Below are positions 1 through 60,617 of a DNA stretch of 60,617 bases, piece after piece. The stretch comes from Candidatus Omnitrophota bacterium (lineage in GTDB: Bacteria > Omnitrophota > Gorgyraeia > Zapsychrales > Fredricksoniimonadaceae). The stretch covers positions 1-60,617 of the forward strand of contig JAGWOI010000014.1 in assembly GCA_028870995.1 (NCBI GenBank). Reading direction: 5' to 3'. A model generated the notes under the pieces. The model saw only the letters and a list, made by a program, of their open reading frames with translations, had not been told where the DNA came from and did not search any database. Numbering within the stretch: position 1 is the first letter of the stretch; each line of letters opens with the position of its first letter. Both the position numbers and the translations under genes were made by a program.

Positions 1-524
1 CGTTTTTCTAAAGAAGATTCAACCTTGCTTAGAATACTAACGATTTGCTCTTGAACCGATCTTGGAGGTAAAAAAATTTTAAGATTATCAACATGTTCGT
101 TTCTGAGATTATAAATATTTGCACCAGAAGCAAAACTCGAAATTGTCTGTCTATAATACGGCGTCTTAAAGAAATACGACAAGTATCTTGAGTCAATGTC
201 AGAATTAGGTCTTAGAACTTTACAAAATGCCCCAAAACTACCTTTAAAATCATTTTTAATTTGGGCAGCTTTACCTACAACTGTCATACTTCCACTGGAA
301 GCAGCAATCACGATATCATTTCTTCGTAAAATTTGTGTTTCAGATATATATTTCTCAGGCACATATAATAAGTCTTCATATAATATTTCACCGTCAAGAA
401 TATTATTCGCTCTTAAAATAGGCAAATATTTATCTCTTGACTCCTTTATTGCTTCTTGGCCATTATAGGAAACACCTCTAATCTGCTTTGCAACATCACT
501 TATAGAAACATAAGAAGATTTCAT
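1..524 (-). CDS. hsdS: Type I restriction enzyme specificity subunit HsdS (3' end cut by window)
   Basis: The frame is open from an ATG at 524 to the window edge, about 174 residues, so only the N-terminal target-recognition domain is present. The end of the visible part reads LPPRSVQEQIVSIL, the usual junction from a recognition domain into the conserved coiled-coil spacer of HsdS; GANIYNLR also fits the family. HsdS selects the DNA sequence methylated and cut by the HsdM/HsdR complex. Its ATG overlaps the hsdM stop codon (TAATG), so the two are probably translationally coupled. The DNA is clearly AT-richer than the core genes of the window, as is common for horizontally exchanged specificity genes. 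The second recognition domain would lie outside the window. Confidence 0.88.
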   Translation of the reverse strand, partial: MKSSYVSISDVAKQIRGVSYNGQEAIKESRDKYLPILRANNILDGEILYEDLLYVPEKYISETQILRRNDIVIAASSGSMTVVGKAAQIKNDFKGSFGAFCKVLRPNSDIDSRYLSYFFKTPYYRQTISSFASGANIYNLRNEHVDNLKIFLPPRSVQEQIVSILSKVESSLEK

Positions 525-2020
525 TATATTATTTCTTCTAATTCTGAAAGACACTGGATTATTTCCTGATTAAGAATCTTTATTCTTTTTAATTGGGCTC
601 TCGGCGAATCGTAGCTTACTTCTTCATACACAACCGGCTTATAGCGGGAAATGGAAAGATCATATTTATTCTCTTTGATCTCCTTGGCATCCACCCAAAA
701 CCACTTCTCCCCTTTTCCGGGCGTCTTTTTCCTATCCCGCGTATTCCATTTTTTGATAATATCAGGAATGTCGTTTTTATCCGGTGTTTTGGTGCGCTTA
801 TCATCCAGGGAATAGCCGTCGGCCTGCATGTCATAGAACCAGACCTTGTCAGTTTTACCGCCCTTAGCAAATATGATAATTGCGGTGGAAACGCCGGCAT
901 AAGGCTTAAAAACACCTGAAGGCATTTTAATAATACCCTGCAATTCGTTGTCTTCCACCAGTCTTTGACGCGCTTCCTTATGCGCGTTGGAAGAACCGAA
1001 TAACACGCCATCCGGCACAATGACCCCGCATTTGCCACCCACCACCATGATTTCTTCAAAAAGATTTAAAAATAAAAGTTCAGTCTTGGTTGTCTTTAGC
1101 TTTAGACGATCGGAAATGTCGCCTTTATCGATATTGCCCTTAAAAGGCGGATTGGCGAGCACGATTTCATACTTTTCTTTCTCTTCATAGCCCTTGGAAA
1201 GCGTATCTTTATATTGGATATCCGGCTTGTCAATGCCGTGCAGGATGGCGTTCATCAAGGCAATACGCACCATGGTTGTATCAAAATCAAAGCCATGCAA
1301 AGCACGTTCCTTCAAGAAAGTCCTTTGCTTTTTATCGGTGATCTTGTCCCCCACCAAGTGGTGAGGAACACCGTCTTCATCATATTCAAGAACATCCGGT
1401 GAAGTGTTTTCTTTAAGAATATGCTGATAGGCATTGATCAAAAAGCCGCCGGTGCCGCAGGCCGGATCGCAGATGCGGTCGCCTAAAACCGGATTGACCA
1501 ATTCCACCATCATGCGGATGATATGCCTTGGCGTGCGGAATTGACCATTTTTCCCTGAAGTTTGCAATTCGCTAAGCAAATATTCGTAAATATCGCCTTG
1601 TGTGTCCTGATTTTGCTGGGTGATGTTTAATTCATCGATAAGACGCACGGATTCCTGCAGCAAGGAAGGCTTAGGGATCATAAACACCGCGTCCTTCATG
1701 GCCTTGCTAAATTCACCATCTTCGCCTTTTAAGATCTTTATAAAGGGAAATACCTTATCCCGCACATGGGTCAACATTTCCTCGGCAGGCATGTTGATCC
1801 AATAAGACCAACGGCAATTCTCTTGGCCTTTATAAATGGAAATATATTTCTCATTGCGCCTTTCCGCAGCTTTTTTATGCACCAGGTCCATGTCTTCCAG
1901 ACGACGCATAAAAATGAGATAGGAAATCTGCTCAATGGCGGTCAGGGGATTGGCAATGCCGCCTTCCCAGAATTTGTTCCAAAGCCGTTTGATTTGATTC
2001 TTTAATTCAGGTGCAAGCAT
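524..2020 (-). CDS. hsdM: Type I restriction-modification DNA methyltransferase subunit HsdM
   Basis: N6-adenine methyltransferase subunit of a type I system. About 498 residues from the ATG at 2020, preceded by AGAAAGGG; the frame extends 28 codons further upstream, but those residues are not family-like and overlap the end of the fic gene. An N-terminal helical HsdM domain (ELKNQIKRLWNKFWEGG) is followed by the methyltransferase fold. The SAM-binding motif DPACGTGGF is near residues 185-193 and the catalytic NPPF near 290-293. It lies directly downstream of fic (stop at 2022) and overlaps hsdS. All catalytic motifs are intact, so an active methylase is expected, although recognition specificity cannot be read because hsdS is incomplete. 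Confidence 0.95.
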   Translation of the reverse strand: MLAPELKNQIKRLWNKFWEGGIANPLTAIEQISYLIFMRRLEDMDLVHKKAAERRNEKYISIYKGQENCRWSYWINMPAEEMLTHVRDKVFPFIKILKGEDGEFSKAMKDAVFMIPKPSLLQESVRLIDELNITQQNQDTQGDIYEYLLSELQTSGKNGQFRTPRHIIRMMVELVNPVLGDRICDPACGTGGFLINAYQHILKENTSPDVLEYDEDGVPHHLVGDKITDKKQRTFLKERALHGFDFDTTMVRIALMNAILHGIDKPDIQYKDTLSKGYEEKEKYEIVLANPPFKGNIDKGDISDRLKLKTTKTELLFLNLFEEIMVVGGKCGVIVPDGVLFGSSNAHKEARQRLVEDNELQGIIKMPSGVFKPYAGVSTAIIIFAKGGKTDKVWFYDMQADGYSLDDKRTKTPDKNDIPDIIKKWNTRDRKKTPGKGEKWFWVDAKEIKENKYDLSISRYKPVVYEEVSYDSPRAQLKRIKILNQEIIQCLSELEEII

Positions 2021-2021
2021 G

Positions 2022-3065
2022 TTAACCCTTTCTACGCCATTTGGCCCCGCGCCCCATGCCGGTAGATGAAATCTGGCCGGCATCGCGCAATTCACGCAGG
2101 ACAAGGCGGATCATGTCCCGGCTTATATGAGGACATTCTTTCTCAATTTCAGTAATCGAAAATGGCTTAATGGCTTTATTCACAAATGCTTTGATGAGGT
2201 CGGTCTTCGAGACTTCATCACGGAATATTCCAACCCTTGACTCGAATTCTTTATAGGCGGCAATCAACACCCCGTAAAAATACCGCAGCCATGGCTCGGC
2301 ATTGTGAGCGGCTTGATGCCAGCCTTTTGAAGATGTTTCCAATGTTTCGTAATAGGTCTCTTTGCTGTCCTCAATAACTCTTTCCAAGCTGATATATTTG
2401 CCAACCTTATACCCTGCCTGGTACAAAAGTAACAAGCTTATCAAGCGGGCTGTACGTCCATTTCCGTCTTGAAACGGATGAATACACAAATAATCCAAAA
2501 CAAAAAGCGGTATCAAAATAAGAGAAGAAATCCCCTCCTGTTTATTGACATAAAGATACCGATCAACCAGGGCACTCATGTAATCATAGGTTTGGCTGGC
2601 CGATGGTGGCTGAAAACGCAGGCGGATACTGCCATCCTTCATGCGGTCAACGATTTTATTATCTTCCCGCTTGAATGATCCGCCAGACTGCTGAGTGTAC
2701 TTATATAAAAATTCGTGAAACATCAAGATCGAATTTAGAGAAACCGGCACTGCGCTAAAATTTGTATGGATATAGTCTAAAGCATCCCTGTAGCCTGCCA
2801 CCTCTTCTTCAGGACGGCTGCGCGGCGTTGATTGCTGCTGCACAATATCGATAATGCGCTCATGTTTGACATCAATGCCTTCAATCCGGTTGGAAGACTC
2901 GACACTTTCGACCTTTGCCCGCTCAACGAGCCTCTCCAGAACGTCGGGAGACTGCCTGGTATAAAGAGCTTCCTTGCCCTTATATTCAGACAAGGCATTG
3001 GTCATATTGAGCAATTGCGGTGTTATATGCAGGCCATTTAAATATTCTTGCGAGAAAGATTTCAT
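2022..3065 (-). CDS. Fic/DOC-family protein (predicted AMPylator) inside the hsd operon
   Basis: 347 residues. The Fic catalytic motif HPFQDGNGRTAR is at about 196-207, with the base His196 and the phosphate-binding GNGR. An N-terminal motif SSNRIEG (about 57-63) matches the [S/T]xxxE[G/N] inhibitory helix, so this is a self-inhibited class II Fic protein that would transfer a nucleotide moiety (usually AMP) to a hydroxyl of a target protein. The C-terminal 80 residues look like a winged helix (KPFSITEIEKECPHISRDM). It overlaps the hsdR stop by ATGA and runs straight into hsdM, so it is part of the same transcript. Fic genes are known as occasional passengers in type I operons; the target here is unknown and may be the restriction machinery or a host protein. 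Confidence 0.9.
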   Translation of the reverse strand: MKSFSQEYLNGLHITPQLLNMTNALSEYKGKEALYTRQSPDVLERLVERAKVESVESSNRIEGIDVKHERIIDIVQQQSTPRSRPEEEVAGYRDALDYIHTNFSAVPVSLNSILMFHEFLYKYTQQSGGSFKREDNKIVDRMKDGSIRLRFQPPSASQTYDYMSALVDRYLYVNKQEGISSLILIPLFVLDYLCIHPFQDGNGRTARLISLLLLYQAGYKVGKYISLERVIEDSKETYYETLETSSKGWHQAAHNAEPWLRYFYGVLIAAYKEFESRVGIFRDEVSKTDLIKAFVNKAIKPFSITEIEKECPHISRDMIRLVLRELRDAGQISSTGMGRGAKWRRKG

Positions 3066-5851
3066 TTAAGCGGCACCTTTTCATTGAGGAATTCCAATAC
3101 TTCTTTAAGATCATCCTTTGAGAATAAGCGTTCTGCCGCACCCGTACCAAAGGCTTCTACCGGGCCCTCATAGAAATCGTCGATGACCAGCAATTCATGG
3201 CGGCGGACCTTGGCCAGAAAGACGCTCTTAATAACGCGTAAAAACCGCGTTTGGTCAGTGTTATAGTTATGCGCAATAATAAAAGCATCAAAGCTCTCGG
3301 AAATCTGATCTTCCTGGCTTTTGAATTTGTATTTGCCAAAAATCGACTTGATAAATTGCACCAAGGTTCCTTCAGGCTGCTTGTAAACCTCCCTAAGCTT
3401 TTCTTCGGTTATGTATAAATCAGGGCTGTTAAGGGTTTTTTCCAATTCTTCCAAATCCTGGTCATTAACCGGCTGATCGTTACGAAGTTTGGAGACAGCT
3501 TCCTGCTTTTCAGCAAGGTCTTTAATATGCTTCTCAACTTTTTCCTTATAAATATGAACGTATTCTCCCTCGCCATTAGGCCCGAATTCTATCCATTTAC
3601 GTTCGAGGATTTCATCATCCAAATCAAATTCGATGATCTTTTGGCCGTCTTTGCGCTTATATTTCATTATCGGTGAAAGCTTGCTCTTAGCATCCCGGAT
3701 ATTATCTATACTTAAAGACGACCAGAAAGCATCCGATGACATTTTGTATATTGCTTCCTCATGGCGCTTAACGACCTGAAGAGTCATAGGCAGCAGGCGC
3801 AGGTCATCTTTGACAATGTTTTTGAGGTCAAGAATGCGGCGTTCATCCTGATTTAAATGAGCTAATTCCAACTGTTCACACTTTAAAATGAATGAATATT
3901 CATCATAATTGACATCTTCGAGGAAACGCATCAAAGGCGCCACGTGGTCATAAAGAAAATCAGTATCGATATTCTTCCAGAATTCAGGGCTTGATAATCT
4001 TTGCAAAACATCCTTTCGCTCCTTGACACTGATAGAGTCTTTCGGAAGCAGATCAATCATCATCTTTAATTCGTTGATGATATGGCGAACTTCGGTATGA
4101 TCGCCTCTATTGTGATAAAACCGTAACAGATTGATTCTAGCCTTGAATACCCTTGAAGTGATGGCATCTTCGACGGCGGGAGCTTCACCTTCCGGTTTTT
4201 GCCCGAAATATTCAAAATTGTTCCAATGGTCGATAATTAAGAAGTTCTCCTTGTGAGGGCACCAAGGTTTCATATTATTTTTATCCAGAGTCCGTGTGCC
4301 ACGTCCGATCATCTGCCAGAATTTGATTTTGCTGAAAACGGGTTTGGCAAAAACCAAATTGACGACCTCTCTGACATCAACGCCGGTATCGAGCATGTCC
4401 ACCGAAATGGCAATGCGCGGATAGCTGTCATTCTCAAAACGCGTCAAAAAGCCATCGGCCCTGGAATCTTCAGAAACAACAACTTCAGCAAGCCTTCCTT
4501 TATATTGTGGATAAAGCCTATCAAAAGCATCCAAAAGCCGGTACGCATGATTCTTGGTCATGGCAAAGTAAATTGTTTTTCCGGGCAAGGTTCCCGTATC
4601 GTCTTTGGTACATACCTCCATGAACTCCCGAACCATCGCCTCATGGGTGCCGGTATTTGTAAAACGCTTCTCAAACTCCGTGCCTTCAAAGTTCAATTCA
4701 TCGAGCGTCTTGCCCTCTTCCACCAATTTCTTCTTTACTGCCGGCGGAATTTGGTCTTCACGCAGACCTTTAATTTGAAACGATGTTTTGGCATGATAAG
4801 GCACAAAGCCAAGCAGATGTTTTTCTTCAACGGCCTTTTCGTAGGAATAATTAAAGAAATTGTGTTTTATATCCTTCTTCTTTAAGTCCACTTCAAAGAA
4901 CCGGAAGGTATCCCGCTCGATAAATTGTGCAGGAGTGGCGGTAAGGCCGATTTGAATGGCATCGAAATAGGCAAGCACATCCTTCCATTTGTTATAAATG
5001 GAGCGATGGCATTCATCGGCAATCACAAGATCAAAGAATCCGGGAGAAATTTCCTTATAGCATTCCATCATTGTCTGGATGGTGGCTGCATAAAGCCGTT
5101 TCTCGGTATTAAACTTGCCGGAAGTGATTTTGCCGCAGCTTTCCGTAAAAAAACCCTGAAAACCTTTCTTACCATAGGCCTGGTCACGCAGCACCTTGCG
5201 GTCCGTTAAGAATAAAACTGTATTGATACGTTTAGCCCTTAACAGGCAATCAATAGTGGCCATAGCGGTCCGCGTCTTCCCTGTACCCGTTGCCATGACT
5301 AATAAAAACTTACGGCGGCCTTCTTGTATGCCACTTAATACCGTCCGAATGGCCTCCGCCTGATAATCGCGGTCGGCAATTTCAGGGTTTATTTTAATTT
5401 CGTTTAAATTCTTCGCCGCTTCTTGTCTCTGAAAGAATAGCCGCTCTAAATCACGTCTCTCAAAAAAGCCATAAACTAAACGGGGTGGATATCGAAGCCT
5501 GTCCCAAAATAAAATGTCCTCACCATTAGTGAGAAAAATGAACGGTTCGATGCCGAATTTCGCTTTGATATTATCGGCATATCCCTCTGCCTGGCGTTGG
5601 CCTAAGCGCGCACTTTTACTAGTCCTTTTTGCTTCAACAATGGCAAGAGGCAATTCGTTGCGGCCTAACAATAAATAGTCAGCGTATTCATGTTGCGCGC
5701 CATATTCTGCTTGCGGCTCGGAAACCCCCTGTCTTCCCCACACCTTGTCCATCTCATATTCTTCAAGATACTTAACGGGGCCGTTGGGAGACCATAAGGC
5801 CTTTTTTAAGGCCTCATTAATGTAATTTTTTCGAGTTTGCGCTTCGTTCAT
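3062..5851 (-). CDS. hsdR: Type I restriction enzyme endonuclease/translocase subunit HsdR
   Basis: 929 residues from ATG 5851 (MNEAQTRKNYI). The frame also has an upstream TTG at 5890, but that TTG is the first half of the -35 box TTGACA and is rejected as a start. Domain order: an N-terminal PD-(D/E)xK nuclease (Asp58, then EAK at 73-75), SF2 helicase motor with Walker A TGTGKT near 188-193, DECH near 279-282 and LTATPA, then a helicase C domain (MIGRGTR) and a long C-terminal domain of EcoEI type that docks on HsdM. The enzyme translocates DNA with ATP and cuts remote from unmethylated sites. It is first in the operon hsdR-fic-hsdM-hsdS. The predicted transcript starts only about 4-5 bases before the ATG. 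Confidence 0.95.
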   Translation of the reverse strand: MNEAQTRKNYINEALKKALWSPNGPVKYLEEYEMDKVWGRQGVSEPQAEYGAQHEYADYLLLGRNELPLAIVEAKRTSKSARLGQRQAEGYADNIKAKFGIEPFIFLTNGEDILFWDRLRYPPRLVYGFFERRDLERLFFQRQEAAKNLNEIKINPEIADRDYQAEAIRTVLSGIQEGRRKFLLVMATGTGKTRTAMATIDCLLRAKRINTVLFLTDRKVLRDQAYGKKGFQGFFTESCGKITSGKFNTEKRLYAATIQTMMECYKEISPGFFDLVIADECHRSIYNKWKDVLAYFDAIQIGLTATPAQFIERDTFRFFEVDLKKKDIKHNFFNYSYEKAVEEKHLLGFVPYHAKTSFQIKGLREDQIPPAVKKKLVEEGKTLDELNFEGTEFEKRFTNTGTHEAMVREFMEVCTKDDTGTLPGKTIYFAMTKNHAYRLLDAFDRLYPQYKGRLAEVVVSEDSRADGFLTRFENDSYPRIAISVDMLDTGVDVREVVNLVFAKPVFSKIKFWQMIGRGTRTLDKNNMKPWCPHKENFLIIDHWNNFEYFGQKPEGEAPAVEDAITSRVFKARINLLRFYHNRGDHTEVRHIINELKMMIDLLPKDSISVKERKDVLQRLSSPEFWKNIDTDFLYDHVAPLMRFLEDVNYDEYSFILKCEQLELAHLNQDERRILDLKNIVKDDLRLLPMTLQVVKRHEEAIYKMSSDAFWSSLSIDNIRDAKSKLSPIMKYKRKDGQKIIEFDLDDEILERKWIEFGPNGEGEYVHIYKEKVEKHIKDLAEKQEAVSKLRNDQPVNDQDLEELEKTLNSPDLYITEEKLREVYKQPEGTLVQFIKSIFGKYKFKSQEDQISESFDAFIIAHNYNTDQTRFLRVIKSVFLAKVRRHELLVIDDFYEGPVEAFGTGAAERLFSKDDLKEVLEFLNEKVPLK

Positions 5852-5861
5852 ATCTGGGTAA

Positions 5862-5890
5862 AATATAGCACTAAGTAGGTAATATGTCAA
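5862..5890 (-). promoter_or_regulatory. Promoter of the hsdR operon
   Basis: Reading the minus strand, a perfect -35 box TTGACA (5890-5885), a 17-base spacer and TATATT (5867-5862) stand just before the hsdR ATG at 5851. The transcription start would fall around 5855, leaving a leader too short for a ribosome-binding site. The promoter is embedded in a palindrome described separately. Confidence 0.8.
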
Positions 5891-5922
5891 ATTATTACCT
5901 ACTTATAACTTCATTTACCTAC
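5873..5922. repeat. Palindromic operator candidate at the hsdR promoter, with a third half-site
   Basis: A perfect 12-bp inverted repeat, AAGTAGGTAATA (5873-5884) and TATTACCTACTT (5893-5904), is separated by 8 bases that contain the -35 hexamer. The octamer TTACCTAC occurs at 5875-5882 (minus strand), 5895-5902 and 5915-5922 (both plus), exactly 20 bp apart, about two helical turns. The third copy lies in the last codons of radC. There is no T-tract, so a terminator is unlikely; a repressor or activator site on the hsd promoter is the better reading. Binding is inferred. Confidence 0.7.
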
Positions 5923-6591
5923 ATTAAAGCTGTAAAAAGAATTATTCCCGATAATGATATGGTCTAAAACTTTTATTTCCATCAAGTCGCCAGCCTCAAA
6001 AAGACGAGATGTGAAAATCTTATCTTCCACACTTGGCGCAGGATCGCCCCCTGGATGGTTATGAACACAAATAAGAGCTGAAGCAAAGTTAGCCAAAGCC
6101 TTTTGAAAGATTTCTCTTATGACAGGATTAGCTTTATTAACAGTTCCTTCAGTTATATCTACTACTGCAATAACTCGATTCTGAGCATTAAGAAGCACTG
6201 CTTTGAAAACCTCAATCTTTAAATCCCTCATGCGGGGCATTAAAAGACCGACAATATCTTTAGCGTTTTTAATGCGTGGTCGAACCTCCTTTAATTCCTC
6301 TTCACGGAAACGTCTTCCTATTTCAATAGCAGCTTTGATTTGAGATAATTTTGCCGGCCCCAAACCTTTAAACTCGCCCCAAACAAGCGAATCAACTTGG
6401 CTTAAGACCCGGAATGACCCAAAACGATCAAGAATATTCCGGGCCAAATCGATCACGCTAATTCCTTTTATACCTGTCCTTAATAAAATTGAGAGAAGTT
6501 CAGAATCGCTTAAAGCCCTTTCGCCCAATTTAAGAAGTTTCTCTCTCGGACGATCATCAACAGGCCAGCGTTTGATTGCAGAATTAGACAT
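5911..6591 (-). CDS. radC: RadC/JAB-domain protein
   Basis: 226 residues, full length for RadC. The N-terminal part (about 1-90) has the helix-hairpin-helix region typical of the family (LSDSELLSILLRTG, FKGLGPAKLSQIKAAIE). The C-terminal JAB/JAMM metalloprotease-like domain carries VHNHPGGDPAPSVED with metal ligands His177, His179 and Asp190. Despite the historical name, its role is not settled; RadC genes are frequent in mobile and defence regions, which fits this location just upstream of the hsd operon. The start has a good AGGGAG ribosome-binding site and an extended -10 element about 60 bases upstream. The stop is only 20 bases upstream of the hsdR -35 box. Confidence 0.93.
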   Translation of the reverse strand: MSNSAIKRWPVDDRPREKLLKLGERALSDSELLSILLRTGIKGISVIDLARNILDRFGSFRVLSQVDSLVWGEFKGLGPAKLSQIKAAIEIGRRFREEELKEVRPRIKNAKDIVGLLMPRMRDLKIEVFKAVLLNAQNRVIAVVDITEGTVNKANPVIREIFQKALANFASALICVHNHPGGDPAPSVEDKIFTSRLFEAGDLMEIKVLDHIIIGNNSFYSFNVGK

Positions 6592-6649
6592 AGCACTCCC
6601 TGCCGATTAGTAATTATCTTGTCAGACATGGGGGAATGCTGAGAAATGG

Positions 6650-6658
6650 ATTATATCA
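6650..6658 (-). promoter_or_regulatory. Extended -10 element of the radC promoter
   Basis: The minus strand reads TGATATAAT (6658-6650), an extended -10 (TGn-TATAAT) about 60 bases before the radC ATG. The -35 region is poor (TTTGTA-like), as is usual with an extended -10. The remaining 6592-6701 gap shows nothing else recognisable. Confidence 0.5.
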
Positions 6659-6701
6659 CATAATGCCGTAATACAAAAAAATCAAATCAACTTAGAAACG
6701 A

Positions 6702-7574
6702 TTAGCGGTAGGGCCGGGACCAGAACTTGAGCTTCCTCTTCCTCACCGGTGTGCCGCGGCGGAAATGCTGGGCCAGCTGGTGGATGAAATACCAAAACTC
6801 CTTCTCGGTCAGGTCGCCTTTCATCCTATTAACCAGCGCTAAGGTGACTACAATCTTTCTGGGATCACGGGGACTCCAATGGTCGAAAACGAGATACCAG
6901 GGGCTTTTGGGGTCATCGGTATCCAAATCCATGCCCGTGTAATAATCGACAAAACCATAATGATGCAAGTATGTCCAAACACCCTCAATGGCCTGGCGAG
7001 TAAAACGCGCCCGTTGCATCCTGTGCAAGAGACCGGAGCATCTGGCACATAACTTTTGCCTTTTTAATTTCGGCGCCCCGCACACTGGACAGACTTCATC
7101 CCCTACCGGCTTAAGTAAGCACCAATGCACCAACGGTCTTTTTTTTACTTTTAGGTGTTTCTGCCTGTAATCATCTAAAGCGAGTACGTAATACTTAAAA
7201 TCTTTCGGTATAAGAGTAAATTTAATATCATTCACCAATGCCGAGGCGGGCACCATCCTGGTTTTATCACCAGGAACCAATTGGCTGAACACCAAATACC
7301 AGGCAGAGGCGTAATCATCTGTCTCCAAGGTCATTCCACTATAATGACATCGACGGCCATGCTTGCGTATCCAGGACCAAAAATATTTCTTACCTTGGGG
7401 TGGAATTCGTTCGTGTATGAGCCGCTGGTCCAAAACGGAACAGGCAGGGCAGTATGTCAACAGATGATGAAAAATCCTGATCTTCTTGCCGCAGCCGCGG
7501 CATTTGACGTATTTGCTGGCCACATATGGATTGCGGCGGCCTTTCATTTTAGAAAAATCATATTCTTTTCTCAT
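6702..7574 (-). CDS. Protein with two zinc ribbons and duplicated HNH-like modules
   Basis: 290 residues from ATG 7574, which has GGGAG in front; the frame extends 5 codons further to an ATG (7589) without a ribosome-binding site. Two halves repeat the same plan. Half one: a zinc ribbon (Cys25, Cys28, Cys42, Cys45), then CHYSGMTLETDD...WYLVFSQLVPGD...SALVND. Half two: a ribbon (Cys162, 165, 176, 179), then DYYTGMDLDTDD...WYLVFDHWSPRD...LALVNRMKGDLTEKEF. The FDH and VN signature resembles HNH nuclease-type folds; half one has Gln where half two has His232, so only the second module looks catalytically possible. It is downstream of the 106-residue gene with a 39-bp palindrome between. Function is unknown; a nuclease or DNA-binding role is inference. 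Confidence 0.6.
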   Translation of the reverse strand: MRKEYDFSKMKGRRNPYVASKYVKCRGCGKKIRIFHHLLTYCPACSVLDQRLIHERIPPQGKKYFWSWIRKHGRRCHYSGMTLETDDYASAWYLVFSQLVPGDKTRMVPASALVNDIKFTLIPKDFKYYVLALDDYRQKHLKVKKRPLVHWCLLKPVGDEVCPVCGAPKLKRQKLCARCSGLLHRMQRARFTRQAIEGVWTYLHHYGFVDYYTGMDLDTDDPKSPWYLVFDHWSPRDPRKIVVTLALVNRMKGDLTEKEFWYFIHQLAQHFRRGTPVRKRKLKFWSRPYR

Positions 7575-7590
7575 GATCCCCGCTCCCAAT

Positions 7591-7629
7591 TTACACTACA
7601 AGTATCAAAGCTTGGTATTTGTAGTGTAA
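7591..7629. repeat. 39-bp near-perfect palindrome between the two unknown genes
   Basis: Arms TTACACTACAA (7591-7601) and TTGTAGTGTAA (7619-7629) are perfect, and 16 of 19 positions are symmetric over the whole element. It begins immediately after the stop codon of the 106-residue gene and ends just before the ribosome-binding site of the HNH-like gene. It could act as an operator, an RNA hairpin tuning expression of the second gene, or a weak terminator. Its length matches the two 40-bp palindromes upstream, but the arm sequence is only loosely similar. Confidence 0.65.
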
Positions 7630-7950
7630 TTATATTGGCTCTTTTCCACGTAAAGCCCCCCTCAAGAACTTCACCTGTTTTTTAAGCTTAGACAAGGCGT
7701 TTCGGTATTTGGCCCTTAAGCTTTTGGCCTCTTGGTATTGCCTAATTTCTTCCTGAGAAGATTTGCCTTTATAAATATAAACGACTTTAGGGCCTTGCCG
7801 TTTGGCGACATAGTAGTAGTCATGGTTGCGGATCTTCTTTTTGACCAGGCAGCCTTCAGGCAGTTTATTCAAAGCAGATTCGTAGCCCTTCTGCACCCTT
7901 AAAGAGCGCTCCAACTCCTCCGCCAGAACGCCTTTGATCACGCCTCTCAT
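7630..7950 (-). CDS. Small basic protein of unknown function, first gene of an autoregulated-looking unit
   Basis: 106 residues, strongly basic. An N-terminal helix (VLAEELERSLRVQKGYESAL) is followed by a short core LPEGCLVKKKIRNHDYYYV and KVVYIYKG, and a long C-terminal helix (EIRQYQEAKSLRAKYRNAL, then KKQVKFLRG). The pattern of a GxLV strand, an aromatic YYY strand, a GK turn and a paired helix resembles small families (DUF6788-like) that I have seen beside toxin or mobile genes, but I cannot assign a function. The start has AAGGAG 8 bases upstream. A perfect consensus promoter and two large palindromes lie directly upstream, so it may be its own regulator. It probably shares a transcript with the HNH-like gene. 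Confidence 0.7.
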   Translation of the reverse strand: MRGVIKGVLAEELERSLRVQKGYESALNKLPEGCLVKKKIRNHDYYYVAKRQGPKVVYIYKGKSSQEEIRQYQEAKSLRAKYRNALSKLKKQVKFLRGALRGKEPI

Positions 7951-7964
7951 ACATCTTCTCCTTT

Positions 7965-8004
7965 TTACCTAACAATATTAACTAAATTATATTATGTTGG
8001 GTAA
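7965..8004. repeat. 40-bp inverted repeat, operator candidate I
   Basis: TTACCTAACA (7965-7974) faces TGTTGGGTAA (7995-8004), with one mismatch. The second half-site sits in the -35/-10 spacer of the promoter and the first lies just after the predicted transcription start, so a bound protein would block transcription. Confidence 0.7.
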
Positions 8005-8014
8005 CAATTGTCAA
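7986..8014 (-). promoter_or_regulatory. Perfect consensus promoter of the two-gene unknown unit
   Basis: The minus strand reads TTGACA (8014-8009), 17 bases, TATAAT (7991-7986): a fully consensus sigma-70 promoter. Transcription would start near 7979, about 29 bases before the ATG at 7950. Such a strong promoter overlapped by palindromes is typical of tightly repressed genes. Confidence 0.85.
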
Positions 8015-8023
8015 CTTTAGTAA

Positions 8024-8063
8024 TTACCTAACAAATATAATTATATCATATTTTGTTAGGTAA
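8024..8063. repeat. 40-bp inverted repeat, operator candidate II
   Basis: Perfect 12-bp arms TTACCTAACAAA (8024-8035) and TTTGTTAGGTAA (8052-8063) flank an AT-only centre. It lies upstream of the -35 box. Together with candidate I there are four half-sites at 7965, 8004, 8024 and 8063 in alternating orientation. Confidence 0.7.
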
Positions 8064-8134
8064 CATTGTCGTTGATAGGGACACTTCTGTCGTAACTCTT
8101 TGAGTGACAATGGCTCCCGCGGAAACGGTCCAAG

Positions 8135-8623
8135 TTAGAACAATTCCTTGCTCTGTTTATACGGGGGTAGGGCCAACGGGTTTTTGCGGTTGTAGGCGTG
8201 GGGGTCGAAAACCCAGTCAAAGTCGTTCTCACGCTCGGGGTACCACTCGCCGAAGAACTTGACGTCGCCGTTCTTCTTGTTGATGACCACCACATACTGG
8301 GCCTGGCGCAATTGGGTGTAGGTATTCAAATACGCATGTTTGTTCATGGGCTCAAGCCAGTTGTGCCCGAAGACCACAAACCAATAATCGGGATATTTGG
8401 CTGCCAAGGCACCGGTCTTGATGTCCGGATAGGTGACGCGGTAGCTGTCGCGTTCTATGGTATCAATGAGCTTGCGCTGGGCAATGATCTTGGCCTGCTC
8501 CGTGCCCACCGGGCCGGGATGCACCATGCGCTGGTAATTCTTATAAATGGCCTTGGTGGAGGCACAGCCAGCGGCCGTGGCCAGGAAGCACAGCAGCAGC
8601 ACAAAAAATGAACGGTTTTTCAT
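8135..8623 (-). CDS. Small lipoprotein of unknown function
   Basis: 162 residues beginning MKNRSFFVLLLCFLATAAGC, a lipoprotein signal peptide with the lipobox cysteine at about residue 20, so the mature protein should be membrane-anchored on the periplasmic or outer-membrane side. The rest is a small mixed domain rich in aromatic residues (KYPDYWFVVFGHNW, FFGEWYPERENDFDW), with a mid-section QAQYVVVINKKNGDVKFFG that could be a PepSY-like strand pair; I do not recognise the family. The ATG overlaps the recO stop by ATGA, so it is the distal gene of a recO operon. The 70 bases downstream separate it from the palindromes of the accessory island. Confidence 0.75.
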   Translation of the reverse strand: MKNRSFFVLLLCFLATAAGCASTKAIYKNYQRMVHPGPVGTEQAKIIAQRKLIDTIERDSYRVTYPDIKTGALAAKYPDYWFVVFGHNWLEPMNKHAYLNTYTQLRQAQYVVVINKKNGDVKFFGEWYPERENDFDWVFDPHAYNRKNPLALPPYKQSKELF

Positions 8624-9354
8624 GACAAAAACCTCGTCGAGCGCAAATTGCGCTCCAGATGGAAAACCAAAAAGTGATTGAGGATATATTTAAGCTCGCG
8701 CTTGATAAAAGGCGCCATACCAAGCCGCAGGGCGCCTTCCCAGGTGTTCCTTTGAATATGCAAAATGGAGGCGACCGCCCCTGAAGAAATAGGCGTCGCC
8801 TCCCCTGCCGCATCCTGGCAGCCGGGGCACAACAGCCCGCCTAAGCGCAGACTAAAGCGCGGAGCCTGCACCACCTCATTGTTGCAGCTCACACAGGTCT
8901 CCAGATGGGGCTTAAAACCGGACAAGGACAAAATTTTTATCTGAAACGTATGCACCAGCTTCCCAACATCCTGGGTGGTTTGCAGGGTCTTAAGAAAAGC
9001 CCGCACCAAATTATAGATCTCATCATTTTTCTCCTCGGCCGGCATCAGCGTATCAATAAGCTCCGATGCATAGCTGGCCGCGGTCATGCGGTCCAAATCC
9101 TGCCGGAAACCGGCGAAAAAATCCTTCATGTCGCATTGGCTGACCAAATGAATGTCGCTGTTGCGGTACTGGTAATAAACGATGTCGTTAAGCGAAAAGC
9201 GGTCGACACTGGAGGCGAATTTCCTGGGGTCTTTGCGGATACCCTTCAAGACACCCTTGACCTTGCCGTAGTCACGGGTAAAAAAAGTGACGATGCGGCT
9301 GGTCTCCCTAAAATCAAAACTTTTAAGGACTATGCCTTCAGTTTTTACAATCAT
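8620..9354 (-). CDS. recO: DNA repair protein RecO
   Basis: 244 residues from ATG 9354 (MIVKTEGIVLKSFDFRETS); an upstream extension of 47 codons lies in the promoter and in the divergent exeA gene and is rejected. RecO has an N-terminal OB fold (about 1-80), then a helical domain with a zinc finger at Cys154, Cys157, Cys176 and Cys179, all present. It anneals SSB-coated single strands and loads RecA with RecR in the RecF pathway. Its promoter (TTGAAT, 17 bases, CATAAT) puts the transcription start on the ATG itself, so the message is predicted leaderless. It is divergent from exeA and followed by the lipoprotein gene. Confidence 0.92.
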   Translation of the reverse strand: MIVKTEGIVLKSFDFRETSRIVTFFTRDYGKVKGVLKGIRKDPRKFASSVDRFSLNDIVYYQYRNSDIHLVSQCDMKDFFAGFRQDLDRMTAASYASELIDTLMPAEEKNDEIYNLVRAFLKTLQTTQDVGKLVHTFQIKILSLSGFKPHLETCVSCNNEVVQAPRFSLRLGGLLCPGCQDAAGEATPISSGAVASILHIQRNTWEGALRLGMAPFIKRELKYILNHFLVFHLERNLRSTRFLS

Positions 9355-9357
9355 GCC

Positions 9358-9389
9358 TTGATTATGCCAAAAGTATTGTGTATATTCAA
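9358..9389. promoter_or_regulatory. Overlapping divergent promoters of recO and exeA
   Basis: Plus strand: TTGATT (9358-9363), 17 bases, TATATT (9381-9386), start near 9393, serving exeA. Minus strand: TTGAAT (9389-9384), 17 bases, CATAAT (9366-9361), start near 9354, serving recO. The two promoters interlock over the same 32 bases, so polymerases must exclude each other. Both predicted starts coincide with the initiation codons. Confidence 0.65.
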
Positions 9390-9393
9390 GGAT

Positions 9394-10212
9394 GTGTACA
9401 AGGATTTTTATAAGCTCAAAGAATCCCCATTCAACATCACGGCTGATCCTGGTTTCTTCTTTCCCTCTTCGCGCCATGAGGAGGCCTTTAACCATTTGGT
9501 CTACGGCATCCAGTCGCGCCGGGGCATCCTTGTCATCACCGGCGAGATTGGCACCGGCAAAACCACCCTGTGCCGCACCATCCTCAACCGCCTGGACAAG
9601 TCCGTCAAGACCGCCCTTATCTTAAACCCGGTCTTTTCCGACATGCAGCTCCTGCAGATGATCATCAATGACTTAGGCATCTCCTATGTCAAGAAGACCA
9701 AGCTCGATCTGGTGGGGGCCATTGCCTTATTTCTGATCGAGGAATCGGCCAAGGGCAATAATGTCGTTGTCATCATCGACGAGTGCCAGAATCTTAATGT
9801 CCGCCAGCTGGAACAGATCCGCCTCTTGTCCAACCTGGAGACGGAAAAGGAAAAATTATTGCAGATCGTTTTAGTGGGACAGCCTGAGCTTAGCGATAAA
9901 CTCAAAAGCCCGGCCTTGCGCCAGCTGACCCAGCGGGTGAGCGTGCATTATCATATGCTTCCCCTGCTTAAGACCGAGGTGGAGCAGTATATTAACCATC
10001 GTTTAAAAGTGGCCGAGGCGGATCCCAAGCTCGAGTTTACACCGCAGGCCATTGACGCTATTTTTGAAGTTTCAAAAGGCACGCCGAGGGTCATCAACGT
10101 GTTGTGCGACCGGGCCCTGCTGGCGGGATTTGCCAAGGGCACCTTTAGCATCGACCACACCCTGATCCTCGAAAGTGCTAAGGAAACCCAATATAACTAT
10201 GAGCATCATTAA
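9394..10212 (+). CDS. ExeA/GspA-type AAA ATPase
   Basis: 272 residues from the GTG at 9394, giving (M)YKDFYKLKESPFNITADP, the almost invariant start of this family. An in-frame ATG at 9364 lies inside the predicted promoter spacer and is rejected. The AAA domain shows Walker A GEIGTGKTTL (50-59), Walker B VVVIIDECQNL (about 124-134) and the sensor region QIVLVGQPEL. ExeA-type ATPases hydrolyse ATP and with a GspB/ExeB partner help assemble the type II secretion channel across peptidoglycan; related proteins act in type IV pilus systems. The 3' end overlaps the gspB-like gene by 14 bases, which supports that partnership. There is no C-terminal peptidoglycan-binding domain, so it is the short form. 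Confidence 0.9.
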   Translation: MYKDFYKLKESPFNITADPGFFFPSSRHEEAFNHLVYGIQSRRGILVITGEIGTGKTTLCRTILNRLDKSVKTALILNPVFSDMQLLQMIINDLGISYVKKTKLDLVGAIALFLIEESAKGNNVVVIIDECQNLNVRQLEQIRLLSNLETEKEKLLQIVLVGQPELSDKLKSPALRQLTQRVSVHYHMLPLLKTEVEQYINHRLKVAEADPKLEFTPQAIDAIFEVSKGTPRVINVLCDRALLAGFAKGTFSIDHTLILESAKETQYNYEHH

Positions 10213-10735
10213 TGACGCCCTAAAGAAGGTACAACGCATGCGCGAAGGTAAAGAAGTTGATGAAAAAAATGAAGCGCCGGTTGAATATTTAACGCCGCCT
10301 AAAAGCAAGGTGAAGTCCTTTCTGGCCTTCCTGTGCGCCCTGGTGATCCTGGGCGGATGTTTCTTCTTTCTGTACAAACAAATGAATGTTTATTTCCCCG
10401 GCCCCATGGCCAAGGCGAGGAGCCTGTACTTCAAACTCATGCATCAAAAGGAAGCCAAACAGGCCACGGCACCCCTGCCGCCCCTGGCCAAGATCAAGGT
10501 GGGCCCTGCTGCCAAGTCCGACGCTGCCGCCGCTGGGCAAACTGCCGTCACGCAAAATGCACCCCTAAACATCCACGGGGTGCTGGCCGGCGGCTCGAAA
10601 AATCTGGTGTTGATCGATGACCAGGTCTACCAGGAAGGCGATGAGGTCGACGGCATCAAGATCGTCAAGATCAGCCTGAATGCCATTACCGTTATCAATA
10701 ACGGGCAGGAAGAAATCATTCCTGTGAAGCATTAA
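10199..10735 (+). CDS. GspB-like partner of the ExeA ATPase
   Basis: 178 residues from ATG 10199 (MSIINDALKKVQRMREG), the N-terminal signature of GspB/ExeB-like proteins; an earlier ATG at 10175 adds 8 non-conserved residues. A single membrane segment at about 40-60 (FLAFLCALVILGGCFFFLY) is followed by a Pro/Ala-rich linker and a C-terminal type II secretion B domain (NIHGVLAGGSKNLVLIDDQ, EGDEVDGIKIVKIS). It would sit in the inner membrane with its C-terminus in the periplasm and work with the ATPase in building a secretin or pilus machine. It ends head-on with aroB; their stop codons overlap. Confidence 0.85.
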   Translation: MSIINDALKKVQRMREGKEVDEKNEAPVEYLTPPKSKVKSFLAFLCALVILGGCFFFLYKQMNVYFPGPMAKARSLYFKLMHQKEAKQATAPLPPLAKIKVGPAAKSDAAAAGQTAVTQNAPLNIHGVLAGGSKNLVLIDDQVYQEGDEVDGIKIVKISLNAITVINNGQEEIIPVKH

Positions 10736-11823
10736 TCCAGATAAAGTTTAATTGACTCGGTGATGATATCGGCGGGAATGTCGCGCACAACCGCCACCTG
10801 GCCTATCTTTAAGGCCAGCACAAAACGGTTGTGCCCTGCGAAAAACTTCTTGTCGTGCTGCATCAAATTCATTATCTTCGCAAGCGCCACCCCTTTGATC
10901 CTCTCAGGCAGGCCCACGGCGCTGATCAGGGCGTTGATCCTCTTCTCCTCTGATGTCTTCAAAAAGCCCAGCAAAACGGAAATACGGGCCGCCACACGCA
11001 TGCCAAGACCGACCGCCTCGCCATGATGGTACTGGTCATACCGGGCGGCCGCCTCGACGGCATGGCCTACCGTATGGCCGAAGTTGAGGATGGTGCGCAG
11101 GCCCTTGGTCTCTTTTTCGTCCATGGAAACGACCTGGGCCTTGATGGCTGCACAGCGGCGCACGACGGTATTCAAAGATGCCGTGTCACCTTTCAAGAGC
11201 TTTTGATGATTGGAGCTGATAAAATTAAAGAGACCGGCGTCCCTGATAATGCCGTATTTGATGGCCTCCGCCAGGCCGTTACGGATCTGGCGAAGGTCCA
11301 GGGTCTTGAGCACTTGGGCATCGGCAAGCACTAAGCGGGGCTGATAAAAAGCACCCACCAGATTTTTGCCCGTTGGCAGATCGATGGCGGTCTTGCCGCC
11401 TATAGCAGAATCGATCTGGGCCAGGAGCGTCGTAGGCACCTGGATATAAGGCACGCCGCGTTTATAAATGGCAGCCACAAACCCGGCCAGATCGCCAACT
11501 ACTCCCCCGCCTAAAGCCGCGATAAAAATCTTCTTGTCCACGTCATAGGCACTGATCTGTGTCAGCAGCTTCATGGCGCAGGCAGCGCTTTTGCTGGGTT
11601 CGCCTTCGGGAACGGTGAAGGTCTTGACGGAATAACCGGCTTTTTTAAGGCCGGCGGCAAGCTTGCCCCAGTGCAGCCGCTCAAGACGGACGTGCGTAAT
11701 GATGACCACATCCTTGCCCAATCCCAAATGGCGGATAAACTTGGGCAATTGGCCTAAAATCCCGCTGCCAACGGTGATGTTATAAGGATTATTCTTCAAC
11801 CGGACTGGAATATTGGTGCTCAT
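10732..11823 (-). CDS. aroB: 3-dehydroquinate synthase
   Basis: 363 residues from ATG 11823. AroB converts DAHP to 3-dehydroquinate, the second step of the shikimate pathway, with NAD and a divalent metal. Visible signatures: GGGVVGDLAGFVAA (NAD and substrate binding), VPTTLLAQIDSAIGGKTAID, GKNLVGAFYQP, and the metal-ligand region FGHTVGHAVE with GLAEAIKYG. The start overlaps the stop of the M50 protease gene upstream (ATGA); six extra upstream codons are ignored. Its own stop overlaps that of gspB on the other strand. A complete, normal enzyme. Confidence 0.96.
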   Translation of the reverse strand: MSTNIPVRLKNNPYNITVGSGILGQLPKFIRHLGLGKDVVIITHVRLERLHWGKLAAGLKKAGYSVKTFTVPEGEPSKSAACAMKLLTQISAYDVDKKIFIAALGGGVVGDLAGFVAAIYKRGVPYIQVPTTLLAQIDSAIGGKTAIDLPTGKNLVGAFYQPRLVLADAQVLKTLDLRQIRNGLAEAIKYGIIRDAGLFNFISSNHQKLLKGDTASLNTVVRRCAAIKAQVVSMDEKETKGLRTILNFGHTVGHAVEAAARYDQYHHGEAVGLGMRVAARISVLLGFLKTSEEKRINALISAVGLPERIKGVALAKIMNLMQHDKKFFAGHNRFVLALKIGQVAVVRDIPADIITESIKLYLD

Positions 11824-12443
11824 ATCTGCACACCGATCCAATAACCTACTTGTTGTATTACTGGATACAGATAACCCATAAGGCCCACATTAAGAAGCAA
11901 GATGACAATGATTATACCAAAAGGTTCGAGCCGGTTGTAATAATAAGCCAGCTGCATCGGCAGCACACTTGTGACCACCCGGGAGCCGTCCAACGGCGGG
12001 ATGGGAATCATGTTAAAGACCGCGAGCGTCAGGTTGAGCATCACCGCCCAGGCAAAGGTGTGGGACGCCGCCTCCAGAGAGGGCCAGGTGTACAGCCGGG
12101 AAAAAATGAAAGCCAACGCGATATTGGTCAACGGTCCCGCCAGCGCCACCGAGGCCATCCCTAAACGGCGGTTGCGCAAGTTGCGGAAATTGACCGGCAC
12201 CGGCTTGGCCCAGCCAAAGAGCATAAGGCTTTTGGTCATGCCGATATAATAAGCCAAAAAAAGAATGCCGGGAACAATGATGCTGCCGACAGGGTCTATG
12301 TGGCTTATCGGATTCAAGGTGAGCCGCCCGTGGTCCTTGGCCGTTGGATCGCCGAAGGCATAGGCCATTAACCCATGGGCCAATTCGTGCAAAATAATGG
12401 CAGGCCCAAGCGCTACAACTATGAACAAAACAATTTCCAACAT
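11820..12443 (-). CDS. Site-2-protease-like M50 membrane metalloprotease (rhomboid-like YwhC type)
   Basis: 207 residues, nearly all hydrophobic helices. The zinc motif HELAH is at 19-23 in the first membrane segment, and FNMIPIPPLDG near 143-153 gives the third zinc ligand Asp152. This is the short family without PDZ or CBS domains, an intramembrane protease of unknown substrate. The ATG is directly preceded by T-rich DNA derived from a dispersed repeat (TCAATGTGTCCCGG type), and no ribosome-binding site is visible, so its translation may depend on the upstream SH3b gene, whose stop lies 25 bases before. It overlaps aroB by 4 bases. Confidence 0.9.
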   Translation of the reverse strand: MLEIVLFIVVALGPAIILHELAHGLMAYAFGDPTAKDHGRLTLNPISHIDPVGSIIVPGILFLAYYIGMTKSLMLFGWAKPVPVNFRNLRNRRLGMASVALAGPLTNIALAFIFSRLYTWPSLEAASHTFAWAVMLNLTLAVFNMIPIPPLDGSRVVTSVLPMQLAYYYNRLEPFGIIIVILLLNVGLMGYLYPVIQQVGYWIGVQI

Positions 12444-12450
12444 AAAAAAG

Positions 12451-12469
12451 TCAATGTGTCCCGGTTTTT
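12451..12469. repeat. Dispersed GGGACAC-type repeat, copy A
   Basis: TCAATGTGTCCCGGTTTTT is identical over 19 bases to copies at 42434-42452 (inverted) and 42495-42513. It fills the gap between the SH3b gene, whose stop codon it reaches, and the M50 protease start, and is flanked by A and T runs. Confidence 0.8.
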
Positions 12470-13265
12470 AAAGGACCAGGACGATCTTGTTGATATGCAA
12501 GAGCGGATACATGTATTTTTTCTGCGGGTCAGGGACAACGTTGCCTTCTATATTCACGACCGTATTGCAAAAATACTCCAGCTGCGGCATGTCCTTGAGC
12601 AGGAAGACGGACTTGTTGTCCAGGACGATCTCGTAGTGCACCTGCGGGTCTGCCGGTGTGACCAGCGCCTCCACCGTGCCCCGCATGGAAACCCACGGGC
12701 TCTGCGGCTCAGCAGCCTTGACCGGCGCTGCCACAGGTGCCGGCGGTGCGGCCGGCGGCAGCTGCACCTGCGGGATCAGCATGGCTTCCGGCACTTCACC
12801 GGAAACCTGCTTTAAAAAACCCTGATTGATCCACATCGCAGTCCCCGCAACCGGGCTTAAAACAGTCCACCCGTTGGCCTGCCCTAAAACCTTGACCAAG
12901 GTGCCTCTTTTGACCTCTCCCAAAGAAGCGGCGTCGCTGGTCGGACGGGAACGCACGTTCACATTGTCGCCGCTCACCTCGCCGACACCGTCCCCCTTCA
13001 TGTCCACATAATCGGAACGGATATAGGCCTTGGTGCCGGAAGGCGGCTGCACCTTGTACCACTCATAATAGTGGCCCAGCACCACCACCTTGTCGCCTTT
13101 GCGCAGTTCGTCAACTTTTTCGAAATTGATATTAGGGCCCGCCCTGACATTGACGGATTCCCTGGAGACTTCGGCCAGAAATGGGAAATGCTCATCGGCA
13201 TATCCCGGTCTTGCAAAGGCAATAACCAGGAACACCAATGAGCAAATTAAAGATTGTCTGGTCAT
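12468..13265 (-). CDS. Secreted protein with two SH3b domains
   Basis: 265 residues from ATG 13265, preceded by GAGAGGG; the frame extends to a TTG 18 bases earlier. A signal peptide (SLICSLVFLVIAFARPGYA) leads to two bacterial SH3 domains at about 32-90 (ESVNVRAGPNINFEKVDELR) and 95-150 (DNVNVRSRPTSDAASLGEV), then a Pro/Ala linker and a C-terminal domain of about 75 residues (SMRGTVEALVTPADPQVHY) that I do not recognise. SH3b pairs usually bind peptidoglycan or proteins in the periplasm. It is followed by the dispersed repeat and the M50 protease gene, with which it could be transcribed. Confidence 0.85.
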   Translation of the reverse strand: MTRQSLICSLVFLVIAFARPGYADEHFPFLAEVSRESVNVRAGPNINFEKVDELRKGDKVVVLGHYYEWYKVQPPSGTKAYIRSDYVDMKGDGVGEVSGDNVNVRSRPTSDAASLGEVKRGTLVKVLGQANGWTVLSPVAGTAMWINQGFLKQVSGEVPEAMLIPQVQLPPAAPPAPVAAPVKAAEPQSPWVSMRGTVEALVTPADPQVHYEIVLDNKSVFLLKDMPQLEYFCNTVVNIEGNVVPDPQKKYMYPLLHINKIVLVL

Positions 13266-13303
13266 GGATTCCCTCTCGTTCAATGATTAGAGAAGGTAAG
13301 AAG

Positions 13304-13597
13304 TTACTTTTTAGCGGCGCCTGCAGCTGGTTTGGCAGCGGCGGCTTTGGCATCGGCTGCGGGCTTGGCAGCTCCGGCAGCAGCAGCACCTTCAGCGGGT
13401 GCGGCAGCGGCAGTTTCTTCCTTGGCTTTCTTCTTGGCCTTGATGCGGACGATCTTGGTCTTAGGAAGACCCGTGATGGAAGCCTCTTCCTTCCAAAGGC
13501 CTTTTTTCATCAATTCCTTGATGCGCTCGATGCGCGTCTGCACAGACCTTTGGGTCACTGAAGCCTTGTCGACCTTTAACGAAGAATGTAATGACAT
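13304..13597 (-). CDS. Small basic protein of the PVC type with alanine-rich tail
   Basis: 97 residues from ATG 13597 with AAGGAG upstream. The first 57 residues (MSLHSSLKVDKASVTQRSV, then TRIERIKELMKKG and LPKTKIVRIK) match a short family of about 60 residues that I know from Verrucomicrobia, Chlamydiae and relatives and that is probably ribosome- or nucleic-acid-associated. Here it carries an extra tail of about 40 residues made almost only of Ala, Lys, Pro and Glu, which is unusual for the family. The ATG shares one base with the stop of the SPOR gene (TGATG), so the genes are coupled. It is useful as a lineage marker; its molecular role is unproven. Confidence 0.8.
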   Translation of the reverse strand: MSLHSSLKVDKASVTQRSVQTRIERIKELMKKGLWKEEASITGLPKTKIVRIKAKKKAKEETAAAAPAEGAAAAGAAKPAADAKAAAAKPAAGAAKK

Positions 13598-14154
13598 CAA
13601 AATCTCCTTACCTGACTTGAACGGTAAACAGCGGGCAGTTTTCTTGAATACCCCGACGCCGCTTCCTTGCTGCTGAAATTGCCGATGCACAGCAGCCAAT
13701 ACTTACCGCTTTTGATTAAAAATGTCGGAAAACCCTTTCCCTTCAGGGCGAGCGCATCGCCTTGAGCATATTGCTCATTGGCGTAGGTGGCCGCCTGTAA
13801 GGTGTAGCGCAGGCCTGTACCTACAATAAAACCGCGATCAGCCAGCGGCCTGGGCAGCGTCTTGGTCACAACCGGTGCCGCTGCAGCCGGGGCCGCAACC
13901 ATCGGACGGGGGTTAACATTCCAGGCAGCAGCAACCCGTTCGTCCAGGGTTTGGGCCGCCAGGCTCTTGCCCCGCTCCACCCCTAAAGAAAACGAAAAAA
14001 GCGCAATCATTATAGCCAAAATCGTCAAAATGACAAGACTTTCTATGGACAGGGTCAGGTTGGCTAAAAGGAACTTTGGTTTGTTGATATCTTCAAGGGT
14101 TGCTGAATTTGCGGGAAAAAGCTCAAACTGCGGCTGCTTATAATTTATGTTCAT
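13597..14154 (-). CDS. Membrane-anchored SPOR-like protein
   Basis: 185 residues. A cytoplasmic stretch of about 35 residues, one membrane helix (LVILTILAIMIALFSFSLGV, about 41-60), an Ala/Pro linker and a C-terminal domain RYTLQAATYANEQYAQGDAL...FLIKSGKYWLLCIGNF...RKLPAVYRSS, the pattern of a SPOR domain. SPOR domains bind denuded septal glycan strands, so a role in cell division or wall remodelling is likely. No clear ribosome-binding site is seen before the ATG at 14154. The 81 bases upstream (14155-14235) are AT-rich with a weak AAGGG/CCCTT hairpin. It is coupled to the small basic protein downstream. Confidence 0.8.
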   Translation of the reverse strand: MNINYKQPQFELFPANSATLEDINKPKFLLANLTLSIESLVILTILAIMIALFSFSLGVERGKSLAAQTLDERVAAAWNVNPRPMVAAPAAAAPVVTKTLPRPLADRGFIVGTGLRYTLQAATYANEQYAQGDALALKGKGFPTFLIKSGKYWLLCIGNFSSKEAASGYSRKLPAVYRSSQVRRF

Positions 14155-14235
14155 ATGTTATAAATCCATTAAATTAGAAGGGACTGGCCCTTTTTGTTTT
14201 ATTGTGGAAAACAACCAATTAAAAGTCATTATGTT

Positions 14236-15303
14236 CTATGACTTTATCAAAGACAAGAGTTTTCTGAATTTTTTTTGGGTGGCCAGGCGGTTAAATGCGT
14301 CGACGATTTTGGGGTCGAACTGCGTGCCGCGGCAGCGGACCAGCTCGTCGAGAGCAGCGTCGACGGAAACCGGCGGATGGTAGGACCTGCCCTGCACCAT
14401 CGCCTCAAAAGCATCGACGCAGGCAATGATGCGCGCGCCCAGCGGGATCTGTTCTTTTTTAAGCCCCGACGGGTAACCGCTCCCGTCGTAATGCTCGTGA
14501 TGGTGCAGGATGATGGGCAGCACGGGCTTGAGAAACCCCGCCGACGAGATCAGGGCAACACTGTACTGGGTGTGCCGGCGCACCAGGCTGAATTCATCGT
14601 CGGAAAGTTTGGAGGGCTTGGTCAGGATCTGGTGCGGCAGGTCGATAAGCCCGATATCGTGCAGGAGGCTTGCGTATTCCAGCTGCTTGATCCCGTCGCT
14701 GCTCACCTTCAGATAGATCCCCAGCGCCTTGACGATCTCCATGTAGGCGGGCGGATGGGTCAGCCCCGAGAGGGGCTGTTTTTTCAAAAGGTTGCCGATG
14801 GAGGCGATGGCCCCCAGAACCACCTTCTCATGTTCCTGATGCAGCTGCAAATTCTTGATGGCGGTCACCACCTGCTCGGCGAAGACCGAAAGCATTTCAT
14901 AATCGAAATCATTGAAGGCCTCCTGCGAGGCGGTGCGGCGCACGAAAATGGCCCCCAGATAATCGTCGGCGACCAGCGGCAGCCCGATGCAGTGGTCCTT
15001 GAGGACCGATGCCCCGCGGGTCACCGCCAGCACCTCCTCGCCCACGTCCTTGAAGTCGCCGGGGCGGTCATGCCAGATGTTGATCTGGTTGTCGAACGTG
15101 GCGCACACCATCACATTTTTTTTGACCGGATGCACCAGATAGACACTCACCGACGAGGCATGGATGAACTGGCCCAGCAGGCGGGTCAGGCGCAGGGTCA
15201 GCTCCTTGACCGTATAGGTGGAATTGACCAGGCGGTAGACCATGTGGACCGCGGAAAGGACCAGGTGGTAACGCTTGCCTGAAGAGCCGGAATGAGGCAG
15301 CAT
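14236..15303 (-). CDS. GAF/HD-GYP domain protein (predicted cyclic-di-nucleotide phosphodiesterase)
   Basis: 355 residues. Residues 12-160 form a GAF-type sensor (LLGQFIHASSVSVYLVHPV, GLPLVADDYLGAIFV). The C-terminal HD-GYP domain has His-Asp at 215-216 (LLHDIGLIDLP), HHEHYDGSGYPSGL at about 268-281 and ARIIACVDAFEAM. HD-GYP enzymes hydrolyse cyclic di-GMP or related dinucleotides, under control here of an unknown GAF ligand. There is no receiver domain. The ATG touches the dgt stop with no gap, placing it last in the run nlpD-like, ATPase, phosphoesterase, HIT, dgt, HD-GYP. The metal ligands look complete, so it is probably active. Confidence 0.9.
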   Translation of the reverse strand: MLPHSGSSGKRYHLVLSAVHMVYRLVNSTYTVKELTLRLTRLLGQFIHASSVSVYLVHPVKKNVMVCATFDNQINIWHDRPGDFKDVGEEVLAVTRGASVLKDHCIGLPLVADDYLGAIFVRRTASQEAFNDFDYEMLSVFAEQVVTAIKNLQLHQEHEKVVLGAIASIGNLLKKQPLSGLTHPPAYMEIVKALGIYLKVSSDGIKQLEYASLLHDIGLIDLPHQILTKPSKLSDDEFSLVRRHTQYSVALISSAGFLKPVLPIILHHHEHYDGSGYPSGLKKEQIPLGARIIACVDAFEAMVQGRSYHPPVSVDAALDELVRCRGTQFDPKIVDAFNRLATQKKFRKLLSLIKS

Positions 15304-16473
15304 TTACTCGGACCTCTGATAAGGGTCAAAAAGCCGTTTATGCTCGTCGAGAGCGAAACGGTCCGTCATCGAAGCGATATAATTGCAAATGATGGCATAG
15401 ACCTGTGAGCGCGAAAATTTCTTGTCGCGCGGGAAAACGCCGTACGGCAATTGCTTGGGGTTCTTTAAATACACGTCGAACAAGTCCCGGATGATGCGGC
15501 GGGCCTTGGTGGTCATGCGTTCCACCCGCCAATGATGATAGAGCTTTTCATCGAGCAGCTTCTGCAGCTGCTCGCGCTCCCGGTGCATGGCATCGCTGAA
15601 GGCCACCACATAACCCTTGTGGTCCTTGACCTCCTGGGCAGACTTGAAATCAAGCTTTTTAAGCCGCTCATAAGTGGCCTTCAGCAGGTCCTTGACCTGC
15701 ATGTCGATGAGTTCCTTGACCACCTGGTAGCGGAACATGTCGCGGTCCGGCTGTTCCTGCACGCCGATCTTTTTGACCGCTTTTTGCCACAGCGTGCTTT
15801 CCATGAGGTCATCTTCGACGATGCAGCCCGACGTCAGCCCGTCGTCGACATCATGGTTAAGGTACGCCAGGGAGTCTGCCACATCAACGATCTGGGCCTC
15901 GAGCGTCGGCCCTTCCGTGCGGTACTGCTTGGGGATGTCCGCCCCCGGCATGTCGAACACCGTCTGGTGCTTGAGGATGCCCACCAGCACCTCGCGGGTC
16001 AGGTTAAGGCCGGGAAAACGCGGATATTTCTTTTCCAGTTTGGCGACGATCTCGTAGCTGCGGAAATTGTGGTTGAATTCGATGTCCGCCTCGCGCACGA
16101 TCTCGTTGAGCACCGCCTCCCCCGCATGGCCGAAGGGCGGATGGCCCAGGTCATGCGCCAGGGCGATGGCTTCGATCAGGTCTTCATTAAGGCGCAGGTT
16201 GCGGCCCAGGGTGCGGGCCAGCTGGGCCACTTCGATCGTGTGGGTCAAACGGGTGCGGTAATAATCGCCTTCAAAGATGACGAACACCTGGGTCTTGTAC
16301 TCGAGCTTGCGGAAGGCCTCGGCATGCACGATGCGGTCGCGGTCGCGCTGAAAACTGGTGCGCCACTCGTGCGCCGGCTCGTCATATTGACGGGCCCCCG
16401 CATCACTGGACTTCATGGCATAAGGCGCCAGGGCCTTACTTTCCAACTCTTCGATGTCTTTCCTTGTACGCAT
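15304..16473 (-). CDS. dGTPase-like deoxynucleotide triphosphohydrolase
   Basis: 389 residues. Family start MRTRKDIEELESKALAPYA, then FQRDRDRIVHAEAFRKLEYK and the HD core: His78 (RLTHTIEV), His107-Asp108 in AHDLGHPPFGHAGE, with a later Asp in VADSLAYLNHDVDD. Enzymes of this group remove triphosphate from dGTP or other dNTPs, controlling pools or limiting phage. The start lies 38 bases inside the end of the HIT gene, an overlap supported by the conserved N-terminus. The activity type is certain at family level, the preferred nucleotide is not. Confidence 0.92.
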   Translation of the reverse strand: MRTRKDIEELESKALAPYAMKSSDAGARQYDEPAHEWRTSFQRDRDRIVHAEAFRKLEYKTQVFVIFEGDYYRTRLTHTIEVAQLARTLGRNLRLNEDLIEAIALAHDLGHPPFGHAGEAVLNEIVREADIEFNHNFRSYEIVAKLEKKYPRFPGLNLTREVLVGILKHQTVFDMPGADIPKQYRTEGPTLEAQIVDVADSLAYLNHDVDDGLTSGCIVEDDLMESTLWQKAVKKIGVQEQPDRDMFRYQVVKELIDMQVKDLLKATYERLKKLDFKSAQEVKDHKGYVVAFSDAMHREREQLQKLLDEKLYHHWRVERMTTKARRIIRDLFDVYLKNPKQLPYGVFPRDKKFSRSQVYAIICNYIASMTDRFALDEHKRLFDPYQRSE

Positions 16474-16948
16474 CGCTTAATTTCTTGTAAATGACGGTCA
16501 ACGATTGGGAGATCACCTTGGTCCCGGCGGTCACCGGCATGAAATTGTGGTCCCCTTTCCATCGCGGCACCAAATGGACATGCACGTGCCTGGGGATGCC
16601 GGCGCCAGCGGTGCGGCCCAGATTGATCCCCACGTTAAACCCGTGGGGTTTGAGCGCGCCTTGCAAAAGGTCCTTGGCCTCACGGAGCAGTTCCATGAGC
16701 TCGGCGTATTCCCCGGCGGGCAATTGATTGATGTCGCCGGCGTGGCGGTTGGCCACGATCAGGCAGTGCCCGTTGCTGTAAGGGTAAAGATTCAATACCG
16801 CATACGCGTGGGGCTTGCGGATGAAAACCAGGCTCTTGGTGTCCGCTTTACCGGCGAGGATACGGCAAAAGACGCAGGCGCCCGGCTTGTCCTTGCCCGC
16901 TAATTTGGTGATGTAGGCTTCACGCCAGGGTGCCCAGAGTCTCTGCAT
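16436..16948 (-). CDS. HIT-family nucleotide hydrolase/phosphorylase
   Basis: 170 residues from ATG 16948 (MQRLWAPWREAYI), one base after the stop of the phosphoesterase gene; an in-frame TTG 15 bases earlier is less likely. The HIT triad HVHVHLVPRW is at 121-130, and CVFCRI (Cys25, Cys28) is typical of the Ap4A-phosphorylase-like branch, with ANRHAGDINQL and NVGINLGRTAG. These enzymes cleave dinucleoside polyphosphates or adenosine phosphoramidate-like substrates. It belongs to a local group of nucleotide hydrolases. Confidence 0.92.
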   Translation of the reverse strand: MQRLWAPWREAYITKLAGKDKPGACVFCRILAGKADTKSLVFIRKPHAYAVLNLYPYSNGHCLIVANRHAGDINQLPAGEYAELMELLREAKDLLQGALKPHGFNVGINLGRTAGAGIPRHVHVHLVPRWKGDHNFMPVTAGTKVISQSLTVIYKKLSDAYKERHRRVGK

Positions 16949-16949
16949 A

Positions 16950-17429
16950 TCAGATCTTGACAATTTCCGCCTTTATCTTGCCGGCCTCGATGCTGATAAG
17001 GCCGTATGAAAAAAATTTGGCCCTGACCATGTCATTGGGACTGCCGGGATTGAAATACAAGGTCAACCCCACCCGCTGGTTTAACGCCTGGTGGGAATGG
17101 CCGAAGATCACCACATCCATCTTATCATCTTTAAAGCAGGTCATGGCATTTTTTAAGGCGTCCGGCCCCGGCCCCACATGGCCGTGCGTCACGCCGATCT
17201 TAAGGTTGTCGCAATCGATGATCTCCTTGACCGGCAGGACCTTTTTAAGCCCGTTCTCATCCATGTTGCCGGACACGGCCTTGGTGGGCTTGAGTTTTTT
17301 AAGCATCTTCAAGGTGTCCAGGTCACAGATGTCGCCGGCGTGGATGATCAGATCAACAGTTTTAAAACGTTCGATCAGTGCGGCAGGGATATTCAGGGAA
17401 TGGGTGTCAGAAAGTACGCCGATGGTCAT
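16950..17429 (-). CDS. YfcE/MJ0936-type metallophosphoesterase
   Basis: 159 residues. Calcineurin-like metal ligands are in order: SDTH (7-10), HAGD (about 30-33), GNMDE, THGHVG and GHSHQA. This compact family hydrolyses phosphodiesters in vitro; the physiological substrate is unknown. The ATG overlaps the stop of the ATPase gene upstream by ATGA and the HIT gene follows after 1 base, so expression is coupled. Confidence 0.9.
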   Translation of the reverse strand: MTIGVLSDTHSLNIPAALIERFKTVDLIIHAGDICDLDTLKMLKKLKPTKAVSGNMDENGLKKVLPVKEIIDCDNLKIGVTHGHVGPGPDALKNAMTCFKDDKMDVVIFGHSHQALNQRVGLTLYFNPGSPNDMVRAKFFSYGLISIEAGKIKAEIVKI

Positions 17430-19063
17430 CTTATAATTATAGGCTCATCGAAGAGATGCATCAAGTTGTTCAACTGGTCTTCGTCCCAGATCCAAAGCTT
17501 CTCCTGCAGGGCCCTGACCTTGGCATTCTCGTCCAAGCCGCTCAAAGACACGATGATGCTGCGCGAGGGCCTGGGGTCGAGCTTCTTGATCTCTTCCAGG
17601 ATGCCGCTTAAGTCATTGTCGTGCACCGGGTCCTTTTTCAGCACCACCAGCCACGCGCCCTCCTGGCCCTGGGCGGAAATGGCATCGAAATAATTGCCCG
17701 CGCTGGTGCGCAATTTTAAGGGCTTGATCTCCTTAAAAGAGCTCAGCTTATAGCGGCGGCCGCAAAGCACGAAGGATTCGTTGTCGAACTTGTGCATGAG
17801 ATCCGCCATCCTCGAGGAGAAATCCTTGCGCGCCACCAGGCCGAAATCGTTGAGCGCCTTATTGATCTCTTCCTTGAACTGCTTGCGGGAGCGGCCTATT
17901 TCAAGGTCCACCGCGCGCAGGCGGCGGTGATACACATATTTGATCCAGTAACCGAAAAGCTTGTCCTTGATATGGTAATAGCTGCCGTTGCGTTCGATGA
18001 TATTGGCTTCCTGCAGCGCATTGACGCGGGAGTTGACCTGCGAAGGCTTCAATTTCAACGACTCCAGGAGGTCGTTGATCTTGTGCTTGCCGTGGGCCAG
18101 GGCGCACAGGACAGAAACAGAGGCCCCGGCGGATTTGCCCATGCTCAGCGCATTGATCTGCAGTTCGAAATGACGGCTGATGACGCCCCAGGGATTGAAG
18201 ATCACATTTTCGATGGCCTGGATGACGATGGGCGCGTAGATCTCCTTCTGGGCATAGACCCCGCTTAGGCAGATGAGCTCCTGGCACAGCAGGTTGATGT
18301 ACAAAGGATGCCCGCCGGTAAAGTCCGCGATGAAATTCTTGAGATACAGGCCGATCTTGATGCCGCTTAAGTTGTGGTCGATCAGGCCCTGGGCCTCGAT
18401 AAAGCCGAAAGGCTCGACGGAAATGACCTCGAAATTGCCGAACAAGAGCGATAATTTTTCCGAAAGGATGGTCTGCGCCTTCTGGGGAAAGGAACTGGTG
18501 ACGATATACAGGCAGTTGCGCTGGGTCATGATGCGCTGGCCCAATTGGGCAAAGGCATCGGGGATGTTGAAATCTTCCAGGTGGTCGAACTCGTCCAAGA
18601 TCAGCACCAGGGACCTGCCCGTCTCCTGGGTGAAAACATCCGGCAGCGACAGGATCATGTTGTAGGCCTCGGCGGTCTTGCCCTGGCCCGTCAGCTCCTC
18701 GACGGCCTGCACCAGAAAGACCGTCCTGGGCAGGCGGTCCTTGGCCTCTTCGCACAATAATTTCAAGTCTTCCTGAAGCGGCAGATTTTCCTGTTTAAGG
18801 AAATTATAAAGCAGGCTTTTGGTAAACTGCAGGGCAAAGTAATCGAAATCGCGGCCCTCGAGGTCCAGATAAAGGAAGAAGGCCTCCATCTCCTCCATCT
18901 GGGACATCAGCCGCTGCAGCAGGGCTGTTTTGCCGATATAACGGTTGCCCAGCACGGCTACATTCTGGCGAAAACCTTCCTTAAGCCCCAGCACGCGTTT
19001 TTTGAGCAGGTCCAAAACGCTGCGCCGGCCGAAAAAGTTATGGTCAAAATCGATCAGATTCAT
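17426..19063 (-). CDS. STAND-like ATPase with archaeal-ATPase-type fold
   Basis: 545 residues. A P-loop of the form GNRYIGKTALL (about 39-49), Walker B LVLILDEFDHL (152-162), a sensor YIVTSSF, and GGHPLYINLL typical of the ATPase_2/STAND group. A winged-helix segment follows (HKINDLLESLKLKPSQVNSR), then a C-terminal domain of about 180 residues containing YFDAISAQGQEGAWLVVLKK, which resembles a nuclease-like DUF234-type domain but with no catalytic set I can prove. Such proteins are often regulators or parts of defence or mobile modules. Here it is locked by ATGA overlaps between the NlpD-like gene and the phosphoesterase, so it is a stable member of a core operon. Confidence 0.75.
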   Translation of the reverse strand: MNLIDFDHNFFGRRSVLDLLKKRVLGLKEGFRQNVAVLGNRYIGKTALLQRLMSQMEEMEAFFLYLDLEGRDFDYFALQFTKSLLYNFLKQENLPLQEDLKLLCEEAKDRLPRTVFLVQAVEELTGQGKTAEAYNMILSLPDVFTQETGRSLVLILDEFDHLEDFNIPDAFAQLGQRIMTQRNCLYIVTSSFPQKAQTILSEKLSLLFGNFEVISVEPFGFIEAQGLIDHNLSGIKIGLYLKNFIADFTGGHPLYINLLCQELICLSGVYAQKEIYAPIVIQAIENVIFNPWGVISRHFELQINALSMGKSAGASVSVLCALAHGKHKINDLLESLKLKPSQVNSRVNALQEANIIERNGSYYHIKDKLFGYWIKYVYHRRLRAVDLEIGRSRKQFKEEINKALNDFGLVARKDFSSRMADLMHKFDNESFVLCGRRYKLSSFKEIKPLKLRTSAGNYFDAISAQGQEGAWLVVLKKDPVHDNDLSGILEEIKKLDPRPSRSIIVSLSGLDENAKVRALQEKLWIWDEDQLNNLMHLFDEPIIIR

Positions 19064-19764
19064 GGCAAATAATACAATGGATTGGTCGCCTGGCTGCCGC
19101 GGCGGATTTCAAAATGCTCCACCGTGCGGCCGGCCAGCGGCCCCACCCGGGCGATGACATCGCCCTTGTACACATGCTCTCCGGGCCTGACTAAAAGTTT
19201 GCCGTTGCGTGCGTATACCGATACAAATCCGTCCCCGTGGTCGATCATCACCGTATCGCCGTAGCCTGACATGTAATCCGCCAAAATTACGGTCCCCTCG
19301 CGGGTGGCATGAACGTCGTCCCCGGATTGGGCCTGGATGTCGATGCCGTGGCTGACGGCATTGGTCCCTATCGGGTCATCGAAATAAACGATCACCTTGC
19401 CTATCACCGGCCAAATGAAGGCGCTCTTATTATTGTCCACAATGGGGCTCGAGATATGCTTAACCTTGCTGACCCCCGGGATAAAAACCAATTGGCCGAC
19501 CTCCAACTTGCTGCCGTTTGGGATATTGTTGCTGTCGATGATGTCCTGGATATTGACTCCGTATTCCTGGGCGATCTGCCAAAGGGTCTGGCCGGCCAGG
19601 ACCTTGTGGTACACCCCCTGTTTTTGCACCGTTGGGGCGGCCGGAACCGGGGCTGCCGACTCCGAAATGGGAGTGGGCATGGGGCTGTATTCTGTGGCAC
19701 AACCGGCCAGGAGAATACATAACGAAACAACAGGTAAAATTCTTAAATGATCGTGTCTTGGCAA
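19060..19764 (-). CDS. NlpD-like lipoprotein: LysM plus degenerate LytM (M23) domain
   Basis: 234 residues from a TTG at 19764 with AGAGGA 9 bases upstream. A lipobox gives Cys22 (LCILLAGC). LysM is at about 51-97 (VYHKVLAGQTLWQIAQEYG, KLEVGQLVFIPG). The LytM domain (about 115-232) keeps one Asp and one His of the zinc site (SHGIDI, VEHFEIR), but the first His of HxxxD is Ser, the His of YAHL is Arg and the first His of HxH is Val. It is therefore probably not a peptidase but an activator of cell-wall amidases, like NlpD or EnvC. It sits at the outer or inner membrane, is downstream of tRNA-Gly and overlaps the ATPase gene. Confidence 0.85.
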   Translation of the reverse strand: MPRHDHLRILPVVSLCILLAGCATEYSPMPTPISESAAPVPAAPTVQKQGVYHKVLAGQTLWQIAQEYGVNIQDIIDSNNIPNGSKLEVGQLVFIPGVSKVKHISSPIVDNNKSAFIWPVIGKVIVYFDDPIGTNAVSHGIDIQAQSGDDVHATREGTVILADYMSGYGDTVMIDHGDGFVSVYARNGKLLVRPGEHVYKGDVIARVGPLAGRTVEHFEIRRGSQATNPLYYLP

Positions 19765-19786
19765 TTCTAAATCCTCTTTAAATATA

Positions 19787-19860
19787 TGGAGCGGAGGACG
19801 GGAATCGAACCCGCGTAGCCAGCTTGGGAAGCTGGCATTCTACCATTGAATTACCTCCGC
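19787..19860 (-). tRNA. tRNA-Gly (anticodon CCC)
   Basis: The cloverleaf is readable on the minus strand: acceptor GCGGAGG/CCTCCGC, anticodon stem CCAGC/GCTGG with loop TTCCCAA (CCC), and T-arm GGGTTCGATTCCC. The discriminator T is followed by an encoded CCA. It lies between thiE and the NlpD-like gene with only 7 and 22 bases of spacing and is probably cut from a common transcript. Confidence 0.95.
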
Positions 19861-19867
19861 ATAAAAA

Positions 19868-20500
19868 TCAAGCGTCTAACAAACTTTTAAACTCGCTCGC
19901 AGCCTGCCGTACATCCCGGGCCAATAAAATGTCCCGGCATACCGCTGCCCGGCCCGCTCCCAAAGCAGCCAAGCCTCCGATATTCCTGCGGCTGATGCCG
20001 CCAATGGGGAAGACCGGAATTCGGATGCGATGAATGACCTTCTGCAAAAGATTAAGATCCATGGGCTGCCGTTGGGGCTTGGTTTGAGTTTTAAACACCG
20101 AGCCAAAGCCGATATAATCAGCGCCCTGCGCCTGGGCTTTCAGCGCATGCCCCATAGTCTGGCAAGAAACGCCGATGATCTTGGCTGCCCCCATCAGTTT
20201 TCTGGCAGCCGTATAATCAAGATCTTCCTGGCCGACATGCAGCCCGTCGGCCCCGCTGATCAAGGCCAGGTCCGCGCGGTCATTGACAATGAACGGTATC
20301 TGATGCCTCGTAATTCTTAAAATCTGACGGCAAAAGCCTAAAATTTCCTTAGCGCTGCTTTTTTTGTCCCGTAATTGTACTATATCGACACCGCCGCGTA
20401 CAGCATCTTTTAAAACTCTCAGCAAGGAAGCGTGATCCAGCACTTGCGTATCCAAGATCAAATACAACTTAGCAGCCGATAGCTTTTTGTTCGAGCGCAT
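19868..20500 (-). CDS. thiE: Thiamine-phosphate synthase
   Basis: 210 residues. TIM-barrel enzyme joining HMP-pyrophosphate and thiazole phosphate. Signatures: VQLRDKKSSAKEIL, PFIVNDRADLALISGADGLHVGQEDL, GVSCQT, ADYIGFGSVFKTQTK and PVFPIGGIS. It overlaps the upstream thiD2-like gene by 32 bases, consistent with a functional pair. No other thiamine gene is present in the window. Confidence 0.94.
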   Translation of the reverse strand: MRSNKKLSAAKLYLILDTQVLDHASLLRVLKDAVRGGVDIVQLRDKKSSAKEILGFCRQILRITRHQIPFIVNDRADLALISGADGLHVGQEDLDYTAARKLMGAAKIIGVSCQTMGHALKAQAQGADYIGFGSVFKTQTKPQRQPMDLNLLQKVIHRIRIPVFPIGGISRRNIGGLAALGAGRAAVCRDILLARDVRQAASEFKSLLDA

Positions 20501-20885
20501 ACACCTTATACCGCAATGCTTTAAGCTTTATCGATCTTTTCACGTCGATCAATTTAGCGACTTCTTCCAGGACCCTTAACGATTCCTTGACCCGCTGGCT
20601 GTTGGCCCAAAAAATCCCCTTGATATTCTTACGCCGGGTTTCGCTGGCAAGGGTCGATCGCCCCACATCATCTTGGATGTTCCTGGCTTCCACCACCTTT
20701 TGAAGATCCAGTCCTCCGAGGATCTCCGTCAACTCGTGGCGAACGCCCTTAAATGCACGCGTCAAACTCTTTTGATCCCAGGCATATCGGCACAGATCTT
20801 CACAAACTCTTAACCCTTCCTTAGCACGGTTGAGATTGGCGTCCAGTATCCGGCACAATGATTTGTCAGGATGATTATTTTTCAC
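20469..20885 (-). CDS. ThiD2-like domain protein, separate from ThiE
   Basis: 138 residues from a GTG at 20885 that overlaps the end of the nucleotidyltransferase gene; no ATG fits. The conserved block RILDANLNRAKEGLRVCED, then VEARNIQDDVGRST and ANSQRVKESLRVLEEVAKL matches the domain that precedes ThiE in long thiamine-phosphate synthases of cyanobacteria and planctomycetes, described as ThiD2 (HMP-phosphate kinase activity). Here it is encoded apart but overlaps thiE, so the fused enzyme of other lineages is split into two genes. The start codon is the least certain part. Confidence 0.75.
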   Translation of the reverse strand: MKNNHPDKSLCRILDANLNRAKEGLRVCEDLCRYAWDQKSLTRAFKGVRHELTEILGGLDLQKVVEARNIQDDVGRSTLASETRRKNIKGIFWANSQRVKESLRVLEEVAKLIDVKRSIKLKALRYKVYALEQKAIGC

Positions 20886-21339
20886 TTTTGATCTTATCGA
20901 TGATATGGGAGGTGGAAAACCCTTTGACCAATTTGACGAACTCCACCCTTTTGACCACATCCTGCCCCGCCACAGCCTTCCCCTTCCAGTCAGCGCCCTT
21001 GATAAGCACATCCGGTTTGACCGCTGCAATGAGTTTGGCCGGGGTCTCCTCATTAAAGATGACCACAAAATCCACACTCTCCAGGGCCGCCAGCACCGCG
21101 GCACGGGATCTTTGAACAACAATGGGACGGGAAGGACCTTTGATGCGGCGGATGGACCTGTCGGAATTAAGACCAACGACCAAAACACGGTTGCCCCGGC
21201 CGGCTTTTTCCAGGTATTTCACGTGGCCGATGTGCATCAGGTCAAAACAGCCGTTGGTAAAAGCAATGGTCCTTCCGCTGCGGCGCAAGGCAGGCAGTTT
21301 TTTTAATAACGCACGTAACGTTAAGATTTTATTCAACAT
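20875..21339 (-). CDS. HldE C-terminal-type nucleotidyltransferase (ADP-heptose synthesis)
   Basis: 154 residues, a stand-alone version of RfaE domain II. TNGCFDLMHIGHVKYLEKA holds the HxGH adenylyl-transfer motif; GLNSDRSIRRIKGPSRP and IKGADWKGKAVAGQDVV complete the family pattern. It would couple ATP to heptose 1-phosphate. The kinase half of HldE is not in the window; gmhA lies next to it. A possible promoter (TTCCAT, 17 bases, TAAAAT) occupies the 61-base gap to gmhA. Confidence 0.88.
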   Translation of the reverse strand: MLNKILTLRALLKKLPALRRSGRTIAFTNGCFDLMHIGHVKYLEKAGRGNRVLVVGLNSDRSIRRIKGPSRPIVVQRSRAAVLAALESVDFVVIFNEETPAKLIAAVKPDVLIKGADWKGKAVAGQDVVKRVEFVKLVKGFSTSHIIDKIKSEK

Positions 21340-21400
21340 AAGGAAGTTTGAATTTTACCACAGGAACCGCACAAATGGAAGAGTGCTTTACGTTGAAGTT

Positions 21401-21967
21401 TTAGGAAAGGGCGTTCTCGACCAATTCGCAGATGGTATGAAACATGACCAGGTGGGATTCCTGGATGCGGGCGGTTTTTGCGGAGGCGGCCACCAGGGCG
21501 ATATCGCAAAGGCCGGCCAATTGGCCGCCGCTGCCGCCGGTGACGCCGATGGTGGCAATACCAGAGGCTTTCGCGTGCCGGACAGCTTCCAGCACGTTCT
21601 TGGAGTTGCCGCTGGTGGAAATGGCGATCAGGCAATCGCCCTTCTGCCCCAGGGCTTGCAGCTGCCGGGAGAAGACAATATCAAAGGTGTAGTCATTGCC
21701 CAAGGCCGTAAGGGCCGAGGTGTCGGTGGTCAAGGCGATGGCGGGCCAGGCCTTGCGTTCTTTCTGGAAGCGGCCCACGAACTCGGCGGCGATATGCTGG
21801 CTGTCCGCGGCTGAGCCGCCGTTGCCGCAGAAAAACAGCTTATGCCCTGCCCTGAATGTTTTGATGATAAGTTCGGCGGCATCGGCGATTGGGGAAAGGT
21901 TCTTGGTCAGGGTCTTTTGTTTGACGTCGATCGATTCCGCAAATATCTGTTCGATGATTTTCTTCAT
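21401..21967 (-). CDS. gmhA: Phosphoheptose isomerase
   Basis: 188 residues, SIS fold: KLFFCGNGGSAADSQHIAAE, LTTDTSALTALGNDY, AISTSGNSKNVLEAVRHAK and IQESHLVMFHTICELVE. It converts sedoheptulose 7-phosphate to heptose 7-phosphate, the first step to ADP-heptose for the lipopolysaccharide core. The neighbouring stand-alone HldE nucleotidyltransferase supports this. Zinc-binding His and Glu residues (QHIAAE, ESH) are present. It begins 5 bases after the phosphofructokinase gene stops. Confidence 0.93.
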   Translation of the reverse strand: MKKIIEQIFAESIDVKQKTLTKNLSPIADAAELIIKTFRAGHKLFFCGNGGSAADSQHIAAEFVGRFQKERKAWPAIALTTDTSALTALGNDYTFDIVFSRQLQALGQKGDCLIAISTSGNSKNVLEAVRHAKASGIATIGVTGGSGGQLAGLCDIALVAASAKTARIQESHLVMFHTICELVENALS

Positions 21968-21972
21968 AGGGA

Positions 21973-23010
21973 TTATTGCCGGGCGGAGAACACGTCGGCG
22001 ATCTCAACCAGGTCCGCGGTCACCAGTTTGCGCTGGAAAACCGCTTCTTCCATGTCCACGTAGCGGATCTTGTTGTCTTTGAGGCTGGCCATTTTGCCGA
22101 ACTTATGTTCCTTGACCAGGTCCACGGCCTTCACACCCAAACGGGTGCCCAGCACGCGGTCAAAAGCCGTGGGGCTGCCCCCGCGCAGGATATAGCCCAG
22201 CACACTCACACGGGTTTCATAGCCGGTATTGTCTTCAATGGCTTTGGCCAGGAATTCGCCCACGCTGCCGAAACGCCGCTTTTCCGTCAGGGGCGCCATT
22301 TCAGGAGAAGGCCTGGCCACATAGCCATCGATCTTGGTGCCTTCGGAAATGACCACGATGCTAAACGGCTTGCCGCGCTTATGCCGCTCGTTCAAAAGTT
22401 CATAAACCTGTTTTAAATTGACCGGGATCTCCGGGATCAGGATAATGTCGGCGCCGCCGGCGATACCGGCCTGCACGGCCAGCCATCCGGTGTAAAGCCC
22501 CAGGACTTCAACGACCATGATGCGGTGATGGGATTCCGCGGTGGTGTGCAGGCGGTCGATGCATTCGGTGGCCACATTGACCGCGGTATCAAAACCAAAG
22601 GCATAGTCGGTGCCCGAGAGGGCATTGTCAATGGATTTGGGGACAGCCACGGCCTGGATGATGTTCCTCTTATGCAATTGCAGGGCGATCTTGATCGTCT
22701 CTTCACCGCCTACCACGATCAGGGCATCCATGCCGCTGCGGGCGTAATTTTCCTTGATCTTTTTAACGTGGTCTTCATCCGCCAGCGGGTTGACGCGGCT
22801 GGTGCCCAAAATGGTCCCGCCTTTGTCCAGGATGCCGCTGGTGGACTTCACATCCAGGACCCTCATGTCATTTTCGATCAGGCCCTGCCAGCCGTTCTTG
22901 ATGCCGGTGACCACATAGCCTTCCTGCATGCCTTTGCGCACCACCGACCGGATCACCGAGTTTAACCCCGGGCAATCCGCACCGCCTGTCATTATGCCGA
23001 TTTTTTTCAT
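21973..23010 (-). CDS. Phosphofructokinase, PPi-type residues with atypical GGEET motif
   Basis: 345 residues of the PfkA superfamily: GGADCPGLNSVIRSVV (9-24), GTSR (69-72), GGEETIKIA (101-109), PKSIDNALSGTDYAFGFDTA (124-143), and LGYILRGGSPTAFDR near the C-terminus. Lys125 in PKSIDN is the residue typical of pyrophosphate-dependent enzymes, while ATP enzymes have Gly there. The usual GGDG or GGDD is GGEE here; Glu at the first place occurs in group III enzymes, but the second Glu is unusual, so phosphoryl donor and even activity need testing. It is placed downstream of amaP and upstream of gmhA. Confidence 0.88.
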   Translation of the reverse strand: MKKIGIMTGGADCPGLNSVIRSVVRKGMQEGYVVTGIKNGWQGLIENDMRVLDVKSTSGILDKGGTILGTSRVNPLADEDHVKKIKENYARSGMDALIVVGGEETIKIALQLHKRNIIQAVAVPKSIDNALSGTDYAFGFDTAVNVATECIDRLHTTAESHHRIMVVEVLGLYTGWLAVQAGIAGGADIILIPEIPVNLKQVYELLNERHKRGKPFSIVVISEGTKIDGYVARPSPEMAPLTEKRRFGSVGEFLAKAIEDNTGYETRVSVLGYILRGGSPTAFDRVLGTRLGVKAVDLVKEHKFGKMASLKDNKIRYVDMEEAVFQRKLVTADLVEIADVFSARQ

Positions 23011-23019
23011 TCGAAACCT

Positions 23020-23619
23020 TTATGAACTGTACCCATGGAACGGCGCCTGGGCAGGCACCTGGAAATCGCCCCTTGACCGGGATTTGATATCGTCCATCGC
23101 AATCTTGATGACATGCACGCGGATATTGACCTTGCCTTCCAAGCCCACGGACTCCTCGATCTTGCGGCGGACCAGCTCCTGGAACCGGCCGGTCAGTTCG
23201 GGGATGTCCGCCTCATGGCGCAGTACCAATTTAATATCAACCTCCAGGCCCTTGCGGTGGGCGGCCATATAGGGACGGATCTCCTTGATCTCGGGCATCT
23301 GCACGATCAGGCGCCGGACCAGGTCCTCGAGGGCGGTCAGGGACACCGTGACCCCGCCGGTGGGATTTTCAAAAGCGATGGTGCGCTCCTTCTGGCGGCG
23401 GCCGTAAATAAGCCTGGCCAAGACAAAGCTCATGAGCATGATGCCGCCGGCAAAGAACCCGGCGATGGCACCGGTCTGTTTGTCATTATAGATCAGCCAC
23501 AAAAGCTGTTGAATGGTCCGTAAATGAAGGCTGTGAACCACCAAGAGGATGACGGAAATGCCGGTGGTCCAGATAATGACGAGGTAAAAAAGGATGGCGA
23601 TACGGATAAGCAACCACAT
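23020..23619 (-). CDS. AmaP-like alkaline shock membrane protein
   Basis: 199 residues. Two hydrophobic segments (about 5-30 and 50-70) precede a cytoplasmic domain related to Asp23 (GGVTVSLTALEDLVRRLIV, GLEVDIKLVLRHEADIPEL, GKVNIRVHVIKIAMDD). AmaP anchors Asp23 at the membrane in Firmicutes and affects envelope stress. Here it lies directly next to an Asp23 gene, so the same pairing holds in this Gram-negative lineage. Confidence 0.82.
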   Translation of the reverse strand: MWLLIRIAILFYLVIIWTTGISVILLVVHSLHLRTIQQLLWLIYNDKQTGAIAGFFAGGIMLMSFVLARLIYGRRQKERTIAFENPTGGVTVSLTALEDLVRRLIVQMPEIKEIRPYMAAHRKGLEVDIKLVLRHEADIPELTGRFQELVRRKIEESVGLEGKVNIRVHVIKIAMDDIKSRSRGDFQVPAQAPFHGYSS

Positions 23620-23636
23620 GGGATTCTCCTTGGGCC

Positions 23637-23987
23637 TTAGAGGCTGGGCCTCTCAATGGCTTGGATGTTGACATTGATCTCTTTCAAGTGGATGTCAACA
23701 GCCTCTTCCACCGCTGCCGCGATCACGTCCTGGATTTGACGGGCAACCTGTGGGATGTTCATACCGTAATGAATTATAACACGTATTTCCAAAGATACCT
23801 GGGTATCTTTGTCAATGGTCACGGTGACGGCGGGATAATTTTTATAGCCGAAAGCCTCGGCAATGGACCCGATGAAGCCGAAGCTGGCCAGCTGAACGCC
23901 GGGGATCTCCTTGATGGCCGCGGCCGCGATATCGCCGATGACCTTTTTATGGATCTGCACGACACCTAGATCAACCGTATTTTCCAT
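23637..23987 (-). CDS. Asp23/Gls24-family envelope stress protein
   Basis: 116 residues. Pattern: VDLGVVQIHKKVIGDIAAAA, IKEIPGV, ITIDKDTQVSLEIRVIIHYG-like strands (VTVTIDKDTQVSLEIRVII) and IPQVARQIQDVIAAAVEEAV. No catalytic residues are expected; the family forms cytoplasmic filaments or membrane patches tied to cell-envelope homeostasis. It is located between accC and amaP in one operon, 11 bases after accC starts the run. Confidence 0.88.
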   Translation of the reverse strand: MENTVDLGVVQIHKKVIGDIAAAAIKEIPGVQLASFGFIGSIAEAFGYKNYPAVTVTIDKDTQVSLEIRVIIHYGMNIPQVARQIQDVIAAAVEEAVDIHLKEINVNIQAIERPSL

Positions 23988-23998
23988 AAAGCCCCCTA

Positions 23999-25345
23999 CT
24001 ACTCGTTCTTCATCATTTTTTCCAGGAAATGGGTGGTGACCTTGCCTTCCAGGAAGGTGGGATGATGAAGGATCTCCATATGCAGCGGGATCGTGGTTTT
24101 AATGGGTGCCACGTAAAATTCATCCAGGGCGCGGCGCATGATGCGCACGGCTTCATTACGGTCCCGGCCATGGACGATCAGTTTGGCCACCATGGAATCA
24201 TAGTAAGGACTGATGGTATAGCCGGGATAAATATGGGTATCGATGCGAACCCCCGGGCCGCCGGGCAGGTTGAGCTCCGTGATCTTGCCGGGGCTGGGGA
24301 TAAAATTATTATAAGGATCTTCGGCATTGATGCGGCACTCGATGGCAGCTCCCCGGAACTTGACATCTTCCTGCTTTGTCTTGAGCTTCTGCCCCATGGC
24401 CACCTTGATCTGTTCCTTGATAAGGTCAATGCCGGTGACCATTTCAGTCACCGGGTGTTCCACCTGGATGCGGGTGTTCATTTCCATGAAATAAAAATTA
24501 TTGTGCATGTCCACCAGGAATTCGATGGTTCCGACACCGTGGTAATTGACGCCTTTGGCCGCCTTGACCGCAGCATCGCCCATCTTTTTGCGCAGGTTGG
24601 CGTCCAGGGCCGGTGAGGGGGACTCTTCCAGCAGTTTCTGGTGGCGGCGCTGCACCGAACAGTCGCGTTCGCCCAAATGGATCACATTGCCGTGTTCATC
24701 GGCCAGGATCTGGAATTCCACATGGCGCGGGCCTTCAATATACTTCTCTATATATACGTCGCCCAGGCCGAAATTGGCCTCGGCTTCGGTTTGAGCCATT
24801 TTGAAGGAATTGATGAGGGTCACGTCATTATGGCAAACGCGCATGCCCTTGCCCCCGCCGCCGGCAACGGCCTTGATGATGACCGGATATTTGATCTTTT
24901 GGGCCACACTCAAGGCCTCTTCCTGGGTCTTGATAACGCCGTTGCTGCCGGGCGTCAAAGGGACCCCCATTTTCCTGACGGTCTCCTTGGCCACGATCTT
25001 ATCGCCCATTTTGCGAATGCTCTCCGGGCTGGGGCCTATGAACTTGATATGACAGGACTCGCAGATCTCGGCGAAATGCGCGTTCTCTGAAAGGAAACCG
25101 TAACCGGGATGAATGGCGGAAACGTCGGTGATCTCGGCTGCTGAGACAATGGCCGGGATATTAAGGTAGCTTTCCTTGCTGGCGGCTTTGCCGATGCAGA
25201 CCGCCTCATCCGCAAAACGCACATGCAGGGAATTACGGTCGGCTTCGGAATAGACGGCCACCGTACGGATGCCCATTTCCTTGCAGGCACGGATGACTCT
25301 TAAAGCGATTTCACCACGGTTGGCAATAAGGATTTTGGAGAACAT
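23999..25345 (-). CDS. accC: Acetyl-CoA carboxylase biotin carboxylase subunit
   Basis: 448 residues, normal length. ATP-grasp enzyme that carboxylates biotin on AccB. Signatures: [79 protein letters not shown] and ECRINAEDP. It is preceded by accB (9-base gap), the usual pair. The carboxyltransferase subunits accA and accD are not in the window. Confidence 0.97.
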
Positions 25346-25354
25346 AAAAAGGGG

Positions 25355-25825
25355 TTAAAGCGGATCTACGATGAACAAGGCTTGACCGAATTCCACCGGT
25401 TCGCCGTTTTGGACCGCGACCTCCGTGATCTTGCCGCGGATCTCGGATTTGATCTCATTCATGAGCTTCATGGCTTCGACAATACAGACGACCTGGCCCA
25501 CCTCGACGGTCTGACCGACCTCGACAAACGGCTCCGCTTCCGGTGAGGGGGAGCGGTAAAAAGTACCTACCATGGGAGACTTGATCTCTCCCTTGCCGTT
25601 CTTGGGTTCCGCTGCGGTTTGGGGCGCGGCTGCAGCAGCGGCCGCCTTGGGGGCCGGGATGGATTCAACCGCGTAATGGGTCTCCGGACCGGCAGCGCGG
25701 ACCACCATCTCCTGGCCCATCGATTTTTTAAGTTTCAGCTTCAACCCGTCACGCTCGATCTCTATTTCATTGAGATTGTTCTCGTTCATCAAGCACAAGA
25801 TCTCTTTGATCTCTTTTAAATTCAT
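25355..25825 (-). CDS. accB: Biotin carboxyl carrier protein of acetyl-CoA carboxylase
   Basis: 156 residues. An N-terminal helical part (MNLKEIKEILCLMNENNLNE) is linked by an Ala/Pro-rich hinge to the biotinyl domain, with the acceptor Lys120 in EAMKLMNE and the thumb region VGTFYRSPSPEAEPFVEVG. The start overlaps the efp stop by 4 bases. Complete and typical. Confidence 0.96.
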   Translation of the reverse strand: MNLKEIKEILCLMNENNLNEIEIERDGLKLKLKKSMGQEMVVRAAGPETHYAVESIPAPKAAAAAAAPQTAAEPKNGKGEIKSPMVGTFYRSPSPEAEPFVEVGQTVEVGQVVCIVEAMKLMNEIKSEIRGKITEVAVQNGEPVEFGQALFIVDPL

Positions 25826-26391
25826 TTTTTGACCCTTTCGACGTAGATCCCTGTACGGGTATCTACCTTGATGGTCTCGCCTGTTGAGATAAACAAGGGC
25901 ACCTGGATGGAGGCGCCGGTATCAATCTTGGCCGGCTTGTACCCCGATTTGGAGGAGTCTCCTTTTAAGCCGGGATCGGTCTCGGTAATGGTGGCAACGA
26001 TGAAGTTGGGAACATCCGCCTTGACCACCTGATTCTTGTAAATGATCGTCTCCACTTCCATATTATCCTGCAAATATTTGACCCCGTCACCTAATAATTT
26101 CTTGTCGATCACCGTATCTTCAAAGGTGCTTTGGTCCATGAAATGGTAATCCTCGCCGCTGACATAGGTAAACTGCATGCGGCGGCGCTCAAGTTCCGCT
26201 TCTTCCAGGCTCTCCGCGCTGCGGAAGGTGCGTTCCAGGACGGCATCGGTACGGATATTCTTTATGCGCACGCGGACGAAAGCCGAACCCTTGCCGGGTT
26301 TGACGTGATTATACTCGACAACAAAATAGAGCTGGTTATCAACGACCAGGCCCATCCCGTTTTGGATCTCATTGATTGTGATAGTACCCAC
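25822..26391 (-). CDS. efp: Translation elongation factor P
   Basis: 189 residues, three beta domains. The tip loop VKPGKGSAFV carries Lys34, the residue that is beta-lysylated by EpmA in many Gram-negatives; DTGASIQVPLFISTGETIKV and DTRTGIYVERV end the protein as usual. EF-P rescues ribosomes at polyproline. It overlaps the M24 peptidase gene by 23 bases. No modification enzyme is seen in the window. Confidence 0.96.
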   Translation of the reverse strand: MGTITINEIQNGMGLVVDNQLYFVVEYNHVKPGKGSAFVRVRIKNIRTDAVLERTFRSAESLEEAELERRRMQFTYVSGEDYHFMDQSTFEDTVIDKKLLGDGVKYLQDNMEVETIIYKNQVVKADVPNFIVATITETDPGLKGDSSKSGYKPAKIDTGASIQVPLFISTGETIKVDTRTGIYVERVKK

Positions 26392-27433
26392 TTAGCACCT
26401 CATTGCCTTCCTTGGTTACTAATACCATGTCTTCTACTCTTATACCGAACTTATTGGGAAGGTAGACGCCCGGTTCCACGGTGACGATCATCCCCTCCTC
26501 CAATAAACCCGTGCTTTGGCTGGAAAGCCGGGGAGCCTCATGGATATCCAGCCCTACGCCATGCCCTAAAGAATGCCCGAAATATTTCGCTAACTTAAAC
26601 TTGCGTAAAACCTTACGCGCCTGCTGATCGACTGTTGAACAGGCAACACCGGGCTTGATAAGACTTATGGCTTCACGTTGCGCAAGTGTCAGAGCCTCAA
26701 ATACTTGCCTGACAGAAGGCGCTATTCTACCCAAAAAGAAATTGCGTGTCAAGTCAGACTTGTACCCATTAAGGTCAATGCCGAAATCCAGCAGGACATT
26801 TTCATTGTTACGGATAACCCTATCCGTGAACCTGGCATGGGGAAAGCAGGAGTTTGGGCCTGAAGCTATAATGGGTTGAAAAGAAAACTCTGCCCCATGC
26901 GATCTGACAAATCCCTCCAATTTTACGGCTATTTGACGCTCAGTCAGGCCTGGCCTCACCACTTTCTTCATAAAATCAATGGCTTTAAAGTGCAGCTTTA
27001 AGCATTCCCTGATCTGACAGATCTCCCCTTCATCCTTTATTTCGCGCAGCGATTCCACCATGCCGGTGGCCGGAATAAGTTTAGGTTTTCTGGGAAAAAA
27101 CTCTTTCAGTTTTTTCCATAAAGCAAAGCTGGTATATCTTTCGTCGAAACCCAACCGCTTGATCTTATATTGTTTACACAATTCCAAAAGGGTTGCGCAA
27201 GGCATGTGATTGTATTCTTTGACAGCAACGCCCTTAAGCCCCTGACGGGCCTCCAGCACATATCTGGAATCCGTGATGTAAAAAGCCTTTGTCTTGGTGA
27301 CCAACGCCCAAGACTCGCAGGCCGGAAATTGGGTCAGGTAGCGGATGTTGCTGTCATTGGTAAGCAGAAGGGCATCGATATTCTTATGGCGGGAAAAATC
27401 TTCAACGAGTGTTTTAAAACGCGTATTTAACAT
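26369..27433 (-). CDS. M24 family aminopeptidase (Xaa-Pro type)
   Basis: 354 residues: an N-terminal creatinase-like domain (SNIRYLTQF, AFYITDSRYVLEA) and a C-terminal pita-bread fold with metal ligands in LLDFGIDLNGYKSDLTRNF, GHSLGHGVGLDIHEAP, TVEPGVYLP and IRVEDMVLV. HARFTDR replaces the common HARPTD. It probably removes N-terminal residues before proline; PepP and PepQ types cannot be separated safely. Location before efp is a widely conserved arrangement. Confidence 0.92.
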   Translation of the reverse strand: MLNTRFKTLVEDFSRHKNIDALLLTNDSNIRYLTQFPACESWALVTKTKAFYITDSRYVLEARQGLKGVAVKEYNHMPCATLLELCKQYKIKRLGFDERYTSFALWKKLKEFFPRKPKLIPATGMVESLREIKDEGEICQIRECLKLHFKAIDFMKKVVRPGLTERQIAVKLEGFVRSHGAEFSFQPIIASGPNSCFPHARFTDRVIRNNENVLLDFGIDLNGYKSDLTRNFFLGRIAPSVRQVFEALTLAQREAISLIKPGVACSTVDQQARKVLRKFKLAKYFGHSLGHGVGLDIHEAPRLSSQSTGLLEEGMIVTVEPGVYLPNKFGIRVEDMVLVTKEGNEVLSGYYHNQ

Positions 27434-27442
27434 GGGGGTAAA

Positions 27443-27598
27443 TTATTTTTCGGCCGAATCTACCAGGAGAACAGGAATACCGTCCAGAATGGGGTATTTC
27501 CGCCCGCATTGCCTGCAGACGATCTTTTCGCCTTGAAGCCCGACATCACCTTGGCAGGCGGGACAGGCAAGCAAAGCTAATAACTTCGCATCGATCAT
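27443..27598 (-). CDS. Trm112-like small zinc-ribbon protein
   Basis: 51 residues: MIDAKLLALLACPACQGD, then IVCRQCGRKYPILDGIPVLL. Two CxxC knuckles with PILDGIPVLL are the signature of the YcaR/Trm112 family, which in other organisms activates methyltransferases; in bacteria it is often found near lipid A genes. The ATG overlaps the stop of the DUF1844 gene by ATGA, and the M24 peptidase starts 10 bases further on. A real gene by family match despite its small size. Confidence 0.88.
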   Translation of the reverse strand: MIDAKLLALLACPACQGDVGLQGEKIVCRQCGRKYPILDGIPVLLVDSAEK

Positions 27599-27999
27599 GA
27601 TTTTTTAGATAAATCAACGTAACGCATCTGCAGCTCATAGATCGAGCCGTTAAGCAGGTCATCTTCTTCCTTGGTCAAATTTCCCTTGGTCTTATCCCGC
27701 AAGATGACCAGGGTATCGATCAGGAACTTGGCTTGTTTCAAATTCTTTTCCACCTGGTTGGTGATGGGATTAGGCATCTCGCCTAAGAAGATCATGGTCT
27801 GAAAGCCAAGACTTGCGATGTAGTTGAAGAAATTCAGCTGCCCTTCGCCTTCGGCAGCCGCTTCCTTGGCGGGTTCTTCCCCGGCCGGTTCTTCTTTAGC
27901 CGGCTGCTGACTGCCGCTCGAAGCCAACGGCTGGCCGTCAGGCCCCAAAATGGCGCCTTCTTTATCCACGTTATCACCCCAGCGATTTTTCAAGTCCAT
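27595..27999 (-). CDS. DUF1844 family protein
   Basis: 134 residues from ATG 27999 with GAGG 6 bases before; longer versions of the frame reach into the glycosyltransferase gene and look non-native. An acidic Pro/Ala/Glu-rich N-terminal half is followed by the conserved helix block FNYIASLGFQTMIFLGEMP, then EKNLKQAKFLIDTLVIL and LTKEEDDLLNGSIYELQMRY. The family is widespread in deltaproteobacteria and PVC bacteria and has no known function. It overlaps the Trm112-like gene. Confidence 0.85.
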   Translation of the reverse strand: MDLKNRWGDNVDKEGAILGPDGQPLASSGSQQPAKEEPAGEEPAKEAAAEGEGQLNFFNYIASLGFQTMIFLGEMPNPITNQVEKNLKQAKFLIDTLVILRDKTKGNLTKEEDDLLNGSIYELQMRYVDLSKKS

Positions 28000-28052
28000 A
28001 TTCTGCCTCATTTCTATAAAGTGCATTACCTTATCATTGGATATTAAAAAAG

Positions 28053-28769
28053 TCAATCCTGTTCCCAACGCCGGTCGAACGATTTGAGCCAAAAAAACCG
28101 GCAGATCTGCATGACGACATAAACCGTGTCGATGATAGGATGGAATTTTGAACTTCCCCCGGTCCTCTTATGATATTCCGTCGGGATATATTTGACCCGC
28201 CGTCCCCGGCATAAAAAAATAAGAGTGATCATGACGCAATAAGAAAACTTGTCCGGGATGATCCAAAGGCTGGGCAAGAGCATATCCTTCTTAAAGACCT
28301 TCAATCCCGTTTGCAAGTCAGGAATTCTTTTTCCCGCCAGCAGGCTCGTGAACATGCGCAGCAGCCATTTGGCCAGGGTACGCAATACAGGCCAAGTCCC
28401 CTGCTCGCTTGTCCTGGCGCCGCTGACCTGGTCAAACTCAGGCAGATAGGACAGCATGACCGGAAGGTCCGCCGCGGTATAGGTGCCGTCGGCATCGAGC
28501 ATGGCTATTATGGGACCGCGGGCGTTGAGAACACCTGTCTTAAAGGCAGCGCCCGCACCTTGGCGGCTTGCATGGCGCACCACCCGCGAGGACAAGGGCT
28601 CGGCGAGGGCAACACTCCTGTCCGTACTGCCATCGTCGACCAATAATATTTCATAGAAATACTTCTGGTCCTTGAAGGCCGCCCTGACATCGGCAATGAC
28701 TCGAGCGATGGACTCCTGTTCGTTATAACAAAGCAGCAGTACTGTTACATCAACAACCTGATCAGGCAT
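28053..28769 (-). CDS. Family 2 glycosyltransferase (polyprenyl-phosphate sugar transferase-like)
   Basis: 238 residues, GT-A fold: VTVLLLCYNEQESIARVI, EILLVDDGSTDRS, MLDADGTYTAADLP (DxD), VSGART, and IPDLQTGLKVFKKDML with HKRTGGSSKF, typical of dolichol-phosphate mannose synthase-like enzymes. The acceptor is probably a lipid-linked phosphate. It begins 11 bases after the SQD1-type gene stops, so it may use a sugar nucleotide made by that enzyme. Confidence 0.88.
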   Translation of the reverse strand: MPDQVVDVTVLLLCYNEQESIARVIADVRAAFKDQKYFYEILLVDDGSTDRSVALAEPLSSRVVRHASRQGAGAAFKTGVLNARGPIIAMLDADGTYTAADLPVMLSYLPEFDQVSGARTSEQGTWPVLRTLAKWLLRMFTSLLAGKRIPDLQTGLKVFKKDMLLPSLWIIPDKFSYCVMITLIFLCRGRRVKYIPTEYHKRTGGSSKFHPIIDTVYVVMQICRFFWLKSFDRRWEQD

Positions 28770-28780
28770 ACCCTTCGCTT

Positions 28781-29968
<1,188 letters not shown>

Positions 29969-30637
29969 CTAATCGTTGACCTGATACTGAATTTCTATAT
30001 TAAATGAGTACTCCTCAAGGTTCATGCCCTTTAAAAAAGGCGGAAAAGGACTGGCCTGCCGCAGGCTTCTCATGGAAATTTCCTGCAGGTGCTCGGAGGC
30101 ATTGGTCTTTCCCGGTATGATCCTGGCCGCTCTAAGCACCCCGTGTTTGTCCAGTAAAAATGTCAAATAGACGACCCCGGCCTCCATCCGGTCGTAATTG
30201 GCATAGACCTTTTCTTTGATCCGGTCCCGGATCATTTCATTATAAAGGGCATAAACAGGGTTATTGATCTTGGCCGAGGTGATGGGTTTGATAAAGACCC
30301 GGCGGTTTAATTCCATGGTGCTGAAGTGCTCGGGCTTATGTTCGTCAAACATCCTGAAAGGCAGCATGGACTTCTCATGCCCGAGACTGACAGGGACCGT
30401 CCCCTGGTCAAACAGTTTCCGGTTATTGCTCAAGTCCAGGCGCTGGGAAGGCCGGATGGGATATTGCCTGATGTCCACCTGCCGTCTGCGCATGGGTCTG
30501 TAGGTGATCTCCACCTGCTTGCGCTTAAGGGCGGCATAGTGATGGTTGTTGATCTTGGTCAAAAAAGCGGCGCATAAAATGACCGTATGGGCGGTCAATG
30601 AAATGAACAATGCCTTAAAAATAAAATTCTCAGCCAT
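29969..30637 (-). CDS. TonB-like periplasmic energy-transducer protein
   Basis: 222 residues from ATG 30637; the stop of the upstream glycosyltransferase lies 8 bases inside. An N-terminal membrane helix (about 7-25), a basic periplasmic linker (KRKQVEITYRPMRRRQVDI) and a C-terminal TonB-type domain (RMEAGVVYLTFLLDKHGVL, RAARIIPGKTNASEHLQEI, SPFPPFLKG). The Pro-rich EP/KP stretch of classical TonB is missing. No ExbB, ExbD or TonB-dependent receptor is in the window, so its partner is unknown. Confidence 0.75.
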   Translation of the reverse strand: MAENFIFKALFISLTAHTVILCAAFLTKINNHHYAALKRKQVEITYRPMRRRQVDIRQYPIRPSQRLDLSNNRKLFDQGTVPVSLGHEKSMLPFRMFDEHKPEHFSTMELNRRVFIKPITSAKINNPVYALYNEMIRDRIKEKVYANYDRMEAGVVYLTFLLDKHGVLRAARIIPGKTNASEHLQEISMRSLRQASPFPPFLKGMNLEEYSFNIEIQYQVND

Positions 30638-31301
30638 TCTTGTCTCTGAGTTCACGCCATAAGTAAGCAATGAAGCGGCCGGTATCACGCATGGGCTGGA
30701 TCTTGCTTATCTCATTACTGTAGATGGTCTGAATGCCGACCGACGCAATTTTAAAGCCTTTCTTGCTGGCCTTGATCAGCACTTCGGTCTCGATCTCGAA
30801 ATCGCTGCTTCTTAAATGCACCGCCTCCAGCACCTTGGTTTTAAGCAGCCGGAAACCGCATTGGGTGTCCGGAATATGCTGGCGGCAAATCAGTGAGATC
30901 AAAGACGACATCAAATGATTGGTAAACAACCGCAGCCACGGCATCCCGGTGGGGTTGGCCATGCGGTTGCCGTTGACAATATCCGCGCCCTTGGCTTTAT
31001 AACAGACCTCCAAGGCCGGGATATCCGACGGCGCATGCTGGCCGTCGCCGTCCATGGTGACCAGGAGCTCATAGCCTTTGGTTTTGACATAGTCAAATCC
31101 CATTTTTAAGGCATTGCCCTTGCCGCTTTTGACCGGCGTGTCCAGCACCACCGCTCCTGCCTCAAGGGCCATGGCGCGGGTCTGGTCCGCGGAGCCGTCA
31201 TTGATCACGATGCAATCATGCCCGAGAGCTTTGACAGCCTTGACCAAAGGCCCTATGGTTTGCCCTTCATTATGTGCCGGAATGACCACCGCTAGGCGCA
31301 T
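30630..31301 (-). CDS. Family 2 glycosyltransferase
   Basis: 223 residues from ATG 31301 (MRLAVVIPAHNEGQTIGPL). GT-A motifs are CIVINDGSADQT, LVTMDGDGQHAPSDIP (DxD) and IPDTQCGFRLLKTKVLEAV, followed by FEIETEVLIKASKKGFKI. Similar to undecaprenyl-phosphate sugar transferases but without C-terminal membrane helices. The start overlaps the acyltransferase stop by 10 bases. Confidence 0.88.
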   Translation of the reverse strand: MRLAVVIPAHNEGQTIGPLVKAVKALGHDCIVINDGSADQTRAMALEAGAVVLDTPVKSGKGNALKMGFDYVKTKGYELLVTMDGDGQHAPSDIPALEVCYKAKGADIVNGNRMANPTGMPWLRLFTNHLMSSLISLICRQHIPDTQCGFRLLKTKVLEAVHLRSSDFEIETEVLIKASKKGFKIASVGIQTIYSNEISKIQPMRDTGRFIAYLWRELRDKNG

Positions 31302-32164
31302 GGCTGCCAAAACTCCCTGAATATAAGCCATTGCGACGGGTTCTTAAGGATTTCCTGTTCGATGACCGTCAAATATTTCCGGATACACTCCCTGATCATG
31401 TCTTCGGTGACCTTGGCCGGGCCATTAAGCGCCGGAGGCTCAATGGGCGGATAAACCTTGATCTCATATTGATCATTGGCCGATCGGATAAAAAAAATGG
31501 GAACGATGGGAACACCCATCTTCAGGGAAAAAAAAGCCGCCCCCTTGGGGACCATGGTTTGACGGCCCAAAAAATCCATGTGCATGCCGCGGTTGCCGAA
31601 ATCCCGGTCAGCCAGGATCGCGATCAGGCGGTTTTGCTGAAGATGGTCCGCTATGCGCCGGACAGCCACATCGGTCTGGATGACCATGGCACCGAAGGAT
31701 TCGCGGCGCCGGTTGAAAAGGGCATTGACCCTCGGGTCCTTGTGCGCCAAAGCCACCACGGACAAAGGAAAGCCCATCATTGGCAGGACGGTCCCTCCCA
31801 ATTCCCAGCTGCCCAAATGGGCGCTGACAAGGATACCTCCCTTGCCGCGCTGCAGCACCTCATTCAAGTGTTCGAGGTTCTGGACACGGACATTGGATTG
31901 GATGAAATCCGGTTTCAGGCAGCGGCTGGAAATAAAGAACTCCAATAAATATTGGCCGAAATTCCTGAATACCGCCCGCACCTGGGCGGCGGGGACCTCG
32001 TCACGGCCCGATATCACTTTCAAATTATTTTCAACGGCCCGGCGGTCGGTGGTGGAAAAACAAAAATGGAAATCACACAGGACCCTGACCAGCACACGGC
32101 TGACCTTCAAGGGAAAAATACCGGCCAAAAACAAGCCCATCCTATAAAGATAGTAATTACCCAT
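31292..32164 (-). CDS. LpxL/HtrB-like lipid acyltransferase
   Basis: 290 residues from ATG 32164 (MGNYYLYRMGLFLAGIFPL); the 85 codons upstream in frame are a shadow of the GT28 gene. The HX4E motif HLGSWE puts catalytic His116 and Glu121 in place; LADRDFGNRGMHMDFLGR and VPKGAAFFSLKMGVPIVP match the LpxL family. It transfers an acyl chain to lipid A or, in some lineages, to glycolipids. With a GT28 gene 5 bases upstream, a glycolipid target is as likely as lipid A. Confidence 0.88.
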   Translation of the reverse strand: MGNYYLYRMGLFLAGIFPLKVSRVLVRVLCDFHFCFSTTDRRAVENNLKVISGRDEVPAAQVRAVFRNFGQYLLEFFISSRCLKPDFIQSNVRVQNLEHLNEVLQRGKGGILVSAHLGSWELGGTVLPMMGFPLSVVALAHKDPRVNALFNRRRESFGAMVIQTDVAVRRIADHLQQNRLIAILADRDFGNRGMHMDFLGRQTMVPKGAAFFSLKMGVPIVPIFFIRSANDQYEIKVYPPIEPPALNGPAKVTEDMIRECIRKYLTVIEQEILKNPSQWLIFREFWQPCA

Positions 32165-32169
32165 AAAAT

Positions 32170-33300
32170 CTACACAGCCCCGTCCAAGATCAACAGGGCG
32201 ATGTTCTTGGCCGCCAGCGGCTTGGCCTGGCCCAAGGCCGCATGCTTCATGGCCGCCAATTGCTTGGGATCGTCCAAAAGCCCGTCGATGGCAGGGCCGA
32301 TGCGGCGCTTGTCGTCGACGCGGACCGCAATGCCCTGGTTGACCAAGAACTGGGAGTTGCGCTCTTCCTGGCCGGGGATCGGATCGACGATCACCATGGG
32401 CAGGCCCTTGGCCAGGCATTCGCTGGTGGTCATGCCGCCGGGTTTGGTGACGATCAGGGACGCAACTTCCATCAACTCGTCCACATTACTGGCGTATTCG
32501 TAAAAAATGATCTTCTTGGAAGTCTTGCGACGGATCTTCTTGATCCAGTGGACAAGCTTGACATTGGTGCCGCAGATGACGATAAGCTGCAACGGCCGCT
32601 TGAGGCGCACCAGGGATTTGACGGCCTCTTTCATGGGGCCAAGCCCCTGGCCGCCGCCCATGATCAAAACGGTGGGAATGCTCAGATCAAGGCCGAGTTT
32701 TTGGGCGATCAGGTCCGCACCGGCGCTCTCGGCAAATTTCATGCGGATGGGGATGCCCAAGATTTTGATCCGCTCCGGCGATACCCCCTGCTTCACATAC
32801 CTGTCACGGGCCTCCTGGGAGGGGACGACATAATAATCCACCCCTTCATGGAGCCAGTATAAATGCGGGGCATGGTCGGTCAAGACGCCGATCACCGTAA
32901 AGTCCAGGCCGTGCGCTTTTTTATAATCCGCCACCATGCCGCAGGGGAAAGCCTGGGTGCAGACGACCACATCGGGCTTGAATTCGTCGATAAGGGGTTT
33001 TAATTTCTTATGGGATGATTTATGGATGGACTGCTTCCATTTTTCGGAGAATTTGACGATCTTGGGATTGTCGTAAAGGTATTCCCAGATCTTGGGCACG
33101 CGTTTGATGACGCCCATGTAGGCGGTGTTGACGATCTTCTCCATCACCGGATAGGCATAGCCGAACCCGTTGATGCTTAAGATTTCGCAATCAGGATCAA
33201 GGCTCTTAAGGGACTTTGCAATGGCCACAGCGCCCTGACGGTGCCCGGAAACCTGGGAAATGTACATCAACAAGACCCGCTTGTGTTTGGTCACCACCAT
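32170..33300 (-). CDS. MGDG synthase/processive glucosyltransferase-like GT28 enzyme
   Basis: 376 residues. The N-terminal MGDG_synth domain (VLLMYISQVSGHRQGAVAIA, DVVVCTQAFPCGMVADYKK, TDHAPHLYWLHEGVDYYVVP) and C-terminal GT28 half (LIMGGGQGLGPMKEAVKSL, VTKPGGMTTSECLAKGLPMV) are complete. These enzymes add galactose or glucose from the UDP-sugar to diacylglycerol at the inner membrane. Substrate cannot be read. Next to LpxL-like, SQD1 and two GT2 genes it points to glycolipid synthesis. Confidence 0.88.
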   Translation of the reverse strand: MVVTKHKRVLLMYISQVSGHRQGAVAIAKSLKSLDPDCEILSINGFGYAYPVMEKIVNTAYMGVIKRVPKIWEYLYDNPKIVKFSEKWKQSIHKSSHKKLKPLIDEFKPDVVVCTQAFPCGMVADYKKAHGLDFTVIGVLTDHAPHLYWLHEGVDYYVVPSQEARDRYVKQGVSPERIKILGIPIRMKFAESAGADLIAQKLGLDLSIPTVLIMGGGQGLGPMKEAVKSLVRLKRPLQLIVICGTNVKLVHWIKKIRRKTSKKIIFYEYASNVDELMEVASLIVTKPGGMTTSECLAKGLPMVIVDPIPGQEERNSQFLVNQGIAVRVDDKRRIGPAIDGLLDDPKQLAAMKHAALGQAKPLAAKNIALLILDGAV

Positions 33301-33302
33301 AT

Positions 33303-33533
33303 TTATTCGATGATCCCCAGGACGCCTCCCACGACACCTTCCTGCCCGTCCTTGACACAGATGTCCTTAAGCTTTCCCGTGGCCGGGGATTCGATGACAA
33401 AGGAGGCCTTATCGGTCACGGCTTCGCAGATCTCCTGGCCGGCCGCCACCGGATCACCCGGGTTCACGTGCCAGCAGGCAATGGTGGCCTTGGTGATCCC
33501 TTCGCCTAATTCTGGAAGAATGATATTGGTCAT
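33303..33533 (-). CDS. Free-standing lipoyl-carrier domain protein
   Basis: 76 residues forming only a lipoyl domain: LPELGEGITKATIACWHVNP, then EICEAVTDKASFVIESPATG with the lipoylation site Lys42 in TDKA, and a final VGGVLGIIE. E2 enzymes have the same domain followed by a linker, an E3-binding and a catalytic domain; here the frame ends directly after the fold, 2 bases before the GT28 gene. The ATG overlaps the lipB stop by ATGA, so the carrier and the enzyme that loads it are coupled. It could serve an E2 encoded elsewhere or an independent lipoyl carrier role. Confidence 0.85.
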   Translation of the reverse strand: MTNIILPELGEGITKATIACWHVNPGDPVAAGQEICEAVTDKASFVIESPATGKLKDICVKDGQEGVVGGVLGIIE

Positions 33534-34168
33534 GGGTTTAATGATCGAAAATGTTTTTGAAACTGCTCAATCGTTTTTGTCTTAACATCAGCCATGGGCA
33601 CTTCCTGGCCTTTTAACTTCTTCATTGAGGTCATGCGCACATTGAGCCCGCAAGGTTTGATCAGATCAAAGAACGACAGGTCGGTATTAACATTGATCCC
33701 TAAGCCGTGGTAGGTAATCCACTTGCGGACTCCGACGCCGATGGAGACGATCTTATCAGTCCCCACAAAAACGCCTCTTTGTCCCGGAACGCTTATTGCC
33801 AATATACCAAAATTCCTCAATAAATCAACCGCAAGTTCTTCCAGTGTTTCCATGTAGGCCTTTAGGTTTTTACCATATTTATTTAAATTAAAAACGGGAT
33901 AAACGACCAATTGCCCCGGCGCATGCAGGGTGACATCCCCACCCCGGTCGATGGCGGTAATCACGACTCCTCTGGCTTCAATTTCCTTACGCTGGTAAAG
34001 CAGGCTTTGGGGGTTGGTCATGCGGCCCAAGGTCAATACAGGCGGGTGTTCGCAGAGCACCAGGCGATCATCCGCGCCATCCAATACTTGCTGGACCAAG
34101 GCCTTTTGCCGGGCGTACGCATCCGCATACCCAATCAATCCCCAATCTTCGACAACTATCCCCCGCAT
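33530..34168 (-). CDS. lipB: Octanoyl-[acyl carrier protein]:protein N-octanoyltransferase
   Basis: 212 residues from ATG 34168 with AAGGGG upstream. LipB family: RGGDVTLHAPGQLVVYPVF (75-93), conserved Lys139 in DKIVSIGVGV, TYHGLGINVNTDL, and the acyl-thioester Cys173 in KPCGLNV. It transfers octanoate from ACP to lipoyl domains. The following gene is a lone lipoyl domain. lipA (sulfur insertion) is not in the window. The region upstream holds hairpins and direct repeats described separately. Confidence 0.94.
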   Translation of the reverse strand: MRGIVVEDWGLIGYADAYARQKALVQQVLDGADDRLVLCEHPPVLTLGRMTNPQSLLYQRKEIEARGVVITAIDRGGDVTLHAPGQLVVYPVFNLNKYGKNLKAYMETLEELAVDLLRNFGILAISVPGQRGVFVGTDKIVSIGVGVRKWITYHGLGINVNTDLSFFDLIKPCGLNVRMTSMKKLKGQEVPMADVKTKTIEQFQKHFRSLNP

Positions 34169-34242
34169 TTCCCCTTCTTTTCCTTGGACCGTTTCCAGAT
34201 AACCCTTTGATACTCCATAGGTTCTGATAGAACTGTCCCCCA

Positions 34243-34307
34243 CCCTATTTGTCCAATAAAAATAGGGACACCCTAAAGCGTCCCCATTTTCATTTCAAAG
34301 CGTCCCC
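34243..34307. repeat. Hairpin and direct repeats between icd and lipB
   Basis: CCCTATTT (34243-34250) pairs with AAATAGGG (34260-34267) across a 9-base loop. AAAAATAGGGACAC (34258-34271) resembles the GGGACAC repeats elsewhere. AAAGCGTCCCC occurs twice at 34275-34285 and 34297-34307. The tract lies right after the icd stop codon and may be a processing site, a weak terminator or a repeat remnant. Confidence 0.6.
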
Positions 34308-34310
34308 TTT

Positions 34311-35390
34311 TTAAAGCTTCTTACAAATCGCTTCCGCCATCTGCATGGTCCCTACGGCCGTTGGATCATTGCGATCGGCTTTAAGGTCATAGGTCACGTC
34401 CTTACCTTCTTTTAAGACCGTCCTCACGGCCTTGTCCAGCCGGTCCGCCGCCGCCTCTTCTTTAAGATGGCGCAGCATCCATACCGCGGAAAGAATGGTG
34501 GCTGTCGGATTGACCTTGTTCTTCCCGGCATATTTGGGCGCTGATCCGTGTACCGGCTCAAACAGGGCGATCTCATCGCCGTAATTGGCGCCCGGAGCGA
34601 TCCCCAAACCGCCGACCAGTCCGGCGCACAGGTCCGAGACAATGTCGCCGTATAAATTGGGCAAAACCAAACAATCATAGAGAAATGTGCTTTGGATCAA
34701 CTGCATACACATGTTATCCACGATGTTATCGCTGAATTCTATTTTCCCCTCATATTCTTTGGCGACTTCCTGGGCACATTTCAAGAAAAGGCCGTCGGTA
34801 AATTTCATGATATTAGCCTTGTGCACCGCCGTCACTTTCTTGCGGCCGGCCTTAACGGCCCAGTCAAAGGCGAATTTAACGATCCGTTTGGAGCCGCTCC
34901 TGGATATGGGCTTTATAGAAATGGCGGAATCCTGTTTAATCTTTTTAGGCGACATCTCGTTGATCAAATCCCGCAAACGATCACACTCGCCGGTGCCAAG
35001 ATCAAATTCGATGCCCGCATACAAATCTTCCGTGTTTTCGCGAAAGATCATCAAATTGACATTCTTAATGGGCGTCTTGGTTCCTTCATAATAAAGGCAG
35101 GGCCGCACACAGGCAAACAAGTCCAAAGACTGGCGCAGCTGGACATTGACGGAGCGGAAGCCTTTGCCTACAGGTGTCGTGATAGGCCCCTTGATGGCGG
35201 TCTTGTTGCGGCGAATGGATTCCAGCACTTCATCGGTCAAAGGTTTGCCGTTTTTGGCGATGGACTTCTCGCCGACTTCCTGGACTTCCCAATTGATTTT
35301 AACGCCGGTGGCGTCAACGCACAAACGCATCGCATTAGCGACTTCAGGACCGATGCCGTCTCCCGGCAATAACGTTACGGTGTGACTCAT
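34311..35390 (-). CDS. Isocitrate dehydrogenase, short form with NADP-type residues
   Basis: 359 residues. Beta-decarboxylating dehydrogenase: [11 protein letters not shown], substrate loop [19 protein letters not shown] (Ser for isocitrate), [33 protein letters not shown]. The cofactor loop reads [15 protein letters not shown]; Lys-Tyr and the later Val match the NADP enzyme of E. coli, whereas NAD enzymes have Asp-Ile there. VTYDL near the end gives a further NADP-type Tyr. Homoisocitrate or isopropylmalate dehydrogenases lack this loop. It is located between pilT and lipB. Confidence 0.9.
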
Positions 35391-35406
35391 AGCAATGCCT
35401 GCCTTT

Positions 35407-36489
35407 CTACTTGGCCTTGTTGGTGGTGCTGGTCATCAAGGATTTCAATTCATTGACGTCGGTGGATAATTCCAGGGCTGTATTCAAGGTGATAAGCCCC
35501 TTCTCATAAAACTCTTTCAATGACTTATCAAAGGTGCGCATGCCGTATTGGCCGCCGGTCTGCATGGCGGAACGCATCTGCTCAATGGAATTCTCGCGGA
35601 TCAGGTTGCGCACGCCGGCGGTGGCGATCATGATTTCTGGGACCATGATGCGGCCCTTGCCGGAAGCCCGGGGTGCCAGTTTCTGGGAGATGACCCCCTG
35701 CAGCGCTGTGGACAACTGCAAGCGGACCTGCTGCTGCTGGAACGGCGGAAAAACGTCGATGATACGCTCGATGGTCTGGGGAGCATCGGGCGTGTGCACC
35801 GTGGAGAGGACCAAGTGGCCGGTTTCCGCCGCGGTCAATGCCGTGGAAATTGTTTCCAGGTCGCGCAACTCCCCCACCACGATCACATCAGGGTCCTGGC
35901 GCAGGCAGCGTTTGAGCGCCTCGGAAAAAGAATTGGTATCACGGAAAACCTCGCGTTGCTTGATGATGGATCTGTTGTTGGTAAACAAATATTCGATAGG
36001 ATCTTCGATGCACATGATCACACAGGTGCGCTCGGTATTGATCAAATTGATCATGGAGGCCAGGGTGGTCGTCTTGCCCGTACCCGTGGGCCCGGTGACC
36101 AGGACCAGGCCGGTCTGCTTGCGCGCCAGGTCGGCGATCACCGGCGGCAATTGCAGCTCCTCCATCGACGGGATAAACAAGGAAATGCGGCGGAAAGCCG
36201 CCTCCACTGAACCCCGCTGGATATGCACGTTAACGCGGAAGCGGTCCATGCCGGTCAGGGCCAGGGAAAAATCCAGCTCCTTGTCTTCTTCGAATTTGGC
36301 CTTTTGGCTGTCGGAAAGGACGCTGTAGATCATCTCCCTGATCTCAGTGCGGTTTAAGACCTTGCCCGTCAGGGGCACCAGGCGGCCGTCGATACGGAAA
36401 ATCGGGGAGCTCTTTTCCGTCAAATGCAGGTCCGAGGCTTTTTCCTGGATGGCCAGCGCCAAAAGTTCCCTTAAGAAAGAAATATCCAT
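35407..36489 (-). CDS. pilT: Type IV pilus retraction ATPase PilT
   Basis: 360 residues. An N-terminal PAS-like domain ([19 protein letters not shown]), Walker [16 protein letters not shown], the Asp box [12 protein letters not shown], Walker [15 protein letters not shown], the His box [14 protein letters not shown] and the C-terminal [19 protein letters not shown] (AIRNLIRE-type: [14 protein letters not shown]). It powers pilus retraction and twitching motility at the inner membrane. No other pilus gene is next to it. Confidence 0.95.
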
Positions 36490-36493
36490 AATC

Positions 36494-37693
36494 CTACACC
36501 TTTAATGAAGAATGCTGGTTAGCGATCCAACCGGCCACCCGCTTAATGCCTTCCTCGATGCGGGCTTCGGAGGTGGCGAAGCTGAACCTGATGTAATCCG
36601 GCGCCCCGAAACTGTCGCCGGGGATCGCCGCTACCTTGACATCGTCGAGCAGCTTAGCGGCTACGGCAGCCACGCTCCCTCCGTCAGCCGAATTCGCTAT
36701 TTTAGCAAAATTACAAAAAACGTAAAAGGCGCCTTGAGGACGGATGTAAGAAAGTTGAGGAACCTTGTCCAGGCATGCCAACATCAAATCGCGCCGCTTT
36801 TTGAAAATCTGGCACATTTGATCAATGGACTCCGTTGAAGCTTTCAGCGCCTCCACGGCTGCGGCCTGGCTGATGGAGGTCGGGTTGGAAGTCGAATGAT
36901 CCTGGTATTTCTTGATATATTCCATGATCTCAACCGGGCCGGCCGCGTAACCGATGCGCCAGCCGGTCATGGCATACGCTTTGGACACGCCATTGACGGT
37001 GATGGTCAGGTCAAAAATGGCCTTGCCAAGCGATGCTATCGACGTGAAAACGGTAGTATCATAAATCAATTTTTCATAAATTTCATCACTAATCACATAA
37101 ATCTTATGGGCCACACAGATCTCCGCCAGTTTGGCCAGTTCTTCCTTGCCGTACATGACGCCGGTCGGATTGGACGGCGAGTTGATGATCAGGATCCTGG
37201 TCTTGGGGGTGATATGCTTTTTAAGCAGTTCGGGCGTGATCTTAAAGCCGCTGGCGGCATTGGTGGGCACGATCACGGACCTGCCTCCCGCCGCCTTGAC
37301 CATTTCCGGATAACTGACCCAGTACGGCGCCTGGAAGATCACCTCATCCCCATCGTCGACCAATACCTGGATGATGTTAAACAGCGAGTGCTTGGCCCCG
37401 CAGGAGACCACGATCTGGCTGGGTTTGTAGACCAGCCCGTTATCTTTCTGGAATTTTGCGGCAATGGCCTCCCGCAAGTCCACGGTCCCGATGGACGGCG
37501 TGTACTTGGTCATCCCCTTTTCGATCGCTTTGATGCCGGCTTTCTTGATAAAGTCCGGCGTATCGAAATCCGGCTCGCCGGCGCCGAAATTAACGACGTC
37601 ATGGCCCTGGGCGGCCAGTTCCTTGGCCCGGGCCGTGATGGCCAGCGTCGTCGATCCCAACATCTCCTTTACCCTGCGATTCACCTGAAGCAT
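36494..37693 (-). CDS. Class I aminotransferase (aspartate aminotransferase-like)
   Basis: 399 residues, PLP fold type I, subgroup Ib: FGAGEPDFDTPDFIK, YTPSIGTVDLREAIA, NSPSNPTGVMYGKEEL, the Schiff-base lysine in NGVSKAYAMTGWRIGYAAG, and RFSFATSEARIEEGI with the carboxylate-binding Arg. It probably interconverts aspartate and oxaloacetate, possibly with prephenate activity as in related enzymes. AAGGAG precedes the ATG. The upstream gap carries a large inverted repeat. Confidence 0.92.
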   Translation of the reverse strand: MLQVNRRVKEMLGSTTLAITARAKELAAQGHDVVNFGAGEPDFDTPDFIKKAGIKAIEKGMTKYTPSIGTVDLREAIAAKFQKDNGLVYKPSQIVVSCGAKHSLFNIIQVLVDDGDEVIFQAPYWVSYPEMVKAAGGRSVIVPTNAASGFKITPELLKKHITPKTRILIINSPSNPTGVMYGKEELAKLAEICVAHKIYVISDEIYEKLIYDTTVFTSIASLGKAIFDLTITVNGVSKAYAMTGWRIGYAAGPVEIMEYIKKYQDHSTSNPTSISQAAAVEALKASTESIDQMCQIFKKRRDLMLACLDKVPQLSYIRPQGAFYVFCNFAKIANSADGGSVAAVAAKLLDDVKVAAIPGDSFGAPDYIRFSFATSEARIEEGIKRVAGWIANQHSSLKV

Positions 37694-37732
37694 ATACTCT
37701 CCTTCTTACGTAGTAACGAGTGTGGTGCTCGC

Positions 37733-37898
37733 CTTTGAAAATCATTTTTTCAACCACGCTGGCCTTTTTCCGCCAGCCTTTTCTAAATTTCCGGCCATAC
37801 GCCGCGCCTTCGGCGCTGTATGGCCGAATCGGCGACGAAGGCTGGCGGGGCCAGAGTGGTATTCAAAAATGACTTTCAAAGTCTCGCATCGCGATGCG
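37733..37898. repeat. Large nested inverted repeat between lpxI and the aminotransferase gene
   Basis: Outer arms 37733-37780 and 37838-37881 are imperfect inverted copies (CTTTGAAA, TCATTTTT, CCGCCAGCCTT and their complements). Inside lies a strong hairpin CGGCCATAC (37792-37800)/GTATGGCCG (37818-37826) capped by GCGCC/GGCGC. Next to it is a perfect 14-bp palindrome CGCATCGCGATGCG (37885-37898). The 258-base gap holds no gene. It resembles a REP/BIME-like palindromic element; an RNA or termination role is possible, but no T-tract is seen. Confidence 0.7.
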
Positions 37899-37951
37899 CG
37901 GGCTCACCATATATTAGGTATGAGCAACATTAATGATCAGACTCCATGCAT

Positions 37952-38770
37952 TTAAGCCGCAACGAGACAAATGTCCGCCTGGTTGGCCAATTGGACCGTC
38001 TTGTCGTAATCAATGATCAAGGTCTTGCCGGCTTCGATGGCCAGGCAGGCCGCCTTGGTCCTGGCCATGGCCTGGATCGTCCGCGGGCCGATGACCGGCA
38101 CATCAAAACGGCTGTCCTGCGCGGGCTTCGAGGTCTTGACCACAACCGCCCCTTGCCGGGCAATGGCCCCGCCCCGGGCAATGGCCCGGTCGGTGCCTTC
38201 CATGGCTTCGATGGCCACGATGGCTTTCTCTTTCACCACCACCGTCTGGCCGATGTCGATGCCCCCCATCTGCTTGGCAAGGCAAAGACCGAATTCAATG
38301 TCCTTTAATTCACTCTCCGTGGGCCCCCGCTTGGTCAGAGTGCCTTGGGGCGCCAGGTATTTTTTTAATAAGAAGGTCGAGTCCACCAGGACCATCCCCT
38401 CTTTCTTGAGGCGGTCGGCCACCGCCGTGAAAATAGTGTCCGCCTTGCGGTCACGCAGCGCGTCATGCAGGGCCTGCAGCTCCTCGTCCAGTTTCACCGC
38501 GGGGTTAAACAAATTGTCCTGGCTGACCTGGCCGGCCATGATCACCTGACTGACGGCATAGGCGCGGAAGTACTCGAAAAGCTTCTTTAATTGGCCTACC
38601 TTAAAATACCGGAATTTATCTACAAAAAAATATAAAAAAGGGGACGTGTCCCCGGTCACAGCCGCAGCCACGACGGAAAACTGCTGGTCGCGGGCCGCCC
38701 TGGCAAACAAGAAAGGGAATTGCCCGTTGCCGGCGATAAGGCCGATTGTCTTTGCGTTAGGAGATGCCAC
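37952..38770 (-). CDS. lpxI: UDP-2,3-diacylglucosamine pyrophosphatase LpxI
   Basis: 272 residues from a GTG at 38770 (family start near TIGLIAGNGQFPFLFARAA); a TTG at 38794 would add 8 residues. LpxI signatures: VGQLKKLFEYF, VIMAGQVSQDNLF, DSTFLLKKYLAPQGTLTKR and VVVKEKAIVAIEAMEGTD, then KTSKPAQDSRFDVPVIGP. It cleaves UDP-diacylglucosamine to lipid X, replacing LpxH. The start lies inside the lpxA end, so the pair is coupled. lpxB and lpxK are not in the window. Confidence 0.92.
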   Translation of the reverse strand: MASPNAKTIGLIAGNGQFPFLFARAARDQQFSVVAAAVTGDTSPFLYFFVDKFRYFKVGQLKKLFEYFRAYAVSQVIMAGQVSQDNLFNPAVKLDEELQALHDALRDRKADTIFTAVADRLKKEGMVLVDSTFLLKKYLAPQGTLTKRGPTESELKDIEFGLCLAKQMGGIDIGQTVVVKEKAIVAIEAMEGTDRAIARGGAIARQGAVVVKTSKPAQDSRFDVPVIGPRTIQAMARTKAACLAIEAGKTLIIDYDKTVQLANQADICLVAA

Positions 38771-39542
38771 GTTTGGATGTCTGGATAAATTCAATGACCC
38801 GGTGGATTTCCGGCAAACCGTTTCCGTTCAACTGATTTTGAACCTGAAGGATGGCATTGCTGCGGTTAAGGCCGGAATTAAAAAGTATCTTAAAGGCGCT
38901 GTGCAGGGCACGCTGGGACGATGAAGGTATCTCCGCGCGCTTTAACCCGACGATATTCAATCCCCTCAAGGTGGCCGGATTTCCGTCCACCAGGGAAAAG
39001 GGCGGCACATCCTGGTTGACCTTCGAGCAGCCACCGACCATGGCCAGAAAACCGACCCGGCCGTACTGGTGCACGCCCGACAGCCCGCCGATCACGGCCC
39101 TGTCTTCGATGGTGACGTGGCCGGAAAGCCCGACATAATTGGCCAACACGCAGTCGTTGCCGATATGGCAATCATGCGCCACATGGCAGCAGGCCATGAA
39201 TAAATTATTGTCGCCGATCATGGTCTTGCCGCCGCCCTCGATGGTGCCCGGATTCACGGTCACATACTCGCGAAAAACATTGTGGGCGCCGATCGTCAAA
39301 AAAACCTTGTCCGTTCTCTGGTGTTTCCTGTCCTGGGGCATGGAACCGATCACCGCCCCCGTAAACAACCGGCAGCCTTCACCAATGGCGGTATTGCCTT
39401 CCACCAGGCAATGGGCGCCGATATCGACACCATCACCCAGGGTCACCTCTCCCTCGATGATGGAGTAGGGGCCGATGGTCACATTATTCCCCAGCTGGAC
39501 CTTGGGGCCGAGAAGCGCTGTTTTATGGATATTATTGGCCAT
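38757..39542 (-). CDS. lpxA: UDP-N-acetylglucosamine acyltransferase
   Basis: 261 residues from ATG 39542 (MANNIHKTALLGPKVQLG). Left-handed beta helix of hexapeptide repeats; catalytic His in CCHVAHDCHIGND, GSMPQDRKH, and a C-terminal helical part (FKILFNSGLNRSNAI). It attaches the first acyl chain to UDP-GlcNAc, starting lipid A synthesis. The ATG follows the lpxC-fabZ stop with a one-base gap. Confidence 0.95.
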   Translation of the reverse strand: MANNIHKTALLGPKVQLGNNVTIGPYSIIEGEVTLGDGVDIGAHCLVEGNTAIGEGCRLFTGAVIGSMPQDRKHQRTDKVFLTIGAHNVFREYVTVNPGTIEGGGKTMIGDNNLFMACCHVAHDCHIGNDCVLANYVGLSGHVTIEDRAVIGGLSGVHQYGRVGFLAMVGGCSKVNQDVPPFSLVDGNPATLRGLNIVGLKRAEIPSSSQRALHSAFKILFNSGLNRSNAILQVQNQLNGNGLPEIHRVIEFIQTSKRGIS

Positions 39543-39543
39543 A

Positions 39544-40875
39544 TTAATTGTATAAATATTGGGCATCCAGATATGAAAAGGTCATTTCCGCTTCGATGAC
39601 GATATCTGTCCCCACGCGTCCGGTCCCTTTGACCTGTGCCGTGCGTTCCCTGTCCCGGACGATCTCCACTTCCATGAGCAGCTGGTCGCCTGGAGAGACA
39701 ACTTTCCGGAACTTGACATCCGAAATAGACATGAATAAAGCTACTTTACCATTATGAGCACCGCTGGTCAATACCACAATCCCTGCTGTTTGGGCCATGG
39801 CCTCGATCATGATGACGCCGGGCATCACCGGTTTCTGCGGGAAGTGCCCCTGAAAGAAACCGTCGTTGACCGTCACATTCTTGATGCCGATCCCTTTTTT
39901 TCCCGCTTCGACTTCAATGACCCTGTCGACGAACAAAAACGGATAGCGATGGGGCAGGATTTTCATGATCTCGTCGATGTTAAAGACGCGGCCGCCATGG
40001 CCGGCCGGAGCAATTTTAGGGGTCCAGGCGCCGTTGTATTTCTGGCGCTGAGCCTCTATTTTCTTGACCAGGGTGCGGTTGAGGCGGTGCCCGCTTTTAG
40101 TGGCGTATACCGCGCCTTTGACGGGATAACCCAGCAAAAACAAATCCCCGACGATATCCAATACCTTATGGCGCACGCATTCGTCCTGAAAACGCAGGGT
40201 ATTCTCCAGGGGCCCCTTGACCGACATCACCAGGGTGTTCTGATAATTGGCGCCCTGGGCCAGGCCGTGGGCCTTGATCTCGGTGACTTCAGATTCCAGA
40301 CAAAAGGTACGGGCCGGGGCCAGTTGAGTGGCAAAAGAATGAGCATCAACGGTCTGTGCAAAGAATTGGGAGCGCAGCAGCGGGTGATCGTAATCCAGCG
40401 TATAGGAAACATGCAGCTCGTCGTGCGGAACAATGACGATGGTGCCGGTTTTATTGGCCACCACGATCGGCTCTTGAACGGCAAAAATCTTTTTTTCCGC
40501 CTCGCCTTCGGCGATACCCGCCTGCTCCAGGGCCTTGAGGATTTCCAGGCTGCTGCCGTCCAAACCGGGGACCTCTTCGGCGTCGATCTCGATGGTCACG
40601 TTATCCAGACCCAGGCCGCTTAACGCCGCCATCACATGTTCGACGGTGTAAACACGGACCCCCTGGGCCTCGATGGCCGAGCAGCGGGTGATCCTTTCGT
40701 CCGTTACCGTATTGGCGGCGTTGACCTTGATCGCAGGCCTGTCCGAAAGGTCCGCACGGACGAAGGTGACCCCCTCATTGTCCCCTGCGGGTTTGATGGT
40801 CATGCGTACTTGTTTGCCGCTGTGCAAACCGACACCTGAAAGTGTCACAGGATTCTTGATCGTCTTTTGCTTCAT
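39544..40875 (-). CDS. lpxC/fabZ: LpxC-FabZ bifunctional fusion
   Basis: 443 residues. LpxC part (1 to about 280): [18 protein letters not shown], the zinc region [25 protein letters not shown], and later [15 protein letters not shown]. FabZ part (about 300-443): [17 protein letters not shown] with the catalytic His, [19 protein letters not shown], and [10 protein letters not shown] with the catalytic Glu. LpxC deacetylates UDP-acylglucosamine (the committed lipid A step); FabZ dehydrates hydroxyacyl-ACP and competes for the same substrate. Fusions occur in Bacteroidetes and some PVC lineages. Both sites look intact. Confidence 0.96.
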
Positions 40876-41927
40876 TTTTCCAGCTTCTCTACCCTCTTTT
40901 TCAAATCTTTGATCATATCCACGTACTTGTCCAGCCGCTGCACGTGCGCCTGGGTCCTGTAAGCATCCTTAATGGGATGTGCGGGCGACCCGAAGACCTG
41001 ATCGCCGGGATTGATCGAATGGGTGACGCCGGACTGGGCCGCCACCACCGCTCCGTCGCCGATTTCGATGTGCCCCACCAGGCCGGATTGAGCGGCCAGG
41101 ATCACATGGTTGCCCAGCCGTGTGCTTCCGGCAATGCCCGACTGGGCAATGACCAGACAATGTTTGCCGATGACAACGTTGTGGGCGATCTGCACCAGGT
41201 TATCGATCTTGGTGCCTTCACCGATGATGGTTTTGTCAAAACGCGCGCGGTCAATGGTGACATTAGCACCTATTTCCACATCGTTCTCGATGTGCACGGT
41301 GCCGATCTGCGGGATCTTCATGTGCCTGCCGTCCACCGGCACATACCCGTACCCGTCGCTGCCGATCACGGTGCCGCTGTGCACGATCACCCGGTCGCCC
41401 AAAAAGACCTTTTCGCGCACCACCACCTGCGGGTAAAGAAGGCAATGCTCGCCCAAATGCGCATCATGCCCCACATAACACTGGGCATGGATCACAGATC
41501 CCTTGCCGATGACAGCACCATTCTCGATAATCGCATGGGGCCCCACCGCCGCGTCCGCGGCCAGCCTGGCCTTTGCCCCGATAACAGCAGTCGGATGGAT
41601 GCCTTGGGGCCTGTAATCAGGGGCGTCTTTTAAAAAATGCTTCACCATTTCAGTGAAGCATAAGGACGGGTTATCGACCCTGATAACGGTCTTCCCCGGG
41701 CACACCGTCTGCCGGGGAACAAGGATGACCCCTGCCTGGGTCTCTGAAAGCAAGGACTCGTATTTGGGATTAGCCAAAAACGTCAGCTCGTCTTTTTTTG
41801 CCTCTTTGATCCCGGAAAACCCGCTGACCAGCGACCCGCCGTTACCGGCCAACTCGCCCTTGACCAGGGCGGCGATCTCGGAGGCGCTGATCTCTTTAAC
41901 GGTCAAATTATTTTTTGTAACTGTCAT
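40872..41927 (-). CDS. lpxD: UDP-3-O-acylglucosamine N-acyltransferase
   Basis: 351 residues. A uridine-binding N-terminal domain ([15 protein letters not shown]) is followed by the hexapeptide beta helix with the catalytic His in [33 protein letters not shown], and a C-terminal coiled helix ([17 protein letters not shown]). It adds the second acyl chain in lipid A synthesis. The start overlaps skp by 20 bases and the stop overlaps lpxC-fabZ by 4. Confidence 0.96.
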
Positions 41928-42414
41928 TTAAATTCTTCATGACCTCGTCCGTGAGATCAAATTGCGGATCGCCGTAGATCATGACACGGTCATTGAGGAC
42001 ATAGGTGTACCCGTCCTTCTTGGAAATGGCGCTCACCACTCCCTGGATGTCGGTGAGGATCTCGCGCACCTTATCATCGCGGCGTTTGGTCAATTCCTGG
42101 CGTTTTTCCTTGTCGAAGGCGATGACGGCATCTTTCTGCTTGTCGATGTCCGCCTGCATGGAGGCCTTCTGCGTATCGCTCATGAGGGTGAGTTTATTTT
42201 GGGCATCCTGGATCTTTTGGATCATGCCGTCCCGCTGTTTCTGAAACGCTTCGCCTTCCTTCTGCAACTGGGCATCGAATTCCTTGGTTTTCTGATAGCT
42301 GTCAAACACCTTGGCCAGATCCACGTAGGCGATCTTCAGATCGGCGGCCAGGCTTACTCCTGCGGACATCACGCTGAATGCAACTGCAACAACCAACACC
42401 TTTACTGCTCTCAT
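41908..42414 (-). CDS. skp: OmpH/Skp-like periplasmic chaperone
   Basis: 168 residues from ATG 42414 with AAGGAGG 5 bases before. The signal peptide is [19 protein letters not shown]; the mature chain ([19 protein letters not shown]) is a long charged coiled coil ([36 protein letters not shown]) and ends [20 protein letters not shown]. Skp holds unfolded outer-membrane proteins for BamA, which is the gene upstream. The gap to bamA holds an inverted repeat. Confidence 0.92.
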
Positions 42415-42433
42415 AGAAGCCTCCTTCATTACG

Positions 42434-42513
42434 AAAAACCGGGACACATTGACTTTTTAAACGACTTCATAAAAATCGGGACACTACACAAAAATCAATG
42501 TGTCCCGGTTTTT
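42434..42513. repeat. Inverted pair of GGGACAC-type repeats, copies B and C
   Basis: AAAAACCGGGACACATTGA (42434-42452) and its exact complement (42495-42513) form 19-bp arms around a 42-base centre that contains a further partial copy AAAAATCGGGACAC (42471-42484). The tract lies between the bamA stop and the skp start. The same 19 bases occur at 12451-12469. A strong RNA hairpin would form in the bamA-skp transcript. Confidence 0.8.
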
Positions 42514-42536
42514 ACCACTTTAAAGAGTTATTATAC

Positions 42537-45008
42537 TTAAAACCCGCGGCTGACGCTAAAATAAAATTTACCGCTTTTACTGGTCTGGCCAGGCTCGCTG
42601 TTTAAGGGGATGCCGTAATCCAGTTTGATGGGACCGATGGGCGTCTTGACCCGCAGGCCGACACCGGTGCCGGACTTGGTGCCTCCGGAACCATACTCCC
42701 TCACCTTGCTCCAAACATTACCCGTATCAAAGAACACGGCACCTTTGACGATGGAGATGATAGGCACGGTGTATTCAACGCTGCCCACCAATAAGGCATC
42801 ACCCCCAACGGCGTCATTCGTATTTGGATCAATAGGCCCGACGGAGCGCTCATCGTAACCGCGGATGGAATCCTGACCGCCGGCAAAATAACGTTCAAAG
42901 ATAGGGACATCGGGCGTATCCGGATAGGATTGGACAATGCCTGTCCTGGCGCTTATCTCCAGGACGGTGGTGACATCATGGATCGTAAAGGGGATATAGT
43001 ACGCCCCTCCGGTCTGCAGCCGCCAGAAATTCTTGTCACCACCCAGAGGGCCGCCGGCCAAGTCCGCGCTGTTAGTGATCGTCCAGCCGCGGGTCGGAGA
43101 CACCCGGCTGTCGCGGTAATCATTGGTAACGCTGACTCCCAGGGAGCTGACCAGGCTGCTGCCCTCCTGCTCAAGCAGGGCCTCGGACACGCCGGAATTC
43201 AAATTGCTGATCTCAATGTGTTCCAGGCGGTAGACGCCGGCAACGGAAAGGTTGTCATTGATGGCTTTGCCCAAACGCAGGTCACCGCCGAGGGTCTTTT
43301 GAGTATAGGCATAACCTGTCGTGTTATCGTTGAGATTTTCAGTAAGATAAGCATCGAAGCCTGCGGTCACGGGATGGTCAAAGAGCCAGGGTTCGGTGAA
43401 GCTCAACAGGAATTCGCGCTGCACGGAACCGATCTGGGCACGCAGGCGCAGGTCCTGGCCGCCGCCGGTGAACGTGGACCAATTGGAAATGTCGAAATTC
43501 TTCTGCTCCACTTCGACAAAGCCCACCAGCCTGTCAATGGTGCTGTAACCGCCGCCGAAAGAGAAGGTGCCGGTCTTGGCTTCCTTGACCTGCACGATCA
43601 GGTCCTTATAGTCATCGCGGTCGGTGTCCTCAATGTCATAACCCACATCCTCAAAATAACCCAGATCTTTAAGGCGCTGCTTGGAGACCTTGAGCTTCTC
43701 ACCATCAAAGCGGTCGCCGGGGTACATGCGCAATTCACGGCGGATGACGATATCACGGGTATGGGCATTGCCCTGGATCTTGATCTGGTTGATGTAGGTC
43801 AACATGCCTTCCTTAATATCGATCTTGATATCGACCCTGCCGGAGACCGGATTAAAGGAAGGCGATTCTTCCACCAAGGCCGTGATATAACCATGATTGA
43901 AGTAATCCTCCCGGATATTGGACAAGTCCTCTTCCATCTTCTCATGGCTGAAGACCTTGCCCGGCTTCAAATTCTTCAGGTGGCTCCTGATCTCGGCTTC
44001 GGAAAGGACGGAGTTCCCGGAAAAGGTGACATCGCCGACGTAATAACGGATCCCCTCTTGAATGGTGACATTGACGTTCACCCAACCTTTACGCAAAGGC
44101 TCCAATTGATAAGAGGCTTTGGCATCGAGGTAGCCGTTTTGCTCATAAAAAGACTGGATGGCGGTCATGTCCTGGTCCAGCTGTTCGGGCTTCAGGAGGC
44201 CTGAGTTAAAAAGCCAGGCCCACCGGGATTTCATGACCTTGATGATCTTCTTGTCGCGAAAAGCCACATTACCGTAAATATGGATCCGTTTGATCCGCAT
44301 TTTGTAACCTTCGCGGATGATAAAATGCAGGCCGGCTTTGTTGGTGGCTTCGTTGATGGAGGTCTGTGCATCGACCGTGGCCTGGGTCAGGCCTTTTTTC
44401 TTATATAAGTCCTGGATCATATTAATATCGTCCTTAAGGTCCTTATTATCCAGGAATTTATCTTTCTTGGTCTTCATCTTGTTCATTAAATAACGGGGAT
44501 TGTAATAACGTATCTTGGAAAAGCTTATTTCCTCAACGATCGGCTTTTCCTTAAGCTTGACGATCACTCTGTAGCCGCCGTCAAAATCCTCATGATCGAT
44601 CTGCACATCTGAAAAATGCCCGGTATTGTACAGGCGTTTCAAATCATCGCTGACCACGGCCTCCTGGTAGGGTTCCCCTACCCTGGTTTTAATCCTGGCC
44701 AGGACTTGGGCAATCCCGATGGATTTGTTGCCCTGGATATCGATGGCTTTGACAATTTTGGGGGCGGGGGCCTCTTCCGGCATGGCTGCAGCAGCCGCAG
44801 GCTGTTGCTCCATATTCATGCTGACATCGGCTGCCGGTTGTTGGGCATTGGTTGAAGTCGAATTGTCCTGTGCCGTTTGCTCGGCATTGAGGGCGGCATC
44901 GATCTTTTGCTGCCTGTTGCTATCTGATTGAGCGGAAACAACCTTTGCTCCTGATAGAACAAGACAAAGGCCGAAAAGGACGGTCAATAAAACTTTACAT
45001 TTGGGCAT
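42537..45008 (-). CDS. bamA: Outer-membrane assembly protein BamA
   Basis: 823 residues. A signal peptide (VLLTVLFGLCLVLSGAKVVSA) and a Gln/Ala/Pro-rich linker of about 60 residues precede five POTRA domains (first KIVKAIDIQGNKSIGIAQVL; last YINQIKIQGNAHTRDIVIRR) and a C-terminal beta barrel. The lid-loop motif appears as SIRGYDERSVGP, and the chain ends with Phe (FYFSVSRGF) as a barrel insertion signal. It inserts outer-membrane proteins and proves a diderm envelope. It is first gene of the lpx operon with its own promoter. The long linker before POTRA1 is unusual. Confidence 0.96.
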   Translation of the reverse strand: MPKCKVLLTVLFGLCLVLSGAKVVSAQSDSNRQQKIDAALNAEQTAQDNSTSTNAQQPAADVSMNMEQQPAAAAAMPEEAPAPKIVKAIDIQGNKSIGIAQVLARIKTRVGEPYQEAVVSDDLKRLYNTGHFSDVQIDHEDFDGGYRVIVKLKEKPIVEEISFSKIRYYNPRYLMNKMKTKKDKFLDNKDLKDDINMIQDLYKKKGLTQATVDAQTSINEATNKAGLHFIIREGYKMRIKRIHIYGNVAFRDKKIIKVMKSRWAWLFNSGLLKPEQLDQDMTAIQSFYEQNGYLDAKASYQLEPLRKGWVNVNVTIQEGIRYYVGDVTFSGNSVLSEAEIRSHLKNLKPGKVFSHEKMEEDLSNIREDYFNHGYITALVEESPSFNPVSGRVDIKIDIKEGMLTYINQIKIQGNAHTRDIVIRRELRMYPGDRFDGEKLKVSKQRLKDLGYFEDVGYDIEDTDRDDYKDLIVQVKEAKTGTFSFGGGYSTIDRLVGFVEVEQKNFDISNWSTFTGGGQDLRLRAQIGSVQREFLLSFTEPWLFDHPVTAGFDAYLTENLNDNTTGYAYTQKTLGGDLRLGKAINDNLSVAGVYRLEHIEISNLNSGVSEALLEQEGSSLVSSLGVSVTNDYRDSRVSPTRGWTITNSADLAGGPLGGDKNFWRLQTGGAYYIPFTIHDVTTVLEISARTGIVQSYPDTPDVPIFERYFAGGQDSIRGYDERSVGPIDPNTNDAVGGDALLVGSVEYTVPIISIVKGAVFFDTGNVWSKVREYGSGGTKSGTGVGLRVKTPIGPIKLDYGIPLNSEPGQTSKSGKFYFSVSRGF

Positions 45009-45036
45009 ATAACGAAAGCTTTCTTTGAATGCGTTA

Positions 45037-45066
45037 ATTATAAGTTCGGTTTATAGGCCCTGTCAA
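45037..45066 (-). promoter_or_regulatory. Promoter of the bamA-skp-lpx operon
   Basis: The minus strand shows TTGACA (45066-45061), 18 bases and TATAAT (45042-45037). Both boxes are consensus. The start would be near 45030, about 22 bases before the bamA ATG. It lies between dnaB and bamA, so the envelope operon can be expressed apart from the ribosomal/dnaB operon. Confidence 0.82.
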
Positions 45067-45082
45067 TCGGCATCGCAATTAT

Positions 45083-46417
45083 TTACTGATGATGTGCCAT
45101 TTCCAGGTTAGCGAATTTGACAAATTCCTTAAAGAACTTCATCTTAACCGTACCCGTAGGGCCGTTACGCTGCTTGGCGATAATGGCTTCGGCAATGCCG
45201 CGGTTCTCTTCGGTCGGGTTATAATATTCTTCGCGCATCAAGAGCACCACCACGTCGGCGTCCTGCTCAATGGCCCCCGATTCGCGCAAATCCGAAAGCT
45301 GCGGCCGGTGGTCCTGGCGGCTTTCCACGGCACGGGACAATTGGCTGATGGCGATCAAGGGCAGTCCTAATTCGCGGGCAAGCGCTTTCAAAGACCTGGA
45401 GATCTCGGAAATCTCCTGCTGGCGGCTTTCGGTCTTGGTATGCCCCTGCATCAGCTGCAGGTAGTCCACCACCACCAGGCCTATTTTATGCGCGGCTTTC
45501 AGGCGCCGGGCCTTGGCACGCAATTCCAGCATGGAAATGGCCGGCGTATCATCGATGAACATGGGGGCGGCCGAAAGCCGGCCCGCGGCCTTGGTTAACA
45601 GGGGCCAGTCGGAAGGCGACAAAAATCCGGTCCGGACCTTATGGGCATCCACCTGGGCCTGCGAACAAAGCATACGCTGGACCAATTGCTCCTTGGACAT
45701 TTCCAGGGAAAAAATGGCCACCGGGATATTGTGTTCAAGACAGGCATGTTCGGCGATGGAAACGGCAAAAGCGCTTTTGCCCATGGAAGGACGGCCCGCC
45801 ACGATGATCAAATCAGACCTTTGCAGGCCTGAAGTCTTGCTGTCGAAATCCGTGAAGCCTGTGGGGACGCCGGTAATGGCTTTTTTATGCTGGTAGAGAA
45901 GGTCGATGTTCTCGATGGTGCCCTTGATGATGTCCTTGATATGGACAGCCTGCTGCTTTTGCTTGGCGTTGGCGATCTCAAAGATAAGCTGTTCGGCCGA
46001 ATCCACCAGTTCATCGATGTCCACATTGGTACCGTAACTTTTGGTGATAATCTCCGTGGAATTCTTGATGAGCTGGCGCTGGATGCCTTTTTCTTTGACG
46101 ATATCGATGTAGTATTGGACATTGGCCGCGGTGGGGACGAAATCGGCCAATTGCGACAGGTAGGACACCCCCCCTAAGGATTCCAGCTGGCCGGTATTTT
46201 TCAGCCAGTCGGAAAGGGTGATGATGTCCACTCTCTTGCGCTCGCTGTAAAGCTCGCGCATCGCATCGAAGATCTTCTGGTGGGCGGTCTCGTAAAAATA
46301 AACACTATCCAGGAATTCGATGGCCACACCGATGGCTTCCTCGGAGATCATCATGGCCCCCAACACCGCTTTTTCAGCGTCGATGTTTTGGGGAGGGACC
46401 CTTACCGCCTGTTCCAT
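45083..46417 (-). CDS. dnaB: Replicative DNA helicase DnaB
   Basis: 444 residues from ATG 46417 (MEQAVRVPPQNIDAEKAVLG), preceded by GGAAGG. The N-terminal collar domain includes FYETAHQKIFDAMREL; the RecA-like motor shows Walker A GRPSMGKSAFAVSI, VAIFSLEMSKEQLVQRM, Walker B VVVDYLQLMQG, LKALARELGLPLIAISQLSR and LRESGAIEQDAD. No intein is present. It is last in the rpsF-ssb-rpsR-rplI-dnaB run, a classical order. Confidence 0.96.
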   Translation of the reverse strand: MEQAVRVPPQNIDAEKAVLGAMMISEEAIGVAIEFLDSVYFYETAHQKIFDAMRELYSERKRVDIITLSDWLKNTGQLESLGGVSYLSQLADFVPTAANVQYYIDIVKEKGIQRQLIKNSTEIITKSYGTNVDIDELVDSAEQLIFEIANAKQKQQAVHIKDIIKGTIENIDLLYQHKKAITGVPTGFTDFDSKTSGLQRSDLIIVAGRPSMGKSAFAVSIAEHACLEHNIPVAIFSLEMSKEQLVQRMLCSQAQVDAHKVRTGFLSPSDWPLLTKAAGRLSAAPMFIDDTPAISMLELRAKARRLKAAHKIGLVVVDYLQLMQGHTKTESRQQEISEISRSLKALARELGLPLIAISQLSRAVESRQDHRPQLSDLRESGAIEQDADVVVLLMREEYYNPTEENRGIAEAIIAKQRNGPTGTVKMKFFKEFVKFANLEMAHHQ

Positions 46418-46474
46418 GTTAGGCCTTCCAAAAATTCCATTAACCTTTTCCACTGATTCGAAGTGCCGATTTCC

Positions 46475-46939
46475 TTATGCTTTTTTAGAAAGATCGGCTT
46501 TTTTTGTCACCCACAAGCGGATCTTGGCGATCACCTGGGGATGGAGCTTGACACCGACTTCAAAATCACCTAAAGCATCGACCGGTTTCTCAAGGACCAA
46601 ACTTCTTCTGTCGATCTTTTGTCCCTGAGCCTCCAGCGCTTCAAGAATATCGCTCTCGGAAACGGCCCCGTAGAGCTGTTCCTGTTCGTTGACTTCGGCG
46701 GCGATGGTGATGGAGACCTTGCCTAACGCCTCGGCTTTTTTCAAGGCTTCCTGGCGTTCGGCCTCATATTCGGCCAGGCGCTTGGCTTTTTCCTTTTCAA
46801 TACGCTGGATGTTGCCGGGGGTGGCCGGCATGCCCAATTGGCGAGGCAATAAATAATTACGGGCATAGCCGTCCTTGACCTTGACGACGTCGCCGACCTG
46901 CCCTAACTTCTCGATGTTTTTCATGAGGATGACGTTCAT
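46475..46939 (-). CDS. rplI: 50S ribosomal protein bL9
   Basis: 154 residues from ATG 46939 with AGGAG. Starts MNVILMKNIEKLGQVGDVV, then DGYARNYLLPRQLGMPAT, a long central helix and the C-terminal domain LYGAVSESDILEAL...RLWV. It is normal for bL9. It follows rpsR after 1 base and precedes dnaB. Confidence 0.96.
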   Translation of the reverse strand: MNVILMKNIEKLGQVGDVVKVKDGYARNYLLPRQLGMPATPGNIQRIEKEKAKRLAEYEAERQEALKKAEALGKVSITIAAEVNEQEQLYGAVSESDILEALEAQGQKIDRRSLVLEKPVDALGDFEVGVKLHPQVIAKIRLWVTKKADLSKKA

Positions 46940-46940
46940 G

Positions 46941-47243
46941 TTATTTTCTCCTGGAAGAACCAACGGGTAAAAGCCCCAAGAAACGGGCGAGTTTGACGGC
47001 AACACCGATCTGGCGCTGCTGGGAAGCGTTGGCGCTGGTCAGGCGACGTGATAACAATTTCCCGCGCTCCGTCAAACACTTTTGCAAAAAGGCGATATTC
47101 TTATAATTGATCTCCGTGCCCTTGGGAATGGACATGCGGGCCGGACGCTGGCGGCGGCCCTCACCTCTGCCAAAGGCACCATCGCCGTCTTTTCTGATTG
47201 ATCTTCTGTCTGAAGGACGTTTTTTATCTGATCTTCTATCCAT
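46941..47243 (-). CDS. rpsR: 30S ribosomal protein bS18
   Basis: 100 residues from ATG 47243. A long basic N-terminal extension (MDRRSDKKRPSDRRSIRKDG) precedes the conserved core INYKNIAFLQKCLTERGKLL, then LTSANASQQRQIGVAVKLAR and FLGLLP. Its ribosome-binding region (GGGAGGAG) overlaps the last codons of ssb, so the two are tightly coupled. Confidence 0.95.
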   Translation of the reverse strand: MDRRSDKKRPSDRRSIRKDGDGAFGRGEGRRQRPARMSIPKGTEINYKNIAFLQKCLTERGKLLSRRLTSANASQQRQIGVAVKLARFLGLLPVGSSRRK

Positions 47244-47251
47244 AATCCTTA

Positions 47252-47680
47252 TTACTCCTCCCAAGCTATGTCTTCCGGTGATATCACCGTGTCTTGTTCA
47301 CCTGTATCTTTGGCCGCCGGCTCGCTGCCGGTTGCCCCTTCGCTCTTAACAGCACCGCCCAAAAACTGGATGCGCTCGGCCCGCACGTCGATGGTGCTGC
47401 GTTTCTGGCCGTCCCCGGTTTCCCAGGAGCGGCTCTGCAGGATGCCCTCCACAAACACCGACCGGCCCTTTTGCAAGTACTGGTTGCAGATCTCCGCCTG
47501 CTTGTCCCAGGCCGTCACCGTGATAAAGCAGGTGTCTTCCTTTAACTCACCGGTGCGGTCCTTGAACTTACGGTTGACGGCAATGCGCAAATTGGTCACG
47601 GCCGTACCGTTGGGCGTATAGCGCAATTCCGGGTCCTTGGTCAAATTGCCGATCAACAAAACTTTATTTAGACTTGCCAT
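47252..47680 (-). CDS. ssb: Single-stranded DNA-binding protein
   Basis: 142 residues. OB fold: LNKVLLIGNLTKDPELRYTP, NLRIAVNRKFKDRTGELKED, FITVTAWDKQAEICNQYL and KGRSVFVEGILQSRSWE. The acidic tail ends PEDIAWEE instead of the usual DDIPF, so the terminal Phe used by RecO, RecG and other partners is missing, with Trp near the end. Located between rpsF and rpsR, the usual place. The tail codons also form the rpsR ribosome-binding site. Confidence 0.95.
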   Translation of the reverse strand: MASLNKVLLIGNLTKDPELRYTPNGTAVTNLRIAVNRKFKDRTGELKEDTCFITVTAWDKQAEICNQYLQKGRSVFVEGILQSRSWETGDGQKRSTIDVRAERIQFLGGAVKSEGATGSEPAAKDTGEQDTVISPEDIAWEE

Positions 47681-47709
47681 ACATGCCTCCGTTCACTTTA
47701 AGAGAACCT

Positions 47710-48009
47710 TCAGGCCTTTTGGTCTTCAGTCCTGACTGTCAAAAATCGCAGTATCTGCTCGTTGAGGCGCAGAATGCCGTGCAATTTGGGTATGCTGGAA
47801 CTGTCGGCTTCGATGTTCAACAGGTAGTAGGCGCCTTCCACGATCTTTTGGATGGGAAAACTCATCTTATGGCGCTCCAGCCATAACTGGCTGTTGACAA
47901 GTTTGATGCCTGTCTTGGCCGCGGCGTCCGCCACCTGTTTGGCGATGTCGTCCTTGGTGCTTTGCGGCGCATGTGCGTCGACGATATAAACTAGTTCATA
48001 CTTGTTCAT
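47710..48009 (-). CDS. rpsF: 30S ribosomal protein bS6
   Basis: 99 residues: MNKYELVYIVDAHAPQSTKD, WLERHKMSFPIQKIVEGAYY, LNIEADSSSIPKLHGILRLN and EQILRFLTVRTED. Typical length and motifs. First of the rpsF-ssb-rpsR-rplI group, downstream of pth. Confidence 0.95.
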   Translation of the reverse strand: MNKYELVYIVDAHAPQSTKDDIAKQVADAAAKTGIKLVNSQLWLERHKMSFPIQKIVEGAYYLLNIEADSSSIPKLHGILRLNEQILRFLTVRTEDQKA

Positions 48010-48033
48010 TACTTTTTCCTCTTGGTTTCGCGT

Positions 48034-48582
48034 TCAATTGAACTGATTCATGGCAGCTGTCGCACCTTCGGTCACCCAGCATGTGACGCAGTCCAGTGCA
48101 TGGTTTATAAGATCCGGCAGCAATTTTTGCTCGCCGGGGGTGAAATTCGATAAAACGTAATCAACAGTTTCAGCCTTAGCTTCGCCAATGCCCAGGCGCA
48201 GGCGGCTGAACTGATCTGAACCCAAGGCCGTAATAATGGATTTTAACCCGTTATGCCCGCCTGCACTTCCTGACGGCCGCAGACGCATCTTGCCGAAGGG
48301 CAGGTCCAAATCATCACAAACAACCAATATTTCCGTTGCAACAATGCCTTTCTTTTGAGACAAGCTTGCCACAGAAAATCCGGAATTATTCATAAATTCC
48401 ATCGGCATCAACAAAGAGCATTCAACATCTTTAATGGCTGACTTGCCTACTATGCCGTGATCGCTACGCCATTTAACATTAAGGCGTTTTCCTAATTCTT
48501 CGAGGACCATGAAACCTAAATTGTGACGGGTCCCCTCATACTTTGGCCCTGGGTTTCCCAGACCGACGATCAATTTTGCCAT
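48034..48582 (-). CDS. pth: Peptidyl-tRNA hydrolase
   Basis: 182 residues. KLIVGLGNPGPKYEGTRHNL holds Asn10 and the catalytic His near 20; LLMPMEFMNNSG (usually TFMN), VVCDDLDLPFGKMRLRPSGS with the catalytic Asp, and GGHNGLKSII complete the family. It frees peptides from drop-off tRNAs. Eight bases after rplY stops reading into it; same operon. Confidence 0.94.
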   Translation of the reverse strand: MAKLIVGLGNPGPKYEGTRHNLGFMVLEELGKRLNVKWRSDHGIVGKSAIKDVECSLLMPMEFMNNSGFSVASLSQKKGIVATEILVVCDDLDLPFGKMRLRPSGSAGGHNGLKSIITALGSDQFSRLRLGIGEAKAETVDYVLSNFTPGEQKLLPDLINHALDCVTCWVTEGATAAMNQFN

Positions 48583-48589
48583 AGAGGCA

Positions 48590-49309
48590 TTATTTCTTGG
48601 CTTCTTCTTTCTTGGCAGCAGCTTCCGGCTTCTTGGCGCCTTCGGCCGTCTCTTCCTTCTTCTTTTCCTTCAAAACTTCAGGTTCGGCACCGGCAGCAGC
48701 GGCTTCGCCTTCAACAGCAACAGCAGCCGTCTCTTCGCGCATGGAACCGGCCACGGTGATGACCACCGCTTCAAGATCGTGCTTGGTACGCACGCCTTGC
48801 GGCAGGGCCAGATCTTTAACATGGATGGAATCATGCACCCCTAAATTGCTGACATCCGCCTCCAAATGGTGAGGAATGTTGGTCGGCAAACAGATAATGT
48901 CCAATTCCCACATCAGATGTTCCAGGGTACCGCCGTCGCGCTTGACACCCACGGCCTCGCCCTTGGGGATGATCTTGACCTTGATCTCGATCTCCTTATC
49001 AAGGGAAATACGGCTGAAATCCAGATGGATCACCTCATCCGTGACCGGATGAAGCTGGACATCCTTGATGATGGCCGGAAAATCCGACACCTTCTTGCCC
49101 TCATCGGTCAGATTAAGGTGGTAGATCAGGCTTTCGCCGGCATGTTCGCGGGAAATGCGGTCATAGACCTTGCGGTCAGCCTGGATGACGGTCGGCTTTT
49201 GGCCCGCGCCGTAAACGACCCCGGGGATCAGGTTCGATCGCCTGACCTGGCTGGCTGCGGCGGAACCGGTGTTTTTTCTGATTTGAACGTCAAAATTGAT
49301 CTGTTCCAT
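48590..49309 (-). CDS. rplY: 50S ribosomal protein bL25, long (CTC) form
   Basis: 239 residues from ATG 49309 with AAGGA. The 5S RNA-binding domain (QIRKNTGSAAASQVRRSNLI, PGVVYGAG) and the TL5/CTC C-terminal domain (VIHLDFSRISLDKEIEIKVK, LPTNIPHHLEADVSNLGVHD) are followed by a low-complexity Glu/Ala/Lys tail of about 50 residues. Located between prs and pth, as in many bacteria. Confidence 0.93.
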   Translation of the reverse strand: MEQINFDVQIRKNTGSAAASQVRRSNLIPGVVYGAGQKPTVIQADRKVYDRISREHAGESLIYHLNLTDEGKKVSDFPAIIKDVQLHPVTDEVIHLDFSRISLDKEIEIKVKIIPKGEAVGVKRDGGTLEHLMWELDIICLPTNIPHHLEADVSNLGVHDSIHVKDLALPQGVRTKHDLEAVVITVAGSMREETAAVAVEGEAAAAGAEPEVLKEKKKEETAEGAKKPEAAAKKEEAKK

Positions 49310-49322
49310 TTGATTTTCCTTT

Positions 49323-50273
49323 TTAATTTCTGATTTCTTCAAATAAACTGCTGATGGACTCCGCGTTATGGGTGCGGGCGATGGCCTCGGCCAACAGCGG
49401 CGCTATCGACAGTTGTCTTATTTTAGAGTCCTGTAAGCCGTCCTTCAAAGGAACGCTGTTGGTGACCACCACCTCCAAGAGCTCCTTGCAGTTGACGATC
49501 CTCTCCTTGGCGGGGCCGGAAAAAACCCCGTGGCTGGCCGCGGCATAAACCCCCTTGGCCCCGTGCGCTTTGAGGGCCAGCACTGCATCGGTCAGGGAAC
49601 TGGCGGTGGCGATGATGTCGTCAACGATCACCACATTCTTGTCCTTGACCTCACCTAAGATATTCATGACCTCGGTTTTCTCGGGCGACGTGCGTCTTTT
49701 ATCGACGATGGCCAACCCGGCATTCAGGCGCTTGGCATACGCCCTGGCCATCTTGATCCCGCCCACATCGGGCGGCACGATCACCAGGTCCTCGATCTTG
49801 CGGTCTTTAAAATATTCCGCGAGCACATTGATGCCGTACAAATGATCCACCGGAATATCAAAAAACCCCTGCAGCTGGCTGGCATGCAGGTCCATGGTCA
49901 GCACCCGGTTGACGCCGGCGGCCACGATCAGGTTGGCCACGAGCTTGGCCGTGATCGGCACGCGCGGCTGGTCTTTGCGGTCCTGGCGGGCATAACCGTA
50001 ATACGGGACAACCGCCGTGATCCTGTCCGCTGAAGCGCGCCGTGCCGCATCGATCAAAATCAAAAGTTCCATCAGGTTGTCGTTGACCGGCGGACAGGTC
50101 GGCTGCACGATAAAAACATCCTGGCCGCGGATATTTTCCTTGATGTGCACCCGGATCTCGCCTTCGCTGAACCGGCCGACAAAAACCTCGGTCTGGCGGA
50201 TCCCCAGCCTCTGACAAATTTCCGAGGTGAGGGCAGGATTCGCATTTCCCCCGAAGACCGCTAATTTTTTCAT
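49323..50273 (-). CDS. prs: Ribose-phosphate pyrophosphokinase
   Basis: 316 residues. FSEGEIRVHIKENIRGQDVF, QPTCPPVNDNLMELLILIDA, VVPYYGYARQDRKDQPRVPI, the flexible loop DKRRTSPEKTEVMNI and the PRPP loop VVIVDDIIATASSLTDAV. It makes PRPP for nucleotides, histidine and tryptophan; hisG of the same operon uses its product. Normal class I enzyme. Confidence 0.96.
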   Translation of the reverse strand: MKKLAVFGGNANPALTSEICQRLGIRQTEVFVGRFSEGEIRVHIKENIRGQDVFIVQPTCPPVNDNLMELLILIDAARRASADRITAVVPYYGYARQDRKDQPRVPITAKLVANLIVAAGVNRVLTMDLHASQLQGFFDIPVDHLYGINVLAEYFKDRKIEDLVIVPPDVGGIKMARAYAKRLNAGLAIVDKRRTSPEKTEVMNILGEVKDKNVVIVDDIIATASSLTDAVLALKAHGAKGVYAAASHGVFSGPAKERIVNCKELLEVVVTNSVPLKDGLQDSKIRQLSIAPLLAEAIARTHNAESISSLFEEIRN

Positions 50274-50293
50274 ATATTCTCTCCGTTACGCCT

Positions 50294-51550
50294 TCAGGCC
50301 GCTTTTTTAATGACCCGCGCAGGAACACCAAGTGCTATTTTCCCCGCGGGGATGCTTCTTCCTTTAGGCAACACTGAACCGGCGCCGATCACGGCCCCGG
50401 CACCGATACGGTTGGGCGCCACCAAGATCGCATCCGAACCTACGAAAACCTTCGGACCGATGGTGGTTTTATTCTTATTCTTGCCGTCGAAATTCGCCGT
50501 CACCACCCCGGCCCCGATATTGGTCCCGGCGCCCACATGGGCATCGCCCAAAAACGAAAAATGCTTTTGAAAAACCCCTTTGCCGATAGTCGAGCGCGAA
50601 ACCTCGGCAAAGTTGCCGATCTCCGCCCCATCGCTGATGCGCGTACCCGGGCGAAGGCGCGCTAAAGGCCCGATACTGCAATTCTTACCGATGCGCACGT
50701 CCGCATGGATGACGGTCATCGGATGGATGACCGTATCGCGGCCGATGGACACATCCGATTCAATAAATGTTGTCAAAGGATCTACGACGGTGACCCCGGC
50801 GGCCATGTGCCCGCTTAAGATCCTTTGGCGTATAATGGCCTGGGCCTGGGCCAGGTCTTCCCTGGTGTTGACGCCAAAGGCAACGGTTGCCTCACCGGCG
50901 GTAAAGGTACTCACCTTCCTGCCTTCAGCCAGCAGCAGCTCGATGACATCCGTCAGATAGAATTCTTTTTTAACAGCGTTCTTTCTGACTTTTTTGAGGA
51001 CCTGGAACAGATCTTTCGCAGCAAAACAATAAACGCCGACATTGATCTCCTTGATCTGGTCCTCCAGCTGGGAAGCATTCTTCTGCTCCCGGATGGCCGC
51101 AATCTCCCCCGCAGACCCCCGCACAATGCGTCCATACCCGTGAGGGGCATCGATGCAGGCTGTGAGGACCGTCGCCGATGCGCGCAAGGCCTGATGGCGT
51201 TTGAGCAAGGCGGCCACGGTGGCTTTAGTCAGCAGGGGCGTATCCCCGCAAAGGACCAGGACCGTTCCCCGCCAGTTGCGCAGAAAAGGCGCGCAGCGAT
51301 TAACCGCGTCCGCCGTTCCCAGCAAGCGGTCCTGTTCGACAAAGGTGACGCTTTTGCCAAGGTGATCTCTCACCTTTTTGGCGCCGTGTCCCACCACCAC
51401 GTAGGTTTTCAAAGAACGCAAATCTTTGGGTATATCCAGAACGTAATCGAGTACCGTCTTGCCGCAGATTTTATGAAGCACCTTGGGGATCTCGGATTTC
51501 ATCCTTGTCCCCTTGCCTGCCGCCAAAATAATCGCTTGAAACGCACTCAT
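50294..51550 (-). CDS. glmU: GlmU-like UDP-N-acetylglucosamine pyrophosphorylase/acetyltransferase, short
   Basis: 418 residues; E. coli GlmU has 456. N-terminal uridylyltransferase: IILAAGKGTRMKSEIPKVLH, LLGTADAVNRCAPFL, LVLCGDTPLL, APHGYGRIVR and VGVYCF. C-terminal hexapeptide helix: ARLRPGTRI, IGNFAEVSRSTIG, KHFSFLGDAHVGAGTNIGAG and FVGSDAILVAPNRIG. The catalytic His is kept (KHFSFLGDA), but residues matching E. coli Lys351, Tyr366 and Tyr387 are Ser, Phe and Phe, and the C-terminal tail is short. Acetyltransferase activity is therefore less certain than uridylyltransferase activity. It lies between tRNA-Gln and prs. Confidence 0.88.
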   Translation of the reverse strand: MSAFQAIILAAGKGTRMKSEIPKVLHKICGKTVLDYVLDIPKDLRSLKTYVVVGHGAKKVRDHLGKSVTFVEQDRLLGTADAVNRCAPFLRNWRGTVLVLCGDTPLLTKATVAALLKRHQALRASATVLTACIDAPHGYGRIVRGSAGEIAAIREQKNASQLEDQIKEINVGVYCFAAKDLFQVLKKVRKNAVKKEFYLTDVIELLLAEGRKVSTFTAGEATVAFGVNTREDLAQAQAIIRQRILSGHMAAGVTVVDPLTTFIESDVSIGRDTVIHPMTVIHADVRIGKNCSIGPLARLRPGTRISDGAEIGNFAEVSRSTIGKGVFQKHFSFLGDAHVGAGTNIGAGVVTANFDGKNKNKTTIGPKVFVGSDAILVAPNRIGAGAVIGAGSVLPKGRSIPAGKIALGVPARVIKKAA

Positions 51551-51560
51551 ATTTTTAAAG

Positions 51561-51631
51561 TTGCCCAGTCAGGACTCGAACCTGAACAACGAGATCCAAA
51601 TTCTCGGGTGCTACCATTACACCACCGGGCA
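51561..51631 (-). tRNA. tRNA-Gln (anticodon TTG)
   Basis: The minus strand folds as acceptor TGCCCGG/CTGGGCA, anticodon stem CGAGA/TCTCG with loop ATTTGGA (TTG), and T-arm TCAGG/CCTGA. CCA is not encoded (ACTT follows). It is embedded between ispE and glmU with gaps of about 10 bases, an arrangement that implies processing from the operon transcript. Confidence 0.94.
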
Positions 51632-51637
51632 GCTCAA

Positions 51638-52495
51638 TTACAAAGTACTGACCACAAAGACTTGGGCAAAACGCTTGTCCATTCGAGCCCGGAGGTCGAA
51701 GGCGTGTTGTTGCGACCGGACCAAACCATAGATCGACGGCCCGCTGCCCGAAAAACAAACACTTAAGGCTCCGGCGTCGAGCAATTTCTCTTTTAAATAA
51801 GCAAAATCAGGCCTCAACGACAAAATAGCAGGCTCTAGATCATTGGATAAAGCTCCTGCCAGTCGGCACACGTCCCCTTTTCTTAAAAAGGGAAGCAAAA
51901 TATTAACATTATCCTTTTTATTTGTCAATTTTAATTTAAGACGGGCAAAAACCTCTCTGGTGTACATTTTAACCTTCGGTGTCACAATAAGATGCCATAA
52001 TTTGGCAGGGCTTTTTAAGGGTGTGATGATCTCCCCGCGGCCCGTTCCTAAGGCAAAGGAAACATCGTAGACAAAGAACGCCACATCACTGCCCAGGCAG
52101 GAAGCGTAGTTGACCAGCTCTTTCTGTCCTAACCCCAACCGCCATAACCGGTTTAAACCCGATAGAACGGCAGCGGCATTGCTGGAACCCCCGGCCAGGC
52201 CCGCCGCCACAGGTATATTTTTTATAATATTTATATCAAGACCTGCTGAAATGGAAAAATCCTGCTTAAGCATCAAGGCCGCTTTATAAACCAGATTCTT
52301 AGGCCCCTTCGGCACATGGGGATGGCTGCAATGGATGGTTATCTTACCGGTTTTAACGCTTTTCAAGGTGATCGTGTCCGCCAGGCTGATGCGCTCAAAA
52401 ACAGTTCTAAGCTCATGATAGCCATCGGGCCTGGCCCCCAAAACATCAAGACACAGGTTTACTTTTGCCGATGAATGGACCGTGAGGTGAGGCAT
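51638..52495 (-). CDS. ispE: 4-diphosphocytidyl-2-C-methyl-D-erythritol kinase
   Basis: 285 residues from the ATG at 52495 (MPHLTVHSSAKVNLCLDVLG). GHMP kinase: ARPDGYHELRTVF, the ATP loop IPVAAGLAGGSSNAAAVL, GSDVAFFV and SVCFSGSGPSIYGLV. It phosphorylates CDP-ME in the non-mevalonate isoprenoid pathway. The start overlaps the 3' end of the TPR gene by 37 bases. Upstream in-frame codons are a shadow of that gene. Confidence 0.94.
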   Translation of the reverse strand: MPHLTVHSSAKVNLCLDVLGARPDGYHELRTVFERISLADTITLKSVKTGKITIHCSHPHVPKGPKNLVYKAALMLKQDFSISAGLDINIIKNIPVAAGLAGGSSNAAAVLSGLNRLWRLGLGQKELVNYASCLGSDVAFFVYDVSFALGTGRGEIITPLKSPAKLWHLIVTPKVKMYTREVFARLKLKLTNKKDNVNILLPFLRKGDVCRLAGALSNDLEPAILSLRPDFAYLKEKLLDAGALSVCFSGSGPSIYGLVRSQQHAFDLRARMDKRFAQVFVVSTL

Positions 52496-53514
52496 TTTTT
52501 CAGTTCTTTGATTTTGCGTTGGATGACAGGCTGCCCCGGATCCAGGTCCAGGGATTTCTGCCAATACCGGCAGGCCTCGGCATACTCTTTTAAGGCCTTG
52601 TAAACATCGCCGGTATGGTCATAGAGCGTCTCATTTTCGATCAGGCTCCCGGCTTTCTTTAAGGCCGCCAAACTTGCTTCATATTTCCTTTGCTTAAACA
52701 ACGCCCAACCCAGGCTGTCGTAATAAGCGCCGCTGGCGGGATCAATGGCAATGGCACGGCGGATCATGCGGATGGCTTCGTTCAAATGGACACCCTGCTC
52801 GGCATAAACATACCCCAGGGAGTTGAGCGCATCGCCGTTGTCTGGTTCGATCAGCAGGAGCCGGCGGAAAACATCAATGGCCTTGGGGTCATCATTCTCG
52901 TCGGCATAAACCGAACCCAACAAATAAAGGGCTGAAGTGTCGCGGGGATTGATTTGCAGCATTTTGTCAAACTGCACGATGGCTTCGGGGTATTCCTGCT
53001 GGGCATAATAAAGCTCGCCTAAGTACAAATAAACGTCGGTATCCGCCGGGTTGTCGCGGGCCGCGGTTTTAAGGATGGTCTCGTATTCTTGGGTGGCCAG
53101 GCCGTATTGATGTTGGGAAGAATACAACAGCGCCAGCATGTAGTGCGCTTCAGGCGCGTTCGGACAAAGACGCGCCACCGTCTTAAATTGGGCCATGGCC
53201 GCATCAAAGCGGTCAAGGCGCAGGTAAGAAACACCCAATTTCAGCCGGGGCGTACAGGCGGCAGGGTTATAGGCTACCGATCTCTTGTATTCCTTGAGGG
53301 CTTGGACGCTGTCATCATTGATGTCAGCACCGGCGGCCATGATATAGTGGGCCAGGCTCCTGGCTTGAGCCTGCAGCGAAGGCTGCCCCGCATGGCAAAG
53401 GCCGGGCACTGCCCAAAAAATTACAAACAAAAAAGGAGACAGGCGCTTTTTTAACTGCATCCCTTTAGGAGTGCTGCTAAAAAAGCACCTGCTCCCCTCA
53501 GAGCTTTTAAACAT
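52459..53514 (-). CDS. Exported tetratricopeptide-repeat protein
   Basis: 351 residues from ATG 53514 with AGGGAG; an internal ATG at 53460 is an alternative just before the signal peptide (LSPFLFVIFWAVPGLCHA). About seven TPR units follow (AACTPRLKLGVSYLRLDRFD, PEAHYMLALLYSSQHQYGLA, TDVYLYLGELYYAQQEYPEA, TSALYLLGSVYADENDDPKA, GDALNSLGYVYAEQGVHLNE). It is a periplasmic or membrane-attached scaffold of unknown partner. It lies downstream of the tiny 33-residue gene and overlaps ispE. Confidence 0.88.
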   Translation of the reverse strand: MFKSSEGSRCFFSSTPKGMQLKKRLSPFLFVIFWAVPGLCHAGQPSLQAQARSLAHYIMAAGADINDDSVQALKEYKRSVAYNPAACTPRLKLGVSYLRLDRFDAAMAQFKTVARLCPNAPEAHYMLALLYSSQHQYGLATQEYETILKTAARDNPADTDVYLYLGELYYAQQEYPEAIVQFDKMLQINPRDTSALYLLGSVYADENDDPKAIDVFRRLLLIEPDNGDALNSLGYVYAEQGVHLNEAIRMIRRAIAIDPASGAYYDSLGWALFKQRKYEASLAALKKAGSLIENETLYDHTGDVYKALKEYAEACRYWQKSLDLDPGQPVIQRKIKELKKCLTSRSIHRQK

Positions 53515-53530
53515 ACGCCTGCTCCCTAAA

Positions 53531-53632
53531 TTAGCGAGTAGCTCTCTTCTTGAGATGGCGTAAGGCTTTGCGTAACTTTTTACGCTTGTGGGTCCTGATT
53601 TTGATAAGTTTTCTTTTTCTTCCGCAGGGCAT
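53531..53632 (-). CDS. Tiny basic ribosome-type protein (AURKAIP1/COX24 motif)
   Basis: 33 residues: MPCGRKRKLIKIRTHKRKKL, then RKALRHLKKRATR. The sequence MPCGRKRK...THKRKKLRK matches a very short family found in Bacteroidetes and PVC genomes that shares the KRxKxxxHKxKKRRK motif of mitochondrial small-subunit proteins AURKAIP1/COX24, and is taken to be a small-subunit ribosomal protein. AGGA lies upstream of the ATG at 53632. It is read between hisG and the TPR gene. Confidence 0.82.
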   Translation of the reverse strand: MPCGRKRKLIKIRTHKRKKLRKALRHLKKRATR

Positions 53633-53660
53633 AGTGTATTTCCTTTAGTGACCTTCTTCC

Positions 53661-54536
53661 TTAATAAATAAGCTTATTCAGAGAATATTCGATGATCCCT
53701 TCCGCCCCTGCTTCCTTCAGGGCCGGGATGATCTTGCGCACGGTACCTTCGTCGATAACGGTTTCCAAAGCCACCCATTGGTCATTGACCAACGGTGAAA
53801 TGGTGGGGTTGCGCAAGGCGGTGACCGTATTTAAAACTTTGTCGAGATTTTTGCGCTGCACATTCATCTTAAGGCCAACCATGTTCTTGGCCTGCAGCGC
53901 CCCCTGCAGCAGCATGATGACCTGCTCCATCTTTGTCTTTTTCCAGGCATCCTTCAGGGCCTTCTTATTGGCGATGAACTGGGTGGTGGATTCGCACAGG
54001 GTGTCGACAATGCGCAATTTGTTGGCTCGCAAGGATGAGCCGGTTTCCGTCAATTCGACGATGGCATCCACGAGGCCGGTGGCCACCTTCGCTTCGGTAG
54101 CCCCCCAGGAGAATTCCACATCGGCGGTAACCTTATGCTTGCTCAAATATTTTTTGGTGACATTGACCACTTCCGTGGCGATTTTCTTGCCCTGCAGGTC
54201 CTTGACGGACTTAATGGAGGAGGCTTCAGGCACCGCCAGGACCCAGCGGACCTTGGTGGTGGTCTGCTTGGCATACAGCAATTCGGAAAGCGAAACGACA
54301 TCGGAAGAATTCTCATCGATCCAGTCGGCGCCGGTGATGCCGCAGTCTAAGGTCTCATCCTCGACATAACGGGACATTTCCTGGGCGCGCAGCAGCACGG
54401 GGCTGATCTCTTCGTCGTCGATCTGGGGAAAATAGGAGCGCGAAGAAACGGTCACTTTGAAACCCGCTTTCTCGAAAAGCGCCACCGTCGCCTCCTGCAA
54501 ACTCCCCTTGGGCAATCCCAACTTAAGCTTTTTCAA
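53661..54536 (-). CDS. hisG: ATP phosphoribosyltransferase, long form
   Basis: 291 residues from a TTG at 54536 with GGGAG 9 bases before. First enzyme of histidine synthesis. [74 protein letters not shown] form the catalytic part; the C-terminal domain ([29 protein letters not shown]) gives histidine feedback control in the long form, so no HisZ is needed. No other his gene is in the window. It heads a long minus-strand operon. Confidence 0.95.
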
Positions 54537-54611
54537 ACCGCACTGCTCCCTTCAATAAAATTAATAAATTTTTCCTTCAAAACGACAATTTAATAATAGC
54601 AATGAAGGCAA

Positions 54612-54640
54612 ATTATAGCCTTCGATACGTCTAATGTAAA
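54612..54640 (-). promoter_or_regulatory. Promoter of hisG and the downstream operon
   Basis: The minus strand reads TTTACA (54640-54635), 17 bases, TATAAT (54617-54612). The start would be near 54605, giving a leader of about 69 bases before the TTG. No histidine-rich leader peptide or attenuator hairpin is seen in it. Confidence 0.75.
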
Positions 54641-54649
54641 GTTATTTTA

Positions 54650-54678
54650 TTGTCAAAGCTCCCAGGGTTAGCTATAAT
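54650..54678 (+). promoter_or_regulatory. Promoter of the PpiD/SurA-like gene
   Basis: TTGTCA (54650-54655), 17 bases, TATAAT (54673-54678), start near 54685, about 31 bases before the ATG at 54716. It stands back to back with the hisG promoter, with the two -35 boxes only 9 bases apart. Confidence 0.75.
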
Positions 54679-54715
54679 GGCACCTTTCAAAACCATTCAT
54701 AGGGGACACGTGTTT

Positions 54716-56137
54716 ATGCTCGAAGTTTTCCGCAAGAAAGGCGTCAACCAAACCATCCTTTGGGTCATCACCGTCATCGTCATTCTCTCTTTCGGCGTTT
54801 TCTGGACCGCCAACCGTTACGACACCGGCGTCAACAGTGTCGGTACGATGTACGGCCACAGCGTCAGCCGCCAGGATTTCGAACAGGCTTATGATGATGC
54901 CCGCGACCAGGACATCAGGACCTACGGTACCGATTTCTTCAAAAACAGCGCCAAATTCGACCTGGAAGCACAGGCCTGGGACCGTTTGATCCTCCTACGG
55001 GAAGCCCGCAAGCGCGGCATCAGGATAAGCGACGCCCAGGTGGTGGACGCGATCGCCAGCATGCCATTTTTCCAGACAGGCGGAAAATTTGACGAGGTAC
55101 GGTATGAAGAAACCGTGCAAAGCCCCGACGGTTTTGACCGGCCCACCCATGATTTCGAGGAAGGCGTCCGCCGGCAACTGATGATCAAGAAATTGGTCGA
55201 CCAGGTCGCCCCTGAAAAAACGTTCACTGATGCCGAATTACGCAACATTTACGATAAACGCAACGAAAAGATCACCCTGCAATATGTCTTGTTCAATGCG
55301 GCTGATTATGCCAAGAATGTTCCCGTTACTGACGAGGGCATCAACAAGTATTACCAACAGCACCATGAAGAGTTTGCCGCTCCCCCTTCCATCGTCCTTA
55401 ATTATGTGCAGACCAAGAATAAAGCCCTGGCCCAGGCTCTTTCCCGTCAGCTGGTGCCGGGAAGCGATTTTGCCGCCACGGCCAAAAAATTAAATTTAGA
55501 AGTTAAGACATCCGCGGCCTTTACTCAGGACCAGCCGATCCTTACCTTCGCTTATAATCCCGACAATATCCAAAAGTTCTTTGCCATGGAACCGGGGGAA
55601 TATTCTCCGGTTCTCGAAGCCCCGGACGGCTGGCAGATCGTGCAGCTCAAGGAAAAGCATCCCTCTTCCATCCCCGCTTTAAAGGATATTAAGGATAAAG
55701 TGAAAGAAGCGCTGCTCTTGGAAAAAGGCTTTAGCCTCGCTAAGCCCCAGGCGGACAAGGCGCTAGCCGCGCTGACCAAGGCATTAAAGACCAAAGATTT
55801 TAAGACAGCAGCGACGGACTTAGGCCTGAAGGTCCAGGAGACCCCCGCTTTCGGACGCAGGGAATTCATCGCCAGCACCGGACTGATAGCGGAATTCCAA
55901 CAGGAAGTCGACGAGCTTAATGCGGACAAAAGATTAAGCGGCGTCATCGCCACGTCACAGGGACCGGCCATCATCTATCTTGAAAAAGAACAAAAGCCTT
56001 CAAAGGCGGAGTTTGATTCGGATAAGGAGAACTTCAGGGAAATGCTGGGTGCCGAAGAGCGCAATCAGCTCCTGGTGGCCTTCATAACCCGGCTTCGTGC
56101 CGAAGCTGATGTGCACAGCCGGATCAAGACCCGGTAA
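54716..56137 (+). CDS. PpiD/SurA-like membrane-anchored peptidyl-prolyl isomerase
   Basis: 473 residues from ATG 54716 (MLEVFRKKGVNQTILWVITV); AGGGG is 10 bases upstream. A GTG six bases earlier is also possible. A single membrane helix (about 13-32) anchors it, followed by a SurA_N-like chaperone region (GHSVSRQDFEQAYDDARDQ, RLILLREARKRGIRISDAQV) and a parvulin-like domain (PSIVLNYVQTKNKALAQALS, FFAMEPGEYSPVLEAPDGWQ, IVQLKEK). It should help outer-membrane protein folding in the periplasm. Isomerase residues are weakly conserved, so it may act mainly as a chaperone. It ends 14 bases inside the convergent giant gene. Confidence 0.87.
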   Translation: MLEVFRKKGVNQTILWVITVIVILSFGVFWTANRYDTGVNSVGTMYGHSVSRQDFEQAYDDARDQDIRTYGTDFFKNSAKFDLEAQAWDRLILLREARKRGIRISDAQVVDAIASMPFFQTGGKFDEVRYEETVQSPDGFDRPTHDFEEGVRRQLMIKKLVDQVAPEKTFTDAELRNIYDKRNEKITLQYVLFNAADYAKNVPVTDEGINKYYQQHHEEFAAPPSIVLNYVQTKNKALAQALSRQLVPGSDFAATAKKLNLEVKTSAAFTQDQPILTFAYNPDNIQKFFAMEPGEYSPVLEAPDGWQIVQLKEKHPSSIPALKDIKDKVKEALLLEKGFSLAKPQADKALAALTKALKTKDFKTAATDLGLKVQETPAFGRREFIASTGLIAEFQQEVDELNADKRLSGVIATSQGPAIIYLEKEQKPSKAEFDSDKENFREMLGAEERNQLLVAFITRLRAEADVHSRIKTR

Positions 56138-59100
56138 CACCAAGAAACTTCCTCAAGTCAACCATAGGCTGGACATGGATAATGACCGGCATGAAACCCG
56201 GGGCATTGCCCAACCGGGCCAGCTGGGCGGGATCAAGATGAAATTTAATCGCCTGGCCGGAGTTATTCATGTGCAGATTCATTTGCCCGGCGGTCAGGTC
56301 GATACCGCCGGTCGTCTGGGCCTTGTCCGCATCCAAGATGCCTTGCAGCATGTTGCCCACCTCTGCCATCGACGCCGGACGCTGTGCCGACGCCCCCACC
56401 ATGCGATTGGTCAGGTCATCGATCTTCATGGAAACGTTCTGCGATACCGGGTTTTCGACATCATGCTGCGAAAGCACATCCTGCAAGGTCCTGCCCAGGC
56501 TGTACATGTCGGAAGAAACGCTGCTTAAATTTTCATACTTGTCCGAATAAGAAGGTGTCATGGCGGGGATCGGTTCACCGAACTTCCTGGCAATGCCAAA
56601 ATCAATCAACATAAATTCGCCCCGGGCATTAACAACGATGTTCGCCGGTTTAATATCATTATGCGCCCACCCCAATTGGTGAACCGCCTGCAGCGTTTGG
56701 ACAAGGCCCTGCACAATACCTATTTTTGCAGCCATAGGCATGGCAAACCAAAACTCCGGCGATTTATTAAGGCTTACCCCTCCCTCGATGCCTTTTAGTT
56801 TCATCCAAAAGGCGTTGTTCTCATCGACCCCTACCTCCAAAAGCTGCGGCACTCCCTGAATTCCCGACTCATTCATATGATAAATCAACCGCGCGGAATC
56901 CTTGGTGGTCTTATTAGAGGGGCCGCGATGCGCGACCTTATAAAAAATGCTTGTGTCGTCCGGGTCCTGGTAGACAGAGGCCGCCCCGCCTTCTCCCAGG
57001 ACTTCCATCCGGGCAAAATCCGGTGCCGATTCGCTGACAAGCCCGTCGAATTCGGGTATCTTATTCAATAAATTTAATGCCTGTTTTCTGGCCCCGGAAA
57101 CCGGTGGCAGTACGGAGACCATGGCACTGTTGGCGCTGTTGGCAATCTCGCTCAACCGCAAGGCGTCAGGATTATTTTGATCTACCAGTTCAGGCAGCGC
57201 AAACTTCAATAACGCCGCGGGGCTGCCCTGCTTTTCCAAGAAAGCCTGCTTTTGCATTATTAAACCGCCGAGATGCCCAACCTCAATGAAGAACGTGTAT
57301 TGGCCGTTAGTCCATCTGGCCTGATCTTGAGCGACGTAGCCGATGACATCCCTTCTATAAATATCCGCCATGGACTTGACGTCATGGGCCAACCGAGCCG
57401 ATTTAAATTGTCCGTCGTCCAAAGGATCCAACGCCGCGAGAACGGCCTTTTTCGCATTTTCCGGCTGGGTCCAATAATTATCTTCTATTTCCAAAGTGCG
57501 CAAAGCTTCCGGATTGGTTTGGTCCACCAGCCGGGGCAAAGCAAACCTTAACAGGGCTGCCGGGCTGCTCTCCTTATCTAAATAAGGTTTTTTGACCACA
57601 GAAGCCATCAGGCCAGAAAGGCCGCCTCTCTCCCTGAAAAATCCTATTTGACCGTCGGTAAACCTTTTGCTATCGGAGGCTTTGTAGGCGATAACATACT
57701 TTCTGTACAACTCGGCCATACGTTTAATATCCCCCGCCTTACGGGCCGCTTCAAATTTCCCCTTGTCTTCAACGCTTTCATCGCCAATACTATCCAGCAC
57801 AGCCAGGATATAATTCTTCGCGGTGATTTCATTGTCCCAAAAACCCCGGGGAAAGGTCACATGGTCTCTTCGCTTGGCCATGTACCACCTCTTAGCGTCC
57901 GCATAAGAAAAACCGTCCTTCACTGCTTTGATTTCAGAAGGGCTGCTGCGCATGGCCGGGTCTTGTGAAACACTGTAATCAATTTCCAGCGTAATGGCCG
58001 TGTTGTTTTCAATGGAAACGCTGGTACCGTTGTTGGTAAACTTCAGCCCTCCCTCAAACCGCGCGGACTTATTGGCATCAACCACCCTGCGTACGGTGCC
58101 TTCCCAGTCCGCCATAAATAACTCCCCGTTAGTGAAGCCAAGGGCCAATTCGCTGCCGCTTACACGGACCAAGGCCTTGCCGCGCCACCCGGCCTCAAAG
58201 GTCATGGTGCTTCCAGGAGCCAAGAATCTTGTTTTGGGCAGGATCCCCTGGTCCTCTCCGGTGGCCTTCTGCAAATCCTCATCGGCATCAGGAGTGGACA
58301 GGCGTTCGAAAAAAGGGTTTCTTGAAGAGAAATACTGTTTATACCTGCCCAGGTCCTGCGCTTTCAAGAACTCTCTGACTTCAGGATAGGTATCAAATTC
58401 GTTTAAGATGCCCACCAAATTCCAATACAACTCCGAGCCGTTGATTTTATCGAGCGGTGATCCGCTGCCTTTCATCAATTGCATTAAGTTAGCTCTATTG
58501 TGGTCTATGACCAGCACCCTCCTTAAAGAATTGAGCATATACCCCTGGTATTCCATACCTCTCCTGTCTTGGAAGGCGTTGAAATACAGGATCAGTTTGT
58601 TCAGATAACTTCGCAAGGCCGGCACGCTCTGATCAAGGACAACTTCATTCTCAGCATCGATCATATCTACGAATAACGGCTTTATGTCCACAGCAGGCGT
58701 CGTTCGTATTTCTTCCCTGAATAATCCGATATGGATATCCCAGGCCTTCCACGGAAAAACCAAGGGTTTGGAAACAAGCAAGCGCAGATCCTGGTCGTCC
58801 GATTTGAGGATGGCCTTAAGAAAGGCATATACTTCATTGGCGTTGGCGTCTTTAACCAGCTGGAGAACATCTTTACTTGTGATGCTGACGGTATTGGTCT
58901 CGCTGACACCTTCAATCGTTTTTAAAATCAATTCATTGAGAATTTTGTATTTAGCATATTGTTCAGGATGGTGTTTTTGAAAAGCCGCGTCATCTACACT
59001 GACCATCGCCTGGTTAACCGGTATCGCCTGCTTGATGCCGGCCAGGGCACTGTTGAGCGCCACCTTGCTTTCATCCGGCAATAAATACCAGACCAGGTCA

Positions 59101-60617
59101 TGCCGTAACATGACCCCAGGGGCAAACATCGATCTTCCCTTAATCTCCTCCTTAAAATAGACTTTATCCCAATTGATCTGTTTAATATCTTTAGCGATGT
59201 CCTCAACCCCCTTGTAATTCTCGGCGAACCTTACAAGCAGCGGTTTTGGGGGAATGGCCCCGTGGTTCTGCGCAAGCCGAAGCGCACGATCGGTGACCTG
59301 GGCATCCCTATCATGAAGGGTCTGTTTCATGTGGTCGGTCACAGCCACCTTGTTGAACCAATCCAGGTCCTGGTTGGAAGGTATATTGACGAGGGGGCCT
59401 GGCAGGGCCGGCTGGCTTATTTGACGCCGCCGTTTGGCCCAGGCCATGAGCAGCAGCCGCATTAAAGAAGTGCGGGTGGATAATTGTTCATACGATTGGC
59501 GGTCCATGGCCACGACTGTTTTCAAAAAATGTTCGGGATCTTTGAAGTCTACCTTATCGTTCTTAAGCGCGCGAAAAAGCTGGCGGGCCGTGGCAGAAAT
59601 ATCATCTCCATTAAGCGCGTAAAGTTGACTAAGAATATATTGCCCTACAAAATGATTAAACCCGTAATGCGCATCTTTTACAGCCTTTAACAAAAGCGTT
59701 CTGATCTGGCCGCTGCCGGTATTCAAATGTTCTTTGATCATCTGGGCGCGGACGTAGTCCATGAATGCGTTTAAAAATTCGGTAAAGTCACTGTCCTTTG
59801 AATACCCCCTGGGTACATTCTCCCAATTCCACTGGGGATTGTCCTTAATGAATCCTATCAGCAGTTTTCCTATCGCAGCACCCTGCTCCAAGCCTGCCGT
59901 ATTAAAGGACTCCTTTGACAAACGGCCCACCAAGGTGCTGACAAGGGTGTCATAGGCTTCAGCAACCCCATTATGAGGCGCTTGCTGGCGCAAGGCAAAA
60001 TGAATGGCATGACCTACCTCGGAACCCAAACCATGAATGCCGTCATCCACCACCCAATCAATCGTGATTTTATCCTTATACATCCCGTTCGTTGTTGAAG
60101 GATAGGTCCCTTTGGATAACCGCAGGTCAATCTTGCGCATGACTTCGTCGGCCAATTGCGGCTGCCCCATCCGGGAAAGGGCCATGGTCACCACCTCGCG
60201 CAGCAAATCCATGGCCCTGGCATGCTGGGGCGTGTCTTTTTGACGCTGATAGGCCTCCTCCTGCCGGTTCATGAAATTTTCGTAAACGGTATTGGCGGCA
60301 GAATTTTCGCCTAGCATGGCGGGGTTGGAGGCGGTTATGTCGACTAAAACGTCATATGAAGGTCCGGCTTCCTGCTGTTGGTAGCTTTTCAACCAGGTTT
60401 TAACGGTCTGTAAAATACCGCCCTGCATGGCCATGTTGGTCTTACCGATCATGGCAAAATTGACCCCCCCTGAAAAATACTTCCTGGGGATCATCTGCTG
60501 GGTCAGCGGGTCCTGTTCTTCTTTGATGTAGTTGTATACCCCCTTCTTGAAGGCCTGTAAGTACCGTTGGTATATCTTCTGCTTTTCCTGAGGGTCCCGG
60601 ATACTGATCCCCGCCAC
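56124..60617 (-). CDS. Giant multidomain protein with C-terminal Ser/Thr kinase (5' end outside window)
   Basis: 1497 residues to the window edge; the frame is open there, so the true start is beyond. Layout: residues 1-790 unrecognised, with GIHGLGSEVGHAIHFALRQQ near 193-212; a beta-rich module about 798-885; two tandem repeats of about 115-120 residues (922-1046 and 1047-1162; shared features RFTDGQ/RWTNGQ, SPAALLRFALP/SPAALLKFALP, LVDQ); then an intact eukaryotic-type kinase domain about 1205-1428 with LGEGGAASVY, Lys1227, HNDIKPAN (1319-1326), IDFG (1338-1341) and SDMYSLG (1369-1375). The end (GGIDLTAGQMNLHM, FMPVIIHVQPMVDL) resembles a C-terminal segment I recall from Omnitrophota giant proteins. 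Likely a signalling protein; substrates unknown. Confidence 0.75.
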   Translation of the reverse strand: MAGISIRDPQEKQKIYQRYLQAFKKGVYNYIKEEQDPLTQQMIPRKYFSGGVNFAMIGKTNMAMQGGILQTVKTWLKSYQQQEAGPSYDVLVDITASNPAMLGENSAANTVYENFMNRQEEAYQRQKDTPQHARAMDLLREVVTMALSRMGQPQLADEVMRKIDLRLSKGTYPSTTNGMYKDKITIDWVVDDGIHGLGSEVGHAIHFALRQQAPHNGVAEAYDTLVSTLVGRLSKESFNTAGLEQGAAIGKLLIGFIKDNPQWNWENVPRGYSKDSDFTEFLNAFMDYVRAQMIKEHLNTGSGQIRTLLLKAVKDAHYGFNHFVGQYILSQLYALNGDDISATARQLFRALKNDKVDFKDPEHFLKTVVAMDRQSYEQLSTRTSLMRLLLMAWAKRRRQISQPALPGPLVNIPSNQDLDWFNKVAVTDHMKQTLHDRDAQVTDRALRLAQNHGAIPPKPLLVRFAENYKGVEDIAKDIKQINWDKVYFKEEIKGRSMFAPGVMLRHDLVWYLLPDESKVALNSALAGIKQAIPVNQAMVSVDDAAFQKHHPEQYAKYKILNELILKTIEGVSETNTVSITSKDVLQLVKDANANEVYAFLKAILKSDDQDLRLLVSKPLVFPWKAWDIHIGLFREEIRTTPAVDIKPLFVDMIDAENEVVLDQSVPALRSYLNKLILYFNAFQDRRGMEYQGYMLNSLRRVLVIDHNRANLMQLMKGSGSPLDKINGSELYWNLVGILNEFDTYPEVREFLKAQDLGRYKQYFSSRNPFFERLSTPDADEDLQKATGEDQGILPKTRFLAPGSTMTFEAGWRGKALVRVSGSELALGFTNGELFMADWEGTVRRVVDANKSARFEGGLKFTNNGTSVSIENNTAITLEIDYSVSQDPAMRSSPSEIKAVKDGFSYADAKRWYMAKRRDHVTFPRGFWDNEITAKNYILAVLDSIGDESVEDKGKFEAARKAGDIKRMAELYRKYVIAYKASDSKRFTDGQIGFFRERGGLSGLMASVVKKPYLDKESSPAALLRFALPRLVDQTNPEALRTLEIEDNYWTQPENAKKAVLAALDPLDDGQFKSARLAHDVKSMADIYRRDVIGYVAQDQARWTNGQYTFFIEVGHLGGLIMQKQAFLEKQGSPAALLKFALPELVDQNNPDALRLSEIANSANSAMVSVLPPVSGARKQALNLLNKIPEFDGLVSESAPDFARMEVLGEGGAASVYQDPDDTSIFYKVAHRGPSNKTTKDSARLIYHMNESGIQGVPQLLEVGVDENNAFWMKLKGIEGGVSLNKSPEFWFAMPMAAKIGIVQGLVQTLQAVHQLGWAHNDIKPANIVVNARGEFMLIDFGIARKFGEPIPAMTPSYSDKYENLSSVSSDMYSLGRTLQDVLSQHDVENPVSQNVSMKIDDLTNRMVGASAQRPASMAEVGNMLQGILDADKAQTTGGIDLTAGQMNLHMNNSGQAIKFHLDPAQLARLGNAPGFMPVIIHVQPMVDLRKFLGVTGS

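What the first reader, a model, noticed from the sequence alone, without database searches (positions are those of the whole stretch)
56124..60617. Giant kinase protein of more than 1497 residues
An intact eukaryotic-type Ser/Thr kinase sits at the end of a very long chain with no known catalytic domain in the first 1200 residues and no visible membrane helix. Giant proteins of this kind seem typical of Omnitrophota and are largely uncharacterised; they may act in cell-cell interaction or predation-like lifestyles.
Basis: partly seen in the sequence, partly recalled or inferred. Interest (0 to 1): 0.65.

Follow-up and report, generated by a model that had tools for sequence, protein, structure and literature searches.

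The report
Exported modular kinase, Omnitrophota carrier family
The "giant kinase" is one cut-off member of a large, apparently undescribed family of exported, almost cysteine-free proteins in one class of Omnitrophota bacteria, in which one shared front part and one shared tail carry ever-changing enzyme modules joined by a repeated four-letter linker; it looks like an interchangeable delivery vehicle for enzymes.

Summary
In detail: 56124-60617 (-) is 1497 open codons with a kinase at residues 1202-1401, no transmembrane segment, cut by the contig end. The interpretation needs reframing. The gene belongs to a family of about 16 copies in this genome (15-66 in genus mates, up to 69 in family mates; 34/36 sampled genomes of the order, 54 more in the class, none outside). 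Members have a signal peptide, a conserved ~310-aa N-domain (no Pfam, NCBIfam or PDB-fold match), swapped internal modules (kinase, PP2C, receiver, hexokinase, GDH, Fic, M48, WD40...) and a conserved ~65-aa GGIDL tail. Modules are joined by a [DN]xAM linker (233 seen, 22 expected); Cys is 0.12% against 1.13% in neighbouring genes (window protein: 0 in 1497). The break is a collapsed paralog repeat; synteny puts the missing start, with a signal peptide, on contig C44. A same-locus ortholog has only N-domain + kinase + tail, so three modules were gained or lost. Best reading: an exported carrier delivering cytosolic-type enzymes, perhaps into another cell, with [DN]xAM as linker or processing site (inferred). 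The kinase is not fully canonical: the aC-helix Glu is Ser.

The parts
56124..60617 (-). Partial gene of a modular carrier-family protein: 1497 codons to the contig end, 5' end missing
60465..60617 (-). Last 51 residues of the conserved N-domain (model positions 287-337, ending KYFSGG); the rest (signal peptide plus about 290 residues) is off the contig, its first part on C44
   Evidence: (E=2.3e-22)
60315..60326 (-). Linker motif NPAM (residues 98-101)
59016..60314 (-). Module 1 (residues 102-534), unknown fold; a relative (37% id) sits directly behind an N-domain in another genus (L050); holds SEVGHAIH, a zincin-like motif without its first His
59004..59015 (-). Linker motif NQAM (residues 535-538)
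57963..59003 (-). Module 2 (residues 539-885), unknown; no relative found
57951..57962 (-). Linker motif DPAM (residues 886-889)
57132..57950 (-). Module 3 (residues 890-1162), about 100-aa repeats of unknown function; related repeats in other proteins next to other modules (L147, L151, L061)
57120..57131 (-). Linker motif NSAM (residues 1163-1166), in a predicted flexible segment (pLDDT<50) just before the kinase
56415..57014 (-). Protein kinase domain (residues 1202-1401); K1227, D1321, N1326, D1339 present; aC Glu replaced by Ser
56127..56309 (-). Conserved C-terminal GGIDL tail (residues 1437-1497)
54650..56137 (+). Convergent neighbour: SurA/PpiD-like periplasmic chaperone (SurA_N_3 E=3e-25, Rotamase_2 E=1.9e-22); the same neighbour lies beside the ortholog in G006

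Best explanation
The gene encodes an exported, modular carrier protein. A Sec signal peptide and a conserved N-domain take the chain out of the cytoplasm; three modules and a protein kinase follow, separated by flexible [DN]xAM linkers, and a conserved GGIDL tail closes it. The family recombines: carrier ends are kept (and homogenised between copies), internal modules are swapped, gained and lost. Many modules in the family need cytosolic co-substrates (ATP, NAD(P)H, SAM, sugar nucleotides), so the most likely job is to deliver enzymes into another cell (host, prey or partner), where the kinase would phosphorylate or bind target proteins. The linkers probably keep modules independent and may be cut to release them. 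Shown here: family, architecture, swapping, motif enrichment, Cys depletion, signal-peptide-like starts, lineage restriction. Inferred: crossing of the outer membrane, delivery into another cell, cleavage at [DN]xAM, kinase activity.
For: Own-genome search: residues 1-60 and 1430-1495 recur in about 15 other large ORFs while the middles differ. N-domain is 50-69% identical between copies, found in 34 of 37 close genomes with up to 69 copies, all within one class. Signal-peptide-like N-termini in 83 of 86 tested; the window gene's own start, placed on C44 by synteny, has one. Cys 140/114,323 in family regions against 1.13% in 425 neighbouring ORFs, and 0.94% in other signal-peptide ORFs. [DN].AM 233 against 22.1+-4.5; D.AM leads an unbiased scan of gapped triples apart from N-run artefacts. 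Motifs frame domains: receiver 270-377 lies between motifs at 264 and 389, MTase 446-536 between 369 and 616, PP2C and kinase of L149 between D[SGP]AM linkers. Same-locus ortholog in G006 is N-domain + DPAM + kinase + tail, 762 aa. Module list. A B12/radical-SAM member keeps only 4 Cys, 3 of them in CxxxCxxC.
Against: No injection machinery was identified: no T3SS/flagellar export gene (PF01313) and no contractile sheath (PF04984) in the genome, with working controls; only secretins (six). No experimental data. Signal peptides were called by a simple rule, not by SignalP. The kinase lacks the aC Glu and may be a pseudokinase. Cleavage at the linkers is untested.
Confidence: 0.6

Rival explanations
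1. The proteins are exported but stay on the cell surface or in the periplasm as scaffolds, binding proteins or adhesins; the enzyme-like modules, including this kinase, are recruited for binding and are catalytically dead.
For: aC Glu replaced by Ser in the window kinase and its two closest relatives; no ATP is expected in the periplasm; WD40, TPR and HEAT modules are common; giant Omnitrophota proteins are usually read as adhesins (PMC10066038).
Against: Catalytic Lys, Asp, Asn and DFG Asp are kept across three diverged kinases (one has DYG); the radical-SAM member keeps CxxxCxxC against the general loss of Cys; PP2C, Fic, M48, hexokinase and GDH modules are enzyme families.
Confidence: 0.25
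2. Cytoplasmic or membrane-tethered multi-enzyme proteins: the N-terminal hydrophobic segment is an anchor and the modules work inside the producing cell.
For: Modules such as receiver domain, GGDEF, HTH and hexokinase normally work in the cytoplasm.
Against: N-termini have charged n-region, hydrophobic core and A-x-A site; family Cys content is nine-fold lower than in neighbouring genes, not expected for cytoplasmic proteins.
Confidence: 0.12
3. Assembly chimera or pseudogene.
For: The gene ends at a contig end in a repeat shared with other contigs.
Against: 1497 codons without a stop; same-locus ortholog with the same neighbours on both sides in a congener; the break is explained by near-identical N-domains.
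Confidence: 0.03

Closest known systems
'Gigantic' Omnitrophota proteins with Skillet lipocone domains (eLife 2025, PMC12419801)
   Same: Omnitrophota; large multi-domain proteins mixing polysaccharide enzymes, histidine-kinase/receiver parts, peptidases and methylases, read as tools in inter-organism conflict; the module list here overlaps strongly
   Different: The passages I read in that paper describe no shared N-domain, GGIDL tail, [DN]xAM linker or Cys depletion; whether those proteins belong to this family was not tested
Giant ORFs of Velamenicoccia, e.g. the 39,678-aa ORF of V. archaeovorus (PMC10066038)
   Same: Same phylum; large, poorly annotated, proposed extracellular
   Different: Those are >20 kb, the best-known one with 42 predicted transmembrane helices; the window protein is about 1,800 aa without a TM segment in the part present
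Polymorphic toxin systems (review PMC3482391; defining features from own knowledge)
   Same: Conserved trafficking region, variable effector domains, swapping between paralogs
   Different: Variable part is internal and multi-module, with a conserved C-tail; no immunity gene beside the window gene; modules are often metabolic enzymes
Eukaryotic-type Ser/Thr kinases (PF00069), IRAK4-like by fold
   Same: Fold and most catalytic motifs
   Different: aC Glu to Ser, HRD to HND, no Cys, embedded in an exported carrier

Membership tests
Carrier family defined here (N-domain / modules / GGIDL tail) | Conserved N-domain | tested here: met
   Last 51 residues present, E=2.3e-22 to profile A1; start on C44 by synteny
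Carrier family defined here (N-domain / modules / GGIDL tail) | [DN]xAM linkers between modules | tested here: met
   NPAM 98, NQAM 535, DPAM 886, NSAM 1163
Carrier family defined here (N-domain / modules / GGIDL tail) | GGIDL C-tail | tested here: met
   Residues 1437-1497, 25-66% identical to other tails
Eukaryotic-type protein kinase (PF00069) | Profile match and fold | tested here: met
   E=2.3e-14, 53.8 bits against cut-off 31.7; Foldseek to IRAK4 E=1.9e-10
Eukaryotic-type protein kinase (PF00069) | Catalytic Lys, HxDxxxxN, DFG | tested here: met
   K1227, H1319-N-D1321, N1326, D1339-F-G
Eukaryotic-type protein kinase (PF00069) | aC-helix Glu | tested here: not met
   Ser in window, L048, L049; Glu in L052, L055; by alignment, not by structure
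Eukaryotic-type protein kinase (PF00069) | Kinase activity | not testable with these tools
   needs an assay
Polymorphic toxin | Conserved N-terminal trafficking region | tested here: met
   Conserved N-domain behind a signal peptide; that it traffics is inferred
Polymorphic toxin | Variable toxin at the C-terminus | tested here: not met
   C-terminus is the conserved tail
Polymorphic toxin | Adjacent immunity gene | tested here: not met
   Neighbour is a convergent SurA/PpiD-like chaperone; one locus only
T9SS cargo with C-terminal sorting domain | Known CTD family in the tail | tested here: not met
   No Pfam match in the tail at E<=1, no NCBIfam match

The most novel reading that the evidence does not exclude
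A bacterial polyprotein-style delivery system: one exported carrier holds several different enzymes, [DN]xAM is the recognition site of a dedicated protease, and cutting frees the enzymes (kinase, phosphatase, metabolic and signalling enzymes) inside another cell, giving the bacterium a remote set of enzymes assembled by module shuffling.
Probability: 0.25. Interest if true: 0.92.

Novelty: new variant of a known kind. Interest (0 to 1): 0.72.

Why it matters
The N-domain, tail and linker give a simple signature by which many otherwise unannotated Omnitrophota proteins can be recognised and cut into testable pieces. Up to 69 copies in a 2.6 Mb genome is a large investment. If the proteins do act in other cells, they would show what these uncultured, reportedly host-dependent bacteria do to their partners; if [DN]xAM is a cleavage site, it would be a new way of packaging many enzymes in one exported chain.

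Tried and rejected
Internal translation starts at the Met of [DN]xAM: rejected, Shine-Dalgarno-like sequence before only 15 of 233. DNA-level recombination site: mostly rejected, Asp/Asn codons follow background; Ala codons are biased to GCC/GCG (79% against 55% nearby), partly a general Ala-Met effect; left unexplained. Local alignment ends at motifs: only weak enrichment (11.8% against 6% within 20 aa). N-domain against PDB sequences, PDB folds and viral folds: nothing. Modules 1-3 against PDB by sequence: nothing meaningful. A first kinase alignment with short fragments was misaligned in its C-lobe and not used for the fold; the N-lobe part was used for the aC position only. ATP/ADP translocase: no hit, but the control also rang nowhere, so uninformative. 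Literature searches for a description of the family: none found in the open-access library; preprints such as West-Roberts et al. 2023 are not held.

Full report
Observation. The ORF at 56124-60617 (-) is real: 1497 codons without a stop, running off the end of the window, which is the whole of contig C54 of a 2.34-Mb genome bin of 59 contigs. Pfam Pkinase matches residues 1202-1401 (E=2.3e-14), nothing else known is found in residues 1-1200, no membrane helix is visible, and there is not one cysteine. The predicted structure of residues 1149-1497 is a well-folded kinase, closest to IRAK4 in the PDB. Lys1227, Asp1321, Asn1326 and the DFG are present, but the aC Glu position is Ser here and in the two closest relatives, so activity is open.

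A family, not a single giant. Searching the genome with the protein shows that its first ~60 and last ~65 residues recur in many other large ORFs (669-5041 aa) while the middles differ. Reading those ORFs shows one plan: signal peptide, a conserved N-domain ending in KYFSGG, variable middle, conserved GGIDL tail. The bin holds 20 N-domain pieces: 11 complete, 5 cut at contig ends on the 5' side and 4 on the 3' side, and one further 5'-open member on C49, giving about 16 genes. The window gene is one of the cut ones; C54 and C27 share about 150 identical bases and part exactly after KYFSGG, so the break is a collapsed repeat, not a chimera.

The missing start. A congener (G006) has the kinase gene at the same locus, beside the same SurA/PpiD-like neighbour, as a complete 762-aa protein: signal peptide, N-domain, DPAM, kinase (55% identical), tail. 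The DNA upstream of it matches the end of contig C44 of the window's own genome over 965 bp at 73%. C44 ends in a family N-terminus with a signal peptide. So the window gene starts on C44, the middle of its N-domain is missing from the bin, and the full protein should have about 1,800 residues. The comparison also shows that modules 1-3 (residues 102-1162) were gained in the window lineage or lost in G006.

Module swapping. Relatives of module 1, of the module-3 repeats and of the kinase turn up separately in other family proteins with other neighbours. Modules recognised across the family include kinases, PP2C, histidine-kinase ATPase, receiver domains, GGDEF, HTH, hexokinase, glutamate and alanine dehydrogenases, PPDK, UDPGP, glycosyltransferase 5, polysaccharide synthase, methyltransferases, NUDIX, Fic, M48, SNF2, radical SAM with B12 domain, WD40, TPR and HEAT.

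The linker. Between N-domain and tail the pattern [DN]xAM occurs 233 times in 106 proteins against 22.1+-4.5 in shuffles; changing one position ([EQ].AM, [DN].A[LIVF], [DN]..AM) brings it to or slightly below expectation. Other ORFs of the same loci, with or without signal peptide, are at background. The first motif lies a median 25 residues after the N-domain, the last a median 24 before the tail. Residues around it are poorer in aromatic and hydrophobic residues, and the window's NSAM lies in a low-confidence, probably flexible stretch. Motifs frame recognised domains, for instance a receiver domain at 270-377 between motifs at 264 and 389; of about 2,540 residues inside recognised domains, one motif is inside, where 5.5 would be expected (a hand-picked set). 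Internal translation start and DNA-site explanations do not fit.

Export. 83 of 86 members have a signal-peptide-like start by a simple rule (a stricter rule gives 80 of 96). Family Cys content is 0.12% against 1.13% in neighbouring ORFs, and 0.94% in other signal-peptide ORFs. The window itself encodes BamA, LpxC-FabZ and LpxD (named from sequence by eye), so an outer membrane exists. Six secretins are present; type III/flagellar export and contractile sheaths are not. The outer-membrane step is therefore unknown.

Distribution. N-domain matches: 34 of 37 relatives, 88 of 285 genomes of the phylum, all in the same class. The 80 best hits in 84,980 species genomes carry Omnitrophota/Omnitrophica titles, apart from one unnamed bacterium and two loci titled Elulimicrobium. 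The N-domain model (pLDDT 80, pTM 0.79) matches nothing in the PDB.

Interpretation. Exported chains loaded with enzymes that need ATP, NAD(P)H, SAM or sugar nucleotides make most sense if the enzymes work in another cell. That step, cleavage at the linker and kinase activity are inference. The known literature describes giant, poorly annotated Omnitrophota proteins (PMC10066038) and gigantic conflict proteins with a very similar domain mix (PMC12419801); I found no description of this family's shared ends or linker, but preprints and subscription papers were not searchable.

Noticed in passing
window kinase aC helix, about residues 1235-1250 (56868-56915): aC-helix Glu replaced by Ser in the window kinase and its two nearest relatives, kept as Glu in more distant family kinases; possible pseudokinase or atypical kinase
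   Followed up: partly
window 60000-60023 (residues 199-206): SEVGHAIH in module 1 and SEVGHAVH in the relative L050: looks like a zincin HExxH motif that lost its first His in both
   Followed up: partly
motif Ala codons, family-wide: Ala codon of [DN]xAM is GCC/GCG in 79% against 55% nearby; only partly explained by the general Ala-Met context
   Followed up: partly
own genome, ends of C41, C14, C3, C44 and of C54, C17, C27: N-domain cores of several paralogs are near-identical at DNA level while both flanks differ, as after gene conversion
   Followed up: partly
L028:2915-18040 (contig C14): 5041-aa family member without a single cysteine and no recognisable domain in the half scanned
   Followed up: no
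L149:2924-10000: One family protein carries both a PP2C phosphatase and a protein kinase, with linkers of the form D[SGP]AMVG
   Followed up: partly
own genome C17, C10, C39, C13, C44, C24: Six secretin genes in a 2.3-Mb genome
   Followed up: no
window 524-5890: Type I restriction-modification genes with a Fic-like gene (HPFQDGNGRTAR) between M and R subunits, by eye
   Followed up: no

What the first reader, a model, noticed from the sequence alone, without database searches (positions are those of the whole stretch)
56127..56312. C-terminal segment possibly common to Omnitrophota giant proteins
GGIDLT...QMNLHM...FMPVIIHVQPMVDLRKFLG resembles endings I recall on unrelated large proteins of this phylum. 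A shared terminus on proteins with different bodies would point to a sorting, docking or anchoring signal not yet described.
Basis: inference. Interest (0 to 1): 0.5.

Follow-up and report, generated by a model that had tools for sequence, protein, structure and literature searches.

The report
Shared tail on exported bacterial polyproteins
The protein ending spotted here is real: it closes a large family of apparently exported bacterial proteins that start with the same head domain, end with this tail, and in between carry unrelated and often complete enzymes separated by a short recurring motif, which looks like a new kind of bacterial polyprotein.

Summary
The minus-strand ORF 56124-60617, cut at its 5' end by the contig end, closes with a 61-residue tail, GGIDL...PVIIHVQPM..LRKFLG. 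Sixteen proteins of the host genome end in a version of it; their bodies differ. The tail is one of two bookends: family genes begin with a signal-peptide-like stretch and a conserved ~310-aa head domain. Of 79 complete head-bearing ORFs on fetched loci, 68 end in the tail, 7 have a tail ORF downstream, 3 end tail-like by eye, 1 has none. Neither element matches Pfam or NCBIfam over a cut-off, or PDB by sequence. Half of 38 scanned proteins carry known domains, mostly cytosolic-type enzymes; one 2991-aa ORF holds GAPDH twice, phosphoglycerate kinase and enolase with main catalytic residues kept. Module borders carry [DN]xAM: D.AM 112 seen, 7.6 expected, though some genomes lack it. Streptomyces relatives hold a tail-like GGxDF element beside the head core, suggesting that the tail docks on the head. 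Best reading: an exported polyprotein between two paired bookends. The architecture is shown; docking, cleavage and destination are inferred.

The parts
56127..56309 (-). C-terminal tail bookend, GGIDL to the last residue (61 aa)
56316..56327 (-). junction-type motif DKAQ just before the tail
56415..57014 (-). cargo: protein kinase domain (PF00069, E 2e-14) with HNDIKPAN and DFG; a 54% identical relative is the cargo of L135
   Evidence: naming of the motifs is recalled
57120..57131 (-). junction-type motif NSAM before the kinase module
57951..57962 (-). junction-type motif DPAM
59004..59015 (-). junction-type motif NQAM
59508..60332 (-). cargo of unknown function, about 37% identical to the body of the family protein in L188 (limits approximate)
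60315..60326 (-). junction-type motif NPAM
60450..60461 (-). junction-type motif NFAM directly after the head domain
60465..60617 (-). end of the conserved head (N-) domain, ...IPRKYFSGG; the rest lies beyond the contig end

Best explanation
The tail is the C-terminal bookend of a family of exported polyproteins. Each gene encodes a Sec-type signal peptide, a ~310-residue head domain ending in YFSGG, one or more unrelated cargo proteins, and this tail. Shown: the constant head, the constant tail, the variable body, and an over-represented [DN]xAM motif at cargo borders in many but not all genomes. Inferred: the tail's first strands dock on the head domain, so that both ends of the chain form one unit that marks the protein for export, retention or processing; a protease then cuts at or near the junction motifs and frees the cargo. 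Least certain: because much of the recognisable cargo consists of ATP-, NAD- or phosphosugar-dependent enzymes, its working place is probably a nucleotide-rich compartment outside the producer's cytoplasm, such as a host or prey cell.
For: Pairing: of 79 complete head-bearing ORFs 68 end in the tail, 7 have a tail ORF downstream, 3 end tail-like by eye, 1 has none. In 193 phylum genomes all 24 tail-positive genomes have the head, and the tail-negative genome listed for the order (G107) lacks both. Signal-peptide pattern in 55 of 67, the other 12 plausible by eye. Junction motif: D.AM 112 vs 7.6 expected in 67 bodies, 100 vs 6.3 in the 54 left after removing genomes found to overlap the discovery set; 14 vs 21.3 in 432 mechanical background ORFs; 0 vs 1.5 in head domains. 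No Shine-Dalgarno excess and aspartate codons as background. Of 105 [DN]xA[MQ] sites 1 falls inside the best Pfam stretches, 15.5 expected if uniform; 11 vs 61.2 expected inside segments shared between bodies. Complete enzymes between sites in L111 with main catalytic residues kept, beside another, partial PGK ORF in the same genome. Docking: the window tail alone is modelled without strands; in full-length L135 the tail has three strands, with pLDDT 85-87 over its first 20 residues. 6 of 6 Streptomyces relatives carry GG[IV]DF 41-56 residues before the aligned head core; that element matches the tail profile (hhalign 71%, pairwise E 4e-5) but not the head's own start.
Against: No protease or receptor was identified and no neighbour gene is conserved. 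D.AM is rare or absent in several genomes (0 in six CAIVRE and three JADLGJ proteins, 1 in four JADFXW and three CAJBYM proteins) and 9 of 67 proteins have no [DN]xA[MQ] site, so a single universal site is excluded. One complete tail-bearing ORF, L113 (2360 aa), has no head match in itself or in the sequence held upstream, and several very short tail-bearing ORFs were not examined. Co-variation of head and tail is weak: r 0.14 overall (p 0.012), significant in one of three genomes. Model coordinates could not be inspected, the two models are of different proteins, and the L135 model is poor overall (mean pLDDT 56.5). The Streptomyces element was picked for its GGxD look, so its profile score is favoured. 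No evidence of cleavage, export or activity at the bench was available.
Confidence: 0.5

Rival explanations
1. The tail is a C-terminal sorting signal read by a dedicated, still unknown export or anchoring machine; the head domain is an independent part.
For: Strictly C-terminal position (67 of 67 within 15 residues by profile), signal-peptide pattern, differing bodies, restriction mostly to one order, one complete tail-bearing ORF without a head (L113).
Against: Tails without head were otherwise only downstream fragments (8) or ORFs cut at the locus start (5) on the 85 loci. Sortase 0 of 13, C25 1 of 13, exosortase 7 of 13 including the tail-negative genome and missing in six tail-positive ones. 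Streptomyces relatives have the tail-like element in the middle of the chain.
Confidence: 0.25
2. The proteins are uncut multidomain scaffolds: the junction motif is a conserved flexible linker, and the bookends anchor a large multi-enzyme protein.
For: No protease found; the motif is short, differs between lineages and is missing in several genomes.
Against: Whole enzymes lie between sites. A TAT-type signal with its own Met follows DRAM in L088 (Pfam 22.6 bits, just under its 22.7 cut-off), and a lipobox-like stretch follows a site in L182 (by eye). A three-residue pattern enriched 15-fold is more specific than a generic linker.
Confidence: 0.2
3. The ORFs are recent in-frame gene fusions or pseudogenes without a common function.
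For: Some members are interrupted by stops or a frameshift; contigs break inside the head domain.
Against: 68 uninterrupted ORFs with both ends conserved, many invariant head residues, catalytic residues conserved in L111.
Confidence: 0.05

Closest known systems
Polymorphic toxin / effector families (constant trafficking domain, variable cargo; recalled)
   Same: Constant exported part joined to highly variable functional modules in many paralogues per genome.
   Different: Both ends are constant and cargo is often several complete metabolic-type enzymes in a row with a junction motif; no recurring neighbour, such as an immunity gene, was found.
Viral polyproteins (recalled)
   Same: Several complete proteins in one ORF separated by a short recurring motif at module borders.
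   Different: Bacterial, with signal peptide, many paralogues, no recognised protease, motif differs between lineages.
C-terminal sorting systems (LPXTG/sortase, PEP-CTERM/exosortase, T9SS CTD; features recalled)
   Same: Short conserved C-terminal region on unrelated exported proteins.
   Different: No long hydrophobic stretch followed by basic residues in this tail; the corresponding enzymes are absent or do not track it.
Omnitrophota giant ORFs (Seymour et al. 2023, PMC10066038; passages and section 11 read)
   Same: Same phylum, large ORFs of unclear function linked there to symbiosis or predation.
   Different: Those described are over 20 kb, poorly conserved and with few annotated domains; the parts read mention no shared tail, head domain or junction motif.
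Unnamed Streptomyces plasmid-borne hypothetical proteins (e.g. WP_121549542)
   Same: Share the head core (26-32% identity in the five listed, E to 7e-29) and GGxDF elements on both sides of it; signal-peptide-like start and C-terminal membrane-like segment by eye.
   Different: Other sequence precedes the core, and the tail-like element is next to the core instead of at the C-terminus.

Membership tests
Sortase-anchored (LPXTG-type) proteins | sortase encoded in the genome | tested here: not met
   PF04203: 0 of 13 genomes (12 tail-positive)
PEP-CTERM / exosortase | exosortase present wherever the tail is | tested here: not met
   PF09721: 7 of 13, absent in six tail-positive genomes, present in tail-negative G107
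T9SS C-terminal domain cargo | C25/PorU-type peptidase in the genome | tested here: not met
   PF01364: 1 of 13 genomes (G132); other T9SS parts not tested
T9SS C-terminal domain cargo | match to a curated C-terminal domain model | tested here: not met
   no Pfam hit for the tail at E 1; NCBIfam hits of the window protein lie only in the kinase region
Polyprotein | several complete proteins in one ORF | tested here: met
   L111: GAPDH, PGK and enolase near full length between sites
Polyprotein | proteolytic release of the modules | not testable with these tools
   needs proteomics or in vitro cleavage
Polymorphic toxin/effector family | constant trafficking part plus variable cargo | tested here: met
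   that the constant part traffics is inferred from signal peptides
Polymorphic toxin/effector family | cargo acts on another cell | not testable with these tools
   destination unknown
Known fold of the head domain | structural match to a solved protein | tested here: inconclusive
   the fold searches were filled by the kinase cargo; the head was never searched alone

The most novel reading that the evidence does not exclude
A lineage of Omnitrophota exports whole sets of metabolic and regulatory enzymes (GAPDH, PGK, enolase and possibly aldolase in one chain, malate synthase with isocitrate lyase in another) as bookended polyproteins. Head and tail assemble into one export or docking device, a lineage-specific protease cuts at motifs such as DxAM or SxSP, and the released enzymes work in a host or prey cell. 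The same head-tail pairing may serve surface-anchored proteins in Streptomyces.
Probability: 0.3. Interest if true: 0.95.

Novelty: categorically new. Interest (0 to 1): 0.82.

Why it matters
If right, bacteria have a polyprotein export system in which new cargo is added as complete genes between two fixed bookends, and apparently intact central-metabolism enzymes are sent out of the cytoplasm. It would give a handle on many uncharacterised large proteins of Omnitrophota, a phylum described as uncultured and in part symbiotic or predatory (PMC10066038), and a testable route to their dealings with other cells.

Tried and rejected
Known sorting systems as explanation: sortase, exosortase and C25 do not track the tail in 13 genomes. 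Linked machinery: clustering 901 neighbouring ORFs of the 85 loci, the largest cluster touched 8 loci and the ones shown look generic by eye, apart from phage genes shared by the viral contigs. Internal translation starts as cause of DxAM: no Shine-Dalgarno excess, 18 of 112 vs 256 of 1393 control Met. A DNA element as cause: aspartate codons as background; alanine codons shifted somewhat (GCG 40% vs 27%). Strong head-tail co-variation: weak, significant in one of three genomes. Structure searches of the L135 model gave nothing at E 0.001 or better, and the PDB rows shown are mostly kinases; families absent from those lists are not excluded. Homology of the head's own start with the tail: not supported. 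Streptomyces upstream parts: by eye one looks deaminase-like and two nuclease-like, but Pfam gave nothing at E 1 and PDB by sequence nothing useful for two of them, so no claim is made. Readthrough for interrupted genes: stops of all three kinds and a frameshift, one beside an N-run, so probably errors or decay. Plasmid and phage records: head found in six Streptomyces plasmids, no phage record. Papers: nine searches listed no description; no held paper has both 'polyprotein' and 'Omnitrophota'. Passages were read of PMC10066038 (also its section 11), PMC10407285 (short SpeD fusions, unrelated), PMC11573180 and PMC12057145; everything else was seen as listings only. Preprints are not held; the giant-gene preprint of West-Roberts et al. 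was seen only as a cited reference.
Full report
What is there. The ORF on the minus strand (56124-60617, 1497 residues) runs off the contig: the window is a whole contig of a 2.34-Mb draft genome. Its last 61 residues are the tail. Pfam finds a protein kinase at residues 1202-1401. The ORF begins inside a conserved stretch, AGISIRDPQEKQ...IPRKYFSGG, which turned out to be the end of a head domain.

The family in this genome. A translated search with the tail gives 13 real places at the C-termini of ORFs of 669-5041 residues. A search with the head gives 20 places: 11 complete, five N-terminal pieces and four C-terminal pieces at contig ends. The three head-bearing proteins missed by the tail search end in divergent tails by eye, so 16 C-termini carry it. 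A fifth C-terminal piece (C49) shows no head part because its contig ends first; that the five N-pieces belong to these five C-pieces is my inference. The breaks inside the head are best read as assembly breaks at repeats; DNA identity was not computed.

Head and tail go together. Of the best 80 kept, 78 have titles with Omnitrophota or Omnitrophica, one says 'bacterium', one 'Elulimicrobium'. Five loci came from viral contigs. On these 85 loci 79 ORFs with a head are complete (stop to stop). By profile 68 have the tail and 11 do not. Of the 11, five have a tail ORF within 30 bases downstream, two have one within about 700 bases, three end tail-like by eye, and one (L145) has none. Another 23 head ORFs were cut by a locus end and are not counted. 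Of 13 tail ORFs without head, 8 are downstream fragments and 5 are cut at the locus start. In the other collected set of 57 tail proteins 51 match the head; five of the six others are cut by an end of the sequence held, but L113 (2360 aa) is not, and no head lies in the sequence held upstream. In 193 phylum genomes the tail profile hits 24: the own genome, the 7 listed of its family, 14 of the 15 listed of its order, and two of another family. The head profile hits 56, including all 24; G107 has neither.

Other lineages. Twenty head-bearing regions from five genomes outside the order were read. In G176 eight of eight end in GGI[DK]-type tails of similar layout by eye. In G122, G163 and G102 nine of eleven end in a different block (..SGIxPSxxRIKEYLAAC..), one (L236) does not and one is cut. 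The G073 protein ends in a shortened GIDL. So pairing of the head with some conserved end seems older than this tail.

The bodies. Thirty-eight proteins were scanned with Pfam: 16 of 16 from the own genome and 22 of 41 others. Nineteen have at least one domain over its cut-off, the other 19 none. Found were a kinase, HEAT repeats with DUF218, a phosphoesterase, UTP-glucose-1-phosphate uridylyltransferase, a response-regulator receiver, starch synthase, adenylate kinase with GNAT, GH26, an M28 peptidase, methyltransferases, NUDIX, a histidine-kinase-type ATPase, isocitrate lyase with malate synthase, and others. L111 (2991 aa, G115) holds two GAPDH stretches, PGK, enolase and a weak aldolase match. 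Aligned with solved structures it keeps the GAPDH cysteine and histidine, the PGK RVDFN, TRIRA, GRPKG and GGGDS motifs and the enolase acidic and lysine residues (which residues are catalytic is recalled). Departures: the PGK has an insert of about 45 residues and D for E after NGPMG, and the enolase alignment stops at 395 of 430 residues. The genome has another, partial PGK ORF (model positions 102-379). The window's kinase has a 54%-identical relative as cargo of L135.

The junction motif. In 57 proteins D.AM occurs 159 times against 9.2 expected. In the 67 complete proteins of the second set it occurs 112 times against 7.6; mechanical background ORFs of the same loci, some of which may not be genes, have 14 against 21.3, head domains 0 against 1.5, and the control patterns E.AM (10 vs 8.5) and D.MA (8 vs 7.6) show nothing, D.AQ a little (27 vs 13.0), DA.M some (18 vs 7.6). 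The two sets overlap: 3 proteins are shared, and four genomes at least. Without those genomes 54 proteins still have 100 against 6.3. A loosely defined AM motif lies within 60 residues after the head in 51 of 67 (no control run). A site, again loosely defined, lies within 60 residues before the tail in 36 of 67 against 12% at random positions. In 17 proteins with Pfam domains 1 of 105 [DN]xA[MQ] sites lies inside the best stretch of a domain, 15.5 expected; further stretches of repeated domains were not counted, and some sites lie in head or tail. In segments shared between bodies 11 sites lie inside against 61.2 expected, and segment ends lie within 20 residues of a site in 24% against 11% at random; the pairs are not independent. 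In L111 DQAM or DKAM stands between GAPDH, PGK and enolase. In L088 DRAM is followed at once by MTRRNFL..., a TAT-type signal with its own Met, and hydrophobic starts follow 8 of 109 sites against 7 of 670 random positions. This suggests that cargo was added as complete genes. The motif is not universal: it is the top pattern in four of twelve genome groups, second to N.AM in a fifth, and rare in most others. In G176 S.SP is enriched instead (17 vs 2.4 in eight proteins).

What the tail may do. The window tail alone gives a weak model without strands (pLDDT 73, pTM 0.27, 75 sequences). In full-length L135 the first 20 tail residues have pLDDT 85-87 and the tail has three strands (28 sequences). 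Its later part is less confident there (66-72 against 79-88 alone), and I could not see coordinates, so contact with the head is an inference. Independent support comes from six Streptomyces plasmid proteins that share the head core, two of them 94% identical in the core. In 6 of 6 a GG[IV]DF element lies 41-56 residues before the aligned core and a GGVD[FL] within 17 residues of its end, against 2 such motifs in 215,552 background residues. The first element matches the tail profile over 28 columns (hhalign 71%, E 4e-5), while the plain tail HMM gives 3.8 bits at best. By eye these proteins have signal-peptide-like starts and C-terminal membrane segments, three with LAxTG before it (L244, L245, L247), which speaks for an extracytoplasmic head.

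Export. Fifty-five of 67 family proteins pass a simple signal-peptide rule and the other 12 look like signal peptides by eye. No dedicated predictor was available. Known C-terminal sorting enzymes do not track the family.

Conclusion. The tail is best described as the second bookend of an exported polyprotein family. The architecture is shown by counts; docking and cleavage have moderate support, the destination weak support. No print description was found in the searched library, with the limit that preprints and most subscription papers are missing.

Noticed in passing
L206-L210 (viral contigs): Phage-type tail-gene regions, in L206, L207 and L210 with three radical-SAM-like genes (by eye), carry a gene with head domain at the end (L206/L207 with tail, L208 tail-like, L209/L210 divergent head and cut), as if phages carry family members.
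   Followed up: partly
L243-L248: Streptomyces plasmid proteins share the head core, flanked by two GGxDF elements, with a C-terminal membrane-like segment; in three an LAxTG-like motif precedes it.
   Followed up: partly
L223-L230 (G176): Another lineage has tails such as GGIKMSxIPVISS...FRIVSMKHIASLAQF and an excess of S.SP in its bodies instead of DxAM.
   Followed up: partly
L231-L242 (G122, G163, G102): Same head domain with a different conserved C-terminal block (..SGIxPSxxRIKEYLAAC..) in nine of eleven.
   Followed up: partly
L113 and short tail-bearing ORFs of G116 and G121: Tail-bearing ORFs without a head: L113 (2360 aa) and several of about 86-152 aa; free tails or broken genes.
   Followed up: partly
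L097 near residue 1410 and L088 near residue 735: Tail-like GGIDL/GGIDF elements inside the chain, suggesting end-to-end fusion of two family members.
   Followed up: no
window 60465-60617 and ends of contigs C3, C11, C14, C17, C27, C41, C44, C58: Contigs break inside the head domain, presumably because its DNA is nearly identical between paralogues: an assembly artefact that hides full genes.
   Followed up: partly
window 54650-56137 (+): Convergent neighbour that looks like a PpiD/SurA-type foldase (by eye); its ORF overlaps the end of the tail ORF by 14 bases.
   Followed up: no
window about 60000-60023 (residue 199 of the ORF): Module with SEVGHAIH...AEAYD, like a metallopeptidase motif lacking its first histidine (by eye); the L188 relative has the same serine.
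   Followed up: no
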